Assembly: GCA_902762795.1 (NCBI GenBank)
Contig: CACWPM010000022.1
Location: forward strand, 1-64,000
DNA length: 64,000 bases
Origin: Fibrobacter succinogenes
GTDB lineage: Bacteria; Fibrobacterota; Fibrobacteria; Fibrobacterales; Fibrobacteraceae
Direction of reading: 5' to 3'
This document shows positions 1-64,000 of the stretch, piece by piece; position 1 is the first letter of the stretch; the number at the start of each line of letters is the position of its first letter. Both the position numbers and the translations under genes were made by a program. Below the pieces are notes generated by a model that searched no databases, was not told the origin of the DNA, and worked only from the letters and a program-made list of their open reading frames with translations.

Positions 1-222
1 CTCCGCAATATCATTGAGCATGTGGGTGACAAGTTCCCGCGAATCCGCTTCGGCGTAGGTAAGTGCCCGCCCAAGTATGACTTGAGCAACTGGGTGCTGG
101 CGAAGTTCTCGCCCGAAGACCGCCCGGCCTTTGACGAGGCCATTGCCAAGGTCCCTGCCCTTGTAGAATGCTACTTCAAGCTCGGCATCGAAAAGTGCAT
201 GGAACGCTACAACGGAAAATAA
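1..222 (+). CDS. pth: Peptidyl-tRNA hydrolase, C-terminal part
   Basis: The reading frame is open from base 1, so only about the last 73 residues are present. Pth frees tRNA from peptidyl-tRNA that has dropped off ribosomes, acting in the cytoplasm. The visible part has the family's C-terminal layout: LRNIIEHVG, then an arginine/glycine segment (RIRFGVGKCP), then the VLAKFSPEDRPAFDEA helix region, ending in a lysine-rich tail. The catalytic N-terminal Asn and His lie outside the window. It stops 89 bases before guaB on the same strand. The assignment rests on C-terminal motifs only. Confidence 0.8.
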   Translation, partial: LRNIIEHVGDKFPRIRFGVGKCPPKYDLSNWVLAKFSPEDRPAFDEAIAKVPALVECYFKLGIEKCMERYNGK

Positions 223-265
223 AAAACCGACTTTTTACAATATTTCTAGCGGTATAGAGCTAGGA

Positions 266-300
266 TTTGCGCATGAAAATTACTATATTCAATGCGCAAA
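266..300 (+). promoter_or_regulatory. Inverted repeat around the guaB -10 box
   Basis: TTTGCGCAT (266-274) and ATGCGCAAA (292-300) are perfect 9-bp inverted arms 17 bp apart. A TATATT -10-like box (284-289) sits inside the gap, and the guaB start follows at 312. Placement around the presumed promoter suggests a repressor operator, possibly purine-responsive. That role is inference; no known PurR consensus is matched. Confidence 0.45.
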
Positions 301-311
301 AGAGGTACTTT

Positions 312-1695
<1,384 letters not shown>

Positions 1696-1792
1696 TCGGA
1701 AGTAGACAGTAGGATGTTTCATCCTGCATCTTTCACTTAGGACTGTCTGCCCGGCTCTCTCGAAGGTCGGGATTCCCTTTTCAAAAAACTTT

Positions 1793-1826
1793 AATCCGTT
1801 GCATGTAAGTTGCAGCGGATTTTTTA
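1793..1826 (+). terminator. Rho-independent terminator after guaB
   Basis: Arms AATCCGTTGCA (1793-1803) and TGCAGCGGATT (1811-1821) pair with one G-T wobble, followed by a T run. A TATATT box (1825-1830) begins at the end of the T run and probably starts the next transcript. Confidence 0.75.
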
Positions 1827-1870
1827 TATTTTGAAAAAATTTTGGAAGTATATCAAAGAAGGAGTTGGAA

Positions 1871-2617
1871 ATGAAATGTGTTAAGTTGTTTGTTTCATTA
1901 GCAGTGTTTGGCTTGGCATTTGCCGGTTGTTCAGGTTCCAAGCAGCACAAAGATGCTTCGTGGACGCAAAAACCATCGAGTTTGAGGGTTGTGTTTACCA
2001 CGCCGGAAATTTTGAATAAAGAAAAAGATTCTGATGGCTCTAATGAGTGGACCGTTTTCCCGTGGTATTATGCAAGCACGAGTGATGTCGCTATTCCTGG
2101 AACAACGGCAGGTTCTAGAGATACGCTCATGATGTCTGAAAATATGAAAAAATTGTCGGAGTGGTTCTCGAGTAATGTGGACAATACGCTTAAATTCAAT
2201 TCGAGCGTGCATTATAAGATTGAAGAAATTTCGAAGGACGGCGTCACGTACTCTGAAGAATTGCTAGACGGAGATTCTCTTCGTGTCTCGAAACCGGCCT
2301 CTATGTCTGATGAAGCCGAAGTTTATTTGATTTTTGATGGTATTGAAATGAAGTCTTATCAGGACTTTAGTCTTTATAATGCGGGCCTTAGTACACCTAC
2401 AATTCCGATGCCTGTTATGGGATATCGAACAGACAATTGCGTCAAGATATCGGCTTCATACGCATTTTACGATGTGAAGGCCGGGAAGCGGATGGATTTT
2501 GGGCGCTTGGAAGAAAAACAGTGTTCTAAGGAAAGTGTAATTGAGCATGACTGGGTAAATGTTTTACGGGATTTGGTCTTGCATGCAATAGACAAAACTC
2601 CGATCGCTCAGTTTTAA
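1871..2617 (+). CDS. Lipoprotein of unknown function, paralogue of the gene at 3857
   Basis: This is a 248-residue predicted lipoprotein. The signal peptide ends at the lipobox LAFAGC with lipidated Cys20. The ATG at 1871 is preferred over an upstream TTG because AAGGAG (1859-1864) lies 6 bases before it. The mature protein has no recognised catalytic motif. It shares with the protein at 3857 a basic N-terminal start leading to a VxFT(T/N)P strand, an acidic middle, a (V)YLxF/IDxI strand, an AxYxFYDxKxxKRxxxGxLE segment and a C-terminal helix ending in DKTP/DDTP. The pair therefore arose by duplication and brackets the expansin-like gene. A surface or periplasmic role beside a wall-loosening protein is possible but unproven. 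Confidence 0.75.
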   Translation: MKCVKLFVSLAVFGLAFAGCSGSKQHKDASWTQKPSSLRVVFTTPEILNKEKDSDGSNEWTVFPWYYASTSDVAIPGTTAGSRDTLMMSENMKKLSEWFSSNVDNTLKFNSSVHYKIEEISKDGVTYSEELLDGDSLRVSKPASMSDEAEVYLIFDGIEMKSYQDFSLYNAGLSTPTIPMPVMGYRTDNCVKISASYAFYDVKAGKRMDFGRLEEKQCSKESVIEHDWVNVLRDLVLHAIDKTPIAQF

Positions 2618-2623
2618 ATAAGT

Positions 2624-2651
2624 AAACGCAGCTTCACCAGGCTGCGTTTTT
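2624..2651 (+). terminator. Rho-independent terminator after the first lipoprotein
   Basis: AAACGCAGC (2624-2632) and GCTGCGTTT (2641-2649) form a perfect 9-bp stem with an 8-base loop, and T residues continue to 2651. The hairpin ends only 16 bases before the next start codon. Confidence 0.8.
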
Positions 2652-2661
2652 GATGTATATT
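2633..2661 (+). promoter_or_regulatory. Candidate promoter of the expansin-like gene, leaderless layout
   Basis: TTCACC (2633-2638), 17 bases, then TATATT (2656-2661) reads as a sigma-70-type promoter whose -35 lies in the loop of the preceding terminator. Exactly six bases separate the -10 box from the ATG at 2668 and no ribosome-binding site is visible, so the mRNA may begin at the start codon. Confidence 0.4.
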
Positions 2662-2667
2662 AAGATT

Positions 2668-3783
2668 ATGAATTTGCGTGAGTTTATTTTTGGCATGGTG
2701 TCGGCAGCGGCTTTGGCCTCTTCGTTTGCGCTTTCACTTTCTGTTACGGCATGCGGTGATTCTGATGGTTCGCCCGCGGCTGTGGATGAAAGCTCTTCGT
2801 CTTCGGAGGAATCGAGTTCGGTTGCTGCATCGAGTTCATCAGTTGCGTTGTCGAGTTCTTCTTCGGAGAGGCTTGCGCAATCCTCATCATCTGTGAAATA
2901 TGCCGAAAGCTCGAGCTCGGAAAAGCCTTCGGAATCTTCGAGCGGTCGTACTTCATCAAGTTCCGTTTTTGAGAAACCCGTGGAGTCATCTTTTTCCGGG
3001 ATTCCTGCGGAATCTTCATCTTCCGAGAAGCCCGTGGAATCCTCGGATAGCGGAGTATGTACAAATTGCGATAGCTATACGGCATCGGACCCGATACTTG
3101 TTGAAAATGGTGGCAAAGGTTCTGTGACGACTTACGGGAGCGTCACGGAAAAAGAAACGAGTCTCGGTGGCGCCTGTAATTATGGACAAACAAACATCCA
3201 GTATTATGCGGCTATTCATGTGAACGTTTCTCCGGGCGATGATAAAGGCCCGTGGGATGGTGGCATGGCTTGTGGCGGATGTGTCCACGTGAAGGCAAAA
3301 ACGCCGGATGGTTGGAAAGAGGTGACTGTGCGCATTACCGACCGTTGCCCGGATGCAAATTGCGGAGTAGATTTGGGCGGAGCTCCTGCTAGCGATATCA
3401 TGGGAAGCCGTGTCGGGCGTTATTACGGTGAATGGGAATTTGTGAGCTGCGAAGGCGTCGAGGGCGTGTGGGGCGACTCCACGTCTATCTGGGTCAAGGA
3501 AGGCGCCAGCAAATACTGGAGTATCATTCAAGTGCGCAATCCGAAAGATGCTGTTCGCAAAATTGTGATTCGCGAGATGAATGGCGATAAGAGTTACACT
3601 CTCGAAATGGTTGTTGGCACAGAAAACTTCTGGACGGTGCCACAAGAAATTTTGCAGTCGGATAAAAGCTATAGTGTTCTAGTGAGTTACCGCAGCGGTA
3701 CAGATGACGAATGGATTTTGAAAGGCCTTGATTTAGCTAAGCCCGAGGAAACCCTTTATTTGCACGATTTCCGGAAGAAATAA
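2668..3783 (+). CDS. Expansin-like lipoprotein (double-psi barrel plus C-terminal domain) with serine-rich linker
   Basis: This 371-residue protein starts with a lipobox (SVTAC, Cys29). A serine/glutamate-rich linker of about 100 residues follows. The rest resembles bacterial expansins: a double-psi beta-barrel with GGACNYG, a CGGCVHV disulfide region and the TDRCPDANCGVDLG segment holding the expansin aspartate, then a beta-sandwich-like C-terminal domain of the type that binds cellulose. Expansins loosen plant cell walls without hydrolysis, which suits a surface-attached fibre degrader. The ATG at 2668 puts the signal peptide in frame; ATG 2653 would add five residues. RlpA-type lytic transglycosylases share the barrel fold, but the aspartate motif and the second domain favour expansin. 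Confidence 0.8.
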   Translation: MNLREFIFGMVSAAALASSFALSLSVTACGDSDGSPAAVDESSSSSEESSSVAASSSSVALSSSSSERLAQSSSSVKYAESSSSEKPSESSSGRTSSSSVFEKPVESSFSGIPAESSSSEKPVESSDSGVCTNCDSYTASDPILVENGGKGSVTTYGSVTEKETSLGGACNYGQTNIQYYAAIHVNVSPGDDKGPWDGGMACGGCVHVKAKTPDGWKEVTVRITDRCPDANCGVDLGGAPASDIMGSRVGRYYGEWEFVSCEGVEGVWGDSTSIWVKEGASKYWSIIQVRNPKDAVRKIVIREMNGDKSYTLEMVVGTENFWTVPQEILQSDKSYSVLVSYRSGTDDEWILKGLDLAKPEETLYLHDFRKK

Positions 3784-3856
3784 GTTTGTATATTTGCTTT
3801 TAATGTTACGCCTAAACAAAATTGAGTGATTGGGCTTTATTCAAAAAGGAGTTGGC

Positions 3857-4600
3857 ATGAAACGATTAATGTCGGTTTTGACTGTTGTTATTTTATTTGC
3901 ACTTACGGGGTGCGGTGGATCCAAAGCCGTTATATCGGAAACCTGGAATTGGCGCCCGGCAACAATCGCTGTTATTTTTACGAATCCGGCGGTGGCGAAT
4001 GTGGAAGACCTTGAAGATGATTTGCCTGAATATGTCAATTCGTTCCCGGTTTGGATGGCTGCTGAATTGAAAAGGAACATTGAATCAAAGGCTGAGTTGT
4101 TGAATAACAATTCCCAGATGCGCGTTGTTGTAAAGCATACTTCTGTGGGCATCACTGGTAATGGCAACTTTAATATGACCGAAACAGGGATTACGTTTAA
4201 TGACAGGGATGTATTTAGTATTGATGATGATCGTCTCGCTTTGCCGGATGCAGATGTTTATCTGTTTATCGATGCGATTAATATCAACTCGGTGCTCACC
4301 GGAGGTGGCATGGGTTTGATTGGCTTATTGCTCCATGAAGGGCTGATGACCATGAAAGCCACTTATTCTTTTTATGACGGCAAGACTCATAAGCGCTTAG
4401 GTCTTGGATCGTTAGAAGTTGTCGAGGACTATGTTTTTGGCGTATCTAGGTCGAACTGGGAAAATTTGATGGAGATTGCTGTCAAAAAGTTATTTGATGA
4501 TACTCCTGTCTTGGAATGCGATGATTGCACTGTCCGTGCGAATTGGAGCGGGTCGGGTGCCGTTTCGCAAAAGGCGGAAAAGAAGAGTGTCTGGGATTAG
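3857..4600 (+). CDS. Lipoprotein of unknown function, paralogue of the gene at 1871
   Basis: A 247-residue predicted lipoprotein with lipobox FALTGC (Cys19). The ATG at 3857 has AAAAAGGAG immediately upstream. It aligns along its length with the protein at 1871: IAVIFTNPAVANVEDL near the N-terminus, DADVYLFIDAININ in the middle, and TYSFYDGKTHKRLGLGSLE toward the C-terminus. A glycine-rich hydrophobic loop (GGGMGLIGLL) is specific to this copy. No catalytic residues can be named. It lies 73 bases after the expansin-like gene on the same strand and is followed by a terminator, so it may be transcribed with it. Confidence 0.75.
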   Translation: MKRLMSVLTVVILFALTGCGGSKAVISETWNWRPATIAVIFTNPAVANVEDLEDDLPEYVNSFPVWMAAELKRNIESKAELLNNNSQMRVVVKHTSVGITGNGNFNMTETGITFNDRDVFSIDDDRLALPDADVYLFIDAININSVLTGGGMGLIGLLLHEGLMTMKATYSFYDGKTHKRLGLGSLEVVEDYVFGVSRSNWENLMEIAVKKLFDDTPVLECDDCTVRANWSGSGAVSQKAEKKSVWD

Positions 4601-4631
4601 ATCCGCTCACTTTTTATGTTGTGAAAATGAA

Positions 4632-4660
4632 AAACGGCGCCTTGTTGGGCGTCGTTTTTT
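4632..4660 (+). terminator. Rho-independent terminator
   Basis: ACGGCGCC (4634-4641) pairs with GGCGTCGT (4648-4655, one G-T pair) and runs into a T tract. It lies between the convergent lipoprotein and gatA genes. A second hairpin (arms 4682-4688 and 4708-4714) lies nearer the gatA stop. Confidence 0.7.
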
Positions 4661-4731
4661 GCAATCTGCAAGAATTTAACGAGAGTCGTGGCATTTTAAG
4701 AAATACGCGACTCTTGAAAAATACGCGGCTT

Positions 4732-6150
4732 TTACTTGTTCAAAAGCTCAGTTGCTTCGGCGACGGCGAGCAAGTCCGCTTCCTGGAACGGCTTGCCGAT
4801 CCACTGGAGACCAACCGGGAGTCCGCCTGCCATACCGCACGGAACGCTCACGCCCGGGAGACCGGCGAGGTTCAAGCTGACGGTATAGATGTCGGAGAGG
4901 TAAACGGCCATCGGATCGGATTCGTTCATGCCGCACTTGAGCGGGAGACCTGGCATCGTCGGGCTGGCAATCACGTCGCAAGTCTTGAAGGCTTCGGTGA
5001 AGTCGTCCGTAATGAGGCGGCGGACCTTCTGGGCCTGCACGTAGTAAGCGTCATAGAAGCCGGCGGAGAGAACGTAGCTTCCGAGGAGGATGCGGCGCTG
5101 CACTTCCTTGCCGAACGCTTCGCTGCGGGACTTGGCGTAAAGGTCGAAGAGCTTACGGGCTTCGGCACTGCGGTAACCGTAACGCACGCCGTCGTAGCGG
5201 CTGAGGTTGGAACTTGCTTCTGCCGTTGCGATGATGTAGTAGCTGGACACTGCGTAGCTGATGTGCGGGAGGCTCACTTCCTTGATCGTGGCGCCTTCGG
5301 CTTCCATCTTCTTGAGCATGTTTTCGATAGCGGCCTTGCATTCCGCGTCGAGGCCTTCGGCGAAATATTCCTTCGGAACGCCGATGACCTTGCCTTTGAC
5401 GCCTGAACCGAGCTTTGCGGTAAAGTCTTCGGTCGGGCGAGTGCTCGTGGTGTTGTCGTGCGGGTCAATGCCGCAGATGGCGCCGAGGAGCGTTGCGCAG
5501 TCACGGACGGTTGCACCGAACGGACCGATCTGGTCGAGAGAACTTGCGTAGGCGAGGAGCCCATAACGGGAAACGCGGCCGTAGGTCGGCTTCAAACCGA
5601 CAACGCCCGTGCAGGCTGCCGGCTGGCGGATGGATCCACCCGTGTCAGAACCGAGGGCGCAGGGAACCGTGCCAGAGGCAACGGCGACTGCGGAACCGCC
5701 CGAGGAACCACCCGGAACGCGGGATTCGTCGAGCGGATTCTTGACCGGGCCGTAGTAAGAAGTTTCGTTGCTCGAACCCATGGCGAATTCGTCCATGTTC
5801 GTCTTGCCGACGATGATGGCGCCTGCGGCTTCGAGTTTTTCGAGTGCCGTTGCGGTGTACGGAGCGACAAAGTTATCGAGAATCTTGGAGGCGGCCGTGG
5901 TGCGTGTGCCGGTCAAGCACATGTTGTCTTTCACGGCGACCGGGATGCCATCGAGGGCGCCCAGAGACTTGCCTTCGGCGCGGCGCTTATCGCTTTCTTT
6001 AGCGCGTTCGAGAGCGCGGTCGTTCAGCACCGAGATGTATGCGTTCAAGTTTTTAGTCGATTCAATTTTTTCGAGGGAAGCTTGTGCGAGCTTTTCGGCT
6101 GTGGTGCTGCCGTTAGCAAGTTCTGCTTGAAGTTCCTGAATAGTCTGCAT
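4732..6150 (-). CDS. gatA: Glutamyl-tRNA(Gln)/aspartyl-tRNA(Asn) amidotransferase subunit A
   Basis: GatA is the amidase subunit of GatCAB. It releases ammonia from glutamine to convert Glu-tRNA(Gln) (or Asp-tRNA(Asn)) to the amidated form. The 472-residue protein has the amidase signature GGSSGGSAVAVASG. The Ser-cisSer-Lys triad falls at Lys74, Ser149 and Ser173, with the same 75- and 24-residue spacing known from GatA enzymes. The ATG at 6150 is chosen because GGAG sits upstream on the minus strand; an in-frame start 18 bases earlier is less likely. Its ATG shares one base with the TAA of the DUF4321 gene (TAATG), so the two are translationally coupled. gatB and gatC are not in the window. 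Confidence 0.95.
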   Translation of the reverse strand: MQTIQELQAELANGSTTAEKLAQASLEKIESTKNLNAYISVLNDRALERAKESDKRRAEGKSLGALDGIPVAVKDNMCLTGTRTTAASKILDNFVAPYTATALEKLEAAGAIIVGKTNMDEFAMGSSNETSYYGPVKNPLDESRVPGGSSGGSAVAVASGTVPCALGSDTGGSIRQPAACTGVVGLKPTYGRVSRYGLLAYASSLDQIGPFGATVRDCATLLGAICGIDPHDNTTSTRPTEDFTAKLGSGVKGKVIGVPKEYFAEGLDAECKAAIENMLKKMEAEGATIKEVSLPHISYAVSSYYIIATAEASSNLSRYDGVRYGYRSAEARKLFDLYAKSRSEAFGKEVQRRILLGSYVLSAGFYDAYYVQAQKVRRLITDDFTEAFKTCDVIASPTMPGLPLKCGMNESDPMAVYLSDIYTVSLNLAGLPGVSVPCGMAGGLPVGLQWIGKPFQEADLLAVAEATELLNK

Positions 6151-6473
6151 TATCTTTCTCCGGACCATTTCATAATGTAAAGGGCGATTAAAAAGCCAAA
6201 TCCACTTAAAAGGTTCACTTTAAAGCCAAAACCGAGTGCAAATTTGACCAAGTACAAATCGATAATTATCGGTCCCCCGTTGTCAGGGAAACCAATGCTG
6301 TATTCGGCAGCGGCTGTGAAAATGTGATGCACACTGTTGTCGTAGCCGCCGGCGTTCAAAAGCACCCCGAGCTCGCCGAACAAAGCTCCGAGAGCTTCGC
6401 CCATAATGCCGCCCAAAATAAGGAAGACAAAAAGGAAAAGGATGATGCGGGCCAATGAGTTCTTGTGAGTCAT
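6150..6473 (-). CDS. DUF4321-like small membrane protein
   Basis: A 107-residue protein with a hydrophobic N-terminal helix rich in Leu, Phe and Ile followed by glycines (FLFVFLILGGIMGEALG), a short polar loop, and a second hydrophobic segment near the C-terminus (FGFKVNLLSGFGFLIALYIMKW). This two-helix layout with a GG(I/L)xGE turn matches the DUF4321 family, whose function is unknown. It is the first gene of a coupled pair with gatA. On the minus strand TATATT (6486-6481) lies seven bases before the ATG with no Shine-Dalgarno sequence, so translation may be leaderless. Confidence 0.65.
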   Translation of the reverse strand: MTHKNSLARIILFLFVFLILGGIMGEALGALFGELGVLLNAGGYDNSVHHIFTAAAEYSIGFPDNGGPIIIDLYLVKFALGFGFKVNLLSGFGFLIALYIMKWSGER

Positions 6474-6498
6474 GTACGCAAATATAGTATTTTGAAAA

Positions 6499-6600
6499 TT
6501 AGTTACTAGTTACTAGTTTTTGTTTACTAGGGAATTTTTTGTCTTTGGTTGTTGGTCATTGGTCAATGGTCTTTAGTCGTTGGTCTTTATTCATTGGTGT
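6499..6600. repeat. Degenerate 7-nt periodic repeat
   Basis: The stretch reads as successive imperfect heptamers such as TTGGTCA, TTGGTCA, ATGGTCT, TTAGTCG, TTGGTCT, TTATTCA, preceded by TAGTTAC-type units. The reverse complement (TGACCAA/CTAACCA) recurs in other spacers of this window. It lies upstream of the DUF4321 gene. No coding function is seen. Confidence 0.7.
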
Positions 6601-6667
6601 TGCTTGGCGTTCGGCGGTTAAAGATTTCTTAAGCGTTTTTTGGGGGGGATTGAGGCTAATATGGTGG

Positions 6668-6906
6668 TTTGGTACGTAAAAATGTGAAAATCTGCTACCA
6701 AATGCATGAAAATAACTCTTTTGGTAACAAAAATTGCAGATAAACTTAATGGAAATTCGCTAAATATGAGTTTGTTTATGAAAAATGTGTTACCAAATGG
6801 AGCGTAACGTTAGATTTGGTATCATAATGCAAGCCTGTTGAATGAATATTTTGTAGTACAAAGTAAAAAATGTGATACCAAACACGACAAAAAAATCATT
6901 TTGGTA
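6668..6906. repeat. Array of TACCAAA/TTTGGTA inverted repeats
   Basis: Seven copies of one heptamer in alternating orientation occupy the spacer: TTTGGTA at 6668, 6720, 6815 and 6900, and TACCAAA at 6696, 6791 and 6876. Six of them form three inverted pairs, each with exactly 24 bases start to start (17-bp gap). The pairs are 95 and 85 bp apart and all follow an AAAAATGTG stretch. The spacer between 6474 and 6971 holds no gene. Candidate operators or RNA hairpins. Confidence 0.8.
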
Positions 6907-6971
6907 ACAAAAAAATGAAAAAAACGTTTTTTTACTTGTTCAACTTGGATTTTGGAGGATGATTATTTGCG

Positions 6972-8108
6972 TTATCCCAAATTGATATCGGGTGTAACTT
7001 GAATCTTGTAGTCGGGGTAGAGCTGAGCTGCATCGCTCTTGATTATTTCGAGGGCTTCCTGGGCGTCCACGCCGAATTTGATGACCACGTCAAAGCGCAT
7101 TTCCTTGGCTTCAATGTTTACGTAAAAACCGTGCATCTGGAGCGCCCAATCGTGCAATTTGACTTTGTCTAAAATCGTGTCGCGGATCTTGGCGGCTTCG
7201 TCATTTTTGGTGTTGTAAGAGTAGACGCCGATAGCGGTGAGGATGACGCCTGTTTCGCGGTAGACTTTCTTTTCGATTTTGCGCGTGAGAGAATCCAGGT
7301 CGGCAACAGTCATGGTGTCGGGGAGTTCTACGTGCACGGAGGCAAGCTTCTTTTCGGGACCGTAATCGTTGATGACGAGGTCGTATGCGCCGTGGACGCC
7401 TTCTTCGCTGCGTATGAGTCCCTTGATTTGCTTGGTCAGTTCGTTGTCGTTTTGCTTGCCGAGCAAGTCACTCACGGTGTCTTTCAACATTTCAAAGCCG
7501 GCCTTGATAATGAAGATGGAAATCACGACGCCGACATAAGCTTCGAGCGAGAGTCCCGTGAAAATGAAGATGAGAGCCGAGGCGAGAACGGAAAGGGAGA
7601 GAATGGCGTCAAAGAGTGCGTCGGAGCCGGATGCGATGAGCGAACCGGAATTTACGCGTTCGCCCTGCGATTTCACGTAACGACCGAGGACGACTTTCAC
7701 GACCACGGCGATGGCGATGATGACAAGCGAAACGGTGGAGTAGTCGGCTTCTTCGGGGTGGATGATTTTCTTGACGGATTCCACGCAAGAGGTGATGCCC
7801 GCGTAAATCACGATGGAAGCGATGACCATGGCGGTCAGGTATTCAATGCGGCCGTAACCGAGAGGGTGCTTTTCGTTGGGCAATTTTCGCGAGAGCTTGT
7901 TGCCGACAATTGTGATGATGGACGAGAGGGCGTCCGAGAGGTTGTTCACGGCATCGAGAACGACGGCAATGGAGTTTGCCATGAGGCCGATAACCGCCTT
8001 GACGCTCGCGAGAATGACGTTCGTGACAATTCCGACAACGCTAGTTTTTACGATGACTTTATTGCGGTTTTCTTCGTTGTGTTTTTCTTCATTGCAGTTC
8101 TTTGCCAT
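6972..8108 (-). CDS. Cation diffusion facilitator family metal exporter
   Basis: A 378-residue inner-membrane transporter of the CDF family, which exports Zn2+, Fe2+, Mn2+ or Co2+ in exchange for protons. The N-terminal half holds about six hydrophobic segments. Metal-site motifs are visible in the second helix (LDAVNNLSD) and the fifth (SDALFD). The family loop HPLGYGRIEYL follows helix two. The C-terminal third is the cytoplasmic ferredoxin-like domain. The ATG at 8108 is preceded by AGGAG on the minus strand. It lies 53 bases downstream of ung on the same strand, so they may share a transcript. Metal specificity cannot be read with confidence from the sequence. Confidence 0.9.
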   Translation of the reverse strand: MAKNCNEEKHNEENRNKVIVKTSVVGIVTNVILASVKAVIGLMANSIAVVLDAVNNLSDALSSIITIVGNKLSRKLPNEKHPLGYGRIEYLTAMVIASIVIYAGITSCVESVKKIIHPEEADYSTVSLVIIAIAVVVKVVLGRYVKSQGERVNSGSLIASGSDALFDAILSLSVLASALIFIFTGLSLEAYVGVVISIFIIKAGFEMLKDTVSDLLGKQNDNELTKQIKGLIRSEEGVHGAYDLVINDYGPEKKLASVHVELPDTMTVADLDSLTRKIEKKVYRETGVILTAIGVYSYNTKNDEAAKIRDTILDKVKLHDWALQMHGFYVNIEAKEMRFDVVIKFGVDAQEALEIIKSDAAQLYPDYKIQVTPDINLG

Positions 8109-8161
8109 ATGATTCTCCTACTAAATTCTCTCGTCTGTAGCCGCTTGCGGCGTTCACTCGT

Positions 8162-8839
8162 CTATTTAATGCTCCAGTCGATGGGTTCAAGTCCTTTGCT
8201 GACAAGGTAAGCGTTTGCCTTGCTGAAGTGCTTGCAGCCGAAGAATCCGCGGTATGCCGAGAGCGGACTTGGATGTGGTGCGGTGAGAATTAGATGACCG
8301 CGATTGGGTGCAACGAGCACTTGCTTTTTGATGGCGAAACTGCCCCAAAGCAAAAAGACGAGGTTCTCGCGGACTTGCGAAAGCCGCTGGATAATCGTGT
8401 CCGTGAACTGTTGCCAGCCAATGCCTGCGTGACTTGCCGCCATGTGGGCGCGTACTGTGAGCGATGCGTTTAAAAGCAAAATTCCCTGATGAGCCCAACC
8501 TTCCAAGTTTCCGTGTGGCGGTGGTGTGATGCCGAGATCATCGTGGAGTTCTTGGAAAATGTTGATGAGGGATGGCGGCGGCTCAATGCCGAACGGCACC
8601 GAGAAGCAAAGCCCGTGCGCTTGTCCCGGATTGTGGTACGGGTCTTGCCCGATGATGACGGCCTTGACTTTATCGACAGGGCAATAGTCGAGGGCTGCAA
8701 AAATCTTCGGTCCGGGAGGATACACCACGTGGTGCTCTGCGTGTTCCTGCAAAAGTTTTGCCTTGATTTGCTTAAAATACGGCTGTTCGAACTGGTCGGC
8801 GAGCAGTTTCAGCCAAGATTCTTCGAGTTTGACGGACAT
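8162..8839 (-). CDS. ung: Uracil-DNA glycosylase, family 1
   Basis: Ung removes uracil from DNA and so begins base-excision repair. The 225-residue protein is of normal family length. The catalytic water-activating loop GQDPYH is at residues 64-69 (Asp66), and the leucine-intercalation loop HPSPLS is at 189-194. The uracil-pocket segment LLLNASLTV is also present. It begins 121 bases downstream of the methyltransferase gene at 8961, in a spacer of TATGGGGT-type repeats, and precedes the CDF transporter. No truncation is seen. Confidence 0.97.
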   Translation of the reverse strand: MSVKLEESWLKLLADQFEQPYFKQIKAKLLQEHAEHHVVYPPGPKIFAALDYCPVDKVKAVIIGQDPYHNPGQAHGLCFSVPFGIEPPPSLINIFQELHDDLGITPPPHGNLEGWAHQGILLLNASLTVRAHMAASHAGIGWQQFTDTIIQRLSQVRENLVFLLWGSFAIKKQVLVAPNRGHLILTAPHPSPLSAYRGFFGCKHFSKANAYLVSKGLEPIDWSIK

Positions 8840-8960
8840 AGGGCTATGGGGTTGTGAGGTAATGGGGTATGGGGTTAAAGTATGGCACCGTAGGTGCGAT
8901 TAAATATGCCCAGAGGGAGCCGCGGGCGACCGACCTCAAAGCGAGTGAATACGAGCGTGC
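8840..8960. repeat. Spacer with direct repeats and a short hairpin
   Basis: GGGGTATGGGGTT-type direct repeats (about 8846-8876) are followed by a GCACC-gta-GGTGC hairpin (8885-8897). This is the same style of element found near 29775, 39582 and 47900. No gene is seen. Confidence 0.5.
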
Positions 8961-10322
8961 TCATAGCTCATTCCTCCTCGTAAGTATCGCGATTTTCTCG
9001 CCGTCGAGGCGCGTGTAGAACAATGTTGCCGCTTTCGTGCCTTTGGGCTTGAGGCGCTTGATTTCTTGGTCGGGATCCACTTTGACACCACGGAGCTTGA
9101 GCGTGAGTTTTCCGATGTCATGCGATTTGAGCATCGCGCGGACGGCGCCTGTAGAAATCTCGGACGATTCCAAAATTTGGTAGGTGGCAAATGCGGGCGA
9201 AGGGAGCGGCTTTTCGCTTGCGACGTAAGCGATGCCTGGTGAAATCAGGTGTGCCGATTCGTCGTGGGCGAGTGCGACAACGCCAAAAAGGTGACTGCGG
9301 AGCAGCACGGGGGCTGGTTCTGCGATGAACTTGGAAATCCCGCCGAGCGGCAAGTCGGATTCGCTGCTCGATGTGCGGTAAATGCGGTCGCGTCCTTCGA
9401 GTTCGTAGTTGTGGTCGTATTGCGATTGCTCGCTTTCGTTGCGCGCTTCGCGTTTTTCGTCGCGGGCGAATGTCCAGTTGGCAATTTCGTTCCCTGTTTT
9501 GTCGACCATCACGGCGCGCACGTGGTCGGGATTCTTGGCGAGTTCGCCGAATAGCACTAAACATTCGCGGCAGTCCGTGCGAGAACCGATGTACAAGATT
9601 TCCGTGCCGCGCGGAATTTCGCTGATGGGGTAGCCGGGCGGGATTTTTGCCATGCCACCTTTGTAATGCTTCGAAATTTCGATGACTTCATCGAACGTGG
9701 GCGTAAGGTTTCGCAGGTCTCGCTGGTTCTCGCCTTCAATCGCGCGGCGGGCGGGGTCAATTGTGAAAAAGTCGGCTTTGGGGCGGGCGAGCGTCGCGTT
9801 CTCGGAATCATTTTCTTTGGCAACTTCGCGGACATCACCGAGGATTGCGTGTGCATCGTGGGATTCTTGTGGGATTCCACGCATTACACCGCTGTTATAG
9901 CGGTACATCGCAAGGCGATTTTCGTCAAGATCGACTCCAATTGTGGTGAGTTCTTGCGGCAAGAAGAATGAGTCTCCGCCCATGCCGCAGCAAAGGTCAT
10001 GTACAACGGGGGCGCTTTCTTTGCAATTCTTGCTCGCTTGGCGGGCGCACTCCCAAAGGGTTGATTTCCAACGGCCGATATCTTGTGCGGTACTTTGCTC
10101 CAGCGCTAGTTTGTCGCAAAGGAGGAATGCCGTATTCACGAGACCGAATTTTTCGCGGAATTTTGGCACTAGCGCCATATAATCCATAATATCGATTCGC
10201 TCTTCGTTGCTGAATTCCTTGGCTAGTTGCGTCGAAACCTGCAATGCATCCCATTTTTTCTGGGTCGCATGTGCGATAAAGTTCTGTACTTTAGCTGATG
10301 TGAGTAAATCCGCATTGAACAT
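8961..10322 (-). CDS. SAM-dependent methyltransferase with THUMP-like C-terminal domain
   Basis: A 453-residue protein. After an N-terminal helical region of about 100 residues, the SAM-binding motif DLCCGMGGDS and the acidic strand end GVDLDENRL mark a class I methyltransferase. DPARR fills the position of the catalytic DPPY/DPPR-type motif. The C-terminal part ends with KLTLKLRGVKVDPDQEIKRL, resembling THUMP-like domains of bacterial methyltransferases of unknown substrate; RNA is plausible but not shown. A stretch near residues 290-315 (FARDEKREARNESEQ) is low-complexity and charged, like the repeat-derived insertion in the UvrA paralogue. No Shine-Dalgarno site is evident at the ATG. Confidence 0.75.
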   Translation of the reverse strand: MFNADLLTSAKVQNFIAHATQKKWDALQVSTQLAKEFSNEERIDIMDYMALVPKFREKFGLVNTAFLLCDKLALEQSTAQDIGRWKSTLWECARQASKNCKESAPVVHDLCCGMGGDSFFLPQELTTIGVDLDENRLAMYRYNSGVMRGIPQESHDAHAILGDVREVAKENDSENATLARPKADFFTIDPARRAIEGENQRDLRNLTPTFDEVIEISKHYKGGMAKIPPGYPISEIPRGTEILYIGSRTDCRECLVLFGELAKNPDHVRAVMVDKTGNEIANWTFARDEKREARNESEQSQYDHNYELEGRDRIYRTSSSESDLPLGGISKFIAEPAPVLLRSHLFGVVALAHDESAHLISPGIAYVASEKPLPSPAFATYQILESSEISTGAVRAMLKSHDIGKLTLKLRGVKVDPDQEIKRLKPKGTKAATLFYTRLDGEKIAILTRRNEL

Positions 10323-10426
10323 GCTGAAAATTTAATTTTTATGCAGGAATTTTACAATTTAAAATTTTGAGGATTAGCGATTAAGATGTATTTTTAGTGG
10401 AGAACGTTGATTTGAATTGGCTTGGT

Positions 10427-11887
10427 ATGAACTTTTTAAAAAAAATTGCAACATGTGTGTCTTGTGCTTCGTTAGTGCTGTTTATGCAGTCTTGTGGTGA
10501 TGATACGGCTTCGCCACCTATTGATGCGTTAAGTTCTTCGTCTGTGCCGGAAACGCCAGATTCGTCAGCTCAGAAAGATTCGAAGTCGTCTTCGGATGAA
10601 GCGTTATCATCTTCTGAAGACGGTGGTGCTGTTTCAAGTGAGTCTAGTTCGTCGTGGGAAGAGTTATCTTCTTCGGATGATTCATCTTCATCGACGACCG
10701 TGGCCTCGTCTTCTTCTAAAATATCGCAATCATCTTCGTCTGTTCGAAATCGACGTTCCTCGTCTTCAAATATATCGCTCTCCTCTTCTGAAACGTTGCG
10801 CTCTTCATCTTCACTTGCATCAAGTTCTTCATCGACTCCGCCTGAACTGATTAAATTTTTTAACGGTGCCGACATCTCCGAAGTTCAGGAGTACGAACGA
10901 AATAATTCAAAATTTTTTGATGTAGATGGTTCCGAAAGCGATATTTTTACCATCCTGAAAAATCATGGGTTCAATTCCATTCGCTTGCGTACATTCGTGT
11001 CGCCCAAGGCGAAGTATGGCTATGCGGCGAGTGGCTGCGGACACGATGCCGAAGCTTACGGTGATAAGGACCATGTTGTCGCTTATGCGAAAAAAGTAAA
11101 GGCTGCCGGCATGGGACTTTTGATAGATATCCATTATAGCGATGTCTGGGCCGATCCTGGTAAACAAATTATTCCCGAACGCTGGCGCGGCGTGAATGAT
11201 GCCAACGCGATGGCGGATTCTGTTTACGCATACACCAAGGATTTGATGAATGCGCTCAAGGCTGCGGGGGCAACGCCTGACATGGTGCAAATTGGCAATG
11301 AAACAACTCCTGGCATCTTGATTCACAAACCGAACAGCAAAACAGATTGCTGGGGAAATGGCGTCGATAAAGCTGCGACTTCTGTCAATGGCGATATGGG
11401 AACTGCCACGGGCAAGGCGAATGCCGCCAAGTATTTCAATGCAGGAATCAAGGCCGTCAAGGAAGTCTCTCCGACGACGAAAACCGTGCTGCACATCGAA
11501 CGCATCCGCCAAGCGTCTACAGTAACGTGGTGGATGGGCGTTGTCTTTGACGATTATAAAATCCCCGCTGACGTGATGGGCTTTTCTGCTTATACCGCTT
11601 ATGGCGATGGTCCTCCCGATAACTGGAAGAATTTATTCAATACGGTTACGACAAAGTATTCAAAGCTTGAATTTATTGTCGCAGAATACAACGGCGGCGA
11701 TAAAGACAATCATTACAACTTTGACAAATCTCGCCAAAAAACACGCGAAATGCTTAGTGAAATGAATCGCTGGATTGGAACATTCTTCTGGGAACCTACA
11801 ATTGGTGGCGCTTGGGGGCCAGCGTTGTTTGACCGAAAAGGCAAAGACTATTACGCCAATAAGGATGCGTTCAAGGAATTTTTCTAA
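10427..11887 (+). CDS. GH53 arabinogalactan endo-beta-1,4-galactanase lipoprotein
   Basis: GH53 enzymes cut beta-1,4-galactan side chains of pectin (rhamnogalacturonan I). The protein starts with a lipoprotein signal (LFMQSC, Cys23), then about 115 residues of serine-rich linker, then the catalytic barrel. The barrel opens with FFNGADISEVQEYE, continues with SIRLRTFVSP and LLIDIHYSDVWADPGKQ, has the acid/base glutamate in MVQIGNET, and the probable nucleophile in FIVAEYNGG. These are the family motifs in the normal order. The start is uncertain: ATG 10427 gives a clean signal peptide, while TTG 10412 lies 9 bases after GGAG and would add five residues. Function links it to the pectin genes at 22.9-32.5 kb, though it stands alone. 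Confidence 0.9.
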   Translation: MNFLKKIATCVSCASLVLFMQSCGDDTASPPIDALSSSSVPETPDSSAQKDSKSSSDEALSSSEDGGAVSSESSSSWEELSSSDDSSSSTTVASSSSKISQSSSSVRNRRSSSSNISLSSSETLRSSSSLASSSSSTPPELIKFFNGADISEVQEYERNNSKFFDVDGSESDIFTILKNHGFNSIRLRTFVSPKAKYGYAASGCGHDAEAYGDKDHVVAYAKKVKAAGMGLLIDIHYSDVWADPGKQIIPERWRGVNDANAMADSVYAYTKDLMNALKAAGATPDMVQIGNETTPGILIHKPNSKTDCWGNGVDKAATSVNGDMGTATGKANAAKYFNAGIKAVKEVSPTTKTVLHIERIRQASTVTWWMGVVFDDYKIPADVMGFSAYTAYGDGPPDNWKNLFNTVTTKYSKLEFIVAEYNGGDKDNHYNFDKSRQKTREMLSEMNRWIGTFFWEPTIGGAWGPALFDRKGKDYYANKDAFKEFF

Positions 11888-11895
11888 AACGTAGA

Positions 11896-11919
11896 AGGGG
11901 CCTTTCGGCCCCTTTATTT
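11896..11919 (+). terminator. Terminator between convergent genes
   Basis: AGGGGCC-tttc-GGCCCCT (11896-11913) is a perfect 7-bp stem with a four-base loop and a T-rich 3' side. It lies between the GH53 gene and the opposing COG0523 gene. Confidence 0.75.
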
Positions 11920-11933
11920 ATCTGTTGTTATGT

Positions 11934-13091
11934 TTAAGCAAAAGCTCTTTCGTCAAGGCATTGTTCAAGTTCGTGCATAATATCGTCCTTGTTGTAGCCT
12001 TTCCCGATAAAGACAACTTGATTTTCACGGTCGCCAAAACGGGAATCCCAGTTTTCCTTGACTTCAGGATTTTCGGCAAGGTACGTTTGCTTTACATCTT
12101 CACGCAGTGCGTCAATCCAGTAAGAAACCGGCATCACGGACGAGTTGCGGCCCGCCTGCTCAAAGAGCTGCACGTCCTTGCTTGCGTCCGAGAACCAGAT
12201 GTAGCCTTTTGAACGGATGAGTTGTGACGGGTAACGGTTGTTGACAAATTCCATAAAACGGTCCCTGTTGAATGGGCGTCTGGCTTCAAAAACAAAAGAC
12301 GAAATTCCATATTCATCAACGCAACCGTTTTGCTTTCTACCCGGCTGCAACAAACTTGCCGTAGCTTTTTGGATTGCTGAAGATGAATCGATTTGATCGT
12401 AGTTGAACGGCTTTGTCGTCATGATTTTTTCGATATCGATTTGACCATTTACCGAGTGGATAATCGGGGCGCGCGGCTGAAAATCGCGCACGATGGATTC
12501 GACTTCCTTGAGCTGGTCTGCACTGAGCAAATCGCACTTGTTCAAAATGATGAAGTTACAGAATTCAATCTGGTCTACAATCAGCGTAGTGATTTCTTCA
12601 TCGCTTAAATCGTACTTTTCTGCAAGGCTATCTCGGACCTGTTTTCTCTGCTTCAAATCGCTAAGGAATTCCCGATAAATTCTATCAGCATCCACAACTG
12701 TGACGATAGAGGTCAAGTAAACGTTTGTATTGGGATTGTCTTCTTCGTATGCAAGGAAGCTTGCACTGACGGCTCCGGGATCGCTGATGCCGGAAGCTTC
12801 GACAAACACGACTTCAATGGAATCCAGGTTGGAAATTTTTTCAACATGTTCAATGAATTCATCGCGCAGCGTGCAGCAAATGCAGCCGTTTTGTAATTCG
12901 AACATCGGGCATTCGGTGACGTTCGAACCGTTCTTTTTCAGGATTTCGGCATCAACATTGATGCTCCCCATATCGTTTACGATCAGCGCAACTTTTCTCT
13001 TTTCTTGCTTGAGAAGATTGTTCAAAAGTGTGGTTTTACCCGACCCCAAATACCCGGTGATGAGTACCACCGGTTTCTTATTCTTTTTCAT
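11934..13091 (-). CDS. COG0523/CobW-family GTPase, putative metallochaperone
   Basis: A 385-residue G3E-family GTPase. The Walker A motif GYLGSGKTT is at residues 13-21, the metal-binding CXCC motif (CICC) at 69-72, and NKCD gives guanine specificity. A CobW C-terminal domain follows (FEARRPFNRDRFMEFVN, RSKGYIWFSD). Family members insert or deliver metals, often zinc under scarcity. It lies 35 bases downstream of a Fur-family repressor on the same strand, and the pair is preceded by one operator-promoter, so metal-responsive control is likely. The pair fits a zinc-limitation response, but the metal is inferred. AAAGGA precedes the ATG. Confidence 0.88.
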   Translation of the reverse strand: MKKNKKPVVLITGYLGSGKTTLLNNLLKQEKRKVALIVNDMGSINVDAEILKKNGSNVTECPMFELQNGCICCTLRDEFIEHVEKISNLDSIEVVFVEASGISDPGAVSASFLAYEEDNPNTNVYLTSIVTVVDADRIYREFLSDLKQRKQVRDSLAEKYDLSDEEITTLIVDQIEFCNFIILNKCDLLSADQLKEVESIVRDFQPRAPIIHSVNGQIDIEKIMTTKPFNYDQIDSSSAIQKATASLLQPGRKQNGCVDEYGISSFVFEARRPFNRDRFMEFVNNRYPSQLIRSKGYIWFSDASKDVQLFEQAGRNSSVMPVSYWIDALREDVKQTYLAENPEVKENWDSRFGDRENQVVFIGKGYNKDDIMHELEQCLDERAFA

Positions 13092-13126
13092 AAGAATCCT
13101 TTGTTAAAAATTATGTAGTTATGTTG

Positions 13127-13543
13127 TTAGCTCGCTAGTCGACAGTTTTCACAAAGTCCGTAAAAAACAGTGCGGAAAGGATCAAGCGCAAAACCGTGTT
13201 CCGCCATCAAATGTGAACTCAGCTTTTCTAAATCGTGACATTCGAGATGGATGAGCGTGCCGCATTTTTCGCACTTCAAGTGAAAATGCGAAACTTCTTT
13301 GTGGCATTCTTCGCCCATGTATTGGAAGCAGGCGGCGTTCTGTTCGCCAAGAAAATACTTTTGAACAATGCCCATCGCCACAAATTTTTCAATCTGGCGA
13401 TAGATCGTCGCGATGCCGATAGAAATGTTCTTTTTCTGGAAATAAGCCGACACGTCTTCTGCAGTAAAATGGCGGCCCAGCATCGCTTTGAAGCAAGAAA
13501 GGAGTAGTTCCTGCTGTTTGGTTTTGTATTTTATATTTCCCAT
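13127..13543 (-). CDS. Fur-family metal-responsive transcriptional repressor
   Basis: A 138-residue regulator with an N-terminal winged helix (recognition region around SIGIATIYRQIEKF) and a C-terminal metal/dimer domain. CEKC and CENC are the structural zinc pairs, and the HFHLKCEKCG segment supplies regulatory-site histidines. Family members repress in the metal-bound state. The sequence alone does not separate Fur, Zur and PerR; co-transcription with a COG0523 GTPase favours Zur. A 23-bp palindrome overlaps its own promoter, so autoregulation is expected. Confidence 0.88.
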   Translation of the reverse strand: MGNIKYKTKQQELLLSCFKAMLGRHFTAEDVSAYFQKKNISIGIATIYRQIEKFVAMGIVQKYFLGEQNAACFQYMGEECHKEVSHFHLKCEKCGTLIHLECHDLEKLSSHLMAEHGFALDPFRTVFYGLCENCRLAS

Positions 13544-13554
13544 GTCTATCTCGA

Positions 13555-13603
13555 AATTTGATAATCGTTATCAAATTATACTAAAGTAAGAGATTTTTGG
13601 CAA
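13555..13603 (-). promoter_or_regulatory. Promoter with overlapping Fur/Zur-type operator
   Basis: Minus-strand TTGCCA (13603-13598), a 17-base spacer and TATAAT (13580-13575) form a near-consensus promoter. A perfect palindrome with arms AATTTGATAA (13555-13564) and TTATCAAATT (13568-13577) around TCG overlaps the -10 box. Its core GATAATCGTTATC resembles Fur-family boxes. It lies 12-34 bases before the repressor ATG. Confidence 0.8.
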
Positions 13604-13617
13604 GGGAAACGAAAAAT

Positions 13618-14874
13618 TTACGGTTCAACCTTAAATTCAAGCCGATTTTTCCAATGACGATTTCGGTCCGCGTTTTGTACCCTTTTCCCAAGGGCATCCA
13701 CGCGCTTGATTTGCGTATTCTGCATTTGCGATGCGTCTAGCCGAGAGTCTACTGCGCGTTTCATGTGAAAGTCGCGGATTCCTGTAGTTCCTTCGCGCAA
13801 TACAACAGCAATGCTATCAAGAATCGGATTCCCGACGCCTTCGATGTAGTCGTGCGAAACTTCCCAGACCATGATGCCGGCGTAACCATTCTCCTTGACC
13901 CAACGCGATTTTACGGCGGAAGAATGCGGGTCTTCGAAGGTTACGTATCCGGTCGAAGATACTCCATAGGGCTCCACGGCTACGCTGTCATAGAAGTATT
14001 TCCAGTCGGTGTTCGTGACGATATCTTTGTATGCGATTTGCTTCGCAGTACCTTTGGTGAAGTCGGTGCCTGGGCCTGTGGCTCCTTGGAATTCAAAGCC
14101 GAATGACGGAATTCCAAAGACCATTTTTTCGGCGGGAACTCCGCGCTTGCTCCAGTATTCAAAAGTTTCTTGCCATGACCATGTGGTGTAACCATCGTGC
14201 GGATAGAGTGGCGAATCGAACATTGCTTTTTCGTCCCAGTCGCCGGTCATGTCGTAGGTCATGAACCCGAACCAGTCTAAATTTTTGATGAGGACTTCGG
14301 CTGTAAACCATTTACCGTAATAGGGCGAGCAGGGGAGCGCTGCCGAGAGGCTTTTATCTTTGGGGAGTGCATCGCGTAGCTCTGTGAGCAATTTGCTGTA
14401 GGCGATAGTGTCTGCCTCGGGGACGGGATTGTATTCCCATTCCCAGTCCATATCGAGTCCATCGAGATTGTGGTCTTTGACGAACTGTACGAGTTCCGTA
14501 ATAAATTTGCCGCGGAGTGCATCGTTCGACGCTACGGGTACGAAGTTTTCGCTCTGTCCGCCGCCACCGAGCGAGACGATGACTTTTGTTCCGGCGGCGT
14601 GGGCGAGCGCTACCATTTTGTCGAGTGCGCTTGGATCATCTGCGGCATCGCCGCGCAATGTACCATCCGTGTTGGGCGTGATAAAACTCCACAGCACGTG
14701 CGTTAATTTGTTGTATGGAACTTTGTCTACAGTGTAGGCGGGCTTGTGCCATTTGCCCCAATCGGGGTAGTAGCCGATGAACAGGGAATTGGCCCATGCG
14801 GAGCAAAACCCGGCGAGTGCGAAAAGAGAAATTGCGGCAAAAGTTTTGATTGCATGTGAAATTTTATACTTCAT
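13618..14874 (-). CDS. Secreted GH18 chitinase-like glycoside hydrolase
   Basis: GH18 enzymes hydrolyse beta-1,4 bonds between N-acetylglucosamine units (chitin or related glycans). The 418-residue protein has a Sec signal peptide ending near residue 29, and the barrel begins at LFIGYYPDWGKW. The catalytic DxxDxDxE motif is DGLDMDWE at residues 138-145 with the proton donor Glu145. SLGGGG (101-106), FGFMTYDMTGDWD and GIMVWEVSHD are further family motifs. The ATG at 14874 is favoured by TTGGAG upstream on the minus strand. The last 40 or so residues are basic and may be a sorting tail. It begins 52 bases after the UvrA-like gene ends, with 7-nt repeats between. Confidence 0.9.
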   Translation of the reverse strand: MKYKISHAIKTFAAISLFALAGFCSAWANSLFIGYYPDWGKWHKPAYTVDKVPYNKLTHVLWSFITPNTDGTLRGDAADDPSALDKMVALAHAAGTKVIVSLGGGGQSENFVPVASNDALRGKFITELVQFVKDHNLDGLDMDWEWEYNPVPEADTIAYSKLLTELRDALPKDKSLSAALPCSPYYGKWFTAEVLIKNLDWFGFMTYDMTGDWDEKAMFDSPLYPHDGYTTWSWQETFEYWSKRGVPAEKMVFGIPSFGFEFQGATGPGTDFTKGTAKQIAYKDIVTNTDWKYFYDSVAVEPYGVSSTGYVTFEDPHSSAVKSRWVKENGYAGIMVWEVSHDYIEGVGNPILDSIAVVLREGTTGIRDFHMKRAVDSRLDASQMQNTQIKRVDALGKRVQNADRNRHWKNRLEFKVEP

Positions 14875-14915
14875 TTTTAAACTCCAAGTTGGCGACACCT
14901 GACAATATCAATTAA

Positions 14916-14945
14916 CTTCCTACCGCCTACTTCCTACGGTCTACT
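14916..14945. repeat. 7-nt repeats overlapping the end of the UvrA-like gene
   Basis: Units of the CTTCCTA/CCGCCTA/CTTCCTA/CGGTCTA kind run across the stop codon of the UvrA-like gene (14927-14929). Its last residues (VDRRK) and the stop itself are therefore read from repeat sequence. Confidence 0.55.
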
Positions 14946-17494
14946 AAACTCCGCTTCAGTTCTACTACGTAATCGGCAGCATTCACGAAGTCTTGCGCGT
15001 GTTCGATGGCGATGACGGTATGGCCGGCGTTGCAGAGTCCATGAATGAGTCCGAGCAACTGTTGGATGTCTTTTTGATGCAGGCCACGTGCAGGTTCGTC
15101 AAAAAGGAATAGCGTGTTCGGGGCTTTTGCGCGTGCAAGTGTAATGGAAAGTCGGAGTCTAGCGCGTTCGCCTCCGGAGAGGTGCGCTGTTGTCTGTCCG
15201 AGTTTCAAGTAGTCGAGGCCTGTATCGACAAGCGGCTTGAGTTTTTCGGCGAACGGTTTCATGTTCGTGAATAGCTTGTATGCGCTTCCGATTTCCATGT
15301 CCAAGATGTCGGCGATCGAGAGCGACTTGAAGCGTACTTCGAGAACTTCGTCGCGGAAGCGTTTGCCAAGGCATACGGGGCATTCGGATTCTTCGTAACC
15401 GAGCGGGTCGTAAATGACTCCTTCACCTTTGCAGTTTTCGCAGCGACCGCCGGGGGCGTGCATACTGAATTTTGACGCGGTGTAGCCACGCACTTTGCTT
15501 TCGGGTAGCTTTACGAATAAATCGCGGAGTAATGTGGCAAGCCCGATGGCGCTTGATACAGTGCTTCGTTTGCTCCCGTGAAAATCTCCCGTTGTGAGGA
15601 TGGAAAGTGCTTCGATGCCGAGGACTTTAAATTCTTCGGTCATCGCACGCTTTGCGATGTTTTCAAAGAGGAGTGTCGATTTTCCGCTGCCGCTTTGGCC
15701 CGTGATGACGCTGAACTTGTTGATGGGGAAGGCGGCGCTTACCGGTGCCATATCGAACTTCGCGAAATTCTTTACGAGAATTGCTGCGTTTTGTTTGTCG
15801 TCTGAGATTGCTTCGCTTTCGCTCGCAATGGCGAAAGGCTTTCGCTCAGGACGACTTCTTTCGTCTTTTGACTTGTCATTCCTGCGAAGGCGGGAATCTC
15901 CTCTCTCGTCTCTCGTCTCTCGCCTCTCGTCTAATTTCCTAATCCACTTTCCTGTGGGCGATTCCGGATTTTCAAGGACTTCGTCGCGGTTGCCTTGGAA
16001 CAAAATCTCGCCACCTTTTTCGCCTGCGCCCGGCCCCATTTCAATGATGTAGTCGGCGCGGCTGATGATTTGCGGATTGTGTTCGATAAGCACAAGCGTG
16101 TTGCCGCGCTTGCGGACTTTTTCAAGGACTTTCCAAAGAGCGGCAACGTCCGAAGAATGTAGGCCGCTGGCGGGTTCGTCGAGAGCAATCAAGAGTCCGT
16201 TCAAGTGCCCCGTGCTGAGGCTTGCGAGTTTTAGCCTTTGCAATTCGCCACCCGAAAGCGTTTGCCCGGCACGTCCTGGAGTGAGGTAGCCGATGCCTAA
16301 ATCGTTAATCGCGTCAATGCGGTCGAGGAGCGAATTGAAAATCGCCTTTAAATTTTGTCCGATTTTATCGTCAAAAATTTGGTGCAAAAGCTTGGGTAGT
16401 TCTGCAAATTTAGTGGTGAGAATTTGCTTGTAACTGACCTCATCAACGGTTGCGTTTAGGAAAGCTTTCTTGAGGCGGAGTCCGTTACAGTGTGGACATT
16501 CCGTATTTTCGTTTTCGTTGTCTTCTACATTGTTTTCGGCGTGATTTTTACGGCGGCTCCCGTTCTCTTTGTCTTTTATTGCGGTGGTTTCTTGAACGAT
16601 TCCCGTGCCATCGCAGTATTCGCAGACACTTGTACGATTGTAAGGCGAGAATGCGCGAGCATCCAGACAGGCAACGGTTTCGCAGGACTCTTTTGAATTG
16701 TGCAGCTTGTCGCCTGCGTTCGGGCAGCACGGTTTTGTGCTGTAGAACTTGCGTTCGCCCGCAATGTCAAGCGTGATTGCAGAATGCGTGAGCTTTAGCG
16801 TGCCGTCAACAGCTTCAGCGATTCGCGTGCGCGTATTTTCGCGGACGATGACTCTATCGACGATGATGAAAAAATCCTTGGGCGTAAGGACTTTTTCGCC
16901 GGGTAACAAGTCCGCGAGCGAATACATGGTTCCATCGGCGATGGCTCGCGTGTAACCTTGTGCCAAAAACACCGCGGACAGTTTATCCAAAGTCGTGCGG
17001 CTCTTGCCCTGTGCGGCATTCTGCAACTCGATTCTCGCCAAGAACTGTAGCTTTGTCCCGACGGGCATCCCTGCGATTTCTCGGATGATTTCTTCGCGGC
17101 TTTGGCTCACCATCGGAGCGCCACAAATGGGGCAGGCTGGCTTTGCAAACGCCGCAAACAACGTGCGCAAGGCGTTGTCGCATTCGGCAATCGAGAGCGC
17201 AGTAGCCTTTGCGGGCGCTTCTCCGCGCGTGGCAGCAATCGCTAAACTTGCCGGGAGTCCTTCGGCACTGTCGAGCGGAATATTTCGCTTGCCTCCGAGC
17301 AGGTCGGCGGCGAACGGCGAGAGCGTTTCGAGATAGCGTCGCTTGCTTTCACCGTGGAGCGTGTCCATCACGAGTGTTGATTTCCCGCAACCCGACGGTC
17401 CGCAAACAACCGTAATTTTCCCCAGCGGAAACTGGGCATTGACGTTCTTTAAATTATGAAGTCTGCAACCACGAAGAGATATGTACTCGGTCAT
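14927..17494 (-). CDS. UvrA-like excinuclease ABC subunit A paralogue
   Basis: An 855-residue protein with two ABC ATPase modules in the UvrA layout, about 90 residues shorter than typical UvrA. Module 1 has Walker A GPSGCGKST (about residues 32-40), a zinc-binding CPICG, signature LSGGELQRLKLASL and Walker B ALDEPASGLH. Module 2 has GQSGSGKST, a CENC...CPVC zinc module and LSGGERARLRLS. UvrA recognises damaged DNA; shorter paralogues (UvrA2 type) are linked to tolerance of DNA-binding drugs. Between the modules lies a charged segment encoded by intergenic-type repeats (about 15797-15942). The ATG at 17494 follows the preceding stop by two bases, so it is coupled to the secreted-protein gene. 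Confidence 0.8.
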   Translation of the reverse strand: MTEYISLRGCRLHNLKNVNAQFPLGKITVVCGPSGCGKSTLVMDTLHGESKRRYLETLSPFAADLLGGKRNIPLDSAEGLPASLAIAATRGEAPAKATALSIAECDNALRTLFAAFAKPACPICGAPMVSQSREEIIREIAGMPVGTKLQFLARIELQNAAQGKSRTTLDKLSAVFLAQGYTRAIADGTMYSLADLLPGEKVLTPKDFFIIVDRVIVRENTRTRIAEAVDGTLKLTHSAITLDIAGERKFYSTKPCCPNAGDKLHNSKESCETVACLDARAFSPYNRTSVCEYCDGTGIVQETTAIKDKENGSRRKNHAENNVEDNENENTECPHCNGLRLKKAFLNATVDEVSYKQILTTKFAELPKLLHQIFDDKIGQNLKAIFNSLLDRIDAINDLGIGYLTPGRAGQTLSGGELQRLKLASLSTGHLNGLLIALDEPASGLHSSDVAALWKVLEKVRKRGNTLVLIEHNPQIISRADYIIEMGPGAGEKGGEILFQGNRDEVLENPESPTGKWIRKLDERRETRDERGDSRLRRNDKSKDERSRPERKPFAIASESEAISDDKQNAAILVKNFAKFDMAPVSAAFPINKFSVITGQSGSGKSTLLFENIAKRAMTEEFKVLGIEALSILTTGDFHGSKRSTVSSAIGLATLLRDLFVKLPESKVRGYTASKFSMHAPGGRCENCKGEGVIYDPLGYEESECPVCLGKRFRDEVLEVRFKSLSIADILDMEIGSAYKLFTNMKPFAEKLKPLVDTGLDYLKLGQTTAHLSGGERARLRLSITLARAKAPNTLFLFDEPARGLHQKDIQQLLGLIHGLCNAGHTVIAIEHAQDFVNAADYVVELKRSLVDRRK
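15797..15942. repeat. Intergenic-type repeats inside the UvrA-like reading frame
   Basis: A TCATTCCTGCGAAGGCGGGA element (15878-15897), common as a dispersed repeat in bacteria, adjoins CTCTCGT heptamers (15902-15932) and a GCTTTCGCTCGCAATGGCG stretch. All are translated in frame between the two ABC modules as an Arg/Glu/Asp-rich linker. Confidence 0.6.
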
Positions 17495-17496
17495 TT

Positions 17497-19332
17497 TTAT
17501 TCACCGTATTTCTTAAATCTGCTTCCGTATCCCTGAATAACAAGACCTAAAGAAAGGTAAAAATTACCGCCATTATCGCCAAGCGTGGGTGTGTTAAAGT
17601 TCTCGTAACCCGTTGACAATCTGAGCCCTATGCGGGCGTGGCCCGTGTCTATTTTTTTCATATCGCTTGGCTTGTCGATTTTAGGCTCGGTAAAGTAAAA
17701 ATCGAATGATGTTCCTATGTGAAATCCGCAACTTGTTTCTGATTTAAACGATTTTTTAGAAACTTTTTTTTGGAGGCTTGTGGCAACGATGGAAGGTCCC
17801 AGGAAAATTCGGTTTTCTAAGCGTGGAAACGAGAGAGTCTTTACTCCGATAAGAACGTTTATGAAAGCTCCGCTGATGAATGTGCTATCTGTGATGTCTG
17901 TGGAGCTAATGGCACGTATAAAAACTCCTGCGTCAAATTTTTTGTATGTTGCGTTAAACGAACCACCGAATGTTTCGCCTAAGGAGAATACTTTCTTGGC
18001 TTTGCCGAGCGGGACGCTAATGCCTCCGACGAAGCTGAATTGACCGGAAAAATTATTGAGAGTTGTTTCTCTGTAAAAATTTTTGATAATATATTCTTGC
18101 TGGTCGGTTTTCTTGATGCTGTCCGCGTTTGCTTTTACTAAGTTGTTTCGTTCTTCTAGATTTTCTGTGGTACTGGCACCTACTAAAACTCGCCAGAATG
18201 CTCTGTCTCCGGAACTGAACGAAACCATTGAGGTTTCAAGTTCCCCTGATTGAAATGTCTTTTTCAAAGAATCGAGTAATAGGGCTTGTATAGATTGCTT
18301 ATTCTTGTCTGTGTATGTGACTTGTATGTAATCCTTGTTGATGCCATTGTATATTTCAGAATCTTGACACTCCATGTTGTCTTTGAATGTGCGTAGATAA
18401 ATGCTCATGAACCGTTTTGTCGAACAGTCAAGTCCGGAGACTGGATCTATATATAATTTATCCATACTTTGTTCGATAAACGCGTCAAGGCTGTCCATTG
18501 TATTGCGAATTGTTTCGCGGTCGCCTGCCGCTAAAGCCTCTTTTATCCGTTCCTTGTAAATGACAGATTTGTTGTCCTGTAGTTCCGCAGTAAAGGTGTG
18601 GGGGAAGAATTTTTGGTTCCTGTTTTCGGGATCTGTTAACGAATTGAGTATGTCGTCGTCAATGGGAGCCGAATAGCCGTCGTCAAAGAAAACTCTTGTA
18701 GGTCTAGATTCGAACGGATGACGCCCCGTCAGTATGTCAATGTCAGTTTGGTCAAAGCTGAAATGAATTTTTTGTGTTGATGGCTCGATGAACGGACCCG
18801 AGCGGATAAGAAACTTTTTGGATACCGTTGAATTCCTGTTGTACTGCTTATCCCATTTTTTTGTTTCTCTGTTATAAATTCTTTTGACTTTGTATAAAAT
18901 TTCGACCAATGTATAGCTTGCGCTGCCGAGTACGCTGTCGTTGTAGGCATCCCTGAGTTCTTGCGTAGAAGAATGGAGCTGGTCGCGGAGCTCGTTGTAA
19001 AGTGGTCTTGCCCAGGAATCAAATAATTTACGGTCTTCGTCGGAGATTTTTTCGTCGTAGACGGTGGCGGTGTCGTTTTGGTTGAGGTAGGCGAGTGTTC
19101 TTGATGCTTCGTAATTTCCCCAAAACACAAAGGACGTGTCTTTGTTGAGACGGTCCAGTAAAGTGGTCTGCAGAGAATTGGGGGGACTTGCAAAATGGAG
19201 CCTGTCGTTATGTTCTTCGCAAAAAACATAACCGCAAGGTAAATCCGTGTAGGCAAAAGTGATGCCTGCAGCGAAAAAAAGAATCCCTAAAACGAACTTT
19301 ATATCGATTTGTATTTTGTTGTAATCAAACAT
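17497..19332 (-). CDS. Secreted or outer-membrane protein of unknown function
   Basis: A 611-residue protein that I cannot assign to a named family. A hydrophobic segment near residues 12-26 (FVLGILFFAAGITFAYT) reads as a signal peptide or anchor. The middle is charged and helix-rich, with conserved-looking cysteines (LPCGYVFCEEH, LDCSTKRF, MECQDSE). The last 170 residues alternate hydrophobic and polar residues with glycines (FSFVGGISVPLG, RIGLRLSTGYENF, NFYLSLGLVIQGYG), as in small outer-membrane beta-barrels. It is the first gene of a pair with the UvrA-like gene, two bases apart. No Shine-Dalgarno site is evident. The link between an envelope protein and a UvrA paralogue is unexplained. 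Confidence 0.6.
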   Translation of the reverse strand: MFDYNKIQIDIKFVLGILFFAAGITFAYTDLPCGYVFCEEHNDRLHFASPPNSLQTTLLDRLNKDTSFVFWGNYEASRTLAYLNQNDTATVYDEKISDEDRKLFDSWARPLYNELRDQLHSSTQELRDAYNDSVLGSASYTLVEILYKVKRIYNRETKKWDKQYNRNSTVSKKFLIRSGPFIEPSTQKIHFSFDQTDIDILTGRHPFESRPTRVFFDDGYSAPIDDDILNSLTDPENRNQKFFPHTFTAELQDNKSVIYKERIKEALAAGDRETIRNTMDSLDAFIEQSMDKLYIDPVSGLDCSTKRFMSIYLRTFKDNMECQDSEIYNGINKDYIQVTYTDKNKQSIQALLLDSLKKTFQSGELETSMVSFSSGDRAFWRVLVGASTTENLEERNNLVKANADSIKKTDQQEYIIKNFYRETTLNNFSGQFSFVGGISVPLGKAKKVFSLGETFGGSFNATYKKFDAGVFIRAISSTDITDSTFISGAFINVLIGVKTLSFPRLENRIFLGPSIVATSLQKKVSKKSFKSETSCGFHIGTSFDFYFTEPKIDKPSDMKKIDTGHARIGLRLSTGYENFNTPTLGDNGGNFYLSLGLVIQGYGSRFKKYGE

Positions 19333-19419
19333 TGTTTAAAAGATAATTATTAAATGTGAAAAGAACTGTATTTAATCCGATGAAATGTTACTTCGAATTA
19401 TTTTAGAAAGTCGTATGTT

Positions 19420-20086
19420 ATGAGAATGTTGCTCATTTTTTATTTGTTCTGTCTTGTTGTAGCTTGTTCTAGCAGCACTCCGAAATCATCGCCAGATGTT
19501 GTCGCATCAACGCCTTCTTGTAGTTCTGTATCTTCGTCAGCTTCGACTTTTGGCACCATGACAGATTCCCGTGATGGTCAAACTTACAAAACGGTGAAAA
19601 TTGGTGAACAGGTGTGGATGGCTCAGAACCTGAACTATAAAACGGACTCTAGCTTTTGCTATAACGATGTGGATAGCAACTGTACCAAGTATGGTCGGCT
19701 TTATCGGTGGGCTGCTGCGGTAGGATTGTCCAAGTGGTTGGCTTTTGCCAACGCAAATAGAATGGGAGACGTTGCTTGACGCCGTTGGCGGCCAGTCTTC
19801 GGCTGGCCCGCATCTCAAGTCCACTTCTGGTTGGAATGATAGTGACGGACCGGCGGAAAGCGGCAATGGTATGGATGATTTCGGCTTCTCGGCGCTTCCT
19901 GCTGGCTTTGGAGCTGAAGACGGTTATTTTGATAACGAGGGTTTTTTGGCAAATTTCTGGAGTTCGACAAAAGAAAATAATTATCGTTACGCGTATTCCA
20001 TGACTTTGTTCTACACCTTAGATGGAGCGGGCTTGTGTGGTTACTTCAAGTTCTACGGATTCTCCGTTCGTTGTCTCAAGGACTAG
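19420..20086 (+). pseudogene. FISUMP-domain (TIGR02145) lipoprotein, internally deleted and frameshifted
   Basis: The first frame gives a lipoprotein signal (VVACSSS, Cys16), a short serine linker and the start of a Fibrobacter major paralogous domain: DSRDGQTYKTVKIGEQVWMAQNLNY, broken here as DSRDGQTY then KTVKIGEQVWMAQNLNY, up to GRLYRWAAAVG. At about 19721-19728 the frame changes, and the domain resumes in another frame as CPSGWLLPTQIEWETLL, continuing normally through LKSTSGWN, GFSALPAG and SVRCLKD. The usual 20-25 residues between WAAAVG and CPSGW, often GYG/CG-rich, are missing. FISUMP proteins are abundant surface proteins of unknown function in Fibrobacter. The deletion is like those in guaB and sdhCAB, so assembly error is possible. 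Confidence 0.75.
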
Positions 20087-20388
20087 GCTTACAACCATTT
20101 GCCTTGTTAACAAAAGACTGCCTTGTGGCTGTTCAAAATTAGTTCTGCAATCAACTGCTGACAAAATAAACATTTTTGATAACGGTTGTTTGTAGAACAA
20201 ACGATCGCCTCGGTCATGACAACTTTTGCAAGCAAAGTTGTCGCGACTCTCGGCTTAGAATTGTTTGCAAAATTTGCAAGGTCTTGCTTTTTTTATTTTT
20301 CGTTGTAGATTTGTTTTGCTGCGAGAACTGTACGGCTTCTCCTTTGGAGAAAGATCGTTCTTTTCTATAAATTAACGGAGGGACTTTT
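20087..20388. other. Spacer upstream of the Rpn-like gene, with a hairpin
   Basis: No gene is seen in these 302 bases. GACAACTTT (20218-20226) and AAAGTTGTC (20234-20242) form a perfect 9-bp stem with loop TGCAAGC. TTGTTTG/AACAAACG and TTGCAAAATTTGCAA self-complementary stretches follow, then an AT-rich promoter-like region and a GGAGGG ribosome site before the next gene. Confidence 0.5.
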
Positions 20389-20919
20389 ATGAATCAATCT
20401 ATTCCTGAAAAGCTGAAAGGCAAAACATACATCGACCCGAGAACCGATACTGGATTCAAGAACCTGTTCGCCAGCAAGGAGACCATCAAGGACTTTGTTG
20501 ACGGAATCTTGCACCTGAAAGGCGACGACCAAATCAAGGATCTGAAATACTCGTTCGATGAGGCTATCCGGTTTCTGGTTCCCAATGAACGGAAAATTTC
20601 TCTGGACGCATTTTTGACCGAAGCGGAGAGAGAAATGACTACAAAAGAAGAACTTGCTTGTTGTCTCGCTTATGCTAAAAGAAAAATAGCAGAAGAAGCC
20701 ATAAAAGAAGCCTGAGAAGAAGTCTTAAAAGAAGCGAGAGAAGAAGCCATAAAAGAAGCTAGAAAAGAAGTCGAAGAAGCTAAGGAAGAAACTAGGAAAG
20801 ACACCAAGCTCGAAATGGTCGATGCCATGCTTGCTAATGGCAAATTGACCGACGAAGATATTGCGACCATTTCAGGTATTCCGCAAGAAGAAATCCGGAA
20901 GCGCAGAATACAACACTAA
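20389..20919 (+). pseudogene. Rpn/PD-(D/E)XK nuclease-family transposase-like gene, broken
   Basis: The N-terminus (YIDPRTDTGFKNLFASKE, FVDGILHLKGDDQIKDL) is that of the Rpn/PD-(D/E)XK nuclease-family transposase proteins that occur in many Fibrobacter copies. The central nuclease part that should follow KISLDAFLTEA is missing. The frame instead enters the C-terminal region (YAKRKIAEEAIKEA), meets an in-frame TGA at 20713-20715, and continues in the same frame through EEVLKEAREEAIKEA-type repeats to DEDIATISGIPQEEIRKR and the natural stop at 20917. Two independent lesions (a central deletion and a nonsense codon) make this a genuine pseudogene more likely than for guaB. GGAGGG precedes the ATG. 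Confidence 0.75.
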
Positions 20920-21050
20920 GTTAAGAAAATCCCCTTGACATAAGGTTGAACTATTGCGTCTATATAAAATCAGCCCGTGCAGTTCATTTGCTGCCGGGCT
21001 GTTTTAATTCCATTAGATGGGGCAAGGCCCCAACTCTTAGCGCTTCGCGC
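20920..21050. repeat. Spacer with two short hairpins
   Basis: GGGGC-aag-GCCCC (21019-21031) and AGCGC-ttc-GCGCT (21039-21051) are short perfect stems with three-base loops. They sit directly before the 3' end of the minus-strand gene and could help end transcription. Confidence 0.5.
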
Positions 21051-21650
21051 TTATTCCTTAAACGTGAATCTCAGTTCGCCGAATGGTGTGCGGAAATCCT
21101 TGTTCTTCAAGTTGTTTTCTTCGATGCCTGCAAAGAGCCGGTAGCCGCCGCCGATAGAAACTTCGAACAATTTTGTCACGCGGAAGTTGAATTGTGCCGA
21201 AAAGTCGGCGGTAAAGAATCCGTCTTCTGCCTTGAAACCATCTTCGTCGCCTTTATCCATGAAATCAACTTCGCCACCGCCAATGCTTACGGGGAGCGAA
21301 ATGGAGAAGATCCCGTTGCGGAAAACGACTGGTTCTGCAAAAACGCCAAAGGCGTGGTAGTCGATCATTTGCGAGTGACGGACTTTCGGGTTTTTTACGT
21401 TGCTCATGATCGATGATTGGTATGCACCGAAACTGATGTAGGGGTTCAGCGCAATGCCGATACGGATGTTCATGAAAATCGTCCCGTCGCGGGCGATTAA
21501 TGAATTTCCGCCGCTTATGCCAAGGAGCGCGCTCCACCCCGAGGATGCCTCCTCTTTTGGTTGATAATCGTCAGACCCTTGGAGCTTTGCATGAGAACTT
21601 ACGGCAAGGGTCAACGCCATAAGAATAGATGTGATAATTTTTTTCTTCAT
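21051..21650 (-). CDS. Small secreted outer-membrane-like protein
   Basis: A 199-residue protein with a clear Sec signal (MKKKIITSILMALTLAVSSHA). The mature part has alternating beta-strand character with repeated glycines (GWSALLGISGGNSLIA, FFTADFSAQFNFRV, VSIGGGYRLFAG) and ends in FGELRFTFKE, a C-terminal phenylalanine-rich strand typical of small outer-membrane beta-barrels. The function is not recognised. The ATG at 21650 overlaps the TGA of the upstream YihY-type gene (ATGA, bases 21647-21650), which fixes the start and implies translational coupling. An upstream in-frame start adding eight residues is not supported. Confidence 0.7.
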   Translation of the reverse strand: MKKKIITSILMALTLAVSSHAKLQGSDDYQPKEEASSGWSALLGISGGNSLIARDGTIFMNIRIGIALNPYISFGAYQSSIMSNVKNPKVRHSQMIDYHAFGVFAEPVVFRNGIFSISLPVSIGGGEVDFMDKGDEDGFKAEDGFFTADFSAQFNFRVTKLFEVSIGGGYRLFAGIEENNLKNKDFRTPFGELRFTFKE

Positions 21651-22612
21651 AGTCCGTCCGTGTTTCCTTCCCATCTCCAGTTCTTAGTGCTGACCGACGG
21701 CCAGTGGCAAATCGTCCACACGAGACTGTTGCCGCACAAAATGATCGACCAGACACCAAAGAGCAAGAAGAGGAATAGTGGGATAAAAGCTAGCGATCCG
21801 TAGAAAATGGACATGCGCGTGACCATTGCGGTTTGGATGAGCATCAAAATTTTCACGTAAATGTTGATGGCGAGCCAGGAAATCAGGGTGGAAAGCATCG
21901 AAGCCAAGAATAGTTTGCGTCGAGTGTAGGGCTTGTGTCCGCTTGGGCGGGCAGGCAATGCGTAGAGCATGATGAAAATCACGAGGAGGACCGCGATATG
22001 GAATGCGGAGTACCAGAAAGCCGTGATTAACGCCTTGATGACGTCCGGCGAAAAGTGAAAGCCATCGACAATGATGACCGAGAGCACGTTCTGCACATGG
22101 TTCACGAAGCCCGCGAACATCCCGACAACGGCAGCGCCGATCAGGAGAAATGGTGTATAAACCTTGATTTGGCGTACCAACGTTCTAGAAGTTTTGTTTT
22201 CCCAGACTACATTGAAGTTCGTTTCCAGGCTCCCGAAGGCGAGGATGAACGTGACGAAGAGACCGCCGGCGCCGATGAATCCAAGTTTTCTGATAGGAAT
22301 GTGCTCTGCATTTTCCACGATGTCCATAATCTGCTCGGTCGGCCAGTCCAGATTGAGCATGTCGATCACGATGGGGAGGTAATCCGAAATGAAGTTGCCG
22401 AAACCGACCGCAAGCGTAATCGATGTGAGCATGATGAGCAGCGGGACGACCGCCACGAGAGTCGTATAGGTTAGGGACGCCGCACGCGTCATTCCGTGGT
22501 AATACAGGAACGACTTTCCGGTGACAATCATGATTTTTACAAATGTGGGAGAACGTGCTGCGATGTGATCGAACAACCATTCCCACGAAAAATTTTTCCA
22601 CCAATGCGGCAT
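21647..22612 (-). CDS. YihY/BrkB-family inner-membrane protein
   Basis: A 321-residue polytopic protein with about six hydrophobic segments. The family hallmark is near residues 38-60: YYHGMTRAASLTYTTLVAVVPLL, seen here as HGMTRAASLTYTTL then VAVVPLL. IGAGGLFVTFILAFGSLE and MSIFYGSLAFIPLFLFLLF are other conserved parts. The family was once called ribonuclease BN by mistake; its role is not settled, though some members are linked to lipid or virulence phenotypes. It is the first gene of an ATGA-coupled pair with a small envelope protein. Confidence 0.85.
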   Translation of the reverse strand: MPHWWKNFSWEWLFDHIAARSPTFVKIMIVTGKSFLYYHGMTRAASLTYTTLVAVVPLLIMLTSITLAVGFGNFISDYLPIVIDMLNLDWPTEQIMDIVENAEHIPIRKLGFIGAGGLFVTFILAFGSLETNFNVVWENKTSRTLVRQIKVYTPFLLIGAAVVGMFAGFVNHVQNVLSVIIVDGFHFSPDVIKALITAFWYSAFHIAVLLVIFIMLYALPARPSGHKPYTRRKLFLASMLSTLISWLAINIYVKILMLIQTAMVTRMSIFYGSLAFIPLFLFLLFGVWSIILCGNSLVWTICHWPSVSTKNWRWEGNTDGL

Positions 22613-22891
22613 AATCGTGTCAAATATAGTTAAACGAATGACTTAAGTGACTTTTGAGGCGTTCGCTTCGTGTTTTTTTACGAAAAAATGTAGAGTTTGT
22701 GGTAAATTTTTCTGCAAAAATGGTTTTGAAACGTTGACAATTTATTCTTTAAATTTGTGGACTTTCTGTTTGAAATGTCAATTTGAAAGTAAAAAATATA
22801 ATATCCAATGTGGACTTTTTATTAAAAAATAGATTATATTAAATTGGAACATCTGTATGGTTTTTAACCTCGCTAGGAGCGATAGTTTTTT
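22613..22891. other. AT-rich control region upstream of the pectin island
   Basis: No gene is seen. Two TGTGGAC motifs (22756-22762 and 22809-22815) lie 53 bases apart in very AT-rich DNA. AGGAG near 22875 precedes the PL11 start. The same heptamer occurs twice upstream of the TIGR02147 gene (29656 and 29679), so it is a weak candidate for a shared control site. Confidence 0.35.
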
Positions 22892-25543
22892 ATGGGATAC
22901 AATTGGAGTTTTAAATCGATCGTTGTGAGTTCCGTTCTCGCGGCGTGGCTTGCCGTACCTTCTTTTGCGGCCTCTCGCCAGATGGAAAATTTGACACGTG
23001 GACTTACGGTTGCGAATGTCGGTTCGGGCGTTTTGGTAAGTTGGCGCTTGCTTGGAACGGACGATCCGACAACGGAGTTCAACCTCTATCGCGATGGCGA
23101 AAAAATTGCAACGATTGCCAAGACGGCGGGAACCAACTATCTGGACAAGGATGGGAAAGTTACGTCCAAGTACGCGGTTTCCGCCGTGTCGGGTGGCAAG
23201 GAAGGTGAAAAGGCTTCTGCCGAAATCGTCTTCACGGATGCCAAAAAAGACGTGAACAACGTCAATTTCCCGTACAAGGTTTTAAAGCTCGATGTTCCGA
23301 AATCGCAGAAAATGCCGGACGGCTCCACCTGCACCTACACCCCGAACGACATGAGCGTGGGCGACCTCGATGGCGACGGTCAGCTGGATTTGGTTCTAAA
23401 GTGGGACCCGAGCAACGCGCAGGACAACTCGAAGGACGGCTATACGGGCTCGGTCTTTGTCGACGGCATGAAGTTGGACGGCACGAGGCTTTGGAGAATT
23501 GACCTCGGCAAGAATATCCGCGCCGGTGCGCACTACACGCAGTTCATGGTCTACGACCTCGATGGCGACGGGATTGCCGAAATTGTGATGAAGACTTCCG
23601 ACGGCACTGTCGACGGCAAGGGCAAGGTGATTGGCGACGCAAGCAAGGACTACAGGACGTCTGGCGGCCGCATCATGAGCGGCAACGAATTCTTGACTGT
23701 GTTCAACGGGCGCACGGGTGAAGAAGTGACCACGATTGACTATTGGCCCAAGCGCAATATTACGAATTCCTGGGGCGATACCTACGGCAACCGCAGCGAA
23801 CGCATGCTTGCGGCAGTGGCCTACCTCGATGGCAAACATCCAAGTGTCATCATGAACCGCGGCTACTACACGATGGCTTATCTCGTCGCATACGATTTTG
23901 ATGGGAAAAAATTGACTGAACGTTGGAGACATGTCTCCGATAAGTCGGGTCAGGGGCTTTATGGTGAAGGCAACCACAATCTTTCCGTAGGCGATCTCGA
24001 TGGCGACGGCAAGGACGAAATTGTCTTTGGCGCTGCGGCCCTCAAGTCCGATGGTACGCTCCTTTACCGTACCGGGTTCGGTCATGGCGATGCCATGCAC
24101 CTTTCGGACATGGATCCGGACAATCCAGGCTTGGAACTTTTCGATGTCCACGAGGACAAGCAGAACAAGTACAGCGAAGAATTCCGCGACAAGGATGGCA
24201 AGGTCATTTGGGGAACGACCCAGACTGCGGCCGGAAACGTAGATAACGGCCGTGGCATGGCCGCTGACGTCGATTCCAACAGCCGCGGTTTCGAGATGTG
24301 GTCGGGGACCAGCAAGGGCATCCGCTCCGTCAAGGGAGATGTCATTTCCACGACAGGCCTTTCGCAGAATTTCCGCATTTATTTCGATGGCGACTTGCAG
24401 GACGAACTGATGGACGGCACCGGCAGCCCGACGGTGGAAAACGGAGGTAGTACGGGTGGAAAGATCGACAAGTACAATTCGAGCAAGAAGACTTTGGACC
24501 GTCTCTTCAGCTTCTATAACGTGGAAGGCGCTTCGCTCAACAACTGGACCAAGGCGAATCCCTGCATCGTTGCCGATCTCTTTGGCGACTGGCGCGAGGA
24601 GCTCATCGTGCGTTCCGGTTCCGACCCTTCGAAGGTCATTATCTTTACGACTCCGTTTACATCGCCCTACCGCGTTTATACGTTGATGCACGATTCGCAT
24701 TACCGCGTCTCGATCGCCTGGCAGAACGTGGCCTACAACCAGCCGCCTCACTTGGGTTATTACCTGCCGGATGCAGTCAAGAAACTCACGGCTCCCGATA
24801 TTTATGTTGTCGGAGGAAATGTTGTAGTGCCGGTGGATACGACACCTGTCGTGAACAACGGAAAGTCAACGATGGATGCCTCCAAACCGAAGGATGGCGC
24901 AGGCTGGACTGAAACAACGAATGCGGGATTCCTTGAAAACGGCTATTACAATTTTGAAAATACTCTAGCCAGTTATGGCGTGTGGGAAATCTTTTCTCCG
25001 AAAGATGCAAAGACAACGCTTACAATCCGCTATGCTAGTGGTAGCGAAGATGCTCGCGATATGTCTCTTAGCATGAATGGAAAGTCCGCAGGAACGGTAA
25101 GTTTCACGTCGACAGGCGAGTGGACGACTTATAAAGAAGCGAAGATAGATGTGTCGCTGAAGGCCGGAGTCAACACTCTCAAGCTTTCTTCGATGACGAG
25201 CGATGGTGGCCCGAATATCGATATGTTCACGTTCGGCATCGATGGCGTGGTACTTTACGATGGATCGAAGGTCGTGCCTCCGGTGGCTATTGAACAGCAA
25301 ATGTTTATGCCGCATGTCTACAATCCGGTGACTGGAATTCTCAAGACGCATGAAGCGGGACTTGCCGAAATTTATGCTTACGATGTGACGGGGGCGCTCG
25401 TGTGTGGAATTTCTCGTAATGTGACGGCGGGATCTTCTGAAATGAAATTCGATCATGATATGTTGCCACGTGGATTTTACATGGTTGTTGTGAAGTTGAA
25501 TGGACGGTTGGTTTCAAAATTGTTGTACAATGCGATAAAATAA
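22892..25543 (+). CDS. PL11 rhamnogalacturonan lyase with CBM35-like domain and C-terminal sorting domain
   Basis: PL11 enzymes cleave the rhamnose-galacturonate backbone of rhamnogalacturonan I by beta-elimination. The 883-residue protein has a signal peptide ending near FAASR, an N-terminal beta domain, then a beta-propeller with repeated calcium-binding loops (VGDLDGDGQLDLVLKWD, YDLDGDGIAEIVMKTSDG, VGDLDGDGKDEIVFG). Family motifs SGNEFLTVFNG, SWGDTYGNRSERML and HDSHYRVSIAWQN are present. Residues of about 640-790 form a CBM35-like module (DGAGWTETTNAGF, TSDGGPNIDMFTFGID). The end (GLAEIYAYDVTGALV to LLYNAIK) looks like a type IX secretion sorting domain. It leads the pectin island. Confidence 0.92.
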   Translation: MGYNWSFKSIVVSSVLAAWLAVPSFAASRQMENLTRGLTVANVGSGVLVSWRLLGTDDPTTEFNLYRDGEKIATIAKTAGTNYLDKDGKVTSKYAVSAVSGGKEGEKASAEIVFTDAKKDVNNVNFPYKVLKLDVPKSQKMPDGSTCTYTPNDMSVGDLDGDGQLDLVLKWDPSNAQDNSKDGYTGSVFVDGMKLDGTRLWRIDLGKNIRAGAHYTQFMVYDLDGDGIAEIVMKTSDGTVDGKGKVIGDASKDYRTSGGRIMSGNEFLTVFNGRTGEEVTTIDYWPKRNITNSWGDTYGNRSERMLAAVAYLDGKHPSVIMNRGYYTMAYLVAYDFDGKKLTERWRHVSDKSGQGLYGEGNHNLSVGDLDGDGKDEIVFGAAALKSDGTLLYRTGFGHGDAMHLSDMDPDNPGLELFDVHEDKQNKYSEEFRDKDGKVIWGTTQTAAGNVDNGRGMAADVDSNSRGFEMWSGTSKGIRSVKGDVISTTGLSQNFRIYFDGDLQDELMDGTGSPTVENGGSTGGKIDKYNSSKKTLDRLFSFYNVEGASLNNWTKANPCIVADLFGDWREELIVRSGSDPSKVIIFTTPFTSPYRVYTLMHDSHYRVSIAWQNVAYNQPPHLGYYLPDAVKKLTAPDIYVVGGNVVVPVDTTPVVNNGKSTMDASKPKDGAGWTETTNAGFLENGYYNFENTLASYGVWEIFSPKDAKTTLTIRYASGSEDARDMSLSMNGKSAGTVSFTSTGEWTTYKEAKIDVSLKAGVNTLKLSSMTSDGGPNIDMFTFGIDGVVLYDGSKVVPPVAIEQQMFMPHVYNPVTGILKTHEAGLAEIYAYDVTGALVCGISRNVTAGSSEMKFDHDMLPRGFYMVVVKLNGRLVSKLLYNAIK

Positions 25544-25610
25544 CAAGGGTGCGTTCCGGGGCTTGTGCTCTCGGAATTGCTCTTTTATTGGAGCTTAAAG
25601 GGGTTTACAA

Positions 25611-27452
25611 ATGGGAATGTTGAGTAGGATTTGGCAAGGCGCTATTTTTGCAACGATGCTTACGGCTCCTGTTGCTCTTGCTAAAGTCACTATCTATTTG
25701 TGCGGTGACTCTACGATGCAAGATTGGGATGCCGGCTATTGCCCGAAGCAGGGACAGGGCCAGGATTTTCATTACTGGTTTGACGTGAACAAGGCTGCGG
25801 TTGTGAACCGTGGTCAAGGCGGCATGTCTTTGGGCGGTGGCGGCAAGGACAAGAATGGGGGCGTTGCTGTCGGTTACTATGACATGTTCTTCAAGAAGGG
25901 TTGTTCGAATGGCAATTGCATTGCAGATAAGTTGCAGGCCGGCGATTATGTTGTCATCCAGTTCGGTATAAACGATAACAATTATAGTACCGAGGATTTC
26001 TTCAGGTCCAACATGAAAAAAATGGTCGATGATGTCCGCGCCAAGGGGGCGAACCCCATCATCATGAGTCCTATTCGCCGTTGTTATTACGATTCGCCAT
26101 CGGCAATCCACAATAGTTATCGTGGTTATCCGGCATTGAGCAAAAAGCTGGCTGAAGAATATGATGTCCCGTTTATCGACATGAGCGAAATGGTTGCAAA
26201 TTACATGATATCTGTTGGTGAACGTTATGCACAACAGTTTGTCTTTAATTATGCAACGAGCGCTGAGTATTCGAACCTCAAGGCAGACCAGGCCGACCAA
26301 GTCCATTTGCAGATGAACGGCGCAAATGCCTTGGGACGCATTATCACAGAGCAGATGCGAGCCCACAAGGATCCGGTGGTGAAAAAACTCGGCGATTACA
26401 TGGCTCCTATGTACCAGGTGAGCGTAAAGGTTTCGCCGGAAGGTTCTGCCGAAGCGACATCTATTAATGCCTACTACCCGCAGGGCATGACCGTGATGCT
26501 CAAGACCATCCCGAAGTCTGGCAAAAAATTCTTGGGATGGTATGACGGCAATGGAAACAAAGTCAGCGGGCAAGCCGTTTCTACCGTGAAATCGCAGTAT
26601 ATCTATACGTTCAAGATGAAGGATGCCGCAACGCAGTTTACCGCTGTTTACGAGGGCGGCACTGCCGAAAAGTACACGGGTGATGGCAAGGCTTTGACGG
26701 CGTTCCCGACAACGACTCCGAAGAATCTCGATGACGTGACTTTTGTTCCGTTCACGCCTATGGAAGGCAGTACCGAGGATAGCGTGAAAACGGACAAGAA
26801 CATCAAGAAATTTTTTGACGCCTACAAGCCCGATGAAGGCGAGGGATTTTCTGAAAATAACAACCCAGGTTTCCACGGCGAGGGCTTTTGGAATTTTGCG
26901 AACAGCAAGACTTCGTTTGCTACTTATAAGGTAAAATTTCCAGGAGCAGGTCATACGACTCTTGCCATCATTTATTCAAATGGCGGCACGAGTGATCGAT
27001 CGGTCAATGCCTACTTGGATCATGACTATTATATTAGTGCTCCTCCGACAGGTAGCTGGACGACTTGGGATACGGCTTATGTTGTCCTTGATGCGCCTGC
27101 CGGCGAGGCTGAACTCAAGTTCATGTCGTTAACGGCGGATGGCGGCCCGAATATCGACATGTTCGGTTTCAGTTTTGATGACGTTTGCCGTGTAGGTGTA
27201 GATTGTGGAACCTCCAGGATGGTGAATGCTCCGGCAGGTGCTGAGGGTATTCGCTTGATGGGCAATGTGCTTTCGCTGACGGAAAATTCCGATATCAGGG
27301 TCTATGATACGCATGGAAGCTTGGTCGCGCGCAAGTCTATTGCCGCAGGCGAGGTGGATTTGTCCTCTCTTGTGCGTACGAATGGGCTCTACCGAGTGAT
27401 GGTTCGTCAGGGCAAAGTGCATTACGCCGCTACATGGGCAAAGGTAAGATAG
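25611..27452 (+). CDS. CE12-type rhamnogalacturonan acetylesterase with CBM35-like domain
   Basis: A 613-residue secreted SGNH hydrolase. After the signal peptide come block I (YLCGDSTMQDW, nucleophile Ser), the GQGGMSLGG oxyanion region, block III (VIQFGINDNNY) and the C-terminal Asp/His block (DQADQVHLQMNGANAL). This pattern fits CE12 esterases, which remove acetyl groups from rhamnogalacturonan and so open it to the PL11 lyase. A repeat-like region (KFLGWYDGNGNKVSG) follows, then a CBM35-like module (GFSENNNPGFHGEGFWNF, TADGGPNIDMFGF) and a C-terminal sorting-like segment. AAGGGG precedes the ATG. It lies 67 bases after the lyase gene on the same strand. Confidence 0.88.
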   Translation: MGMLSRIWQGAIFATMLTAPVALAKVTIYLCGDSTMQDWDAGYCPKQGQGQDFHYWFDVNKAAVVNRGQGGMSLGGGGKDKNGGVAVGYYDMFFKKGCSNGNCIADKLQAGDYVVIQFGINDNNYSTEDFFRSNMKKMVDDVRAKGANPIIMSPIRRCYYDSPSAIHNSYRGYPALSKKLAEEYDVPFIDMSEMVANYMISVGERYAQQFVFNYATSAEYSNLKADQADQVHLQMNGANALGRIITEQMRAHKDPVVKKLGDYMAPMYQVSVKVSPEGSAEATSINAYYPQGMTVMLKTIPKSGKKFLGWYDGNGNKVSGQAVSTVKSQYIYTFKMKDAATQFTAVYEGGTAEKYTGDGKALTAFPTTTPKNLDDVTFVPFTPMEGSTEDSVKTDKNIKKFFDAYKPDEGEGFSENNNPGFHGEGFWNFANSKTSFATYKVKFPGAGHTTLAIIYSNGGTSDRSVNAYLDHDYYISAPPTGSWTTWDTAYVVLDAPAGEAELKFMSLTADGGPNIDMFGFSFDDVCRVGVDCGTSRMVNAPAGAEGIRLMGNVLSLTENSDIRVYDTHGSLVARKSIAAGEVDLSSLVRTNGLYRVMVRQGKVHYAATWAKVR

Positions 27453-27551
27453 AACTTGGAACTTAGAATTTGGAGCAAAACAGTTACTGGTAAAAGTCTT
27501 CCTCGACCGTTAGGGAGGGAATCCAGGATAACGTGTTTTGCGAGGATCAGT

Positions 27552-27590
27552 CCTAACCACTAATCACTAACCACTGACCACCGTCCACTG
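27552..27590. repeat. 7-nt repeat abutting the second esterase start
   Basis: CTAACCA/CTAATCA/CTAACCA/CTGACCA/CCGTCCA units in exact seven-base register run up to within a few bases of the ATG at 27594. They leave no room for a Shine-Dalgarno sequence. Confidence 0.7.
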
Positions 27591-27593
27591 CTT

Positions 27594-29345
27594 ATGAAAA
27601 CTGTATTGAAATTCTTTATTGCTGCTGCTATTTTCACGGGTGTTGCCGTGAGTGATTCTACGAGCTTCACTATTCATGTCGTAGGAGATTCAACGGTGCA
27701 AACCTATAAAGACAACGCTTATCCGCAAACGGGGTGGGGTCAGGTCATTGGCTACTTCTTCGATGGAGCCCGTGTCAAGGTAAACAATGCGGCTCTCGGC
27801 GGTCGCAGCTCCAGGACGTTTATTGAAGAAGGTCGTTTGGATGGAGCGCTGAAATCGGCTCAGAAGGGCGATTACCTTTTTGTGCAATTTGGACACAACG
27901 ATCGTGATTACAGCAAGGCGGCACGCTATGTGGAACCTAAAGATTTTCCGGGATACATTCAAAAATATGTCGATGCGGGTCAAAAGAAGGGCGTGAATGT
28001 CATTCTTATTTCGCCGATGAACTTGAACGGTAGCCGTAATGTGTTCTCGACGGGAAACAATAACTATGATGCGCGTGGAATGATGCAGACGGTTGCAAAA
28101 AACAATAAAATCCCGTTTGTCGATTTGAACATGAAATCGTACAATACGTACAATACGACGTACAAATCGATACCGGATTACGTAACACGTTATTTGTACA
28201 AAAAATTGGAAAAGGGCGAATATCCGAATTATCCCGATGGCGTGAACGATGGCACGACGCACTTTCAGGAAATGGGTTCGATGGGCCATGCGCAAATGAT
28301 TTGCGAAGAACTCGAAGAAAATCTCAAGTCGAATTCTAATTTGTCTGCTGAGGCGAAGGCGGGGCTTACAACGCTTGTGTCTGCTATCAAAAAACGTTAT
28401 ACCATCCATGTCAAGACAAATCTCACGAATTACAATGGCCTCATTACGCAGACGCAATATTTCCCGGCGGGTTCCCCGATGACGCTCCGTGTGACGCCGA
28501 ACGGCCAGACGTTTGAAAAGTGGGTCGATGACGACTGCAAAGAAATTTCGAACAAGATGATTTATTACGGGTTCAAAACAAAAGCCCGTGACATTACTTA
28601 TACCGCTATGTTCAAGGGCGGCGCGGCTTGCACTCCAATTTCGCATGGGACTGAAGAATCGACAAATTTAAGTTCTGGCGGACCGAACAGTTCTAGCAGT
28701 TCCGGAGGCGATGTCGCGGCGACGGATCTTGCCGATGAACTTTGTTCGCTCGATGCGGGCACGGATGCTTGGCCGTCCGTGATCGAAACGTATCAACCTG
28801 AAATTGCAGACGGCTTCTCGGAATATAATCACGAAGGCTATACGGGCAAGGGCTTTTTCAATTTTGAAAATTCTGCATATAGCAAGGCAACGTATATGGT
28901 GACTTCGGACCAGTCGGCTGAAAAAGCCCGCGTACTGGTGCGTTATTCATTTGCAGGGGATGCAAACCGCAACATGAAGGTTACGATTGACAACGGCGTT
29001 TATGATGTTGTTTTTTCGCCGACCGCATCGTGGGACGTTTGGGATACGGTCTATATTGATAACGTTTGGGTGGATGCGTTGGATTTCAAGGTGACTTTTC
29101 AATCCGCTTCCGCTGATGGTGGACCGAATATCGATATGATTGCATTTGACATGGCGAATGTTTATCGCACAGGATGCAAGACGGCTCGGAAAAAACATGG
29201 ACAGGTTTCTATAGCTGCTAAAAAAATTGTGATAAAGCCGCAGAATGAAGGCTGGACCGTCAATGCCCTGGGTCAAAAAGTGATGAAAAATGTTGACCAT
29301 GCGGATTTGCGCAAGCTCTCGAAAGGCTACTATTTCCGCTATTAA
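27594..29345 (+). CDS. Second CE12-type pectin acetylesterase with CBM35-like domain
   Basis: A 583-residue secreted SGNH hydrolase, related to but distinct from the gene at 25611. Block I is HVVGDSTVQTY, block II is NNAALGGRSSRTF, block III is VQFGHNDRDYS, and the His block is DGTTHFQEMGSMGHAQ. All fit CE12. A short Ser/Gly linker (about residue 365) leads to a CBM35-like module (DGFSEYNHEGYTGKGFFNF, ASADGGPNIDMIAF), and the end (WTVNALGQKVMKN to GYYFRY) resembles a sorting tail. The closest esterases may act on differently placed acetyl groups, but that is inference. No ribosome site is seen because 7-nt repeats abut the ATG. Confidence 0.87.
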   Translation: MKTVLKFFIAAAIFTGVAVSDSTSFTIHVVGDSTVQTYKDNAYPQTGWGQVIGYFFDGARVKVNNAALGGRSSRTFIEEGRLDGALKSAQKGDYLFVQFGHNDRDYSKAARYVEPKDFPGYIQKYVDAGQKKGVNVILISPMNLNGSRNVFSTGNNNYDARGMMQTVAKNNKIPFVDLNMKSYNTYNTTYKSIPDYVTRYLYKKLEKGEYPNYPDGVNDGTTHFQEMGSMGHAQMICEELEENLKSNSNLSAEAKAGLTTLVSAIKKRYTIHVKTNLTNYNGLITQTQYFPAGSPMTLRVTPNGQTFEKWVDDDCKEISNKMIYYGFKTKARDITYTAMFKGGAACTPISHGTEESTNLSSGGPNSSSSSGGDVAATDLADELCSLDAGTDAWPSVIETYQPEIADGFSEYNHEGYTGKGFFNFENSAYSKATYMVTSDQSAEKARVLVRYSFAGDANRNMKVTIDNGVYDVVFSPTASWDVWDTVYIDNVWVDALDFKVTFQSASADGGPNIDMIAFDMANVYRTGCKTARKKHGQVSIAAKKIVIKPQNEGWTVNALGQKVMKNVDHADLRKLSKGYYFRY

Positions 29346-29808
29346 AAACGAAAAAGTCATTTTTGGTCGAAATTTACGTAAATATTTGCAAAAATATCTT
29401 GATTTTTACGTAAAATTTTAACGTTGTATGTAATAAAAGTCCGCTTGTGTGCGGACTTTAGCTTTAAAAAGTGTTTTTTGGGGGATTTTTGAGGCTTGAA
29501 AAGCCAATTGAATGGTCGCGAAAGTCCGATTTTACGGAAATTTGAAGAGTTTGTCTGAAATTTTACGTCAAAAATTTTAAAATAGGGAGATTTTTACGTA
29601 AAAAACGGGCTTTTTTCATTTTTTCAAAAAAAATAACACATTTTTCACAACGTAATGTGGACATTAAATTTGCAAAACTGTGGACAATTATGTATATTGC
29701 TATCAGTAACTCCTTCTAATAAAAGGAGATGCCCGATTGAATCGGGCATGACAATCACAAGCTCAGACCCCAAAGGGGCGAAGCCCCGCCCTCATAGCCC
29801 ATAGCTCA
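29346..29808. promoter_or_regulatory. Palindrome-rich control region before the TIGR02147 gene
   Basis: This 463-base spacer has no gene. TTTACGTAAA occurs at 29373, 29405 and 29593; near copies TTTACGGAAA (29531) and TTTACGTCAA (29562) lie between. Steps are 32, 126, 31 and 31 bases, about three helical turns or multiples. A hairpin AAAGTCCGC/GCGGACTTT (29436-29459) may end the esterase transcript. GTTTTTTGGGGGA (29472-29484) recurs near 6635. TGTGGAC sites lie at 29656 and 29679. Confidence 0.7.
29723..29752. repeat. REP-like hairpin element
   Basis: GGAGATGCCCGATT followed by ATCGGGCATGAC forms a hairpin with nine paired bases. Elements with this GGAGATGCC...GGCATGAC frame occur as dispersed repeats; a related one lies inside the FISUMP gene at 35069. 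A GGGGC-gaa-GCCCC hairpin (29775-29787) follows. Confidence 0.55.
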
Positions 29809-30822
29809 ATGATCAATATCTTTGAATATCTGAATTACCGCGAATTTTTGAAAGACGCTTACGAAGAGCGCCATGCAAGCGATTGGCGCTTTAGCCATCG
29901 TTTTATTGCTGATAAGGCGGGTTTTGATTCATCGATGTTCAATAAAATTTTGCAGGGCAAGCGCAACCTGACGGGGCGTATTATCGATGTCTTTGCGTCC
30001 ATTTTTTGTAATGATGATCGAGAAAAAGCATACTTTGCAAATATGGTGGCGTTCAACCAGGCGAAAACTCATTCCGAAAGCCGTCAATTCTTGGAAAAAC
30101 TCGTGGCATCCAAAGAATGCAAGGTCGAGAATTTGGCGAAGGATCAGTTTGAATATTTTGACCATTGGTATCATGCGGTTGTTCGTGAACTGGTGACTTT
30201 TTACCCTTATGTGGGCGATGACGCCGCTTTGGGACTCATGGTGCGTCCGCCTATATCTGCAAGCCAGGTCAAATCTTCGATAGCGCTTTTGGAACGCCTT
30301 TCGATGATTAAGAAAAATGAACAGACGGGCTTTTACGAACAAACGCAAGGCCTTGTCTCGAGTGGATTCGAATCGTACAATACGGCGGTGAACGCTTATA
30401 TTCAGCAAAATTTGGATGTGGCGCAGTCTGCGATGGATCGCTTTGATCGCAGCGAACGCAATCTTTCGACACTTGCATTTGGCTGTGACGAAGATACATA
30501 TAAAGAACTTGTCGAAATGGTGCGTCGTTTCCGCCGGGAAGTTCTTGCGAAAGTGGGGGCTTGCCAAAAACCGAATCGCGTGTTCCAACTGGGCTTGCAG
30601 CTTTTCCCTCTTTCTGATCCGTATCCGCCACCGCAGAGGCGTGGACGCAAACGCCGCATTCGTGGTGCGGAACTTCAAACGTTGATCGCGGGCGAATGCG
30701 CTGCGGACGATATTGCAGCGTCTTTTGTTGATGCAAGTAAGTCGCGCGATTCTCGTGCCGTAGATGATTCTCGTGCCGTGGATGAAACTGATAAAATTCA
30801 AGGGGACCATCATGAAAGTTAA
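29809..30822 (+). CDS. TIGR02147-family transcriptional regulator (DUF4423 type)
   Basis: A 337-residue cytoplasmic protein of the TIGR02147 paralogous family known from Fibrobacter and few other bacteria. The start FEYLNYREFLKDAYEE and the helix-turn-helix-like RFIADKAGFDSSMFNKILQG, written here as RFIADKAGFDSS then MFNKILQGKRNL, are typical. The C-terminal region (SIALLERLSMIKKNEQTGFYE) looks like a winged helix. The last 50 residues are basic then Asp/Arg-rich and vary. Its 3' end overlaps the PL1 gene by 11 bases, so the two are translated together. The palindrome array just upstream is a natural candidate for its binding sites. The ligand is unknown; the partner lipoprotein hints at pectin. 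Confidence 0.85.
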   Translation: MINIFEYLNYREFLKDAYEERHASDWRFSHRFIADKAGFDSSMFNKILQGKRNLTGRIIDVFASIFCNDDREKAYFANMVAFNQAKTHSESRQFLEKLVASKECKVENLAKDQFEYFDHWYHAVVRELVTFYPYVGDDAALGLMVRPPISASQVKSSIALLERLSMIKKNEQTGFYEQTQGLVSSGFESYNTAVNAYIQQNLDVAQSAMDRFDRSERNLSTLAFGCDEDTYKELVEMVRRFRREVLAKVGACQKPNRVFQLGLQLFPLSDPYPPPQRRGRKRRIRGAELQTLIAGECAADDIAASFVDASKSRDSRAVDDSRAVDETDKIQGDHHES

Positions 30823-32470
30823 TGCGAACATGGTTGCCCGAAATAGATTGTTCGCGCTGTTGGGGGTGCTTGTGGTATTCCTTGTGGCTTGCGGCAATGA
30901 AAAAGTTGCTGGAGGCACGGAAGCGGAATCGACCATTGCTTTGTATGTCCAGTCAGCAGATGGATCGCCGGCTTCGATGGCTCGCGTTCGAATCTTGCCT
31001 GATGATTACCTTTCTAGCGGCCCTGTGGAAAAAGCTTGGAATGAAACCAATGAGGATGGGCACGTTTCGTTCGAAGTCCGCAACGGTCGCTACACCATTG
31101 AAGCGCGTAATGTGCGTGAATCTAAGGCTTCGGGCGCGGTACATTCCGTTGCCCTTGATGCTAGGTCGGATTCCAAGGTTGATACCATCAAGCTTGGCGA
31201 ACTTTCGTCTATCGAGGGTTTCGTTGTGCTTGGAGTATCTCCTGTTGTTCGCGTGGCTGGCCTAGATCGTTATGTTGTTCCTGATAGTACAGGCCGCTTT
31301 GTTATAGATTCGCTTCCACAGGGAAGCTTCGATATCCAAATTGGTGATCCGCAAAAGGTGTATTCGGCCAAGATGCAATTGAATGCAGGGGATACTTTGT
31401 ATGTTGACGGCTCCGATACAACATCGACGATTAAAGTGATGAAATCGAAAAATGTGATGGCAACGGAATTTCCCGAGAATGATTGGAGTGCTCATGAAAC
31501 TCTGCTTAAACAGATTCATGGCTATGCCGATGGAACGCTTGGTGCCGCCGGTATTACGGATAGCACGGATAAAATAAAAAAAGTAAAAGGTGAAATTTGC
31601 GTTGTCACGACAACGGATGATTATGTTGTAATTAAAGATTCTGTTTCTGTTGCCGAAGGCTCTTTTCGTGAATGTGCCGAGAAAGATGGTCCTATATGGA
31701 TTCTCTTTAAGAAGAGCGGTACATATAATTTGCAATCTCCGCTACGTATAAAATCGGATAAAACGATTGATGGTCGCGGTCGCGATATTCGCATCACGGG
31801 TATGGGTGTTTTGACGAATGAATCTTCGAATCTCATTTTCGAAAATTTGATCTTTACCGCTCCGGCTATTACTGCGCAGGATACATCGAGTCGTCGAGCG
31901 CTTTCGCTTCATAATAAGACGCATCATGTTTGGGTGGACCATTGTACATTCGAGGAATACCCGCTCATTGAAGTGGATATCAAACGCAGCTCGTATGCAG
32001 TGACTCTCTCGTGGAACCGTTTCGAGAATGCGCAGACCGGTATTTTGTTCGGGCTTGAACCGGATATTTATGTGGATTCGTCGCAGACGTTAACGTTGCA
32101 TCACAATTATTTTGCAAACTTGGATTCCCGTGGTATTCTTGCGCGCCACGGTAAAATGCATGCTTACAACAACTTCTTTTATGATGTGAATCTTGCTGGA
32201 GTTGAGTGCTCGGATTCTGCTTCGTGTTACATAGAAAGTAATGTTTTCAATAATGAAAAACCTGTGGCGGTCTACCGTCTTGAAAATAGGGACGGAACAC
32301 CGAACAAGGCTACTTTTGGCTTTGTTTATATGATAGATAACTGGTTTGGCCGCGGTGGAGAAAATCTTGCTGGTGATGCACGAGGCTATAAACCGGATTA
32401 CAAGGTCTTGGTTGATGATGCTGGCGCTGAGCTTGCTGTTCGTGTGAAAAGTGGAGCCGGCCCTCGGTAA
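30812..32470 (+). CDS. PL1 pectate-lyase-like lipoprotein with N-terminal carboxypeptidase-regulatory-like domains
   Basis: A 552-residue lipoprotein (VFLVAC, Cys27). Residues of about 35-215 hold two small beta domains (IALYVQSADGSPASMARVRI with NEDGHVSFEVRNGRYTIEA; then IEGFVVLGVSPVVRV with RFVIDSLPQGSFDIQIG, each quoted in part). The C-terminal 330 residues are a right-handed beta-helix of polysaccharide lyase family 1: SDKTIDGRGRDIRITG, NLIFENLIF, HHVWVDHCTFEEY, LSWNRFENAQTGILFG. The conserved vWiDH region is kept. It should cut homogalacturonan at the cell surface. AGGGGA precedes the ATG at 30812, inside the end of the regulator gene. Lack of some calcium ligands cannot be excluded by eye. 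Confidence 0.85.
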   Translation: MKVNANMVARNRLFALLGVLVVFLVACGNEKVAGGTEAESTIALYVQSADGSPASMARVRILPDDYLSSGPVEKAWNETNEDGHVSFEVRNGRYTIEARNVRESKASGAVHSVALDARSDSKVDTIKLGELSSIEGFVVLGVSPVVRVAGLDRYVVPDSTGRFVIDSLPQGSFDIQIGDPQKVYSAKMQLNAGDTLYVDGSDTTSTIKVMKSKNVMATEFPENDWSAHETLLKQIHGYADGTLGAAGITDSTDKIKKVKGEICVVTTTDDYVVIKDSVSVAEGSFRECAEKDGPIWILFKKSGTYNLQSPLRIKSDKTIDGRGRDIRITGMGVLTNESSNLIFENLIFTAPAITAQDTSSRRALSLHNKTHHVWVDHCTFEEYPLIEVDIKRSSYAVTLSWNRFENAQTGILFGLEPDIYVDSSQTLTLHHNYFANLDSRGILARHGKMHAYNNFFYDVNLAGVECSDSASCYIESNVFNNEKPVAVYRLENRDGTPNKATFGFVYMIDNWFGRGGENLAGDARGYKPDYKVLVDDAGAELAVRVKSGAGPR

Positions 32471-32499
32471 AAGATGACGTTCGCGATGGCGTCCCTACA

Positions 32500-32536
32500 T
32501 CCAACTTTCTACTTCTAACTTCTACTGCCTACTAAC
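32500..32536. repeat. 7-nt repeat between convergent genes
   Basis: CCAACTT/TCTACTT/CTAACTT/CTACTGC/CTACTAA units lie between the PL1 and methyltransferase stop codons. Confidence 0.55.
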
Positions 32537-33190
32537 CTACATTCCCCAGCGGCGTTCGTTCGGGGCGAAGTCTTTGACCTTGATTAAAAAGCCGTATTGC
32601 AGCGGCAAGAAGTTGCTGTGGGCGAGGAGCTTCGGCATGAACTTGAGCTGTTTGCGGATGCCGATGATCTGCTCGATTTCGAGACCGTTCTCTTTGGCAA
32701 AACGGCGGAAGCTCTTTTTTGTCCAGAATGTCTTGTGGTTGATATCCAGAACGCCATAGCAGCGCTCGCCCTGGTCCACGCGCACGTAACGGAAATCGCG
32801 GAACACGAGAATCTGGAAAATCGTTTCGATGCTCAAAAAGTTCGGCAGCGAAATGAGAATATGCCCTTCGGGATTTAAATGCTTTTTGCAGAAGTTGATC
32901 ATGTCTACCGGGTCGTTTACATGTTCCAGAACATCGCAAATGACAATGAGGTCGAACTTGCGGTCTTCGGTGTACTGCTCGTAAAAAACGTGGTGGTATT
33001 CGTTGAACCCGCCCGGAACCTTGTCCGCGGTCTGCATGTCTTCGCGGTTTTCGGGTTCGATGGCGACCTTGTAGGCGTCTTTCGGGTAAAGAACGCAGTT
33101 TCTGCCGGATCCGGCTCCGATTTCTAGAACACTTTTGACATCGGGCGGAACGAGAATGGCTATATCACGGCGAACTTTATTTGGGTACAT
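32537..33190 (-). CDS. Class I SAM-dependent methyltransferase
   Basis: A 217-residue enzyme with a Rossmann-like methyltransferase fold. SAM motif I is VLEIGAGSGRNC (about residues 20-31), the acidic strand is KVAIEPE, and motif IV/post-I is FDLIVICDVLEHVNDP. GHILISLPN follows. This arrangement resembles UbiG/COG2227-type methyltransferases that often act on lipids, quinones or cell-surface glycans, but the substrate cannot be told. AAAGGA lies upstream of the ATG on the minus strand. It is a single gene between the pectin island and glyA. Confidence 0.82.
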   Translation of the reverse strand: MYPNKVRRDIAILVPPDVKSVLEIGAGSGRNCVLYPKDAYKVAIEPENREDMQTADKVPGGFNEYHHVFYEQYTEDRKFDLIVICDVLEHVNDPVDMINFCKKHLNPEGHILISLPNFLSIETIFQILVFRDFRYVRVDQGERCYGVLDINHKTFWTKKSFRRFAKENGLEIEQIIGIRKQLKFMPKLLAHSNFLPLQYGFLIKVKDFAPNERRWGM

Positions 33191-33254
33191 GGTCTATCCT
33201 TTTTGGGGGTAATATATAAAAATATTAGAGTTGTTTTATGCTTTTAATTCTAAG

Positions 33255-33343
33255 CCCAGTCGACTTTTTATTATCTAGTAACTATTAACTAAAAAATTAA
33301 AAGCCAATAACTAATGGCTAATAACTATTGACTAATAACTAAA
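33255..33343. repeat. 7-nt repeat running into the glyA promoter
   Basis: TAACTAT/TAACTAA and related heptamers (AATAACTAATGGC, AATAACTATTGAC) run up to six bases before the TATATT box at 33349. A TTGACT (33328-33333) that could serve as -35 lies within the repeat, 15 bases from the -10. Confidence 0.6.
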
Positions 33344-33381
33344 ATTGCTATATTTGCGGTGCGAACTTTAAAGGAGCTATA

Positions 33382-34665
33382 ATGCTTAAATCTACATTGC
33401 AACAGACCGATCCGGAAATCTATAACATTATTCAGAAGGAAGCCGAACGCCAGGAATACGGCATCGAACTTATCGCTTCTGAAAACTACACTTCCAAGGC
33501 TGTGATGGAAGCCATGGGTTCCGTCCTCACCAACAAGTACAGCGAAGGTTACGTTGGTAAGCGTTACTATGGTGGTAACGAAGTTATTGACGAAATGGAA
33601 GCTCTCGCTATCGATCGTTGCAAGAAGCTCTTTGGTTGCGACCACGTGAACATCCAGCCACTGTCCGGTTCTCCGGCAAACGCCGCTGTCTATTTCGCCG
33701 TCCTCAAGCCGGGTGACAAGGTCCTCGGCCTCAAGCTCGACCACGGTGGACACCTTTCTCACGGCCATCCGGTGAATTTCTCCGGCATGCTCTACAACTT
33801 CGTGCAGTACGAAGTCGATAAGGAAACGGGCCGCATCGACATGGACAAGGTTCGCGAAATTGCTCTTCGCGAAAAGCCGAAGATGATCCTCGCCGGTTTC
33901 TCTGCCTACAGCCGTAACCTTGACTGGAAGCGCTTCAAGGAAATCGCAGACGAAGTTGGCGCTCTCACGATGGCCGACATCTCTCACATTGCTGGTCTCA
34001 TCGCTGGTAAGGCTATCGATTCTCCGGTGCCGTACTTCGACATCGTGACGACCACGACCCACAAGACTCTCCGTGGCCCGCGTTCCGCTATCATCATGTG
34101 CAAGGACCGCATGATCCAGAAGATGGTGAAGGGCGAACTCAAGGAAGTTTCCCTCGCTAAGGAAATCGACAAGGGTGTGTTCCCGGGTATGCAGGGTGGT
34201 CCGCATGACCACGTGAACGCTGGTAAGGCTGTTGCATTCCTCGAAGCTTTGCAGCCGGAATTCCAGGTCTATGCAAAGAATGTTATCAAGAACGCTCAGG
34301 CCATGTGCGCCGAAATGCAGAAGCTCGGCTACAAGGTTATTAGCGATGGCACCGACAACCACCTCATCGTTGTCGATATGACCTCCAAGGGCGTTTCCGG
34401 TAAGGAAGCCGAAGTGGCCATGGAAAAGGTCGGCATCTCTTGCAGCCGTTCTACGATTCCGTTCGATCCGCGCAAGCCGATGGATCCGTCCGGTGTCCGT
34501 CTCGGTACTGCCGCTATCACGACTCGTGGCTTCGACGAAGAAGACACCCGCGAAGTGGCCCGCATCATTGACCGCGCCATCCAGGCTAAGGACGACGAAG
34601 CTGGTCTCGCCAAGATCCGCGAAGACATCGTCGCTCTCTGCAAGAAGCATCCGCTTTACAAGTAA
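33382..34665 (+). CDS. glyA: Serine hydroxymethyltransferase
   Basis: GlyA converts serine and tetrahydrofolate to glycine and 5,10-methylene-tetrahydrofolate, the main one-carbon source; ThyA at 62.4 kb uses that cofactor. The 427-residue protein is of normal length and complete. The PLP lysine is Lys228 in TTTTHKTLRGPR. IELIASENYTS, YSEGYVGKRYYGGNE, and HGGHLSHG are conserved family segments. AAGGAG lies 6 bases before the ATG and a TATATT box is at 33349-33354. Codon use is strongly biased to AAG/GAA/CTC, as in highly expressed genes. Confidence 0.97.
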   Translation: MLKSTLQQTDPEIYNIIQKEAERQEYGIELIASENYTSKAVMEAMGSVLTNKYSEGYVGKRYYGGNEVIDEMEALAIDRCKKLFGCDHVNIQPLSGSPANAAVYFAVLKPGDKVLGLKLDHGGHLSHGHPVNFSGMLYNFVQYEVDKETGRIDMDKVREIALREKPKMILAGFSAYSRNLDWKRFKEIADEVGALTMADISHIAGLIAGKAIDSPVPYFDIVTTTTHKTLRGPRSAIIMCKDRMIQKMVKGELKEVSLAKEIDKGVFPGMQGGPHDHVNAGKAVAFLEALQPEFQVYAKNVIKNAQAMCAEMQKLGYKVISDGTDNHLIVVDMTSKGVSGKEAEVAMEKVGISCSRSTIPFDPRKPMDPSGVRLGTAAITTRGFDEEDTREVARIIDRAIQAKDDEAGLAKIREDIVALCKKHPLYK

Positions 34666-34696
34666 AGTGTAGCGGGGCAAACGCTCCGCGTGTTGC

Positions 34697-34763
34697 GTCA
34701 TCCTGAGCGTAGCGAAGGATCCTGTCCAGAATATTGGCGGCCCGTTAAAACGGGTCGCTTTTT
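34697..34763 (+). terminator. Repeat element followed by the glyA terminator
   Basis: GTCATCCTGAGCG then TAGCGAAGGATCC (34697-34722) is a dispersed self-complementary repeat seen in many bacteria. It precedes a terminator with arms GCGGCCCGTT (34737-34746) and AACGGGTCGC (34749-34758, one wobble) and a T run. Confidence 0.7.
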
Positions 34764-34794
34764 ATATATAGAAAAAGCACAAAATTGCCAAAGT

Positions 34795-35022
34795 GGCGGT
34801 GAAATGGCGGAAAAATTGTCGTTTTCACTGCCGGAATTTACTTTGTGTGTATAAAAATAAGCCTTTTTCGTGTTGCAGAACATGATGCTGGCGGTGAAAT
34901 GGAAGAAAAATGTTCAAAATCACCGCCGTGTGCGGCCTTTGTGGGACGAAAATGAACAAAATTGTATGGATAAACTAATAAAGTGGCGGTGAAATAGCGG
35001 AAAAATTGTCGTTTTCACCGCC
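34795..35022. repeat. Three-unit inverted-repeat array with exact 95-bp period
   Basis: GGCGGTGAAA at 34795, 34890 and 34985 each faces an inverted arm (TTTCACTGCC at 34823, AATCACCGCC at 34918, TTTCACCGCC at 35013). Arm spacing is 28 bases start to start in all three and the units repeat every 95 bases. Spacers between units share CTTTGTG and AAAAT(A/G)A at similar places. The array ends 46 bases before the FISUMP lipoprotein start and otherwise fills the gap after glyA. Confidence 0.85.
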
Positions 35023-35068
35023 AGAAAGGGAATTTTCTACCAACGGCTACAGAAAGATTCTATTATAC

Positions 35069-35620
35069 ATGCGACACCTTTGGCTTGGAATTCTTGCTTG
35101 TGCGGCGATGCTTGTCGCTTGCGGTGACGACGGTAGCGATTTCTCGACGCGGCCTTCGGAAGGGTCTTCATCCGGCGCGTTCAGTAGCAGCCGTCATCCC
35201 GGGTTTGATCCGGAATCTAGCAGTAAGGGAGATGGCGGATCCCATTCGTCAAGCTCAAGGCAGGCTCTGTCCGCCATGACGAGCAGCAGTTCTGCGATTT
35301 GGAAAACGGCATGGAATTATTTGAACCCAAATATTGATTACCAAGAGTTTGTGGATGACCGCGATGGGCAGACCTACAAGTTTGTGAAAATCGGTGACCA
35401 TTGGTGGATGGCTGAGAACCTGAATTTTGAAGTAGATTCCAGTTTCTGTTACAAGGATTCTGCCGAATATTGCGAGAAGTATGGTCGCCTATACAAGTGG
35501 GAAGTTACGGATCATGTTTGCCCGAGCGGTTGGTACTTGCCTGGTAATGGTGATTTTGAAATGTTTACAAGCATGCTCGCTGCTCATACCTCATTGCTCA
35601 TCCCTTTATGCAACGAATGA
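35069..35620 (+). CDS. FISUMP-domain (TIGR02145) lipoprotein, C-terminally truncated
   Basis: A 183-residue lipoprotein (AAMLVAC, Cys18) with a serine-rich linker and the first half of a FISUMP domain: DDRDGQTYKFVKIGDHWWMAENLNF, quoted here as DDRDGQTYKFVKIGDHWW then MAENLNF, with YGRLYKW and CPSGWYLPGNGDF. The domain then loses its second half (no SGW, FGFSALP or VRCLKD) and ends in an unrelated tail, SLLIPLCNE. It is therefore probably a decayed gene. Linker bases of about 35190-35279 carry REP-type sequence (GGAGATGGCGGATCC to TCCGCCATGAC) read in frame. No clear ribosome site is seen; TATTAT lies two bases before the ATG. The 95-bp repeat array lies just upstream. Confidence 0.7.
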   Translation: MRHLWLGILACAAMLVACGDDGSDFSTRPSEGSSSGAFSSSRHPGFDPESSSKGDGGSHSSSSRQALSAMTSSSSAIWKTAWNYLNPNIDYQEFVDDRDGQTYKFVKIGDHWWMAENLNFEVDSSFCYKDSAEYCEKYGRLYKWEVTDHVCPSGWYLPGNGDFEMFTSMLAAHTSLLIPLCNE

Positions 35621-35718
35621 AACAAAATCATAATCCGTTTACTTCAAAATAAACTCGGTTGTGTTCCTTTACCTTATTTAGATTATATATTGATAAATAG
35701 CTTAAGGGAATTTCTGTC

Positions 35719-37893
35719 ATGAAATTATTTTGTTGCAAAATTGTCGGCCTCAGATTTTGGGTGATTTGTGGTGCATTGCTTGTTTTTACGGCTTGCCAAG
35801 ATAATTCATCTTCGGTTTTTGATTTAGACAATGAATCCTCTAGTTCATCGGCTCAACGTTCAACTCCCAGAAAACTTGATTTATCTTCGTCTAGTTCGCG
35901 GGTTCCTGTCGTTTATGATAAAGATCCGAAATTTGCATGCTCCGATTCTACGAAAATCTTTGGAGAATTTACAGATGCTCGTGATGGGCATGTTTATAAG
36001 ACTGTTAAAATTGGGGATCAAGTTTGGATGGCGGAAAACTTGGAGTATAATCGTGAAAGACATACGGGCGATTCGAAGTATTATTATTCCTGGGTTGATG
36101 CTGTTGGGGGAATCGCTGCGGGTTGCTCTGGCGATGATGGTTCTGTAAGATTTATTAGCGATTATGTTTATAAAAATCGTTTTGTCTATGACGGTGTAAC
36201 ATTTCAAAATTGCCCTATTGCACGGCCAGCTCGCGGTCTATGCCCTGAAGGTTGGCGCATCCCTACTATAGAAGATTTTCAAACATTGCTGGATTACGCT
36301 GGGGGTTCGAAATATGCCGGTAAGTATCTGAAATCAACTACAGGATGGAGTGGTGTTGGAAACGGATTAGATTGTTTTGGCTTTAATGCATTGCCTTCTT
36401 ATAGTAAAGACGATCCAAATGGCCTTTTTGAAGATCTTCATATTTTGACAGACGAACCAAAAGCATTGTACATGTCTTATAAAAATGCTTTTGCGTATTT
36501 TACTTCTGTGACAACATATGATGCGAGTGCACATGTTGTCCGCTGCATTCAGGGTGAAGGGAGAGAGGGGCTGGATATCCAAATTGACCGTGCCGAGAAT
36601 ACATACGCAGGGCCTTTTGAATCGTTTACGGATACCCGCGATGGGCATGTTTATAAAACAGTCGATATTGGCGGTTGGGTCTGGATGGCCGAAAATTTAT
36701 CTTATGGTTCCAAAGAGACTTACACTTATGAAGAGATGATAAATGCTCCAGTTACGGGATGCTATTTAGACAGTTTAATATGGGGCGATGATTACGGAAT
36801 GTGGAGCTATTGCTCTGCCGAATATCCTGTTCAGGGGATTTGTCCAGATGGCTGGCATGTTCCGAGTTCTTATGAATGGAGAGTCCTGAGTGCCTTTGTA
36901 AATGGTTTAAGCAATGCGACAAATTTTGCAGAAGGTGCTTATACAGGACCGATGCTGAAATCTACGAGTGGCTGGCCTGATGGAAAAAACGGCCTTGATG
37001 CATACGGCTTTGGTGCTAAGCCTCTTGAAGGAAAAGATCAGGTCCGCTTTTGGTCTTCAACGAATGCGGCAACCATATGGGATTGGTTCGGCAATGTCGT
37101 TTTGACAATTGGTGCTGACAGTGCTAGGTTAAAAACGGATGAAATTAATGGCTCCTATGAGGCTTCTGTCCGCTGTCTTAAAGATGATGATAGTCAAATG
37201 CGAACGTCTTCGTCGCCTTCTGATTATTCGATAAAGCTTGATGAACCTACAACTTATTCTGGCGAGTATGGCAAGTTTACAGATGAACGAGATGGCAATG
37301 TCTATAGAACTGTTGATATCGATGGTACAGTTTGGTTTGCAGATAACCTAAAATACGAAGTTCCGGATGCGTTGTCTTTTTGCAATTGTGCCGATACGAC
37401 ATCGTGTGATAGCCGTGGTCGCTTGTATCCTTGGAATGTGGCGAAAAATGTGTGTCCTGCTGGTTGGCGCTTGCCTTCTGTAGAAGAGGCCAATCATTTA
37501 TTAACGTTTGCTGCCCAAACTAAGTACGATTTGGGTGGTTTTGAACGCACTGAAAGATTTTTTAAGGATACTGTAGGTTGGAAATATAAAGATGGCTACA
37601 ATACGTTCGGGTTTAGTGCAGTCCCTGCAGGTGAGATGTTTTATCGTTTTGATTCGTTATCTGTTATTGACGAAGAATCTTGTAATGTTCCCAAGGGCTA
37701 CGATGAATTGATGCTAACTGGGTGGTCTGTTTCAGCTGGTTATTGGGTCGATGGTGAAAATGCGAAGGGAGAACAAGCCTATTTATATATAAACGAATCT
37801 GGAGTCAGTGAATTCGTTTCTTGGTATCCAACACCGCCTAATACGTTCAAAAACTATTATAGGGCAATTTCTGTCCGCTGCGTCAAAGAATAG
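35719..37893 (+). CDS. Lipoprotein with three FISUMP domains (TIGR02145)
   Basis: A 724-residue lipoprotein (LVFTAC, Cys26). After a short serine linker it carries three consecutive FISUMP domains, starting near residues 85, 295 and 510 at FTDARDGHVYKTVKIG, FTDTRDGHVYKTVDIG and FTDERDGNVYRTVDID. Each has the (W/V)WMAENL-type strand, CPxGWR/HxP and a closing SVRC(L/V)K or VVRCIQ. The fold resembles formylglycine-generating/C-type-lectin-like domains, but no enzyme activity is known. Several cysteines per domain suggest disulfides and so an extracellular place. It is intact, unlike its truncated neighbour. AAGGGA precedes the ATG. Confidence 0.85.
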   Translation: MKLFCCKIVGLRFWVICGALLVFTACQDNSSSVFDLDNESSSSSAQRSTPRKLDLSSSSSRVPVVYDKDPKFACSDSTKIFGEFTDARDGHVYKTVKIGDQVWMAENLEYNRERHTGDSKYYYSWVDAVGGIAAGCSGDDGSVRFISDYVYKNRFVYDGVTFQNCPIARPARGLCPEGWRIPTIEDFQTLLDYAGGSKYAGKYLKSTTGWSGVGNGLDCFGFNALPSYSKDDPNGLFEDLHILTDEPKALYMSYKNAFAYFTSVTTYDASAHVVRCIQGEGREGLDIQIDRAENTYAGPFESFTDTRDGHVYKTVDIGGWVWMAENLSYGSKETYTYEEMINAPVTGCYLDSLIWGDDYGMWSYCSAEYPVQGICPDGWHVPSSYEWRVLSAFVNGLSNATNFAEGAYTGPMLKSTSGWPDGKNGLDAYGFGAKPLEGKDQVRFWSSTNAATIWDWFGNVVLTIGADSARLKTDEINGSYEASVRCLKDDDSQMRTSSSPSDYSIKLDEPTTYSGEYGKFTDERDGNVYRTVDIDGTVWFADNLKYEVPDALSFCNCADTTSCDSRGRLYPWNVAKNVCPAGWRLPSVEEANHLLTFAAQTKYDLGGFERTERFFKDTVGWKYKDGYNTFGFSAVPAGEMFYRFDSLSVIDEESCNVPKGYDELMLTGWSVSAGYWVDGENAKGEQAYLYINESGVSEFVSWYPTPPNTFKNYYRAISVRCVKE

Positions 37894-37902
37894 ACGAAAA
37901 AA

Positions 37903-37940
37903 CAACTTCCTGCTTCCTACTTCTTACTTCCGACTCAAAA
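37903..37940. repeat. 7-nt repeat before the DUF4116 gene
   Basis: CTTCCTG/CTTCCTA/CTTCTTA/CTTCCGA units in seven-base register lie between the FISUMP gene and the DUF4116 gene. Confidence 0.65.
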
Positions 37941-37976
37941 ATAAAACCTATCTTTGTATCATAAATACGAGGTTTT

Positions 37977-38675
37977 ATGCAGTCCTGGACTGATATTAAG
38001 AAAATTGAGAATCCTTCTGAGGCCGAACAGCTCGAAGCTATCGGTATGAACTGGTATGCGATCAGCCTCATCCAGAATCCGACAGAGACAGTGCAAAAAA
38101 CTGCATTTGAAAAAAATGAGCAAGCGATCCTTTATGTGAAGTGTGGCCCGTGTGAAGCTTTGAAGCAAGCGCTTAATGCCATGGACGAGGCCAAGTTCCT
38201 CTCTGCATTTAAAGCGGAACCGAATTTGCTCAAGTATATTACGAATCCGGTGCTCCTTAAGGCTGCTGTATCGCAGGACTGGCGCATTGTCCGCAAAATT
38301 GATGGCGCCTCCGATGATCTTTGGGCCGAGGCCGTTCGTCAGAGCGCGGAAGCTTTGAAGTTTATCCGACATCCGGGCGAGAAGGTGCTCGTGGCTGCTG
38401 TTGAACGCGACTGGAAATATATTCAGGAAATTGAACACCCTACGGCTGCTGTCGTTGTTGCTGCTGTCAAGCAGGATTTTCATGCATTTGAATATGTGAG
38501 CATCCGTCGACGCACGGAACCTGTGCAGCTTGCTGCCGTGCGAACAGATTGGCGTTGCATCCAGTTTTTGCAGCGTGCCAATGAAAATGTGCAGATGGAA
38601 GCGGTGCGTCAGTCCAAAGACGCGCTCAAGCTTATCAAGAATCCGACTCCTGCGGTTAAGGAATTTTGCGCGTGA
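37977..38675 (+). CDS. DUF4116-like repeat protein
   Basis: A 232-residue protein without signal peptide, built of 15-20-residue helical repeats with pattern (A/V)V(R/K)Q(D/S)xxALKFI(R/K)xP: AVERDWKYIQEIEHP, AVKQDFHAFEYVSI, AVRTDWRCIQFLQRA and AVRQSKDALKLIKNP are successive units. This matches DUF4116, a repeat family of unknown function found in many bacteria and giant viruses. GAGG precedes the ATG. Its TGA overlaps the GTG start of the ABC ATPase gene (GTGA), so the two products are made together; a scaffolding role is conceivable but unproven. Confidence 0.7.
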   Translation: MQSWTDIKKIENPSEAEQLEAIGMNWYAISLIQNPTETVQKTAFEKNEQAILYVKCGPCEALKQALNAMDEAKFLSAFKAEPNLLKYITNPVLLKAAVSQDWRIVRKIDGASDDLWAEAVRQSAEALKFIRHPGEKVLVAAVERDWKYIQEIEHPTAAVVVAAVKQDFHAFEYVSIRRRTEPVQLAAVRTDWRCIQFLQRANENVQMEAVRQSKDALKLIKNPTPAVKEFCA

Positions 38676-39514
38676 TTGAACTTTTTTCGGTGACATTTCG
38701 TTATCCGAAATCTTCAGTAGATGCGCTGTTGAATTTGTCGCTTTGTATTCCGCAGGGGAGCTTCTTTGCGCTAATCGGCCCGAATGGCGCCGGCAAGACG
38801 ACTTTACTCCGTTTGCTTTGTGGACGCTTGGGGCCATTTAAAGGTTCCTTGAAAATTGATGAATCCTTGCGCAATCCAGCGGGCTTTTTGAGCGCCGAAA
38901 AATACGGCGTTTTGCTTGAAAATCCGGGCGTTTATCCGAAACTTTCCATTAAGGAATACCTTCAATATTTTACGGGCTTTTACGGTTATGGTGGAGATGC
39001 CTGGCGCGAAAAAGGAGAAATTTTTGAGCGTTGTAAGTTCCTTGCGGAACGTTTGAATTTGCCGCCGCTTGACAGGCGCTTGGAAACTCTTTCGCTGGGG
39101 AATCGCCAGAAAGTGCAGATTGTTCGCGCTTTTTTGCATAAACCGAAGCTTTTGATTCTCGACGAGCCTGTTGCAAATCTAGATCCTATTTCAAGGGATG
39201 CTGTTTGGCAGTTGCTCGATGAATGGCGTCGGCGTGAAAACGGTACGGCGATTGTTTGCTCGCACGTGCTTGCCGAAATGGATGAATGGGCGACTGATTA
39301 CGCGATAATTGATCGTGGTCAAGTGCTGAAGTTAGGGAAAAATCCGGGTGTCGGGGAGATAGCAACGTCGTCAACGCATTTTGAACTATTGTTTGCGAAT
39401 CCTGTCGCTCGCGAGAAAATCGAAAATGCTTTAAGGAATGCCGGGCTTGCAATGTCGCAAATCACCGCCAAGGGTGATTCCCTCGCAGACATCTACCGCT
39501 CAATCATCCAATAA
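38672..39514 (+). CDS. ABC transporter ATP-binding protein
   Basis: A 280-residue ATPase with Walker A GPNGAGKTT, Walker B LLILDEPVANLD and switch His in IVCSHVLAEMDEWA. The signature is LSLGNRQKV rather than LSGGQ, as in ABC-2 type exporter ATPases of the drug/antibiotic and lipid class. The GTG at 38672 is chosen because it overlaps the DUF4116 stop in a GTGA junction with AAGGA upstream; TTG 38666 would add two residues. No permease is next to it: the following genes are on the other strand. It must therefore work with a membrane subunit encoded elsewhere, or have a non-transport role with the DUF4116 protein. Confidence 0.85.
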   Translation: MIELFSVTFRYPKSSVDALLNLSLCIPQGSFFALIGPNGAGKTTLLRLLCGRLGPFKGSLKIDESLRNPAGFLSAEKYGVLLENPGVYPKLSIKEYLQYFTGFYGYGGDAWREKGEIFERCKFLAERLNLPPLDRRLETLSLGNRQKVQIVRAFLHKPKLLILDEPVANLDPISRDAVWQLLDEWRRRENGTAIVCSHVLAEMDEWATDYAIIDRGQVLKLGKNPGVGEIATSSTHFELLFANPVAREKIENALRNAGLAMSQITAKGDSLADIYRSIIQ

Positions 39515-39554
39515 AAATACGGGACGTCACTCCGTTCCGCCCGCATTCCCACTG

Positions 39555-39595
39555 CCTTCTAGTCACTAACCACCGCCTACTGCGGCGAAGCCGCT
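39555..39595. repeat. 7-nt repeat and short hairpin between convergent genes
   Basis: CTTCTAGTCACTAACCACCG-type heptamers (about 39555-39580) are followed by GCGGC-gaa-GCCGC (39582-39594) directly against the tamA-like stop codon. Confidence 0.6.
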
Positions 39596-41533
39596 TTAGA
39601 ACGCCTGCGACAAATCGAATGCGAAACGTCCCCATCTGAATTTGGTGGAGTTCCTTTTGTTCTCGTTGTTGCTGGTGAGTCCTGTAACAATTGCATAGTC
39701 GAGACGGAACGTGAGGAATTGCCAATGATAGCGGATGCCAAGACCAAGGCTTCCTTCCTGTGCGTCTTCGTAGAGGTCGTCCTTTACATCGATGACTTTT
39801 GCCCAGTCAAAAAATTGGACGATTTGCCATGCCCTCATCGATTTCCAAGGGAGCGTCCAACGTAATTCTTCGTTTATGCGGAAATACATTGGCGTGAGAG
39901 CCGTGTTGGTGACAACTTTTGTCGTGTCGCGGGTGACTGTTGTACCGTCGTCTTGTTTTGTGGTGACTGTCGTCGGAACCTCAGACGTGTAACTGGCGTA
40001 AATACTGCGGAAGCGGTAGCCTCGTGCTGATCGTGAACCGCCTTGATAAAATACACGGGCATCGTCTTCGATTGCTGTATTGAAAAATCTACCGATACTA
40101 CCGCTCAAGGCTCCGTAGAGAGTCCAAAATAGCGGCATGTATATGTTCGCCGTCGCTTCGCCGTATGTATAGACGAGCCCGTCTTCATAGTTGGATTGGC
40201 TGCTGAAGTTCGTGCCAAAGCCTACTGTAGGCGAAATTCGAAGTCCTTTTGTCGGATTGAAGTAATCGTCTGTAAAGTCGAATGCGAGGGCTATTTCACT
40301 TTTGAGTTTGAATAGTTTATCTTCGTTCTTGTTCACGTATCGCGTATCGATGGTTCCGCGAAATTTAATGTTGTCTGTAATTCCGAAGGTCAAGTCGCCA
40401 CGGTTGATGATTTCGTATCGTTCTTCGACGCTGTCGGGGTAAGCGGGCGGGTTGATTTTTTCGTGATTGAAGGAAAGTCGGTCGACAAAGCGGATGGCTG
40501 TCGGAATAAATGTAAATGCGGTTCCGAATAAAAGCGGGTTTGCATATCCGAGCGTGATTTCTTGCTTGTGCTGGGCGATTTGCACGCTTGTCGAAAATTC
40601 ATTGAACTTTCCAAAAAAGTTTTTGTGGTGGGCATATGCTAAAGCGCCAAAACCGTAAATTTCTTCAAAGAAGAATCCGTATCTCGCTTCGCCTGGCACG
40701 CGTTCAATGACATCCAGATGAACGTCTGAAAGTCCATCTTCGCGCAGCTCGTCGTTGAGCTTGACTTGTGTAAACAACTGTGTTGAATAGAGCTTGCTCT
40801 TGAAGTTGAAATATTGGTTACCGTCAATAATTTCGCCCTTGGGTATTCGCCAAAGAGACGATAGCCATGCCGTATCCGAAAGTCCTACTTCGGGGACCGC
40901 TTTTTTCTCGTTCTTGTTAACAGCGCGTTGTGTGGTGGTGATGATGTTTCCCATCAAGACTTTTGGACCGGGTCTCACGTTGATGATGACGTTGACGTGC
41001 TTGGCTGTTGTATCGACATGCTCTTCGGAAGATATGTAGACGTGTAAATTACCTTGTTTGCGATAAGCTTTTTGGACTTCTTGGAGGTCTTCGGAAAGGT
41101 CTTCCTGGTTGTAACTTTGGCGTTTCGATATTTTAAGCGATTTTAAATCGATGGGGATGATTTCATCGCCTTCGGAAATTATTTTGGCCTCGTTGAATTT
41201 ATAGCATTCCCCTTCATGTACCGTAAAGTGATAATTGCGCTGGATGTTTCCATCCGATAACGGCTCGCGAACGATATCCAATTTTAAGTCCAGGCTGTAA
41301 TAGCCTCGTGAATAGTAAAGCGCTCGGACATTTTCCGAGGAAAGACGCATCAGGAAGTCCTGCTTAATCGTGTCCAGTTGCGCGAATTCTTCTGGAATGT
41401 CCAGTTGTTCGTTCAGCTGAAATTTCGAGAATACCTTGTTCCCGTTGATAGTCACGGACCATGGATTTTTTTCTCCGCTATCGGCCATGGCGAACGTCGA
41501 GAAAAACAATAAAGCGCAAACCAGTAAAATCAT
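39596..41533 (-). CDS. TamA/BamA-family outer-membrane assembly protein (Omp85)
   Basis: A 645-residue outer-membrane protein with a Sec signal ending near FAMADS, about three POTRA-like domains (WSVTINGNKVFSKFQL; YHFTVHEGECYKFNEAKI; VNVIINVRPGPKVLMGNI), and a C-terminal Omp85 barrel. The barrel holds the conserved YQGGSRSARGYRFRS loop (VRGY/F equivalent) and ends in FRWGRFAFDLSQAF, a classic C-terminal phenylalanine strand. With TamB it moves selected proteins, or supports lipid transport, between the two membranes. Its ATG overlaps the TGA of the tamB-like gene (bases 41530-41533), so the pair is translationally coupled. A long insertion around TTKQDDGTTVTRDTTK is a probable surface loop. 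Confidence 0.88.
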   Translation of the reverse strand: MILLVCALLFFSTFAMADSGEKNPWSVTINGNKVFSKFQLNEQLDIPEEFAQLDTIKQDFLMRLSSENVRALYYSRGYYSLDLKLDIVREPLSDGNIQRNYHFTVHEGECYKFNEAKIISEGDEIIPIDLKSLKISKRQSYNQEDLSEDLQEVQKAYRKQGNLHVYISSEEHVDTTAKHVNVIINVRPGPKVLMGNIITTTQRAVNKNEKKAVPEVGLSDTAWLSSLWRIPKGEIIDGNQYFNFKSKLYSTQLFTQVKLNDELREDGLSDVHLDVIERVPGEARYGFFFEEIYGFGALAYAHHKNFFGKFNEFSTSVQIAQHKQEITLGYANPLLFGTAFTFIPTAIRFVDRLSFNHEKINPPAYPDSVEERYEIINRGDLTFGITDNIKFRGTIDTRYVNKNEDKLFKLKSEIALAFDFTDDYFNPTKGLRISPTVGFGTNFSSQSNYEDGLVYTYGEATANIYMPLFWTLYGALSGSIGRFFNTAIEDDARVFYQGGSRSARGYRFRSIYASYTSEVPTTVTTKQDDGTTVTRDTTKVVTNTALTPMYFRINEELRWTLPWKSMRAWQIVQFFDWAKVIDVKDDLYEDAQEGSLGLGIRYHWQFLTFRLDYAIVTGLTSNNENKRNSTKFRWGRFAFDLSQAF

Positions 41534-44500
41534 TTTGCTTTCTCCGATGTCTTGTTTTCGGCCGGCTTTTCTTTATCAGATCTTTCGCTGGCTTGGGAAT
41601 CCTGCGATGTCTTTGTCGATTTGGATTCTGCGGGATCGTTTGCGGATGGGTCGTTGGGCTGGCGCATCGCTCTTGGCGGGCGGACCGTTTCGCAGTGTCC
41701 AATGCCCAAAATGCAGGGGTTCCAGAATTTATACGAGTAATTGATACCGATATTTTTTTCTATGCGGTTTTCGTTGTCGTTTGTAGCTGTATTGGATTGA
41801 TACTGTTTTGCTATAAGAATACCGTTCAAGGAGAGCGAAGGCGAAAAATGGTTCTTGTGAGAATATTCTTTGTCCTTGAAAACGGGAAGCGTGTATGTTG
41901 CACCGAATTGGAGCGATTGGTCGTAAGTCGGGCTTTCGCTTTGATCCTGCGTATAACCGAAAATGAGACTCAAGTTCTTGACCCAGCGATCTAGCGAAAT
42001 AGGAACCTTGACATAAGACGAATCCTTTTCGCTGCTGGAACCGTTGTCGAACAGCATGACTTTCATGTCGATATCGCCTATGTAATCGCCGCCAAGTGTC
42101 TTGTTGGCTGTAGACGAGATGACCTTACCGATAGCCTTGCCTGCGAGTTTGTTCCAATCGGCGGAACCGCCAGATTCCGTAGCGATGCAGCCAAGGAATA
42201 TGTTTTTATAAGTATCAGCAGCTGTAGATTCCGTTCCGCAGTTGGAACTTGGGTTGGGTTGCGGATTTGTTATGGTTCCTTGAATGTCAAAGTTGATGGG
42301 ACAGGTTTCTTTATCCTTGTCATCGGGTTCTGTACAATAGGGAAGTTCCTGCATACTGGACACATCGATGATGCCGTGTTGCCAAGGAACGTCGTTCCAT
42401 GAAATGTTGAAAGAGTTCAAGTCGAATTCATAGAGGTTCTTGACGCCTATGAATCCGTTGTCTGCATTGGTGATGTCTCCGCGCAATAGTGGCCTGTTGG
42501 TAGTACCGAGAATCCAAATGTCAAGTGTGAGCGGGAAGGCGGCGAACGGGGTGATTATCTCGACGGAATCGCTTTGAGAATCGCTTATGTGGAATGATAA
42601 ATCGATTGGGCTTGACACTGAAATTTTAGCTTCGGTTTTTTCTTTGTTGCGGAGATCCGCAATGGCGTTGTTGAGAAGCGTCATAATCTTGTCGAGCGAA
42701 CTCGGTGTAATTTCGATGTCCAGGTCTTTTCTGTAAACGAACTTGTCTATGATGAAGTTTCCGCTGATGCTTTTGTTCTTGATTTGTCTTTCTTGCGTGT
42801 GCGGAATATTGAGCGTGATATCGCTTTTCCCTGTCAGGTTTGCCGTACCGAACGTTTCGTCATTGAATTTATACTGAACTAGAGGAATGTTTGCGACAAT
42901 GGACAGTTGCTCTTCGGAATCTTCCAAATGGCTTGTGACGTTTCGCAAGGTGACTGTATGTTGGTCCATTTCCAACGTGTACTTTTCTGTGCTGATATCA
43001 ATTGCCTCAAGGCGCATCGTATGCAGGTCGTAAAGCAACGTGGCGAATAGCATGTCGCCGATTTCGTTCTGCGTCGAAATTTCGTTGATTGCCAGTAGAC
43101 CGTCCTTGAGTTCCCCTCTGACGTGGATGGGGAAGTCTGTAGGGAGTGTAGAATATTTTACGATCGTGGAATCCGAATGGAGCTTTGCAGAAATCCCTTG
43201 CAGGCCCTCGCTTAGTTTGGCCTGTACGTCGACCTTCAAGTCGGTCTTTTCAATTTCTGCGCGAGTCTCGGGAATGAGCCATGTCCCTCCGAGCTTGATT
43301 GTTCCCAGGAAATCGAGCTCGTTGTTCAGCGTTCCGTTCCCGCTAATAAAGCCGCCGTTAGGACTTTTGTAGGTGAGGTGGACTTGTCTGTTGGGGTCGA
43401 AAATGTCATCGACAACCAAGTTTGTTTTGCCCGTCCAGACGCCATTGGAAATTTCAAAATTGGTGATGAACTCAACTTTGTTCTTGTTTGCGGAGAGATT
43501 CATTTGCCGGATGTTCAGAACTTCCGATGGAATGTTGTTGAAACTCAAGTCATTGAAGTCGATGTTTCCGAACAAACCTAAATTTTCATCGAACGAAATT
43601 TCACCATTGAAGCTCCCCGCTGCAAGCGTAGTATCGCCAAGCGGTTCCATAAGAAGCGGAATGTTGAAGTTTTCTGCGGAAGCCCAGGCGTGCAAAATTT
43701 GGAGGGGGAGCATGGCGGTAGGCTTGTAGTTCGGGTTCGAATCGTTTGGCAGCACGAACGAGGCTTCCATGGCGACCTTGTTGCTGTTGTGCGTAATCAC
43801 GGCCGTGTCAACGAATATCGTGTCGCCGACTTCCCTAATCTTGGTGTGCCCGTGCAAGATAAACGGCTCGACATTTCCATCGATATCCAGCTCCGCTTCG
43901 CCGACTCTCGAATCGAGATTGTAGGCGATGGTGCCGGTAACGGTGCCTTTCAATTTGTCGTTCAGTTCGATATCCGAGAATGGAATCGTGGAAATTTCGG
44001 CGTGGTCCGCTTTAGCCCAGATGAGAAGAGAATCGCCTAAATGGACGGTTGTTTCGGCAGTGCCTCCATTCTTTTGTGTGAGATGCCAAGATGTGCGAAG
44101 TTCCGGTTCATGATAATCGACTTCACCCGTGATGGAAAATTCTTCGCTGGGCGAGAATACGGTCACTTTCGGAAATTCAATCAGGCGATGGTTGAGATCG
44201 AGAACCATGTGCAGACGGAGCGAATCTGCTTTCAGGTGGTAGGCGTTGACGATGGAATCCGCTTTTAAGTAGGCTCGCAACTTGTTGTTCTGGAATGAAC
44301 CGATAACTTTTGGGTTTTTTCCGAGTTCGACGTTTCCACGGACCCAGTCTATAGCCCAGGGTTCCATGGCGGCGAGGTTTGCAGCGAAGAAAACTTTGAG
44401 ACTGTCTTTTGTCCTGACATGCGCACGGACTACGGAACCTTCTCGTGTTTCGATGGAGGCGTCTATGTCTCCGCCGGTTTTTGTGATGGAGTGGATATCC

Positions 44501-45540
44501 ATGTCCATCGGCATCATTTGCGGACCGTACATGGCGCTCATGTTGGCGATTTCGCCCGAAAAGTCAAAGTCCAGCTTGTCGTTAATGACGCCGTCGAGAT
44601 TTATGGAACCGCCTTCGTTATTGCGGAATTCCGATTCGATATCGGTCTGCTTGGGATTTCCGCTGATCTTGATAACAGCGTCAAGCGGTAAAAATGGCCA
44701 GTATTCGCCTATGTGTGTCTTGAGCGTAAAATTGTACTGTAAGGTCTTCTTAATGAGCGATGTCGATACGTTGCCCACTAAGCTTACGTTGCTTATCGCT
44801 GGGATTGCGCTCGAAAGCTTCATAGGAACCCACTTGAGCGGATCCTTGACACTGATGTTTGTCGAGGCCTTTAACTGGGTGAGGTCTTTTTTCGGAGCCG
44901 AAGCGTTGATTGCTACGAGGTCGTTTTTCGTTTTGACCTTTCCGTTGAGGAGAAGGTTCTTGTCCGTGAAGTCCACGTTGAGTTGTAGGGAGGCTGTATC
45001 TTTGATGAAGCTGCCTGCGATATTGTCAGCGCTGAGCGAAAGTTTTTTCTCGTCGGTGTTTTGGGCGAGGATGTTCTGTGCGCTCCATCCCATGTCTCCC
45101 ATCGTAAAGTCGACTTTCCTTGCGCTGACCTTTACCGGGAACGGAACCCGGATTTTGTCGGGGAATTCGATGGGTTCGAGTTTCGAGGTGTCTTTTTCAG
45201 AAACCTTGCTGGTTGTTGTATCTAGAACCTGGTTTATTGTAATATCGCCTGTTTCGAGAAGCACACCCCGATTTTCGCCAAGTACCGTTATATCAAGGTG
45301 CGGTTCGCGAACCATGTAGGTCGATTGTCCTTTTTCGACCAAGATGGAATCGTAGAAGTGTTCTAGGAGGCTGTTTTGTCTGTGCCCGTATGGGGTGATG
45401 GTCAAGTCCCCGAACGTGTGCGGGGTCGAAAGCAGTTCTTGGATGGCAAAGTGCACATACCAGACACCGGCTGCGATGGCGCCCACGATAACCGTCGTTA
45501 TGGCGGCTTTCACAAAAAATATCGATAGAATGCTCTTCAA
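41530..45540 (-). CDS. TamB-family translocation and assembly module protein
   Basis: A 1336-residue periplasm-spanning protein. An N-terminal membrane anchor (AAITTVIVGAIAAGVWYVHF) is followed by a very long run of short beta strands, as in the lipid-channel beta-helix of AsmA/TamB proteins. The C-terminal TamB (DUF490) region includes FPLTLDIWILGTTNRPLLRG, quoted as FPLTLDIWI and GTTNRPLLRGDI, and INFDIQGTITNPQPNP. Beyond the usual end there is a beta-rich stretch (SLQFGATYTLPVF) and a hydrophilic tail rich in Ser, Lys, Glu and Pro. The tail is unusual for TamB. It is the upstream partner of the tamA-like gene with an ATGA overlap. Confidence 0.87.
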   Translation of the reverse strand: MKSILSIFFVKAAITTVIVGAIAAGVWYVHFAIQELLSTPHTFGDLTITPYGHRQNSLLEHFYDSILVEKGQSTYMVREPHLDITVLGENRGVLLETGDITINQVLDTTTSKVSEKDTSKLEPIEFPDKIRVPFPVKVSARKVDFTMGDMGWSAQNILAQNTDEKKLSLSADNIAGSFIKDTASLQLNVDFTDKNLLLNGKVKTKNDLVAINASAPKKDLTQLKASTNISVKDPLKWVPMKLSSAIPAISNVSLVGNVSTSLIKKTLQYNFTLKTHIGEYWPFLPLDAVIKISGNPKQTDIESEFRNNEGGSINLDGVINDKLDFDFSGEIANMSAMYGPQMMPMDMDIHSITKTGGDIDASIETREGSVVRAHVRTKDSLKVFFAANLAAMEPWAIDWVRGNVELGKNPKVIGSFQNNKLRAYLKADSIVNAYHLKADSLRLHMVLDLNHRLIEFPKVTVFSPSEEFSITGEVDYHEPELRTSWHLTQKNGGTAETTVHLGDSLLIWAKADHAEISTIPFSDIELNDKLKGTVTGTIAYNLDSRVGEAELDIDGNVEPFILHGHTKIREVGDTIFVDTAVITHNSNKVAMEASFVLPNDSNPNYKPTAMLPLQILHAWASAENFNIPLLMEPLGDTTLAAGSFNGEISFDENLGLFGNIDFNDLSFNNIPSEVLNIRQMNLSANKNKVEFITNFEISNGVWTGKTNLVVDDIFDPNRQVHLTYKSPNGGFISGNGTLNNELDFLGTIKLGGTWLIPETRAEIEKTDLKVDVQAKLSEGLQGISAKLHSDSTIVKYSTLPTDFPIHVRGELKDGLLAINEISTQNEIGDMLFATLLYDLHTMRLEAIDISTEKYTLEMDQHTVTLRNVTSHLEDSEEQLSIVANIPLVQYKFNDETFGTANLTGKSDITLNIPHTQERQIKNKSISGNFIIDKFVYRKDLDIEITPSSLDKIMTLLNNAIADLRNKEKTEAKISVSSPIDLSFHISDSQSDSVEIITPFAAFPLTLDIWILGTTNRPLLRGDITNADNGFIGVKNLYEFDLNSFNISWNDVPWQHGIIDVSSMQELPYCTEPDDKDKETCPINFDIQGTITNPQPNPSSNCGTESTAADTYKNIFLGCIATESGGSADWNKLAGKAIGKVISSTANKTLGGDYIGDIDMKVMLFDNGSSSEKDSSYVKVPISLDRWVKNLSLIFGYTQDQSESPTYDQSLQFGATYTLPVFKDKEYSHKNHFSPSLSLNGILIAKQYQSNTATNDNENRIEKNIGINYSYKFWNPCILGIGHCETVRPPRAMRQPNDPSANDPAESKSTKTSQDSQASERSDKEKPAENKTSEKAK

Positions 45541-45654
45541 GTGCCCTTAATATAGATAATGTTGGTATTTGTTAAATGGTTGTTTATGTGGAACTTACGC
45601 TTGAAAGTGTAAAAGGAGTGTAAATAATTATTTATTTAAAATAAAGTATTGACA

Positions 45655-45724
45655 ACCGCCAACTACGTTCTGCCAACCACCAACCACTTCCAACTTCCTA
45701 CTTCCTACTAAAAATTGTTATATT
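45655..45724 (+). promoter_or_regulatory. 7-nt repeat followed by TATATT box before the foldase gene
   Basis: CCAACTA/CGTTCTG/CCAACCA/CCAACCA/CTTCCAA/CTTCCTA/CTTCCTA units (45655-45710) stop nine bases before TATATT (45719-45724). The lipoprotein ATG follows at 45751 with GAGG before it. The rest of the 45541-45750 spacer, shared with divergent tamB, shows nothing else. Confidence 0.5.
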
Positions 45725-45750
45725 CACGCACAAATATCCATGAGGACTTT

Positions 45751-47832
45751 ATGAAAAAGGCTTTACTTGCGATTTTTTCCATCTGTACCCTGACCTTGAT
45801 GGGATGCAATTCTATAGGAGATAAGGATACCCTCATTGCGAGGGTGAATGGAGAACCCATTTTTAAAGAAGACTATGCGTTCATGATGCGTGTGGGAAAT
45901 ATAGTCCCTAACACAGAACAGATGAGAAAGGCGTCGGGGTCGCTCTTTAGTCGTAAGGCTCTTTACACGGTTGCTCTCCAGAAGTATCCTGAATTCAAAG
46001 ATCAACTTGCGGCTCACAATGTTTTCATGGAAAACTATTTCCTCACGTTTGTTTATCAGCGTCTTTATACAATGGACCGCTTGATGTACAGCGATGACGA
46101 ACTCGCTTTTTATTACGACAAGCATCGCGACCAGTTTGCCGATTCACTTTCTTATATGAATCTGCGAGATAAGGTGGCTGATGCCAAGTATATCGAATCC
46201 AACCAGGATTCCTTGAAGTCCTATGCGCTCCGCTATAGAAATTTGACAGATCCTTCGGCTGAAGTGAAAATTACTTATGATGTCAAGGAACGATTTGTCT
46301 CGGACCATCGCCAACGGATTGTCCGTGAAACAGGCCCGGCGCTCTTGAAAAAATTCGACATCCAGGAAACGGAAATCCAGATGCCTTCCGTGGAAGAGTA
46401 TTACGAAAAACACAAGGATTTGTACAAGACATCGGCCAGCTTTGTCGTCTATCACGTAGAATCGCCGGATTCGGCGTCTCTGGCAAAGCGTTTCAAGGGC
46501 AAGAAAATCGACCTTCCGGCGTTTAAGAAAATTGCATCGAAATACAGTGCCAATGTCGAGACGAAAAAGGCCAAGGGCTTTGTCGGCAAAGTTGCTTACG
46601 GGCATTCTCTTCCGTATGGTATCGGTTTTGTCTCGAACATGTTTTTTGAACTAGACAGTTTGCCGGATGGTGCTGTTTCCTCGATTATCCGTTCTGAATC
46701 GACGGGACGATTCCACGTGTTCTATCGAGCATCTTTTATTCCTCCACAGGTGAAACCTCTGGATCGCGTGCGCAAGGCTATCGAACATGATTTGGCGACG
46801 ACCGCAAATTACGAATTGGATTCTTCTTATGTCCTCGTGACGAAAAAAGGGGAGCCGGCCATTCGTGAAAAGGACGTTCTGGCCATGTACGACGACAATC
46901 CGATGATGGTACGATCCCGTAAGAGCCATAAGCAAATCGTGAGTGCCCTCGCTCTCCAGCTTGCTTTTGGTTCAGAAGCCCGGGAAATAGGTCTTGAACG
47001 CTCTTGGGAATATAGGGCTCTGCGTCGCCAGAGCGATGTGGATTACGTGATTTCGCTTTATCGGAAAAAAGTGATTCAACGTGTTGCTGTTCCGGAGGAT
47101 TCGCTCAAGGCTCTTTATGCCCGCATGGGAAATCCGGCTCATCCGAATATGAGCTACGAAGAATCCCGAGCGGAGTTGAACGACTGGTTCGAAATTCCTG
47201 AAAACCTCATGAAGAGAACGTATTATTATGGCCAGGAAGACTACTTGCCGGATTCTTTCGAACAGGCAAGAAAGCGTGTGTTTGAAACGGCTCATTTGGC
47301 GTACCGTTCGTATCGCTGGGATAAGGAAGTCGTGACATCGTGGGGAACAGCCAAGGTGGATCTTTTTGCAGACAACATTACGCTTCTGCCGCAGGAATGG
47401 TCTGTAGAACTTGCAATGAGGGTGGCGGATTCTCTTTATACGCAGGCAAAAAATCTCAATTTGGCTTATATCGCGTGGTCTGGAATTCGTGAACGCTATG
47501 TGGATATTGATTCTGTTGCAAAGAAGGCTACATTTGAACTTGCCCATATCTATAGCGACAAGGAAGATTATGACAAGGCTCAGCGCGAATATAGGGCTTT
47601 CTATAGAACATGGCCCGATTCCCCGGATGCCGAAAAGGCTATGTTCAGCCGCGGTTTCATCTTGACCGAGAACATGCACAAGGATTCTGAGGCACTTAAA
47701 GTCTTTGAAGAGTTCAAGAAGACTTACCCGAAGAGCGAACTTAATGAATCGGTCGAATGGCTTGTCCAAAATATCAAGAGCGGAGGCAAGCTCGCCGACG
47801 ACCTGATGAAAAAAATCGAATCGGAAGAGTAG
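45751..47832 (+). CDS. Lipoprotein peptidyl-prolyl isomerase (PpiC/SurA type) with TPR-like C-terminus
   Basis: A 693-residue lipoprotein (LTLMGC, Cys19). The start LIARVNGEPIFKEDYAF is the SurA/PpiC N-terminal chaperone motif. A parvulin-like domain lies near residues 215-345 (ASFVVYHVESPDSASLAKRF, quoted in part; KKAKGFVGKVAYG; FELDSLPDGAVSSIIRSE; GRFHVFYRAS). The C-terminal 120 residues are helical repeats (AHIYSDKEDYDKAQREYRAF, EALKVFEEFKKTYPKSEL), as in TPR/BamD-like proteins. Together it looks like a periplasmic outer-membrane-protein foldase joined to a BamD-like scaffold. It is divergent from the tamB-tamA operon, consistent with envelope assembly. Confidence 0.8.
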   Translation: MKKALLAIFSICTLTLMGCNSIGDKDTLIARVNGEPIFKEDYAFMMRVGNIVPNTEQMRKASGSLFSRKALYTVALQKYPEFKDQLAAHNVFMENYFLTFVYQRLYTMDRLMYSDDELAFYYDKHRDQFADSLSYMNLRDKVADAKYIESNQDSLKSYALRYRNLTDPSAEVKITYDVKERFVSDHRQRIVRETGPALLKKFDIQETEIQMPSVEEYYEKHKDLYKTSASFVVYHVESPDSASLAKRFKGKKIDLPAFKKIASKYSANVETKKAKGFVGKVAYGHSLPYGIGFVSNMFFELDSLPDGAVSSIIRSESTGRFHVFYRASFIPPQVKPLDRVRKAIEHDLATTANYELDSSYVLVTKKGEPAIREKDVLAMYDDNPMMVRSRKSHKQIVSALALQLAFGSEAREIGLERSWEYRALRRQSDVDYVISLYRKKVIQRVAVPEDSLKALYARMGNPAHPNMSYEESRAELNDWFEIPENLMKRTYYYGQEDYLPDSFEQARKRVFETAHLAYRSYRWDKEVVTSWGTAKVDLFADNITLLPQEWSVELAMRVADSLYTQAKNLNLAYIAWSGIRERYVDIDSVAKKATFELAHIYSDKEDYDKAQREYRAFYRTWPDSPDAEKAMFSRGFILTENMHKDSEALKVFEEFKKTYPKSELNESVEWLVQNIKSGGKLADDLMKKIESEE

Positions 47833-48000
47833 AGGCTCGCTCGTTACACTCGCTCTGAGGTATGGGCTCGGTTGCTTTTAGCAACCTTTGGGGTATAATT
47901 AGGCGCCAAAGGCGCGAATATTTAGCTCAAAGCACCGAAGGTGCGACCCCAAAGCGCGCAAGCGCGACCTCATAGCTCAAACCTAATAACTATATTTCTC
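47833..48000. repeat. Spacer with a chain of short hairpins
   Basis: Four perfect stems with short loops follow one another: GGTTGC-tttta-GCAACC (47870-47886), GCGCC-aaa-GGCGC (47903-47915), GCACC-gaa-GGTGC (47932-47944) and CGCGC-aa-GCGCG (47955-47966). They are separated by TTAGCTCAAA/CTCATAGCTCAAA-type phrases. A TATATT box (47991-47996) for ndk ends the region. No gene is seen. Confidence 0.65.
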
Positions 48001-48025
48001 ACATCTTAAACTAAAAGGTACTACT

Positions 48026-48478
48026 ATGGAAATGACATTTGCTATGATCAAGCCGAACGCTGTCAAGTCTGGCTTGGTAGGTCGTATTATTGATCGCTAC
48101 ATCAGCGCCGGGCTTTCTGTCTGTGCAGTCAAGATGCACCAGATGACTTCCGAAGACGCTCGCGGTTTCTACGCCGAACACGTGGAAAAGCCGTTCTTCC
48201 CGGAACTCGAAGCCTACATGACCAAGGGACCGTCCGTGATGCTCGCCCTCGGCGGCGAAAATGCCATTGCCAAGGTTCGCGCTATCAACGGTGCAACCAA
48301 TCCGGCTAAGGCGGAACCGGGTACCCTTCGCTACGATTTTGCTCCTTCCATGACCGAAAACGTCGTTCACAGCTCCGATAGTCCGGCATCTGCAGAACGC
48401 GAACTCGACTTCTGGTTCAAAAAGGAAGAACGCTACGCTTACGAAATGCCCTCCCTCAAGGCTTGCTGCGTCCTCTAA
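48026..48478 (+). CDS. ndk: Nucleoside diphosphate kinase
   Basis: Ndk moves phosphate between nucleoside tri- and diphosphates through a phosphohistidine and balances NTP pools. The 150-residue protein is complete: MTFAMIKPNAVKSGLVGRII at the start, the ATP-binding middle, GATNPAKAEPGTLRYDF, and the active-site histidine His115 in NVVHSSDSP. Typical bacterial Ndk is about 140 residues; this one has a slightly longer tail with two cysteines (ACCVL). AAAGG precedes the ATG. It is followed closely by the sdhCAB operon, which has its own AAGGAG sites. Confidence 0.96.
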   Translation: MEMTFAMIKPNAVKSGLVGRIIDRYISAGLSVCAVKMHQMTSEDARGFYAEHVEKPFFPELEAYMTKGPSVMLALGGENAIAKVRAINGATNPAKAEPGTLRYDFAPSMTENVVHSSDSPASAERELDFWFKKEERYAYEMPSLKACCVL

Positions 48479-48536
48479 GCGTCCCTAAGTAAAGCTTTAA
48501 AACAATAAAACAATCCTTCTAAGGAGACAATCTCAA

Positions 48537-49309
48537 ATGCAATGGATCATCAAGTATCTTACCTCGTCCATCGGTAAGAAGCAGATCATGGGATGCACAG
48601 GCGCGTTCCTCGCCCTGTTCATCTTCGGCCACATGTGTGGTAACTTCCAGCTTCTGAATTTCGATCAGGCATGATTTATCTCGTCGAACTGGTTCTCGTG
48701 GGTGCCTTCGCTCTCCACATCTTCCTCGCTGTTACTTTGAAAATTGAAAACAAGAAGGCTCGTGGCGGAATCGAATACGAAGTCAACGCTCGCAAGGGCA
48801 AGAAGACTTTCGCAACCTTCACCATGATCTGGTCTGGTCTCTTCATCGTCGCTTTCCTCGTCCAGCACCTCATGATGCTCAAGTTCGGCGAACACTACCT
48901 CTACGTGAACGACAAGGGCGAAATCATCCGCGACATGTGGCTCACCACGATCCAAATGTTTGCAAACCCGGGCTGGGCTGCATTCTACGTGATCAGCATG
49001 TTCGTTATCGGAATGCACCTCTTCCACGCCATCTCCTCTGCATTCCAGACGATGGGTATCGCTCACCAGAAGTGGACTCCGATTATCGATATCGCCGGTA
49101 TCGTTTATAGCGTTGTCATTGCACTTGGCTTCGGCATCACCGCTGTTGCCTCTTACTACCTCGCTAACCAGCCTGAAACCCAGGCCCTCATCGAAAAGTC
49201 CCGTAGCCTCCAGCCGCAGTACGAACAGCAGAAGGCCAATGCCGACAAGGCTGCTTTCGTCATTCCGTCTGTTGGTGAAGTACAAGTTTCTTTCAATATT
49301 GAAAAGTAA
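48537..49309 (+). pseudogene. sdhC: Succinate dehydrogenase/fumarate reductase cytochrome b subunit, deleted and frameshifted
   Basis: This is the membrane haem b/quinone subunit of complex II. The first frame (ATG 48537, AAGGAG upstream) encodes IKYLTSSIGKKQIMGCTGAF to LLNFDQA and then meets TGA at 48672. The rest is in another frame from about 48674: IYLVELVLVGAFALHIFLAV and four further hydrophobic segments with candidate haem histidines, ending at 49309. About 15-25 residues between FDQA and IYLVE are missing by comparison with family layout, and the shift is not a multiple of three. Codon use stays that of a highly expressed gene. Because sdhA and sdhB next door are broken the same way, assembly error is the simplest explanation. 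Confidence 0.8.
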
Positions 49310-49320
49310 GGAGCCCACTA

Positions 49321-51050
49321 ATGATTCTTGATTCTAAAATCCCCGGTGGTTCCATCGAAGAAAAGTGGACCAAGCACAAGTTCGAACTCAAACTCGTGAA
49401 CCCGGCCAACAAGCGCAAGTTCACAGTGATCGTCGTGGGTACTGGCCTTGCAGGTGCATCTGCTGCCGCTTCCCTCGGTGAACTTGGTTACAACGTAAAG
49501 TCTTTCTGCATTCAGGATAGCCCGCGCCGTGCACACTCCATTGCAGCCCAGGGCGGTATCAACGCTGCAAAGAACTACAAGAACGATGGCGACTCCGTTT
49601 ATCGTTTGTTCTACGATACTGTTAAGGGTGGTGACTTCCGCGCTCGCGAAGCCAACGTGCATCGCCTTGCCGAGAACTCCAACCTCATCATCGACCAGTG
49701 CGTCGCCCAGGGCGTTCCGTTCGGCCGTGAATACGGTGGCCTCCTCGACAACCGTTCCTTCGGTGGTACGCAGGTTTCCCGTACGTTCTACGCTCGTGGC
49801 CAGACGGGTCAGCAGCTCCTCCTCGGTGCATACCAGGCTCTCATGCGCCAGGTTGCTGCCGGTAAGGTGAAGATGTTCCCGCGTCGCGAAATGATGGACC
49901 TCGTCGTGATCGACGGCAAGGCTCGCGGTATCATCGTCCGTAACCTCATCACTGGCGAACTCGAAAGCCACGTTGCAGACGCTGTCTGCCTTTGCACCGG
50001 TGGTTACGGTAACGTCTACTACCTCTCCACGAACGCTCAGGGTTCCAACGTCACGGCTGCATTCCGTGCCTACAAGCGCGGCGCTCTCTTTGCAAACCCG
50101 TGCTACACGCAGATTCACCCGACTTGCATTCCGCGTCATGGCGATTTGCAGTCCAAGCTCACCTTGATGAGCGAATCTCTCCGTAACGATGGTCGTATTT
50201 GGGTCCCGCGCAAGGCTGGCGACACCCGTTCTCCGGACCAGATCCCCGAAGAAGACCGTTACTACTACCTCGAAGAAAAGTACCCGAGCTTCGGTAACCT
50301 CGTGCCGCGTGACGTGGCATCCCGTAACGCCAAGCAGGTCTGCGACGCAGGTCTCGGCGTGGGTAACACCAAGCAGGCTGTGTACCTCGACTTCGCCGAC
50401 GCTATCCAGCGCATGGGCGTTGCAAAGATTACCGACGAAGACCCGTACAAGGTCCCGATGCGCATCTTCCCGGCTATCCACTACACTATGGGTGGTCTCT
50501 GGGTCGACTATGATTTGATGTCCACTATCCCGGGCTGCTTCGTTCTCGGTGAAGCAAACTTCTCCGACCACGGTGCAAACCGCCTCGGCGCTTCTGCTCT
50601 TATGCAGGGCCTCTCCGACGGTTACTTCGTGATTCCGTTCACCATCGGTGGCTACTTCGCAGGTACCAAGCTCGAAAAGGTCTCTGAATCCGATGCCGCT
50701 TTCGAAGACTGCAAGAAGCAGACCGAAGAACGCATCCACAAGCTCCTCTCCATCAAGGGTCACCGCACTGTTAACGATATCCATCGTGAACTCGGTAACG
50801 CGCTGGCCGCGTTGCTGACTTCCTCGAATTCGCCGAAGTCCTCACTCTCGACGCTCTCCATCGTAAAGAATCTTGCGGTGGCCACTTCCGTGAAGAAAGC
50901 CAGACTCCGGAAGGCGAAGCAAAGCGCGATGACGAAAACTTCTGCTACGTCGGTGCTTGGGAATACAAGGGCGACGGTATCGCACCGGAACTCTCCAAGG
51001 AACCTCTTACCTTTGATAACGTCCACCTTGCTACTAGGAGCTACAAATAA
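49321..51050 (+). pseudogene. sdhA: Succinate dehydrogenase/fumarate reductase flavoprotein subunit, deleted and frameshifted
   Basis: The FAD subunit that interconverts fumarate and succinate, the key step of succinate fermentation. The N-terminal FAD site ([20 protein letters not shown]), the [15 protein letters not shown] flavin-attachment region, FHPTC-type IHPTCIP and the active-site [14 protein letters not shown] are intact. After HRELGN (about 50798) the frame changes; the true C-terminus resumes as [20 protein letters not shown] and [20 protein letters not shown] and ends at TAA 51048-51050, overlapping the sdhB ATG by one base. Roughly 50 residues of the helical domain are missing by family comparison. 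Read without correction, the frame gives about 120 unrelated residues to 51156. Confidence 0.85.
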
Positions 51051-51803
51051 TGAGCGGACTGAATTTGACTTTGAAGATTTGGCGTCAGAAGGATGCCAAG
51101 ACCAATCAACGATGTTTCTCCGGACATGTCCTTCTTGGAAATGCTCGACATTGTGAACGAAGAACAGATGAAGCAGGGCAAGGAAGGCTTCGCTTTCGAC
51201 CACGACTGCCGCGAAGGTATCTGTGGTATGTGCTCTCTCGTCATCAACGGTATGCCGCACGGTCCTGACCATGCAACGACTACCTGCCAGCTTCACATGC
51301 GTAAGTTCAAGGATGGCGACACCATCGTGATCGAACCGTGGCGCGCCGCCGCATTCCCGGTTATCCGTGACTGCGCCGTGGACCGTACCGCTTTCGACCG
51401 CATCATCCAGGCTGGCGGCTTCGTTTCCGTCAACACCGGTGCTGCTCCTGAAGCATCTACGATCCCGGTTCCGAAGGCTGATGCCGACCGCGCATTCGAC
51501 GCTGCTGCATGTATCGGTTGCGGTGCCTGCGTGGCTGCCTGTAAGAACGCATCCGCAATGCTCTTCGTCTCTGCTAAGGTTTCTCACCTCAGCTTCTTGC
51601 CGCAGGGCAAGGTCGAAGCAAAGAAGCGCGTTTTGGCCATGGTCGCTCAGATGGACAAGGAAGGCTTCGGCAACTGCACGAACCTTTACGAATGCCAGGC
51701 TGCCTGCCCGAAGGGTATCACCGTGGATTACATCGCCAAGATGAACCGCGAATACCTCGGCGCAACCGTCACCTACGCCGAAAAGGTGTATGGAAAGGAT
51801 TAA
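51050..51803 (+). pseudogene. sdhB: Succinate dehydrogenase/fumarate reductase iron-sulfur subunit, deleted and frameshifted
   Basis: The Fe-S subunit linking FAD to quinone. The ATG (51050) overlaps the sdhA stop. [18 protein letters not shown] is normal; near 51103 the frame changes and the protein resumes as [19 protein letters not shown]. Fewer than ten residues seem to be lost, since related proteins have a short KGxFxxYxV strand here. Downstream all clusters are visible: CREGICGMC with a fourth cysteine in TTCQLH for 2Fe-2[12 protein letters not shown] for 4Fe-4S, and CQAACPKGI for 3Fe-4S. It ends at TAA 51801-51803 before a strong terminator. Third broken gene of this operon. Confidence 0.85.
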
Positions 51804-51825
51804 TCCTTAAAGGAACCTTAAACAA

Positions 51826-51861
51826 ACACTCCGTCACTATGAATGTGGCGGGGTGTTTTTT
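51826..51861 (+). terminator. Terminator of the sdhCAB operon
   Basis: ACACTCCGTCAC (51826-51837) pairs over 12 bases with GTGGCGGGGTGT (51845-51856, with G-T wobbles) and is followed by a T run. It marks the operon end and the left edge of the AT-rich restriction-modification pair. Confidence 0.85.
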
Positions 51862-51943
51862 ATGTTTTTTCTAAAAAAATGCAGAACGTCATTTTGTGTC
51901 ATCTATATATTTATATATTTTGTTACAGAGAAAAAGGCGTTGT

Positions 51944-52849
51944 ATGAGCAAAAATATTCCTCATCTAGTTCAATATCAAGGGTCTAAAAGAATTCTTGCC
52001 CCTCAAATTCTATCCTATATGCCTCGAAGAATAAAAAGGCTTGTTGAACCATTTTCTGGCATGGCTGCAATAACTATTGCTGCGGCGGCGGAAATGCGGG
52101 CTAATCAATATCATCTTAATGATCTTAACGCTCCGTTAATTGCTCTTTTGCAAGAAGCAATAGAAAAGCCGACTGAATTACTGAATGAGTATTCTCGCAT
52201 TTGGAAAGACCAATTTTGTTACAAGGATGATCACGTTCAGCATTTTTATTTTGTAAGAGAAAAGTTTAATAATGGCGAAGAATCTCCTGCAAATATGTTG
52301 TATTTACTGGCTCGGTGTGTCAAAGGAGCTGTTCGATATGGAAAAAATGGAAAATTTAACCAGTCTCCTGATAAAAGACGACATGGTATGACTCCGCAAA
52401 AATTAGAACAAAATTTGGCAATGCTGTCCAGTTTGCTGAAAGGAAAAACCTTTTTTTCTTCTTTGGATTATAGAGAAATTCTTGAAAATGCGAAACCAGG
52501 TGATTTGATTTATATGGATCCCCCATATCAGGGAGTTTCAAATGTTCGTGATAATAGATATTTTGCGGGGGTTTCTTTTGACGATTTTGCAAAATCTATT
52601 GAGGTTTTGGATAGAAAGGGTGTGGATTATTTGATAAGCTATGATGGTATGTGCGGAGAAAAAGGTTACGGAAGAGATCTTCCGTCAACGTTAAATTGTT
52701 CTAAGGTCTTGTTGAATGCTGGGTGTTCAAGTCAAGCGACTCTTATGGGGCAACATAAAGTTACATATGAAGCTCTGTATTTTAGTGATTCTTTAAAGAA
52801 ACATTTTGTATCGGTAGGCCAGTTGCCGTTATGGGAAAAGATAGCGTGA
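51944..52849 (+). CDS. D12-class DNA N6-adenine methyltransferase (type II modification enzyme)
   Basis: A 301-residue Dam/D12-class methyltransferase that methylates adenine in a specific DNA site. The D12 opening LVQYQGSKRILAPQILSYMP, motif I VEPFSGMAAITIAAA, and catalytic DPPY in LIYMDPPYQG are present. ATG 51944 follows AAAAAGG; upstream in-frame starts are AT-rich noise. The gene is much richer in A/T than the operons on either side, with AAA/GAT/TTT codons replacing the usual AAG/GAC/TTC, which indicates horizontal transfer. It overlaps the HNH endonuclease gene and protects host DNA from it. The recognition site cannot be read from sequence. Confidence 0.88.
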   Translation: MSKNIPHLVQYQGSKRILAPQILSYMPRRIKRLVEPFSGMAAITIAAAAEMRANQYHLNDLNAPLIALLQEAIEKPTELLNEYSRIWKDQFCYKDDHVQHFYFVREKFNNGEESPANMLYLLARCVKGAVRYGKNGKFNQSPDKRRHGMTPQKLEQNLAMLSSLLKGKTFFSSLDYREILENAKPGDLIYMDPPYQGVSNVRDNRYFAGVSFDDFAKSIEVLDRKGVDYLISYDGMCGEKGYGRDLPSTLNCSKVLLNAGCSSQATLMGQHKVTYEALYFSDSLKKHFVSVGQLPLWEKIA

Positions 52850-53556
52850 AAATTTATTCGCAGAGTATACTTGATAAATTAAAATCTGTGAAAGATAAAA
52901 GGCCGAGATCTGTAATTAATCATATTTTGAGAAAAGGTTTTATTACTTCGCAGGAACTAAAAGACCTGTATGGATATAACCATCCGCCAAGAGCGATTAG
53001 AGATGTTCGTGAAAGAGGTATCCCTATTATTACTTCTCGAGTGAGAGGTGCTGATGGCCGCATGATAGCTGCATATAAGTTTGGTAATCTAGAAGATATG
53101 GGTAATTCGATTACTAAGGCTGCCGGTAGAACGGTTTTGTCTAAAAATCTAAAGAAGGCCTTGATTGAAAAATATGGAGCCCAATGCTTTATTTATTTAG
53201 AGAAAATGGATGAGAAAAAGTTACAGGTTGACCATCGTGTTCCGTATGAAATTGGAGGAGCGCAAAATGAAGATGATGTTGAAAAATTTATGTTGCTTAG
53301 TCCATCGGCAAACAGGGCAAAATCATGGGCTTGCGAACATTGTAAAAATTGGGAAGAAAAAAACGCTGAGTTTTGTTTAAGTTGTTTCTGGGCTCAACCT
53401 GAAAAATATGAACATATTGCTGGCGTACGTGAACGCTGTGTGTCAATAATGTTTACGGGTAAAGAGATTGAAGATTTTGATAAATTGGTGGAAAAGGCTG
53501 GAAATGAAACAGCACAGACCTTTATAAAAAAAATTATACATGATCACCTGAAATAG
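52831..53556 (+). CDS. HNH restriction endonuclease (type II)
   Basis: A 241-residue predicted nuclease. The N-terminal 70 residues look like a winged helix (SVINHILRKGFITSQELKDL). The HNH core is QVDHRVPYEIGG, then EKFMLLSPSANRAKS with the Asn and the distal Lys; the CEHC and CLSC pairs form a zinc site. The layout matches HNH-type II restriction enzymes. Two starts are possible: ATG 52831, overlapping the methyltransferase gene by 19 bases, or GTG 52846, which makes a GTGA overlap after GGGA. Methyltransferase-first order with overlap is usual and safe for establishing the system. The same AT-rich codon use as its partner supports joint acquisition. Confidence 0.82.
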   Translation: MGKDSVKIYSQSILDKLKSVKDKRPRSVINHILRKGFITSQELKDLYGYNHPPRAIRDVRERGIPIITSRVRGADGRMIAAYKFGNLEDMGNSITKAAGRTVLSKNLKKALIEKYGAQCFIYLEKMDEKKLQVDHRVPYEIGGAQNEDDVEKFMLLSPSANRAKSWACEHCKNWEEKNAEFCLSCFWAQPEKYEHIAGVRERCVSIMFTGKEIEDFDKLVEKAGNETAQTFIKKIIHDHLK

Positions 53557-53865
53557 ATTATGCGTTAGGGATAGTGACCCGGTGAGCCTCAAGCGACTTG
53601 TGTTGACGAGAGCGAGGCGAATGCCGAGAGGTCTTTGCTGAGCGAAAAACTTGCGTGCATTCACATTCCTCATTTCAAATTACACATTGAAAAAAGGACC
53701 GCAGCGATGCGGCCCTTTTTTGTATGTAAATAGCAATTGTCCAAATCTCTCGGGAAAAGGTCATTTTTTCGGGAAATCCCTAAATGATGTTGTCCCCGGA
53801 GGTGTTCGCTCAGCTTTGTAGAGCGTTGCTTTCTTATATTTCTTCTAGAAAAAAAGGAATCAACG
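53557..53865. other. Spacer right of the restriction-modification pair
   Basis: No gene is seen. A GC-rich stretch (about 53567-53650) full of GCGAGGCGAATGCCGAGAG-like sequence contrasts with the AT-rich R-M genes and looks like a repeat or scar. A terminator (AAGGACCGCA/TGCGGCCCTT, 53694-53717) follows. TATATT (53835-53840) and AAGGAA precede the transporter start. Confidence 0.5.
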
Positions 53866-54657
53866 ATGAAAAAACTTTTTGTAATTCTTGCGACGGTAGC
53901 TTGTGCTGCCTTCCTCTCAGCCTGTAACGACCAGAAGTCTGAAACGGAGACCGCTGCCGATGAATCCTTCAACAAGGTCAAGGCGGCAGGCGTGTTCGTG
54001 CTGGGTCTCGACGATTCCTTCCCGCCGATGGGTTTTCGCGACAAGGACAACAACATCGTGGGTTTCGATATCGACCTCGTGACTGAAGTTTGCGCTCGTT
54101 TGGGCATCAAGCTCAAGACTCAGCCGATTTCTTGGGATGCGAAGGAACAGGAACTGAACACGGGCAAAATTGACTGCATTTGGAACGGCATGAGCGTTGA
54201 CCCGGCACGCGCGAAGGCGATGAACTTGAGCGAACCGTATCTCCAGAACCGCATGATTTTCACCGTGAAGGACAAGTCCCTCGCATCGCTTGCGGCCCTC
54301 GCCGGCAAGAAGATTGCAGTGCAGAATGGCTCTACCGCCCAGAAGCTGCTCGATGCTTCCGAAGCGGGTAAGGCTGCCAAGGCAATCGTTCCTTTTGACG
54401 ACAACCAGACGGCTCTCATGGATTTGGACAAGGGCGGTGTCGATGCCGTGTTCCTCGACGAAATCGTTGCCAAGTATTGGATTGTGACAAACGCTAAACC
54501 ATATATCGTCTTGGAAGAAGGTCTTTCCGACGAAGTTTACGCTGTGGGCTTCCGCAAAAAAGACCAGGCTCTCCGCGATTCCGTGAACAATGTTCTTGCT
54601 GCGATGAAGGCGGACGGCAAGTTGGCTGAAATTTCCGCTAAGTGGTTTGGCAAGTAA
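53866..54657 (+). CDS. Polar amino-acid ABC transporter substrate-binding lipoprotein
   Basis: A 263-residue periplasmic binding protein of family SBP_bac_3 with a lipoprotein signal (AAFLSAC, Cys20). Family motifs are FVLGLDDSFPPMGFRD, NIVGFDIDLVTEVCARLG, WNGMSVDPARAKAMNLSEPY, and GKKIAVQNGSTAQKLL. The FPPMGF and DIDL parts form the amino-acid pocket, with Arg in DPARAKA as the likely carboxylate anchor region. It is followed after 18 bases by the permease and then the ATPase, a complete importer for a polar amino acid or cystine-like substrate. The exact ligand is unknown. Confidence 0.92.
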   Translation: MKKLFVILATVACAAFLSACNDQKSETETAADESFNKVKAAGVFVLGLDDSFPPMGFRDKDNNIVGFDIDLVTEVCARLGIKLKTQPISWDAKEQELNTGKIDCIWNGMSVDPARAKAMNLSEPYLQNRMIFTVKDKSLASLAALAGKKIAVQNGSTAQKLLDASEAGKAAKAIVPFDDNQTALMDLDKGGVDAVFLDEIVAKYWIVTNAKPYIVLEEGLSDEVYAVGFRKKDQALRDSVNNVLAAMKADGKLAEISAKWFGK

Positions 54658-54675
54658 CGGTCGGCGCGCAGTTCT

Positions 54676-55335
54676 ATGTCTGACTTGAGCAATTTACTCC
54701 CTATTCTCTGGGGCGGCTTCTGCACGACGCTCGCCATTTTCGGGCTTACGCTCCTGTTCTCGATTCCGCTCGGCTTGCTTATTGCTGTCCTTAAGATGAG
54801 CCGTTACCGCGTTGTACGTTATCCGGTATCGTTCTACATCTCGGTGATGCGTGGTACTCCGCTGTTGTTGCAGATCGTGGCGATTTACTTCGGTTCGTAT
54901 TACTTGAGTGAATACACGGGAGTGGAGTTTTCGTTTGATCGTTTTCCTGCGGTGATTGTTGCGTTTTCGATAAACTATGCCGCTTACTTTGCTGAAATAT
55001 TCCGCGGTGGCATCCAGTCCATTCCAAGGGGACAGTACGAAGCTGCTTATATGCTTGGTTTAACGCGTGCTCAAACTTTTTACCGCATTATTCTCCCGCA
55101 GGTTGTCAAGCGCGTTGTTCCCGCGAGCGCGAATGAAGTCATTACACTTGTGAAGGATACGTCGTTGGCGCAGGTGATTGCAGTGACCGAACTTTTTGCG
55201 CTTGCAAAAAAACAGCAGGCTGCTTATGCGAGCATTTATCCGTTATTCGTGGCGGGCATATTCTATTATATTGCGAACTTGCTATTGAGCATCTTGTTTG
55301 CTTATGTTGAACGTAAGTTGAATTACTACAAGTGA
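54676..55335 (+). CDS. Polar amino-acid ABC transporter permease
   Basis: A 219-residue inner-membrane permease of the HisM/GlnP type. Residues LWGGFCTTLAIFGLTLLFS open the family domain and about five hydrophobic segments follow. The coupling-helix motif is EAAYMLGLTRAQTFYRIILPQ with the EAA...G signature, contacting the ATPase. VMRGTPLLLQI and KDTSLAQVIAVTEL are other family segments. It lies between the binding protein and ATPase genes; its TGA overlaps a GTG (55332) that could start the ATPase. Only one permease is present, so it probably works as a homodimer. Confidence 0.93.
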   Translation: MSDLSNLLPILWGGFCTTLAIFGLTLLFSIPLGLLIAVLKMSRYRVVRYPVSFYISVMRGTPLLLQIVAIYFGSYYLSEYTGVEFSFDRFPAVIVAFSINYAAYFAEIFRGGIQSIPRGQYEAAYMLGLTRAQTFYRIILPQVVKRVVPASANEVITLVKDTSLAQVIAVTELFALAKKQQAAYASIYPLFVAGIFYYIANLLLSILFAYVERKLNYYK

Positions 55336-55343
55336 GGCGTATC

Positions 55344-56180
55344 GTGAATTCAGTGAATGACTCTTCTGTTGAAATAAACGACGTCTCGCAGAATGCGAGT
55401 TCTTCTCCAATTCTTGTAGTCAAGCATTTGAAAAAATCCTTTGGCGATTTGCATGTGCTCAAGGATATTTCGTTTGAACTCAATGCGGGTGAGGTGCTTT
55501 CGATTATCGGGCCTTCCGGTTCTGGTAAAAGTACGCTGCTCCGTTGCTTGACGCAGCTCGAAACGTTCGAAGCGGGCAATGTGCGCGTCGATGGCAAGGA
55601 TATGGTATTGCTGGGGGTGGGGGAATGTTCGTCCGGACCTGTCAAGTATGCGCCGGCGAATATTCTCCGTGAAATCCGACTTTCTACAGGTCTTGTGTTC
55701 CAGAATTTTAACTTGTTCCCACATTTGACGGTTCTCCAGAATTTGACGCTTGCGCCAATCCGCGTGCTCGGAGAAAATCGCGATGAAGCTCGTGAACATG
55801 CTCGCAGCTTGCTCAAGCAGATGGGGCTCGAAGGCAAGGAAAAGTCTTACCCGTGCGAACTCTCGGGCGGACAGCAGCAGCGCGTGTCCATTGCCCGTGC
55901 GCTTGCGCTAAAGCCGAAAATTCTTTTCTTCGATGAACCGACGAGCGCTCTCGATCCTGAACTCACGGGCGAAGTCCTCAAGATTATCAAGAATCTCGCC
56001 GAAGAACGCATGACGATGGTCATCGTGACGCACGAAATGGCTTTTGCCCGCGATGTGGCGAACAAGGTTCTTTTCATGGATCAGGGAATTGTTGTTGAAC
56101 AGGGAACACCGGATTTTGTTTTCAATCAATCTCAGAACAAGCGGTTGGCTGTGTTCCTAGATCGTTTTTCAAAAATTTAG
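55344..56180 (+). CDS. Polar amino-acid ABC transporter ATP-binding protein
   Basis: A 278-residue GlnQ/HisP-type ATPase with Walker A GPSGSGKST, signature ELSGGQQQRVSIARAL, Walker B ILFFDEPTSALDPE and switch His in VIVTHEMAFARDV. It carries an N-terminal extension of about 20 residues (NSVNDSSVEINDVSQ) and an inserted loop (GVGECSSGPVKYAPANILREI, quoted in part) between Walker A and the Q-loop FQNFNLFPH. GTG 55344 is chosen because GAGG lies just before it; GTG 55332, overlapping the permease stop, has no ribosome site but would add four residues. Confidence 0.92.
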   Translation: MNSVNDSSVEINDVSQNASSSPILVVKHLKKSFGDLHVLKDISFELNAGEVLSIIGPSGSGKSTLLRCLTQLETFEAGNVRVDGKDMVLLGVGECSSGPVKYAPANILREIRLSTGLVFQNFNLFPHLTVLQNLTLAPIRVLGENRDEAREHARSLLKQMGLEGKEKSYPCELSGGQQQRVSIARALALKPKILFFDEPTSALDPELTGEVLKIIKNLAEERMTMVIVTHEMAFARDVANKVLFMDQGIVVEQGTPDFVFNQSQNKRLAVFLDRFSKI

Positions 56181-56261
56181 TGCGTTAAAAAATGCCATTT
56201 TTTTACAGATTTGGGCATATTTAGGTTTCCTGAAATAATTTTTTAAATTTTTTTTAGAATT

Positions 56262-56287
56262 AGTGGAAAAAATGTCCACTTTTTTTG
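56262..56287 (+). terminator. Terminator after the amino-acid transporter operon
   Basis: AGTGGA (56262-56267) and TCCACT (56275-56280) form a 6-bp stem with an eight-base loop and a run of seven T residues. The surrounding 56181-56348 spacer is very AT-rich and otherwise empty. Confidence 0.6.
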
Positions 56288-56348
56288 TATTTTCACCTCA
56301 ATCTTACATAATACCAAATGACCTTACGAGTTGTTTAAAGGAGTCCAA

Positions 56349-57272
56349 ATGAAAAAGATCATGATTGCATCCGCTATCGCCATGATGTGCCTTAGCGCAA
56401 ACGTATTTGCCGAGGATGACGGCTACGGCAACGATATCCCGTCTGCAAGGGAAGAAGGTACCGTAGACGATGGCTACGGTAACAAGCTTCCGGCGAATAA
56501 CGAGCCAGAATATAAGAGTTACGGTGAAGCGCGTTCTTCCGACGAATCTGCAAGTTCGTCTGATGAGCACGCTTTTAATATTGGCTTGCATTTAGGTTTT
56601 GGTTTCGGCAATATGCTGAGCTATCCGTCTCATCCTCTTTATACCGCAGCTATGGGTAAAAAGGAAGACTGGACAAACTATTCCTTCGATATCGGTGGCG
56701 TATTCAAGTATCGCGTCAATCGCTTTTTGACGGTTGTTCCTGAATTCAATTTGGGTGTAGGTTATTCTACAAAGGAACTTGATAACGTTAAACTTTTTGG
56801 ATATGAATTAAAGATTAATGAAAATCGTGCATTTGTCAATGTCAATGTTCCTATAACCGCCCGTTTTACTCCGATCAAGTATCTGTATCTTGAAGCCGGC
56901 GCTCGCTTGAATTTCAACGTGGCAACATCGCATTCTGTTGATGTGACGGATAAGGATGGAAACACTGCTTATATCACTAATCCGTGGACCGGTGAAAGAA
57001 CCGAGTTGAAGGAAAATTTGGAAAAGTGGGAAGTGAACACCTTTATCCCGTCTGTTGTTGCCGGCATTGGTGGTTCGTTTAAGTACAAGAATCGCGATAT
57101 TGACGTGGGTATCCGCTTCACTTGGGATCTTACCCGTTTGGAAAAGGATGACAAGATTGATTTTGCCTATGACGGAGACCAAGTCATGGACGAAAATAAT
57201 GAAAAGATCGTTATCAAGAATAACTTGAAATGGATGTCGTTCCAGTTTGTGATAAACTACTACCTGTTCTAA
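56349..57272 (+). CDS. Outer-membrane beta-barrel protein, paralogue of the gene at 57352
   Basis: A 307-residue protein with a Sec signal (ASAIAMMCLSANVFAED). After it comes a DDGYGNxxP repeat (residues of about 22-47), then a barrel-like region with alternating strands (FNIGLHLGFGFGNML, YSFDIGGVFKYRVNRFLTVV, VAGIGGSFKYKNRDIDVGIR) and the final FQFVINYYLF strand ending in phenylalanine, as needed for outer-membrane insertion. No specific channel or enzyme family is recognised. AAAGGAG lies 6 bases before the ATG at 56349; an earlier in-frame start at 56331 would spoil this spacing. Confidence 0.75.
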   Translation: MKKIMIASAIAMMCLSANVFAEDDGYGNDIPSAREEGTVDDGYGNKLPANNEPEYKSYGEARSSDESASSSDEHAFNIGLHLGFGFGNMLSYPSHPLYTAAMGKKEDWTNYSFDIGGVFKYRVNRFLTVVPEFNLGVGYSTKELDNVKLFGYELKINENRAFVNVNVPITARFTPIKYLYLEAGARLNFNVATSHSVDVTDKDGNTAYITNPWTGERTELKENLEKWEVNTFIPSVVAGIGGSFKYKNRDIDVGIRFTWDLTRLEKDDKIDFAYDGDQVMDENNEKIVIKNNLKWMSFQFVINYYLF

Positions 57273-57285
57273 GAGCATCTGCTTG

Positions 57286-57324
57286 AAAGAATCCATGCTG
57301 TAAAAACGGCATGGATTCTTTTTT
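57286..57324 (+). terminator. Rho-independent terminator
   Basis: AAGAATCCATGC (57286-57297) and GCATGGATTCTT (57308-57319) are a perfect 12-bp stem followed by seven T residues. It separates the two paralogous barrel genes, so each is probably its own transcript or the second is read-through. Confidence 0.85.
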
Positions 57325-57351
57325 TGCAAAATGATGAAAGGAAGATTTTTT

Positions 57352-58191
57352 ATGAAAGGATTCTTGAAAGCATCTGTTGTCGCTTTGATGTGTCTTTGGA
57401 TAAATTCCTTTGCTGGAAATAATACTAACAACAAAGTATTACTGCTGAATGACAAATTAAATGATAGAAGCTTTGACGAAATTCGTTCTTTTGCAGAAAA
57501 TACTTTAGAACCGAAATTTCGCATGGGAGCCCATATTGCGATAGGTTATACCGGTTATTGGGATTGCCCGCCCAAGTTTCTTGCTGGTAACGATGATTGG
57601 GGCGGATTTTCGACTGATTTGGGTTTAGTTTTTAAATTGGAGCTAACCAGGTTCCTTAGTGTCCTTACGGAACTGAATTTTGGTTTAAATTACGCGTCCA
57701 GGGAAATCGCTAAAGGTTCTACGAGGTATGGTTCTTATACGGAAGAAGAGGGCCGTACGATTTTTCATTTCAGCGAACCCTTCCTTTTGCGCTACAATCC
57801 GTCTTCGTATGGTTTCTTTGAAGCGGGAATGCAGTTTAATATCAATTTTGCGACAGGCCATAGCCGGAAAATCAAGGATGAAGACGGTAACTCCGTTTAT
57901 GGTTCGGTTAGGGAGTTGCCCAAATGGAACGTTACAAGAAAAGTCCCGTCTCTTGTTCTCGGACTGGGTCTGTCCGGTTCTCATGGGGATATCGGCGTTC
58001 GTATGATCTGGGATCTTTGCGGTATTAACGAAAACGAAAAAATTGCCTTTTACGATGATGGCAAGCAAATTTATTTCTTGGACGAGTACGAAAGGGGACG
58101 TGCGCGGAATGATGGCCACGAAGTTTTCTATGCGGAAGACTTGACGAAGGTCTGGGCGGTCCAATTTTTTATAAACGGCTATTTCCTATAA
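57352..58191 (+). CDS. Outer-membrane beta-barrel protein, paralogue of the gene at 56349
   Basis: A 279-residue protein with a signal peptide (MKGFLKASVVALMCLWINSFA). It aligns with its neighbour: FRMGAHIAIGYTG, WGGFSTDLGLVFKLELTRFLSVLTELNFGLNY (quoted as LGLVFKLELTRFLSV and LTELNFGLNY), FNINFATGHSRKIKDEDGN, GDIGVRMIWDLCGI and the closing VQFFINGYFL. It lacks the DDGYGN repeat. The ATG at 57352 follows AAGGAAG; an ATG 21 bases earlier is less well placed. Function is unknown; tandem duplication suggests a dosage or variant surface role. Confidence 0.72.
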   Translation: MKGFLKASVVALMCLWINSFAGNNTNNKVLLLNDKLNDRSFDEIRSFAENTLEPKFRMGAHIAIGYTGYWDCPPKFLAGNDDWGGFSTDLGLVFKLELTRFLSVLTELNFGLNYASREIAKGSTRYGSYTEEEGRTIFHFSEPFLLRYNPSSYGFFEAGMQFNINFATGHSRKIKDEDGNSVYGSVRELPKWNVTRKVPSLVLGLGLSGSHGDIGVRMIWDLCGINENEKIAFYDDGKQIYFLDEYERGRARNDGHEVFYAEDLTKVWAVQFFINGYFL

Positions 58192-58215
58192 TTCCTTGTT
58201 TCTTAGTAGCTTGTA

Positions 58216-58243
58216 TCTCCTCCGTTAGGGGGAGATTTTTTTT
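58216..58243 (+). terminator. Rho-independent terminator
   Basis: TCTCCTCC-gtta-GGGGGAGA (58216-58235, one G-T pair) is followed by eight or more T residues. Confidence 0.8.
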
Positions 58244-58313
58244 CAAGAATTTCTGTCCAAAATCCTGAAAAAAGCGTGTTTATATAGTAGAAGCCTTTTT
58301 TGCAGGAGAAAAA

Positions 58314-59015
58314 ATGAATCATAATCAAGTCGCTCTTTATTCGAAACCGGAACTCAACTTGATGCCTCGTGAAAAGTTGGAATGCGCCGGAGTAGGGGCC
58401 TTGAACAACGAGGAATTGCTGGCCATTATTTTGGGGAGCGGATGTCACGATTGCGATGTGTTTGAACTGTCTAGGCGGTTGTCGCTATTCTTGTCCATGG
58501 AAACTTCAATCCCGACATTGGAACGCCTAAAGAGCATTCGTGGACTTGGAAAAGTAAAAGCCGCGCAAATTTTAGCTTGTCTTGAACTTTCGGGACGCTT
58601 TATTTTAAGCGATAAGGCCATCCCGGTTTCTGCTCCCGAGGATGTGCTTTCTCGAGTAGCTTATATGAAATACGAGACGCAAGAACATCTGGTTGTTGTT
58701 TCCCTGAATTCTGCCAATTACATCATCCGTGTGCATGAACTTACGACCGGGCTTGTCAACCAGACTCCGGTACATCCGCGTGAAGCGTTTGCACTTGCTA
58801 TTGAGGATAGGGCAGTATCGGTGATTTTTGTACATAATCATCCGTCCGGTTCGTTAGAACCTAGCGCTGAAGACATGTCTATCACTAGGCTTCTTTGCGC
58901 ATCAGGTAAAATTTTGCAAATACCTGTTCTAGACCACATCATCATTGGTAAAAGCGGGTTTACAAGTTTATGCCGTTGTTTCCCGGAAATCTTTGAAAGC
59001 TCTTTTTGTAAGTGA
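58314..59015 (+). CDS. radC: RadC-family JAB/MPN+ domain protein
   Basis: A 233-residue protein of the RadC family. The N-terminal helix-hairpin-helix-like part (ALNNEELLAIILGSGCHDCD; IRGLGKVKAAQIL) precedes a JAB1/MPN+ metalloprotease-fold domain with HNHPSGSLEPSAEDMSIT, the zinc-binding HxHPSG...D signature, and LDHIIIGKSGFTSL. Despite its name, a role in recombination repair is doubtful; the biochemical activity is not established. CAGGAG precedes the ATG. It stands alone between terminators. Confidence 0.93.
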   Translation: MNHNQVALYSKPELNLMPREKLECAGVGALNNEELLAIILGSGCHDCDVFELSRRLSLFLSMETSIPTLERLKSIRGLGKVKAAQILACLELSGRFILSDKAIPVSAPEDVLSRVAYMKYETQEHLVVVSLNSANYIIRVHELTTGLVNQTPVHPREAFALAIEDRAVSVIFVHNHPSGSLEPSAEDMSITRLLCASGKILQIPVLDHIIIGKSGFTSLCRCFPEIFESSFCK

Positions 59016-59190
59016 ATTTATGTAAAAAGAAATAAACGAAATGGCGAAATTTAAAAAGTATGTATTATTTATCAATTATTTTAAACGAGAAAAAGTGCGG
59101 ACTTTTTTTTAAAGAGTTATATTTCCTTTAAACATTACTATAAGATACGGACCATTCCATTCAAGGTCTGGTCAAAATCAAGGAGACTCT

Positions 59191-61563
59191 ATGAAACGAG
59201 TAGCAATGGGATTGGCATTGGCTCTGGCGGCTTCCGCCTATGCTGGTCATGCCAATACGATAAACAAGACGGGCTTTGCCGGTGTCAACAAGACACAGTC
59301 AGCTCAGTCTCTTGGTCATTCGAAGTTGGTGTTTACCGCTTTGGCCGATGGTACATTTGGTAACAAGATGTTCCAGGCTGAAAATGGTATTCCTTATGCC
59401 ATATCGAACCCGTTTACCAACCAGAGGGCTGATGTTGGCGGCTACATTGGTGTTAGCGCTTACGTGGGCTTGTCCATCGGTCTTTGGGATTATTTCGATA
59501 TCGGTGTGACGTTGCCGGTCTTCTATGACCAGTTCAATGGTAATACCGTTTGCTCAGTTGCTGAAATTGAAGGTGGCACATGCAATGGCGTTCCTTTCGC
59601 TGGTACGAAGAAGGGCGCTGTCGGTAACTTGACCGCTAGCTTGAAGGCTCGCGCTCCGCTTCCTTCCGATATCCCGGTCGATTTCGCTGCTTTCTTCAGG
59701 TATTCTTTTACGACTTCCAAGGAAACTAAGCAGGGTATCTGGATCCGCGAACCGGAATACATTTCTAAGGAAAACGGTTTCGCTTTCCCGTATGGTGTCA
59801 AGAAATCCGTTATGACGGTGGGTGGCGCTCTTACTTTTGATTTCTCCAAGATCGACGCTATTCCTCTCCTTATCCATGCGAACGGTGGCTACCGCATGAC
59901 CATGGGCAAGTACAGTGGAATCGAATTTGGCTCTTACCCGTTCGTCAGCGCTGCTCTCGAACTCTATCCGCTCGACTTCCTTTCGTTCTTTGCTGAGTTC
60001 TACATGGACATCCAGTCCAACAAGTTCAAGAACGTGGCCGTGAATGCTGATGGCTCTCCGATGCTTGGTGTCAACGGACCTATTATGTTGGAAGAAAAAC
60101 TCGACATGAAGCAGCTTACTGGTGGTGCCGTGTTCCATCTGCCGATTGGTCTCGATATCCAGATTGGTGCTTCTGCTTATTTGGGCAATAAGAATAATTA
60201 CATCCACTTCATCAAGGTCTTCGAAAACGATGAAAGTGGATACTCTGTTGCAACCAAGACTCGCGTGAACCCGGAAATTGCGCTGTTCGGCGGCTTGACC
60301 TGGTCCGGCTTCCTCATGCCGCAGGACCGCGATGGCGATGGTGTTGCTGATTCTGATGACCGTTGCCCGGATGACTATGGTCACCGTTTGAATGCTGGCT
60401 GCCCGATGGGTAGTCCGGATAGCGATGAAGACGGTGTCTGCGATTCTTGGGTTTCTGAAAAAGGTATGCTCGACGAATTCCGCAATGTTTGCGAAGGTAT
60501 CGACCAGTGCCCGAACGAAAAGGGTAATAGCACCAATGGTTGCCCGACGGATGATCCGGACCCGGATAAGGACGGCGTCTGCGATTCTTGGGTAAGCCAG
60601 AAGGGTATGCAGGATCAGTTCAAGGAAATTTGCGAAGGCATCGACCAGTGCCCGGCTGAAGCTGGTACGCTCGTCAACAACGGTTGCCCGGAAGACAATC
60701 CGGATCCGGATGGCGATGGTCTCTGCTCTCCGTGGGTCACCGACAAGAACAAGCTTGATCAGTACACTGGCGTCTGCAAGGGCTACGACATGTGTCCGGG
60801 TGAAGCAGGTGCTGCCGGCAATAAGGGCTGCCCGTGGGATGATCCGGACAGCGACGGCGACGGCGTTTGCGACGAATGGGTTGTTCAGAAGAAGCTCGGC
60901 TACTACTTCGAAAAGGCTGCTGAAGACGAAGCTCTCGCTAAGGAATGGTTCATTGGCAAGTCCTGCAAGGGTCTTGACAAGTGCCCGCTCGAACACGGTG
61001 TTCCTGCCTATGATGGTTGCCCGCTCCCGGATCCGGACCTTGACAAGGACGGCGTCTGCGATGCTTGGGTCACCGAAAAGAACATGTTCAACCTCTACGA
61101 AGGTGTCTGCGCTGGTCTTGATCGCTGCCCGGCTGAAGCTGGCGACGACGGATTCGGATGCCCGAAGAAGAAGGCTGAAAAGCTCGAAGGTCTTACCTTC
61201 AAGAGCGGTAAGGCTACCATTTCCTCCAATGCTAAGAGACTCCTCAAGGAAGTCGCTAAGAAGCTCAAGGAAGATGACGCCTACAAGGACCTCAAGATTG
61301 TGATCCAGGGTCATACCGATAACCGCGGTAAGGCCAAGAAGAACCTCAAGCTCTCTCAGAACCGCGCTAAGGCAGTGATGAAGCAGCTCACGAAGTTCGG
61401 CGTTGCTAAGGATCGCATCAAGTCCATCGGTCTCGGCTCTACCTGCCCGGTTGACGATAACTCCACGGCAGAAGGTCGCGAAAACAACCGTCGTATTGAA
61501 ATGCACTTCGTCACACCGGAAAATGACGGTATGAAGTGCGAAAGCAACTACGTTGGTGACTAA
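59191..61563 (+). CDS. Large OmpA-family protein with thrombospondin-3-like calcium repeats
   Basis: A 790-residue outer-membrane protein: signal peptide (ALALAASAYAG), a porin-like barrel of about 350 residues, then from residue 375 one plain TSP3-type loop (DRDGDGVADSDDRCP) and five enlarged units of pattern DPDxDxDGVCDxWV, 10-30 residues, VCxGxDxCPxExG, GCP. Each enlarged unit has four cysteines. The last 110 residues are a peptidoglycan-binding OmpA domain (LTFKSGKATISSNAKRLL, VIQGHTDNRGKAKKNL, ENNRRIEMHF). It should tie the outer membrane to the wall and stiffen with calcium. AAGGAG precedes the ATG. Codon bias suggests high expression. Confidence 0.9.
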   Translation: MKRVAMGLALALAASAYAGHANTINKTGFAGVNKTQSAQSLGHSKLVFTALADGTFGNKMFQAENGIPYAISNPFTNQRADVGGYIGVSAYVGLSIGLWDYFDIGVTLPVFYDQFNGNTVCSVAEIEGGTCNGVPFAGTKKGAVGNLTASLKARAPLPSDIPVDFAAFFRYSFTTSKETKQGIWIREPEYISKENGFAFPYGVKKSVMTVGGALTFDFSKIDAIPLLIHANGGYRMTMGKYSGIEFGSYPFVSAALELYPLDFLSFFAEFYMDIQSNKFKNVAVNADGSPMLGVNGPIMLEEKLDMKQLTGGAVFHLPIGLDIQIGASAYLGNKNNYIHFIKVFENDESGYSVATKTRVNPEIALFGGLTWSGFLMPQDRDGDGVADSDDRCPDDYGHRLNAGCPMGSPDSDEDGVCDSWVSEKGMLDEFRNVCEGIDQCPNEKGNSTNGCPTDDPDPDKDGVCDSWVSQKGMQDQFKEICEGIDQCPAEAGTLVNNGCPEDNPDPDGDGLCSPWVTDKNKLDQYTGVCKGYDMCPGEAGAAGNKGCPWDDPDSDGDGVCDEWVVQKKLGYYFEKAAEDEALAKEWFIGKSCKGLDKCPLEHGVPAYDGCPLPDPDLDKDGVCDAWVTEKNMFNLYEGVCAGLDRCPAEAGDDGFGCPKKKAEKLEGLTFKSGKATISSNAKRLLKEVAKKLKEDDAYKDLKIVIQGHTDNRGKAKKNLKLSQNRAKAVMKQLTKFGVAKDRIKSIGLGSTCPVDDNSTAEGRENNRRIEMHFVTPENDGMKCESNYVGD

Positions 61564-61583
61564 TAACTTTTAGAGTCTCAAAC

Positions 61584-61613
61584 AAAGCCCCGGGCATAAG
61601 CTCGGGGCTTTTC
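61584..61613 (+). terminator. Terminator after the OmpA-family gene
   Basis: AAAGCCCCGGG (61584-61594) pairs with CTCGGGGCTTT (61601-61611) around CATAAG, with T residues following. Confidence 0.8.
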
Positions 61614-61639
61614 TTGTATAACGTCTTCAAAGTATTGTG

Positions 61640-61760
61640 CAAAACATTGTCATCGCGAGCTTCGGAGATGCGAGGCGACTCATAGTTTGTCTTTCCCACC
61701 GACGATCCGCAATCGACTTGCTCTGTCCCCCCGGCCAGTCATTCTCGGAGCAATGCGAAG
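61640..61760. repeat. Dispersed REP-like sequence
   Basis: CATTGTCATCGCGAGCTTCG, GGAGATGCGAGGCGACTC and a later GTCATTCTCGGAGCAATGCG form partly self-complementary GC-rich blocks in an otherwise AT-rich spacer, like dispersed repeats elsewhere in the window (15797-15900). No gene is seen. Confidence 0.45.
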
Positions 61761-61829
61761 GTGACACATTATTTCTTGAACCCTCATTTGTGCCGGGGTC
61801 TGTTGTTCATGAATTTCTACATTTATGGC

Positions 61830-62084
61830 ATGACAAAACTTGATGAAATTCTGACTTCGAACAACTTTAGCAATCACAACCTCGTTGAAATGCTTCCCGT
61901 GAACCTGAACCATAAGATGGTGCAAAAGGCGCGCCTCGGCAAGAAACCTGTGCCCAAGCACACGCAAGACTTGATCTTGCAGGCTTTGAACAAACTCTTA
62001 TTGCAAAGTGCCGCCGAAGTGGATGGCAAGGTTGCAAAGCAATACAAGCGCGTGGAAGTGTTTGGAAGCGACGAAGTCGCTTAG
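61830..62084 (+). CDS. Small conserved-looking protein of unknown function
   Basis: An 84-residue protein (MTKLDEILTSNNFSNHNLVE...) without signal peptide or membrane segment. It is rich in Leu, Lys and Asn with a helical middle (TQDLILQALNKLLLQSAAE) and a basic stretch (KMVQKARLGKKPVPK), which would suit nucleic-acid or partner binding, though no family is recognised. The middle part KARxGxKPVPxxTxxxIxxAL looks like a small helix-turn-helix. The ATG at 61830 has no Shine-Dalgarno site; TACATT lies six bases before it, as in other possibly leaderless genes here. ATG 61809 is an alternative. Confidence 0.6.
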   Translation: MTKLDEILTSNNFSNHNLVEMLPVNLNHKMVQKARLGKKPVPKHTQDLILQALNKLLLQSAAEVDGKVAKQYKRVEVFGSDEVA

Positions 62085-62388
62085 CCATGAGCTTTGTGCA
62101 TACTCGTTTTGCTTACTTTTGAGCACGCTTCGCTTTGGGCTTTCCTAATCGCAGTAACCTCATACCCCAGAGGACCGTAGGCCCGTGCTCATACCCCCTA
62201 GCCCGTACCTCATACAAACCTCTGTTTACTAACCATTGTCTACTGCCTACTTGCACTTTTAATTCATTCTAGTGCCAAAAGCTGCTAGTAACTAATAACT
62301 AGTACTATGACATACAAATCCCTGTTTACTAACCACTAACCACTGTCTACTTCCGACTTCTTACTTCCGACTTTTATATAATTACAAT
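62085..62388. repeat. Spacer of 7-nt repeats before thyA
   Basis: Two blocks of CTGTTTACTAACCA...TGTCTAC (about 62222 and 62321) frame TAACTAATAACTAGTAC and CTTCCGACTTCTTACTTCCG heptamers. CTCATACCCC-type phrases and an imperfect GGACC-gta-GGCCC hairpin (62172-62184) come first. TATAAT (62377-62382) lies six bases before the thyA ATG. No gene is seen. Confidence 0.65.
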
Positions 62389-63201
62389 ATGCAGCAATAC
62401 TTAGACCTTCTCCAAGATATAATCGATAACGGTGTGGACCGTTCTGACCGCACTGGCACTGGCACCCGTTCTGTTTTCGGTCGCCAGACGCGTTTTGACC
62501 TTTCCAAAGGCTTCCCGTGCTTAACGACCAAGAAACTCCATTTGCGCAGCATCATTCACGAATTGCTGTGGTTCTTGAAGGGCGATACGAATATCAAGTA
62601 CTTGCACGATAACAAGGTTACGATTTGGGACGAATGGGCCGATGAAAATGGCGACTTGGGCCCGGTTTACGGTCACCAGTGGCGCTCTTGGCCGACTCCC
62701 GATGGTGGACATATCGACCAGATTGCAAACCTCATTAACAGTCTCAAGAACAATCCGGATTCTCGACGTCACTTGGTTTGCGCTTGGAACGTCGCTGAAG
62801 TCGACAAAATGGCCTTGCCGCCGTGTCATTGCCTGTTCCAGTTCTACGTGGGCGGTGTAGGCGCTAGCGGTAAGCGTAAGCTCAGCTGCCAGCTTTACCA
62901 ACGCAGTGCGGACATGTTCCTGGGTGTGCCGTTCAATATTGCATCGTACTCGCTCTTGACGATGATGCTTGCCCAGGTCTGTGGTTACGAAGCGGGCGAG
63001 TTTGTTCATACTTTTGGCGACTTGCATTTGTACAGCAATCACTTTGACCAGGCTCGTGAACAGCTTTCGCGCACGCCGCGCGCGCTCCCGACAATGAAGA
63101 TGAATCCGGATGTCAAGGATTTGTTCGATTTCAAGTTCGAAGATTTTGAGCTTGTGAATTACGATCCGTGGCCGACCATCAAGGCTCCGATTGCTGTTTA
63201 A
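62389..63201 (+). CDS. thyA: Thymidylate synthase
   Basis: ThyA methylates dUMP to dTMP with 5,10-methylene-tetrahydrofolate. The 270-residue protein is complete: [48 protein letters not shown], catalytic Cys146 in [28 protein letters not shown] and [12 protein letters not shown]. Cys146 has the same number as in the E. coli enzyme. There is no ribosome site; TATAAT ends six bases before the ATG, so the mRNA is probably leaderless. Its TAA shares a base with the ATG of the following phosphoesterase gene (TAATG). Confidence 0.97.
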
Positions 63202-64000
63202 TGAACGCTTCAATCGACTTCATTGGCGATATTCATGGGCACTACGATGAACTTGTAGTACTCCTTAAAAAGCTAGGATACGAAGAGCAAGGGGGCGCTT
63301 ACCGCTTTCCGGGCAATGCTCGAACAGTCGTCTTTTTAGGGGATTACATTGACCGTGGAAGTCAAGTCCGTGAGGCCGTTAACCTTGTGCGCGCCATGCG
63401 CGATGCAGGTTCCGCAGTAGCGCTCATGGGCAACCACGAATTCAATGCGCTTAGCTTTTGGCACGAGAATGGAGCCGGAGGTAGACCTTTAAAATCGATT
63501 CGCGGTGGCTATCTGCGTGAACATACTTTTAACAAAGTTGCGATTCACGTGAAGACCGTCGAAAGCTATCGTGGGCGCAAGGCTGAATTTCAGGAAATGC
63601 TCGATTTCCTCAAGACGCTTCCGTTTTACTTGGAAACGGACTTGTTCCGGGCGCAGCATGCCTGCTTTCATTTAAATAGTGTACAAATCCTCAAAGATAT
63701 GAATCTCCGTGCTTTTACGGATGGCGATTTTGATGAACTTATTGCGCGCGCCAATGACCAATATAATGAATACGAAGACTCGCTTTTTGAACCGTTTAGC
63801 CTTTTGCTAAAAGGCCCGGAAATGGATTTGCCGGAAGGTCTCTCGTTCCGAGATGCCGAAGGTGTACTCCGTAAACGTACGCGGTTACGCTGGTGGATTG
63901 ATCCGAAAAACGCAAACTTGCAGGAACTGAGTTTCCAACCGGGTGTAGAATTGCCTCCAGTTGAAGTTCCGCAAGAAATTCATGAACTCGATTTTTACGG
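63201..64000 (+). CDS. Metallophosphoesterase (calcineurin-like, PrpE/ApaH type), cut by window end
   Basis: The first 266 residues of a cytoplasmic metallophosphoesterase. The metal-site motifs are IDFIGDIHGHYDEL (GDxHG, residues of about 7-15), VVFLGDYIDRGSQ (GDxxDRG) and ALMGNHEFNAL (GNHE). This spacing matches the Ser/Thr-phosphatase/diadenosine tetraphosphatase branch. Substrate could be a dinucleotide polyphosphate or a phosphoprotein. It is translationally coupled to thyA through TAATG. The frame is open at base 64000, so the C-terminus is missing. Confidence 0.82.
   Translation, partial: MNASIDFIGDIHGHYDELVVLLKKLGYEEQGGAYRFPGNARTVVFLGDYIDRGSQVREAVNLVRAMRDAGSAVALMGNHEFNALSFWHENGAGGRPLKSIRGGYLREHTFNKVAIHVKTVESYRGRKAEFQEMLDFLKTLPFYLETDLFRAQHACFHLNSVQILKDMNLRAFTDGDFDELIARANDQYNEYEDSLFEPFSLLLKGPEMDLPEGLSFRDAEGVLRKRTRLRWWIDPKNANLQELSFQPGVELPPVEVPQEIHELDFY

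Follow-up and report, generated by a model that had tools for sequence, protein, structure and literature searches.

What is the role of an array of evenly spaced palindromes lying between glyA and a FISUMP gene in a Fibrobacter succinogenes genome? The locus belongs to a stretch of 64,000 nucleotides analyzed here as a whole and referred to below as the window (contig CACWPM010000022.1, assembly GCA_902762795.1), and it raises the question of whether such an array is a local control element of its neighbor or one member of a wider population of repeats.

The Array between glyA and the FISUMP Gene

A first-pass annotation of this DNA had reported three inverted-repeat units at 34795–35022, with a unit step of exactly 95 bases occurring twice, and both the positions and the step hold: three palindromic units of 38 bp, each made of two 10-bp arms flanking 18 bases, lie between the two genes with start-to-start distances of 95 and 95 bp (table 1). 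The sequence said to be common to the interiors of units 1 and 3 is likewise there. The statement that the same arms recur three times needs to be narrowed, since there are indeed three palindromes but exact arms are found in unit 3 only: a single mismatch is present in unit 1, unit 2 has AAAATCACCGCC as its right arm, which differs from TTTCACCGCC at two positions, and unit 3 is the sole occurrence of the exact pattern GGCGGTGAAA-N18-TTTCACCGCC within the array. Including the conserved AAAATTGCCAAAGT ahead of unit 1, the full element spans approximately 34781–35027 and does not fill the intergenic gap as had been described, because it is preceded by about 130 bp that include a terminator-like hairpin (near 34740–34765). 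In the inner bases of window-type units, pairing stops at the arms, and a search of Rfam returned no match. On the basis of its sequence, the box ATAAACTAA before unit 3 is a possible −10 element directed to the FISUMP gene. The region downstream of glyA (34665–37893 in the window, loci L084–L113) is highly variable genus-wide, with differing FISUMP-type genes or none.

Table 1. Palindromic units, conserved flanks, and boxes of the two arrays in the window, with the pattern matches in the same genome (G000).
Feature	Coordinates	Strand	Sequence or description	Basis or remark
Outer flank of unit 1, conserved	34781..34794	+	AAAATTGCCAAAGT; consensus AAAATGCAAAAGT	Alignment of 24 arrays
Window unit 1	34795..34832	.	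Palindrome, one arm mismatch (TTTCACTGCC)	
Inward box, conserved	34838..34851	+	TTACTTTGTGTGTA; TTAnnTTRT, leftward A[CT]AAnnTAA	About 5 bp inside unit 1
Window unit 2	34890..34927	.	Palindrome, right arm AAAATCACCGCC	As in most middle units of the window array type
Box, conserved	34970..34978	+	ATAAACTAA; A[CT]AAnnTAA	Ends 6 bp before unit 3
Window unit 3	34985..35022	.	Palindrome, perfect arms	
Second orphan array, first unit	29373..29413	.	Arms TTTACGTAA	
Second orphan array, box inside first unit	29418..29432	+	TTAACGTTGTATGTA	
Second orphan array, last unit	29562..29602	.	Arms TTTACGTCA	Step 189 bp = 18 turns
G000 pattern matches	Window array; C9:96120/96225/96320; C4:10083		Window array; three-unit array on C9; single unit on C4	Steps 105 and 95 on C9

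Window-Type Arrays across the Genus Fibrobacter

A fixed pattern allowing at most one mismatch gave seven matches in the array's own genome, against zero for a reversed control, and the sister array found in this way lies directly 3′ of an unannotated gene for a nuclease-like protein. The first-pass annotation had proposed a search of the genus, and copies are indeed found elsewhere: the window-type pattern occurs in 11 of 80 Fibrobacter genomes, with the reversed control giving none in the 80, numbers far in excess of chance. Arrays of this type number about eleven in G088 and about seven each in G071 and G006. In a collection spanning 84,980 named species, 20 Fibrobacter contigs, one Clostridium symbiosum contig, and one Desulfovibrio contig contain the exact 20-base pattern. 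The single exact matches outside Fibrobacter (4652–4689 in L064, [Clostridium] symbiosum; 603–640 in L062, a Desulfovibrio MAG) may stem from chance, contamination, or transfer. A viral origin was also considered and rejected, viral contigs holding neither an exact match to the pattern nor a relative of the nuclease-like protein.

The alignment of 24 arrays in one orientation reveals a common layout, in which AAAATGCAAAAGT stands before unit 1, a box TTAnnTTRTnTGTA just inside unit 1, and the inverse of that box directly before unit 3, with the right arm altered in most middle units. The consensus of this alignment, TGGCGGTGAAAT...ATTTCACCGCCA, is preceded by AAAG and followed by ARAA, and carries no GTAG or CGTC tag. 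Neighboring genes belong to the glyA, polA, dnaG, efp, dksA, tmk/secA, and mutS regions. Their orientation can be convergent, divergent, or codirectional, and many of the orphan arrays lie in convergent gaps. A regulon of FISUMP genes was rejected in view of this diversity, and the suggestion of an element for surface proteins finds no support as a general rule, a FISUMP gene being downstream at some loci only. Phase variation, also suggested, finds no support in some 24 intact window-type arrays, none of which has its middle inverted relative to its ends; internal orientation being identical in all intact arrays, an invertible promoter was discarded, and what does occur is collapse to one unit. 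A transposon with a long cargo was rejected too, as a half-element model (R1) yielded half-elements only as close pairs or solos. A divergent two-unit type is found in G066 (arms AAAAAGGCGGTGG; unit distances 157, 158, 167, 168, and 179), and one in G072 (distance 168); in the G066 type, GC-rich stems are bordered by A/T runs and the interiors are partly paired. No paper on Fibrobacter repeats of this kind was found in the open-access literature, and neither the arrays nor the nuclease-like family appear to have been described previously.

Unit Spacings Follow the Helical Turn of DNA

The units are spaced at multiples of 10.52 bp (53, 63, 74, 84, 95, 106, 137, 158, 179, and 200 bp). For 98 steps, each counted once per arm type, the Rayleigh R is 0.885 at this best-fit period, with a residual SD of 0.86 bp, whereas 200 random sets scanned over periods give 0.33 at most; a second batch gave R 0.891 with the period fixed at 10.52 bp, and the window array type alone 0.91, the loci being related by descent, so that the formal p-value is too small to be taken literally. 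Common descent of one spacing is nonetheless insufficient as an explanation because many different turn counts and arm types are involved, with 5 to 11 turns between neighboring units and up to 20 between end units. Window-type steps measure 74, 85, 94–96, 105–106, 108, and 115–116 bp and, when pooled with the G066 and G072 distances, all but 108 deviate from a multiple of 10.5 by about 1 bp at most. Within one locus family, natural indels shift the step by about one turn (74/116 in L050, 74/105 in L060). Some nuclease-like loci have five or six units in helical register (L263:4072–4572, with steps of 65, 137, 64, 137, and 64; L286:4049–4347; L278:2537–2871).

Such multiples place the units on one face of the helix, and the agreement of the period with B-DNA favors a complex of protein with double-stranded DNA. 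These observations point to the arrays as sites of protein–DNA assembly rather than RNA hairpins, and the cognate nuclease-like protein is the most likely partner. The early suggestion of a cooperative element is thus strongly supported by the whole-helical-turn unit spacings seen across arrays.

A Nuclease-Like Gene Family Accompanies the Arrays

The cognate gene family, absent from the first-pass account, encodes unannotated proteins of about 275–315 residues. An array of the window-type group adjoins a family gene in G000, G006, G044, G045, G084, G088, G072, and G066, on both sides in the latter. At the threshold used, the family is present in 50 of 80 Fibrobacter genomes, with 0 to 8 members per genome, and its genes are syntenic by subtype and look vertically inherited. 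Linkage was assessed by looking for recurrent palindromic units in the 700 bp to either side of each family gene, with arms and step left unspecified. An array accompanied 72 of 77 rows of a first batch (67 of 72 distinct places) and all 20 loci of a second batch not used before; taken together, an array of 2–6 palindromes adjoins 87 of 92 family loci, and five have none within the searched 700 bp on each side. Among 71 window stretches serving as control, one gave a match, itself a real array (29373–29602). Arrays are most often 5′ of the family gene and are found on both sides at about a dozen loci, as direct repeats where checked (L209, L230, L246, L261, L262, L271, L277, L299). In most 5′ arrays, the box is sense-oriented and located about 4–6 bp before the last unit.

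Every paralog has its own arm sequence, and the arms drift in place together with the protein: mean arm similarity rises from 0.53 below 40% N-terminal identity to 0.91 above 90%, a correlation that 0 of 300 permutations equaled in a Mantel test. Gene and array, as seen in both their linkage and this correlation, diverge together. Because arm similarity tracks the N-terminal half of the protein no better than the C-terminal half, this comparison does not locate the domain that would read the arms.

Searches of Pfam, NCBIfam, and PDB with a family protein returned no credible relative. The PADLOC model PDC-S68 matches residues 159–273 with its C-terminal end (E 2.5e-22), and the series SKSE...DF...EH is invariant among 10 diverse members, E170, D204, and E219 being catalytic-looking residues among the invariant ones; it is for this match and this invariance that we call the family nuclease-like. 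The C-terminal half resembles, by its sequence motifs, a PD-(D/E)XK nuclease, though the usual lysine is not evident in it. Matches on plasmids carry the annotation AAA family ATPase or RecD-like helicase. The AlphaFold model has a mean pLDDT of 46.7 and leaves the C-terminal half unmodelled, which renders Foldseek matches from it meaningless.

Orphan Arrays and Their Instability

The arms of the window array are of the type found at the G000:C9 gene. More generally, orphan arms match the array of a resident gene in G000 (two types), in G042, and in G066, where an orphan GGTTACTA array matches the genome's own C27 gene; G071 and G093 hold window-type (GGCGGTGA) arrays with no recognized matching gene. 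The window itself has a second orphan array at 29373–29602, with two TTTTACGTAA-type palindromes and the same box as other arrays, located after a gene at 27594–29345 and before a 337-aa gene at 29809; its arm type is that of the arrays around the G000:C3 nuclease-like gene (L250). In the dksA-adjacent gap, the orphan of G042 (L134:1117–1314) has arms TTACGGAC, like its own gene's arrays, and that of G088 has GGCGGTGA, which would reflect either a shared hot spot or a concerted change of arms.

With identical flanks, the dksA locus has one unit in L026 and three in L052 and L022. The efp locus similarly has one unit in L009, with a unit 3-like interior, and in L180, with a unit 1-like interior, and three in L043 and L057; the polA locus adds a further solo unit (L183). 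L023 and L054 are near-identical through the array, apart from a wholly different unit 1 interior between unchanged arms. The solo units and the swapped interior are most simply read as products of short-repeat recombination at the arms. Neither a clean empty site nor a target duplication was found for orphan arrays at the glyA and dksA loci, where relatives are too diverged. Besides, the same gene-plus-array block is followed by two different partners, acyltransferase-like or radical-SAM-like (L008, L058, and L059 vs. L025, L051, and L061); the junction of the two versions is the end of unit 3, and G088 has both.

A Proposed Mechanism and Its Competitors

The window array is probably an orphan: a copy of the array that serves a nuclease-like DNA-binding protein as its cognate target, in a system of phased dimers, paralog-specific arms, autocontrol, and carried copies. 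Each palindrome of 33–44 bp would bind a dimer, one protomer per arm; as the spacing rule suggests, dimers on one DNA face would join into a single looped or stacked complex, neighbors cooperating through short loops, and each paralog would recognize its own arm sequence. At its own locus, the array usually stands immediately 5′ of the gene and has a box at a fixed place, possibly a −10 element, so that the promoter of that gene is most likely under the control of the complex. Orphan arrays would be copies carried elsewhere, probably with the help of the same protein as cutter or synapser, a role that would also explain the collapse to single units and the swapped interiors, and orphans with a promoter-like box facing a gene may regulate that gene. 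The mobility of the arrays is something we infer. Regulation and selfish spread receive about equal weight in this proposal, and the two may coexist.

Many orphans lie in convergent gaps, where control of a promoter would have little meaning. This counts against the role proposed here for orphans, and also against the idea that the protein is a pure autorepressor with an inactive nuclease fold and the orphan arrays its regulon. Such an operator would suit the location of most arrays 5′ of the gene, their fixed box in sense orientation, the helical phasing reminiscent of looping repressors, and the right-hand box of the window array directed to the FISUMP gene, yet we find it unlikely, given that the catalytic-looking E170, D204, and E219 are invariant and that array type is patchy between species. 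A reading that we hold to be doubtful, though deserving of attention, makes the array a selfish recombination or transposition end, mobilized by the nuclease-like protein in analogy to REPIN–RAYT, with regulation secondary or absent. It would account for orphans at unrelated loci, for genes flanked by arrays on both sides at about a dozen loci, for solo units of either unit 1 or unit 3 interior at orthologous sites (L026, L009, L180, L183), and for the interior exchanged between L023 and L054; however, gene subtypes are syntenic and look vertically inherited, a long element bounded by half-arrays was not found, neither target duplication nor clean empty site was seen, and a recombination end has no obvious need of 3–6 phased units.

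Some toxins are held inactive by repeats, and the arrays could in principle act as DNA antidotes or decoys that keep a toxic nuclease inactive. The tight gene–array linkage, the repeated sites, and a nuclease-like domain common to candidate defense helicase-nucleases are in keeping with this idea, which the existence of family genes without a recognizable array, and of arrays without a gene, makes improbable. As for RNA hairpins or bidirectional terminators, the first-pass annotation had allowed both an operator and a hairpin reading of the arms: the DNA side is borne out by the whole-turn spacings, and the RNA side is disfavored to the point of being very improbable, as the 10.5-bp periodicity, the lack of a T-run after most units, the window-type interiors left unpaired beyond the arms, and the absence of any Rfam match all oppose it, even though the G066 type, with its A/T runs, GC-rich stems, and partly paired interiors, would be compatible with it.

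More tentatively than for the cognate binding array itself, and at somewhat less than even confidence, we suggest that these elements may form a new selfish or regulatory DNA system, in which a stand-alone nuclease-like lineage co-evolves with phased palindrome arrays, seeds copies chromosome-wide, and acts through multiple dimers. What was an isolated repeat has become a genus-wide system with some 90 examined gene–array pairs, which obey a strict physical rule and offer natural arm sequences by the dozen; protein–DNA specificity in an uncharacterized family thereby becomes directly testable. For the question of what maintains populations of palindromic repeats in bacterial genomes, so far tied to REPINs, the system may also provide a second and unrelated answer.

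Comparison with Known Systems

In REPIN–RAYT systems, a gene stands beside palindromes of its own sequence type, further copies of which are intergenic, and a genome can hold several gene types, each with its own palindromes (PMC3733652). The likeness is that cognate palindromes in Fibrobacter are found both at the nuclease-like gene and dispersed in the genome. Unlike REP singlets, pairs, or clusters, the Fibrobacter palindromes come in sets of 2–6 at whole turns, in far fewer copies, and without a GTAG or CGTC end tag. No relation of the protein to HUH/Y1 transposases was found: Pfam and NCBIfam gave no match to an IS200/IS605-like tyrosine (HUH) transposase in the linked gene, which instead has PD-(D/E)XK-like motifs and the PDC-S68 match. 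REPIN–RAYT is the nearest analogue, but the Fibrobacter system is not a member of it, because both tag and transposase type were looked for and neither was found.

Looping repressors of the lac/gal type act through multiple palindromic operators that share one face of the DNA next to a promoter. The Fibrobacter palindromes are comparably arranged on one face, beside a promoter-like box and the gene of the presumed binder, with the whole-turn site separation of looping arrays (R 0.885 and 0.891 at 10.52 bp). They differ in that the sites are 33–44 bp long with widely spaced arms, number up to six, and are paralog-specific, in that whole arrays are repeated elsewhere in the genome, and in that the protein has a nuclease-like domain. 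With PDC-S68, a candidate defense helicase-nuclease, the family shares about 115 homologous C-terminal residues, but here the domain follows a different N-terminal region, without a helicase, and is array-linked. MITEs and insertion-sequence ends are, like the arrays, short dispersed elements with inverted ends, whereas for the Fibrobacter arrays no transposase, target duplication, or long partner was found, and the internal spacing is held to helical turns.

Homologs outside Fibrobacter

Among 16 genomes of Fibrobacterota outside the genus, no family member was detected in a search run without a positive control. Homologs outside Fibrobacter are known here from one unannotated human-gut record alone, in which the repeats 3′ of the gene form no clear phased array. 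In this human-stool record, deposited as phage (L247; MT839528.1), a full-length homolog at 3042–3833 stands beside an ABC transporter gene, and the DNA looks bacterial, probably from Clostridia.
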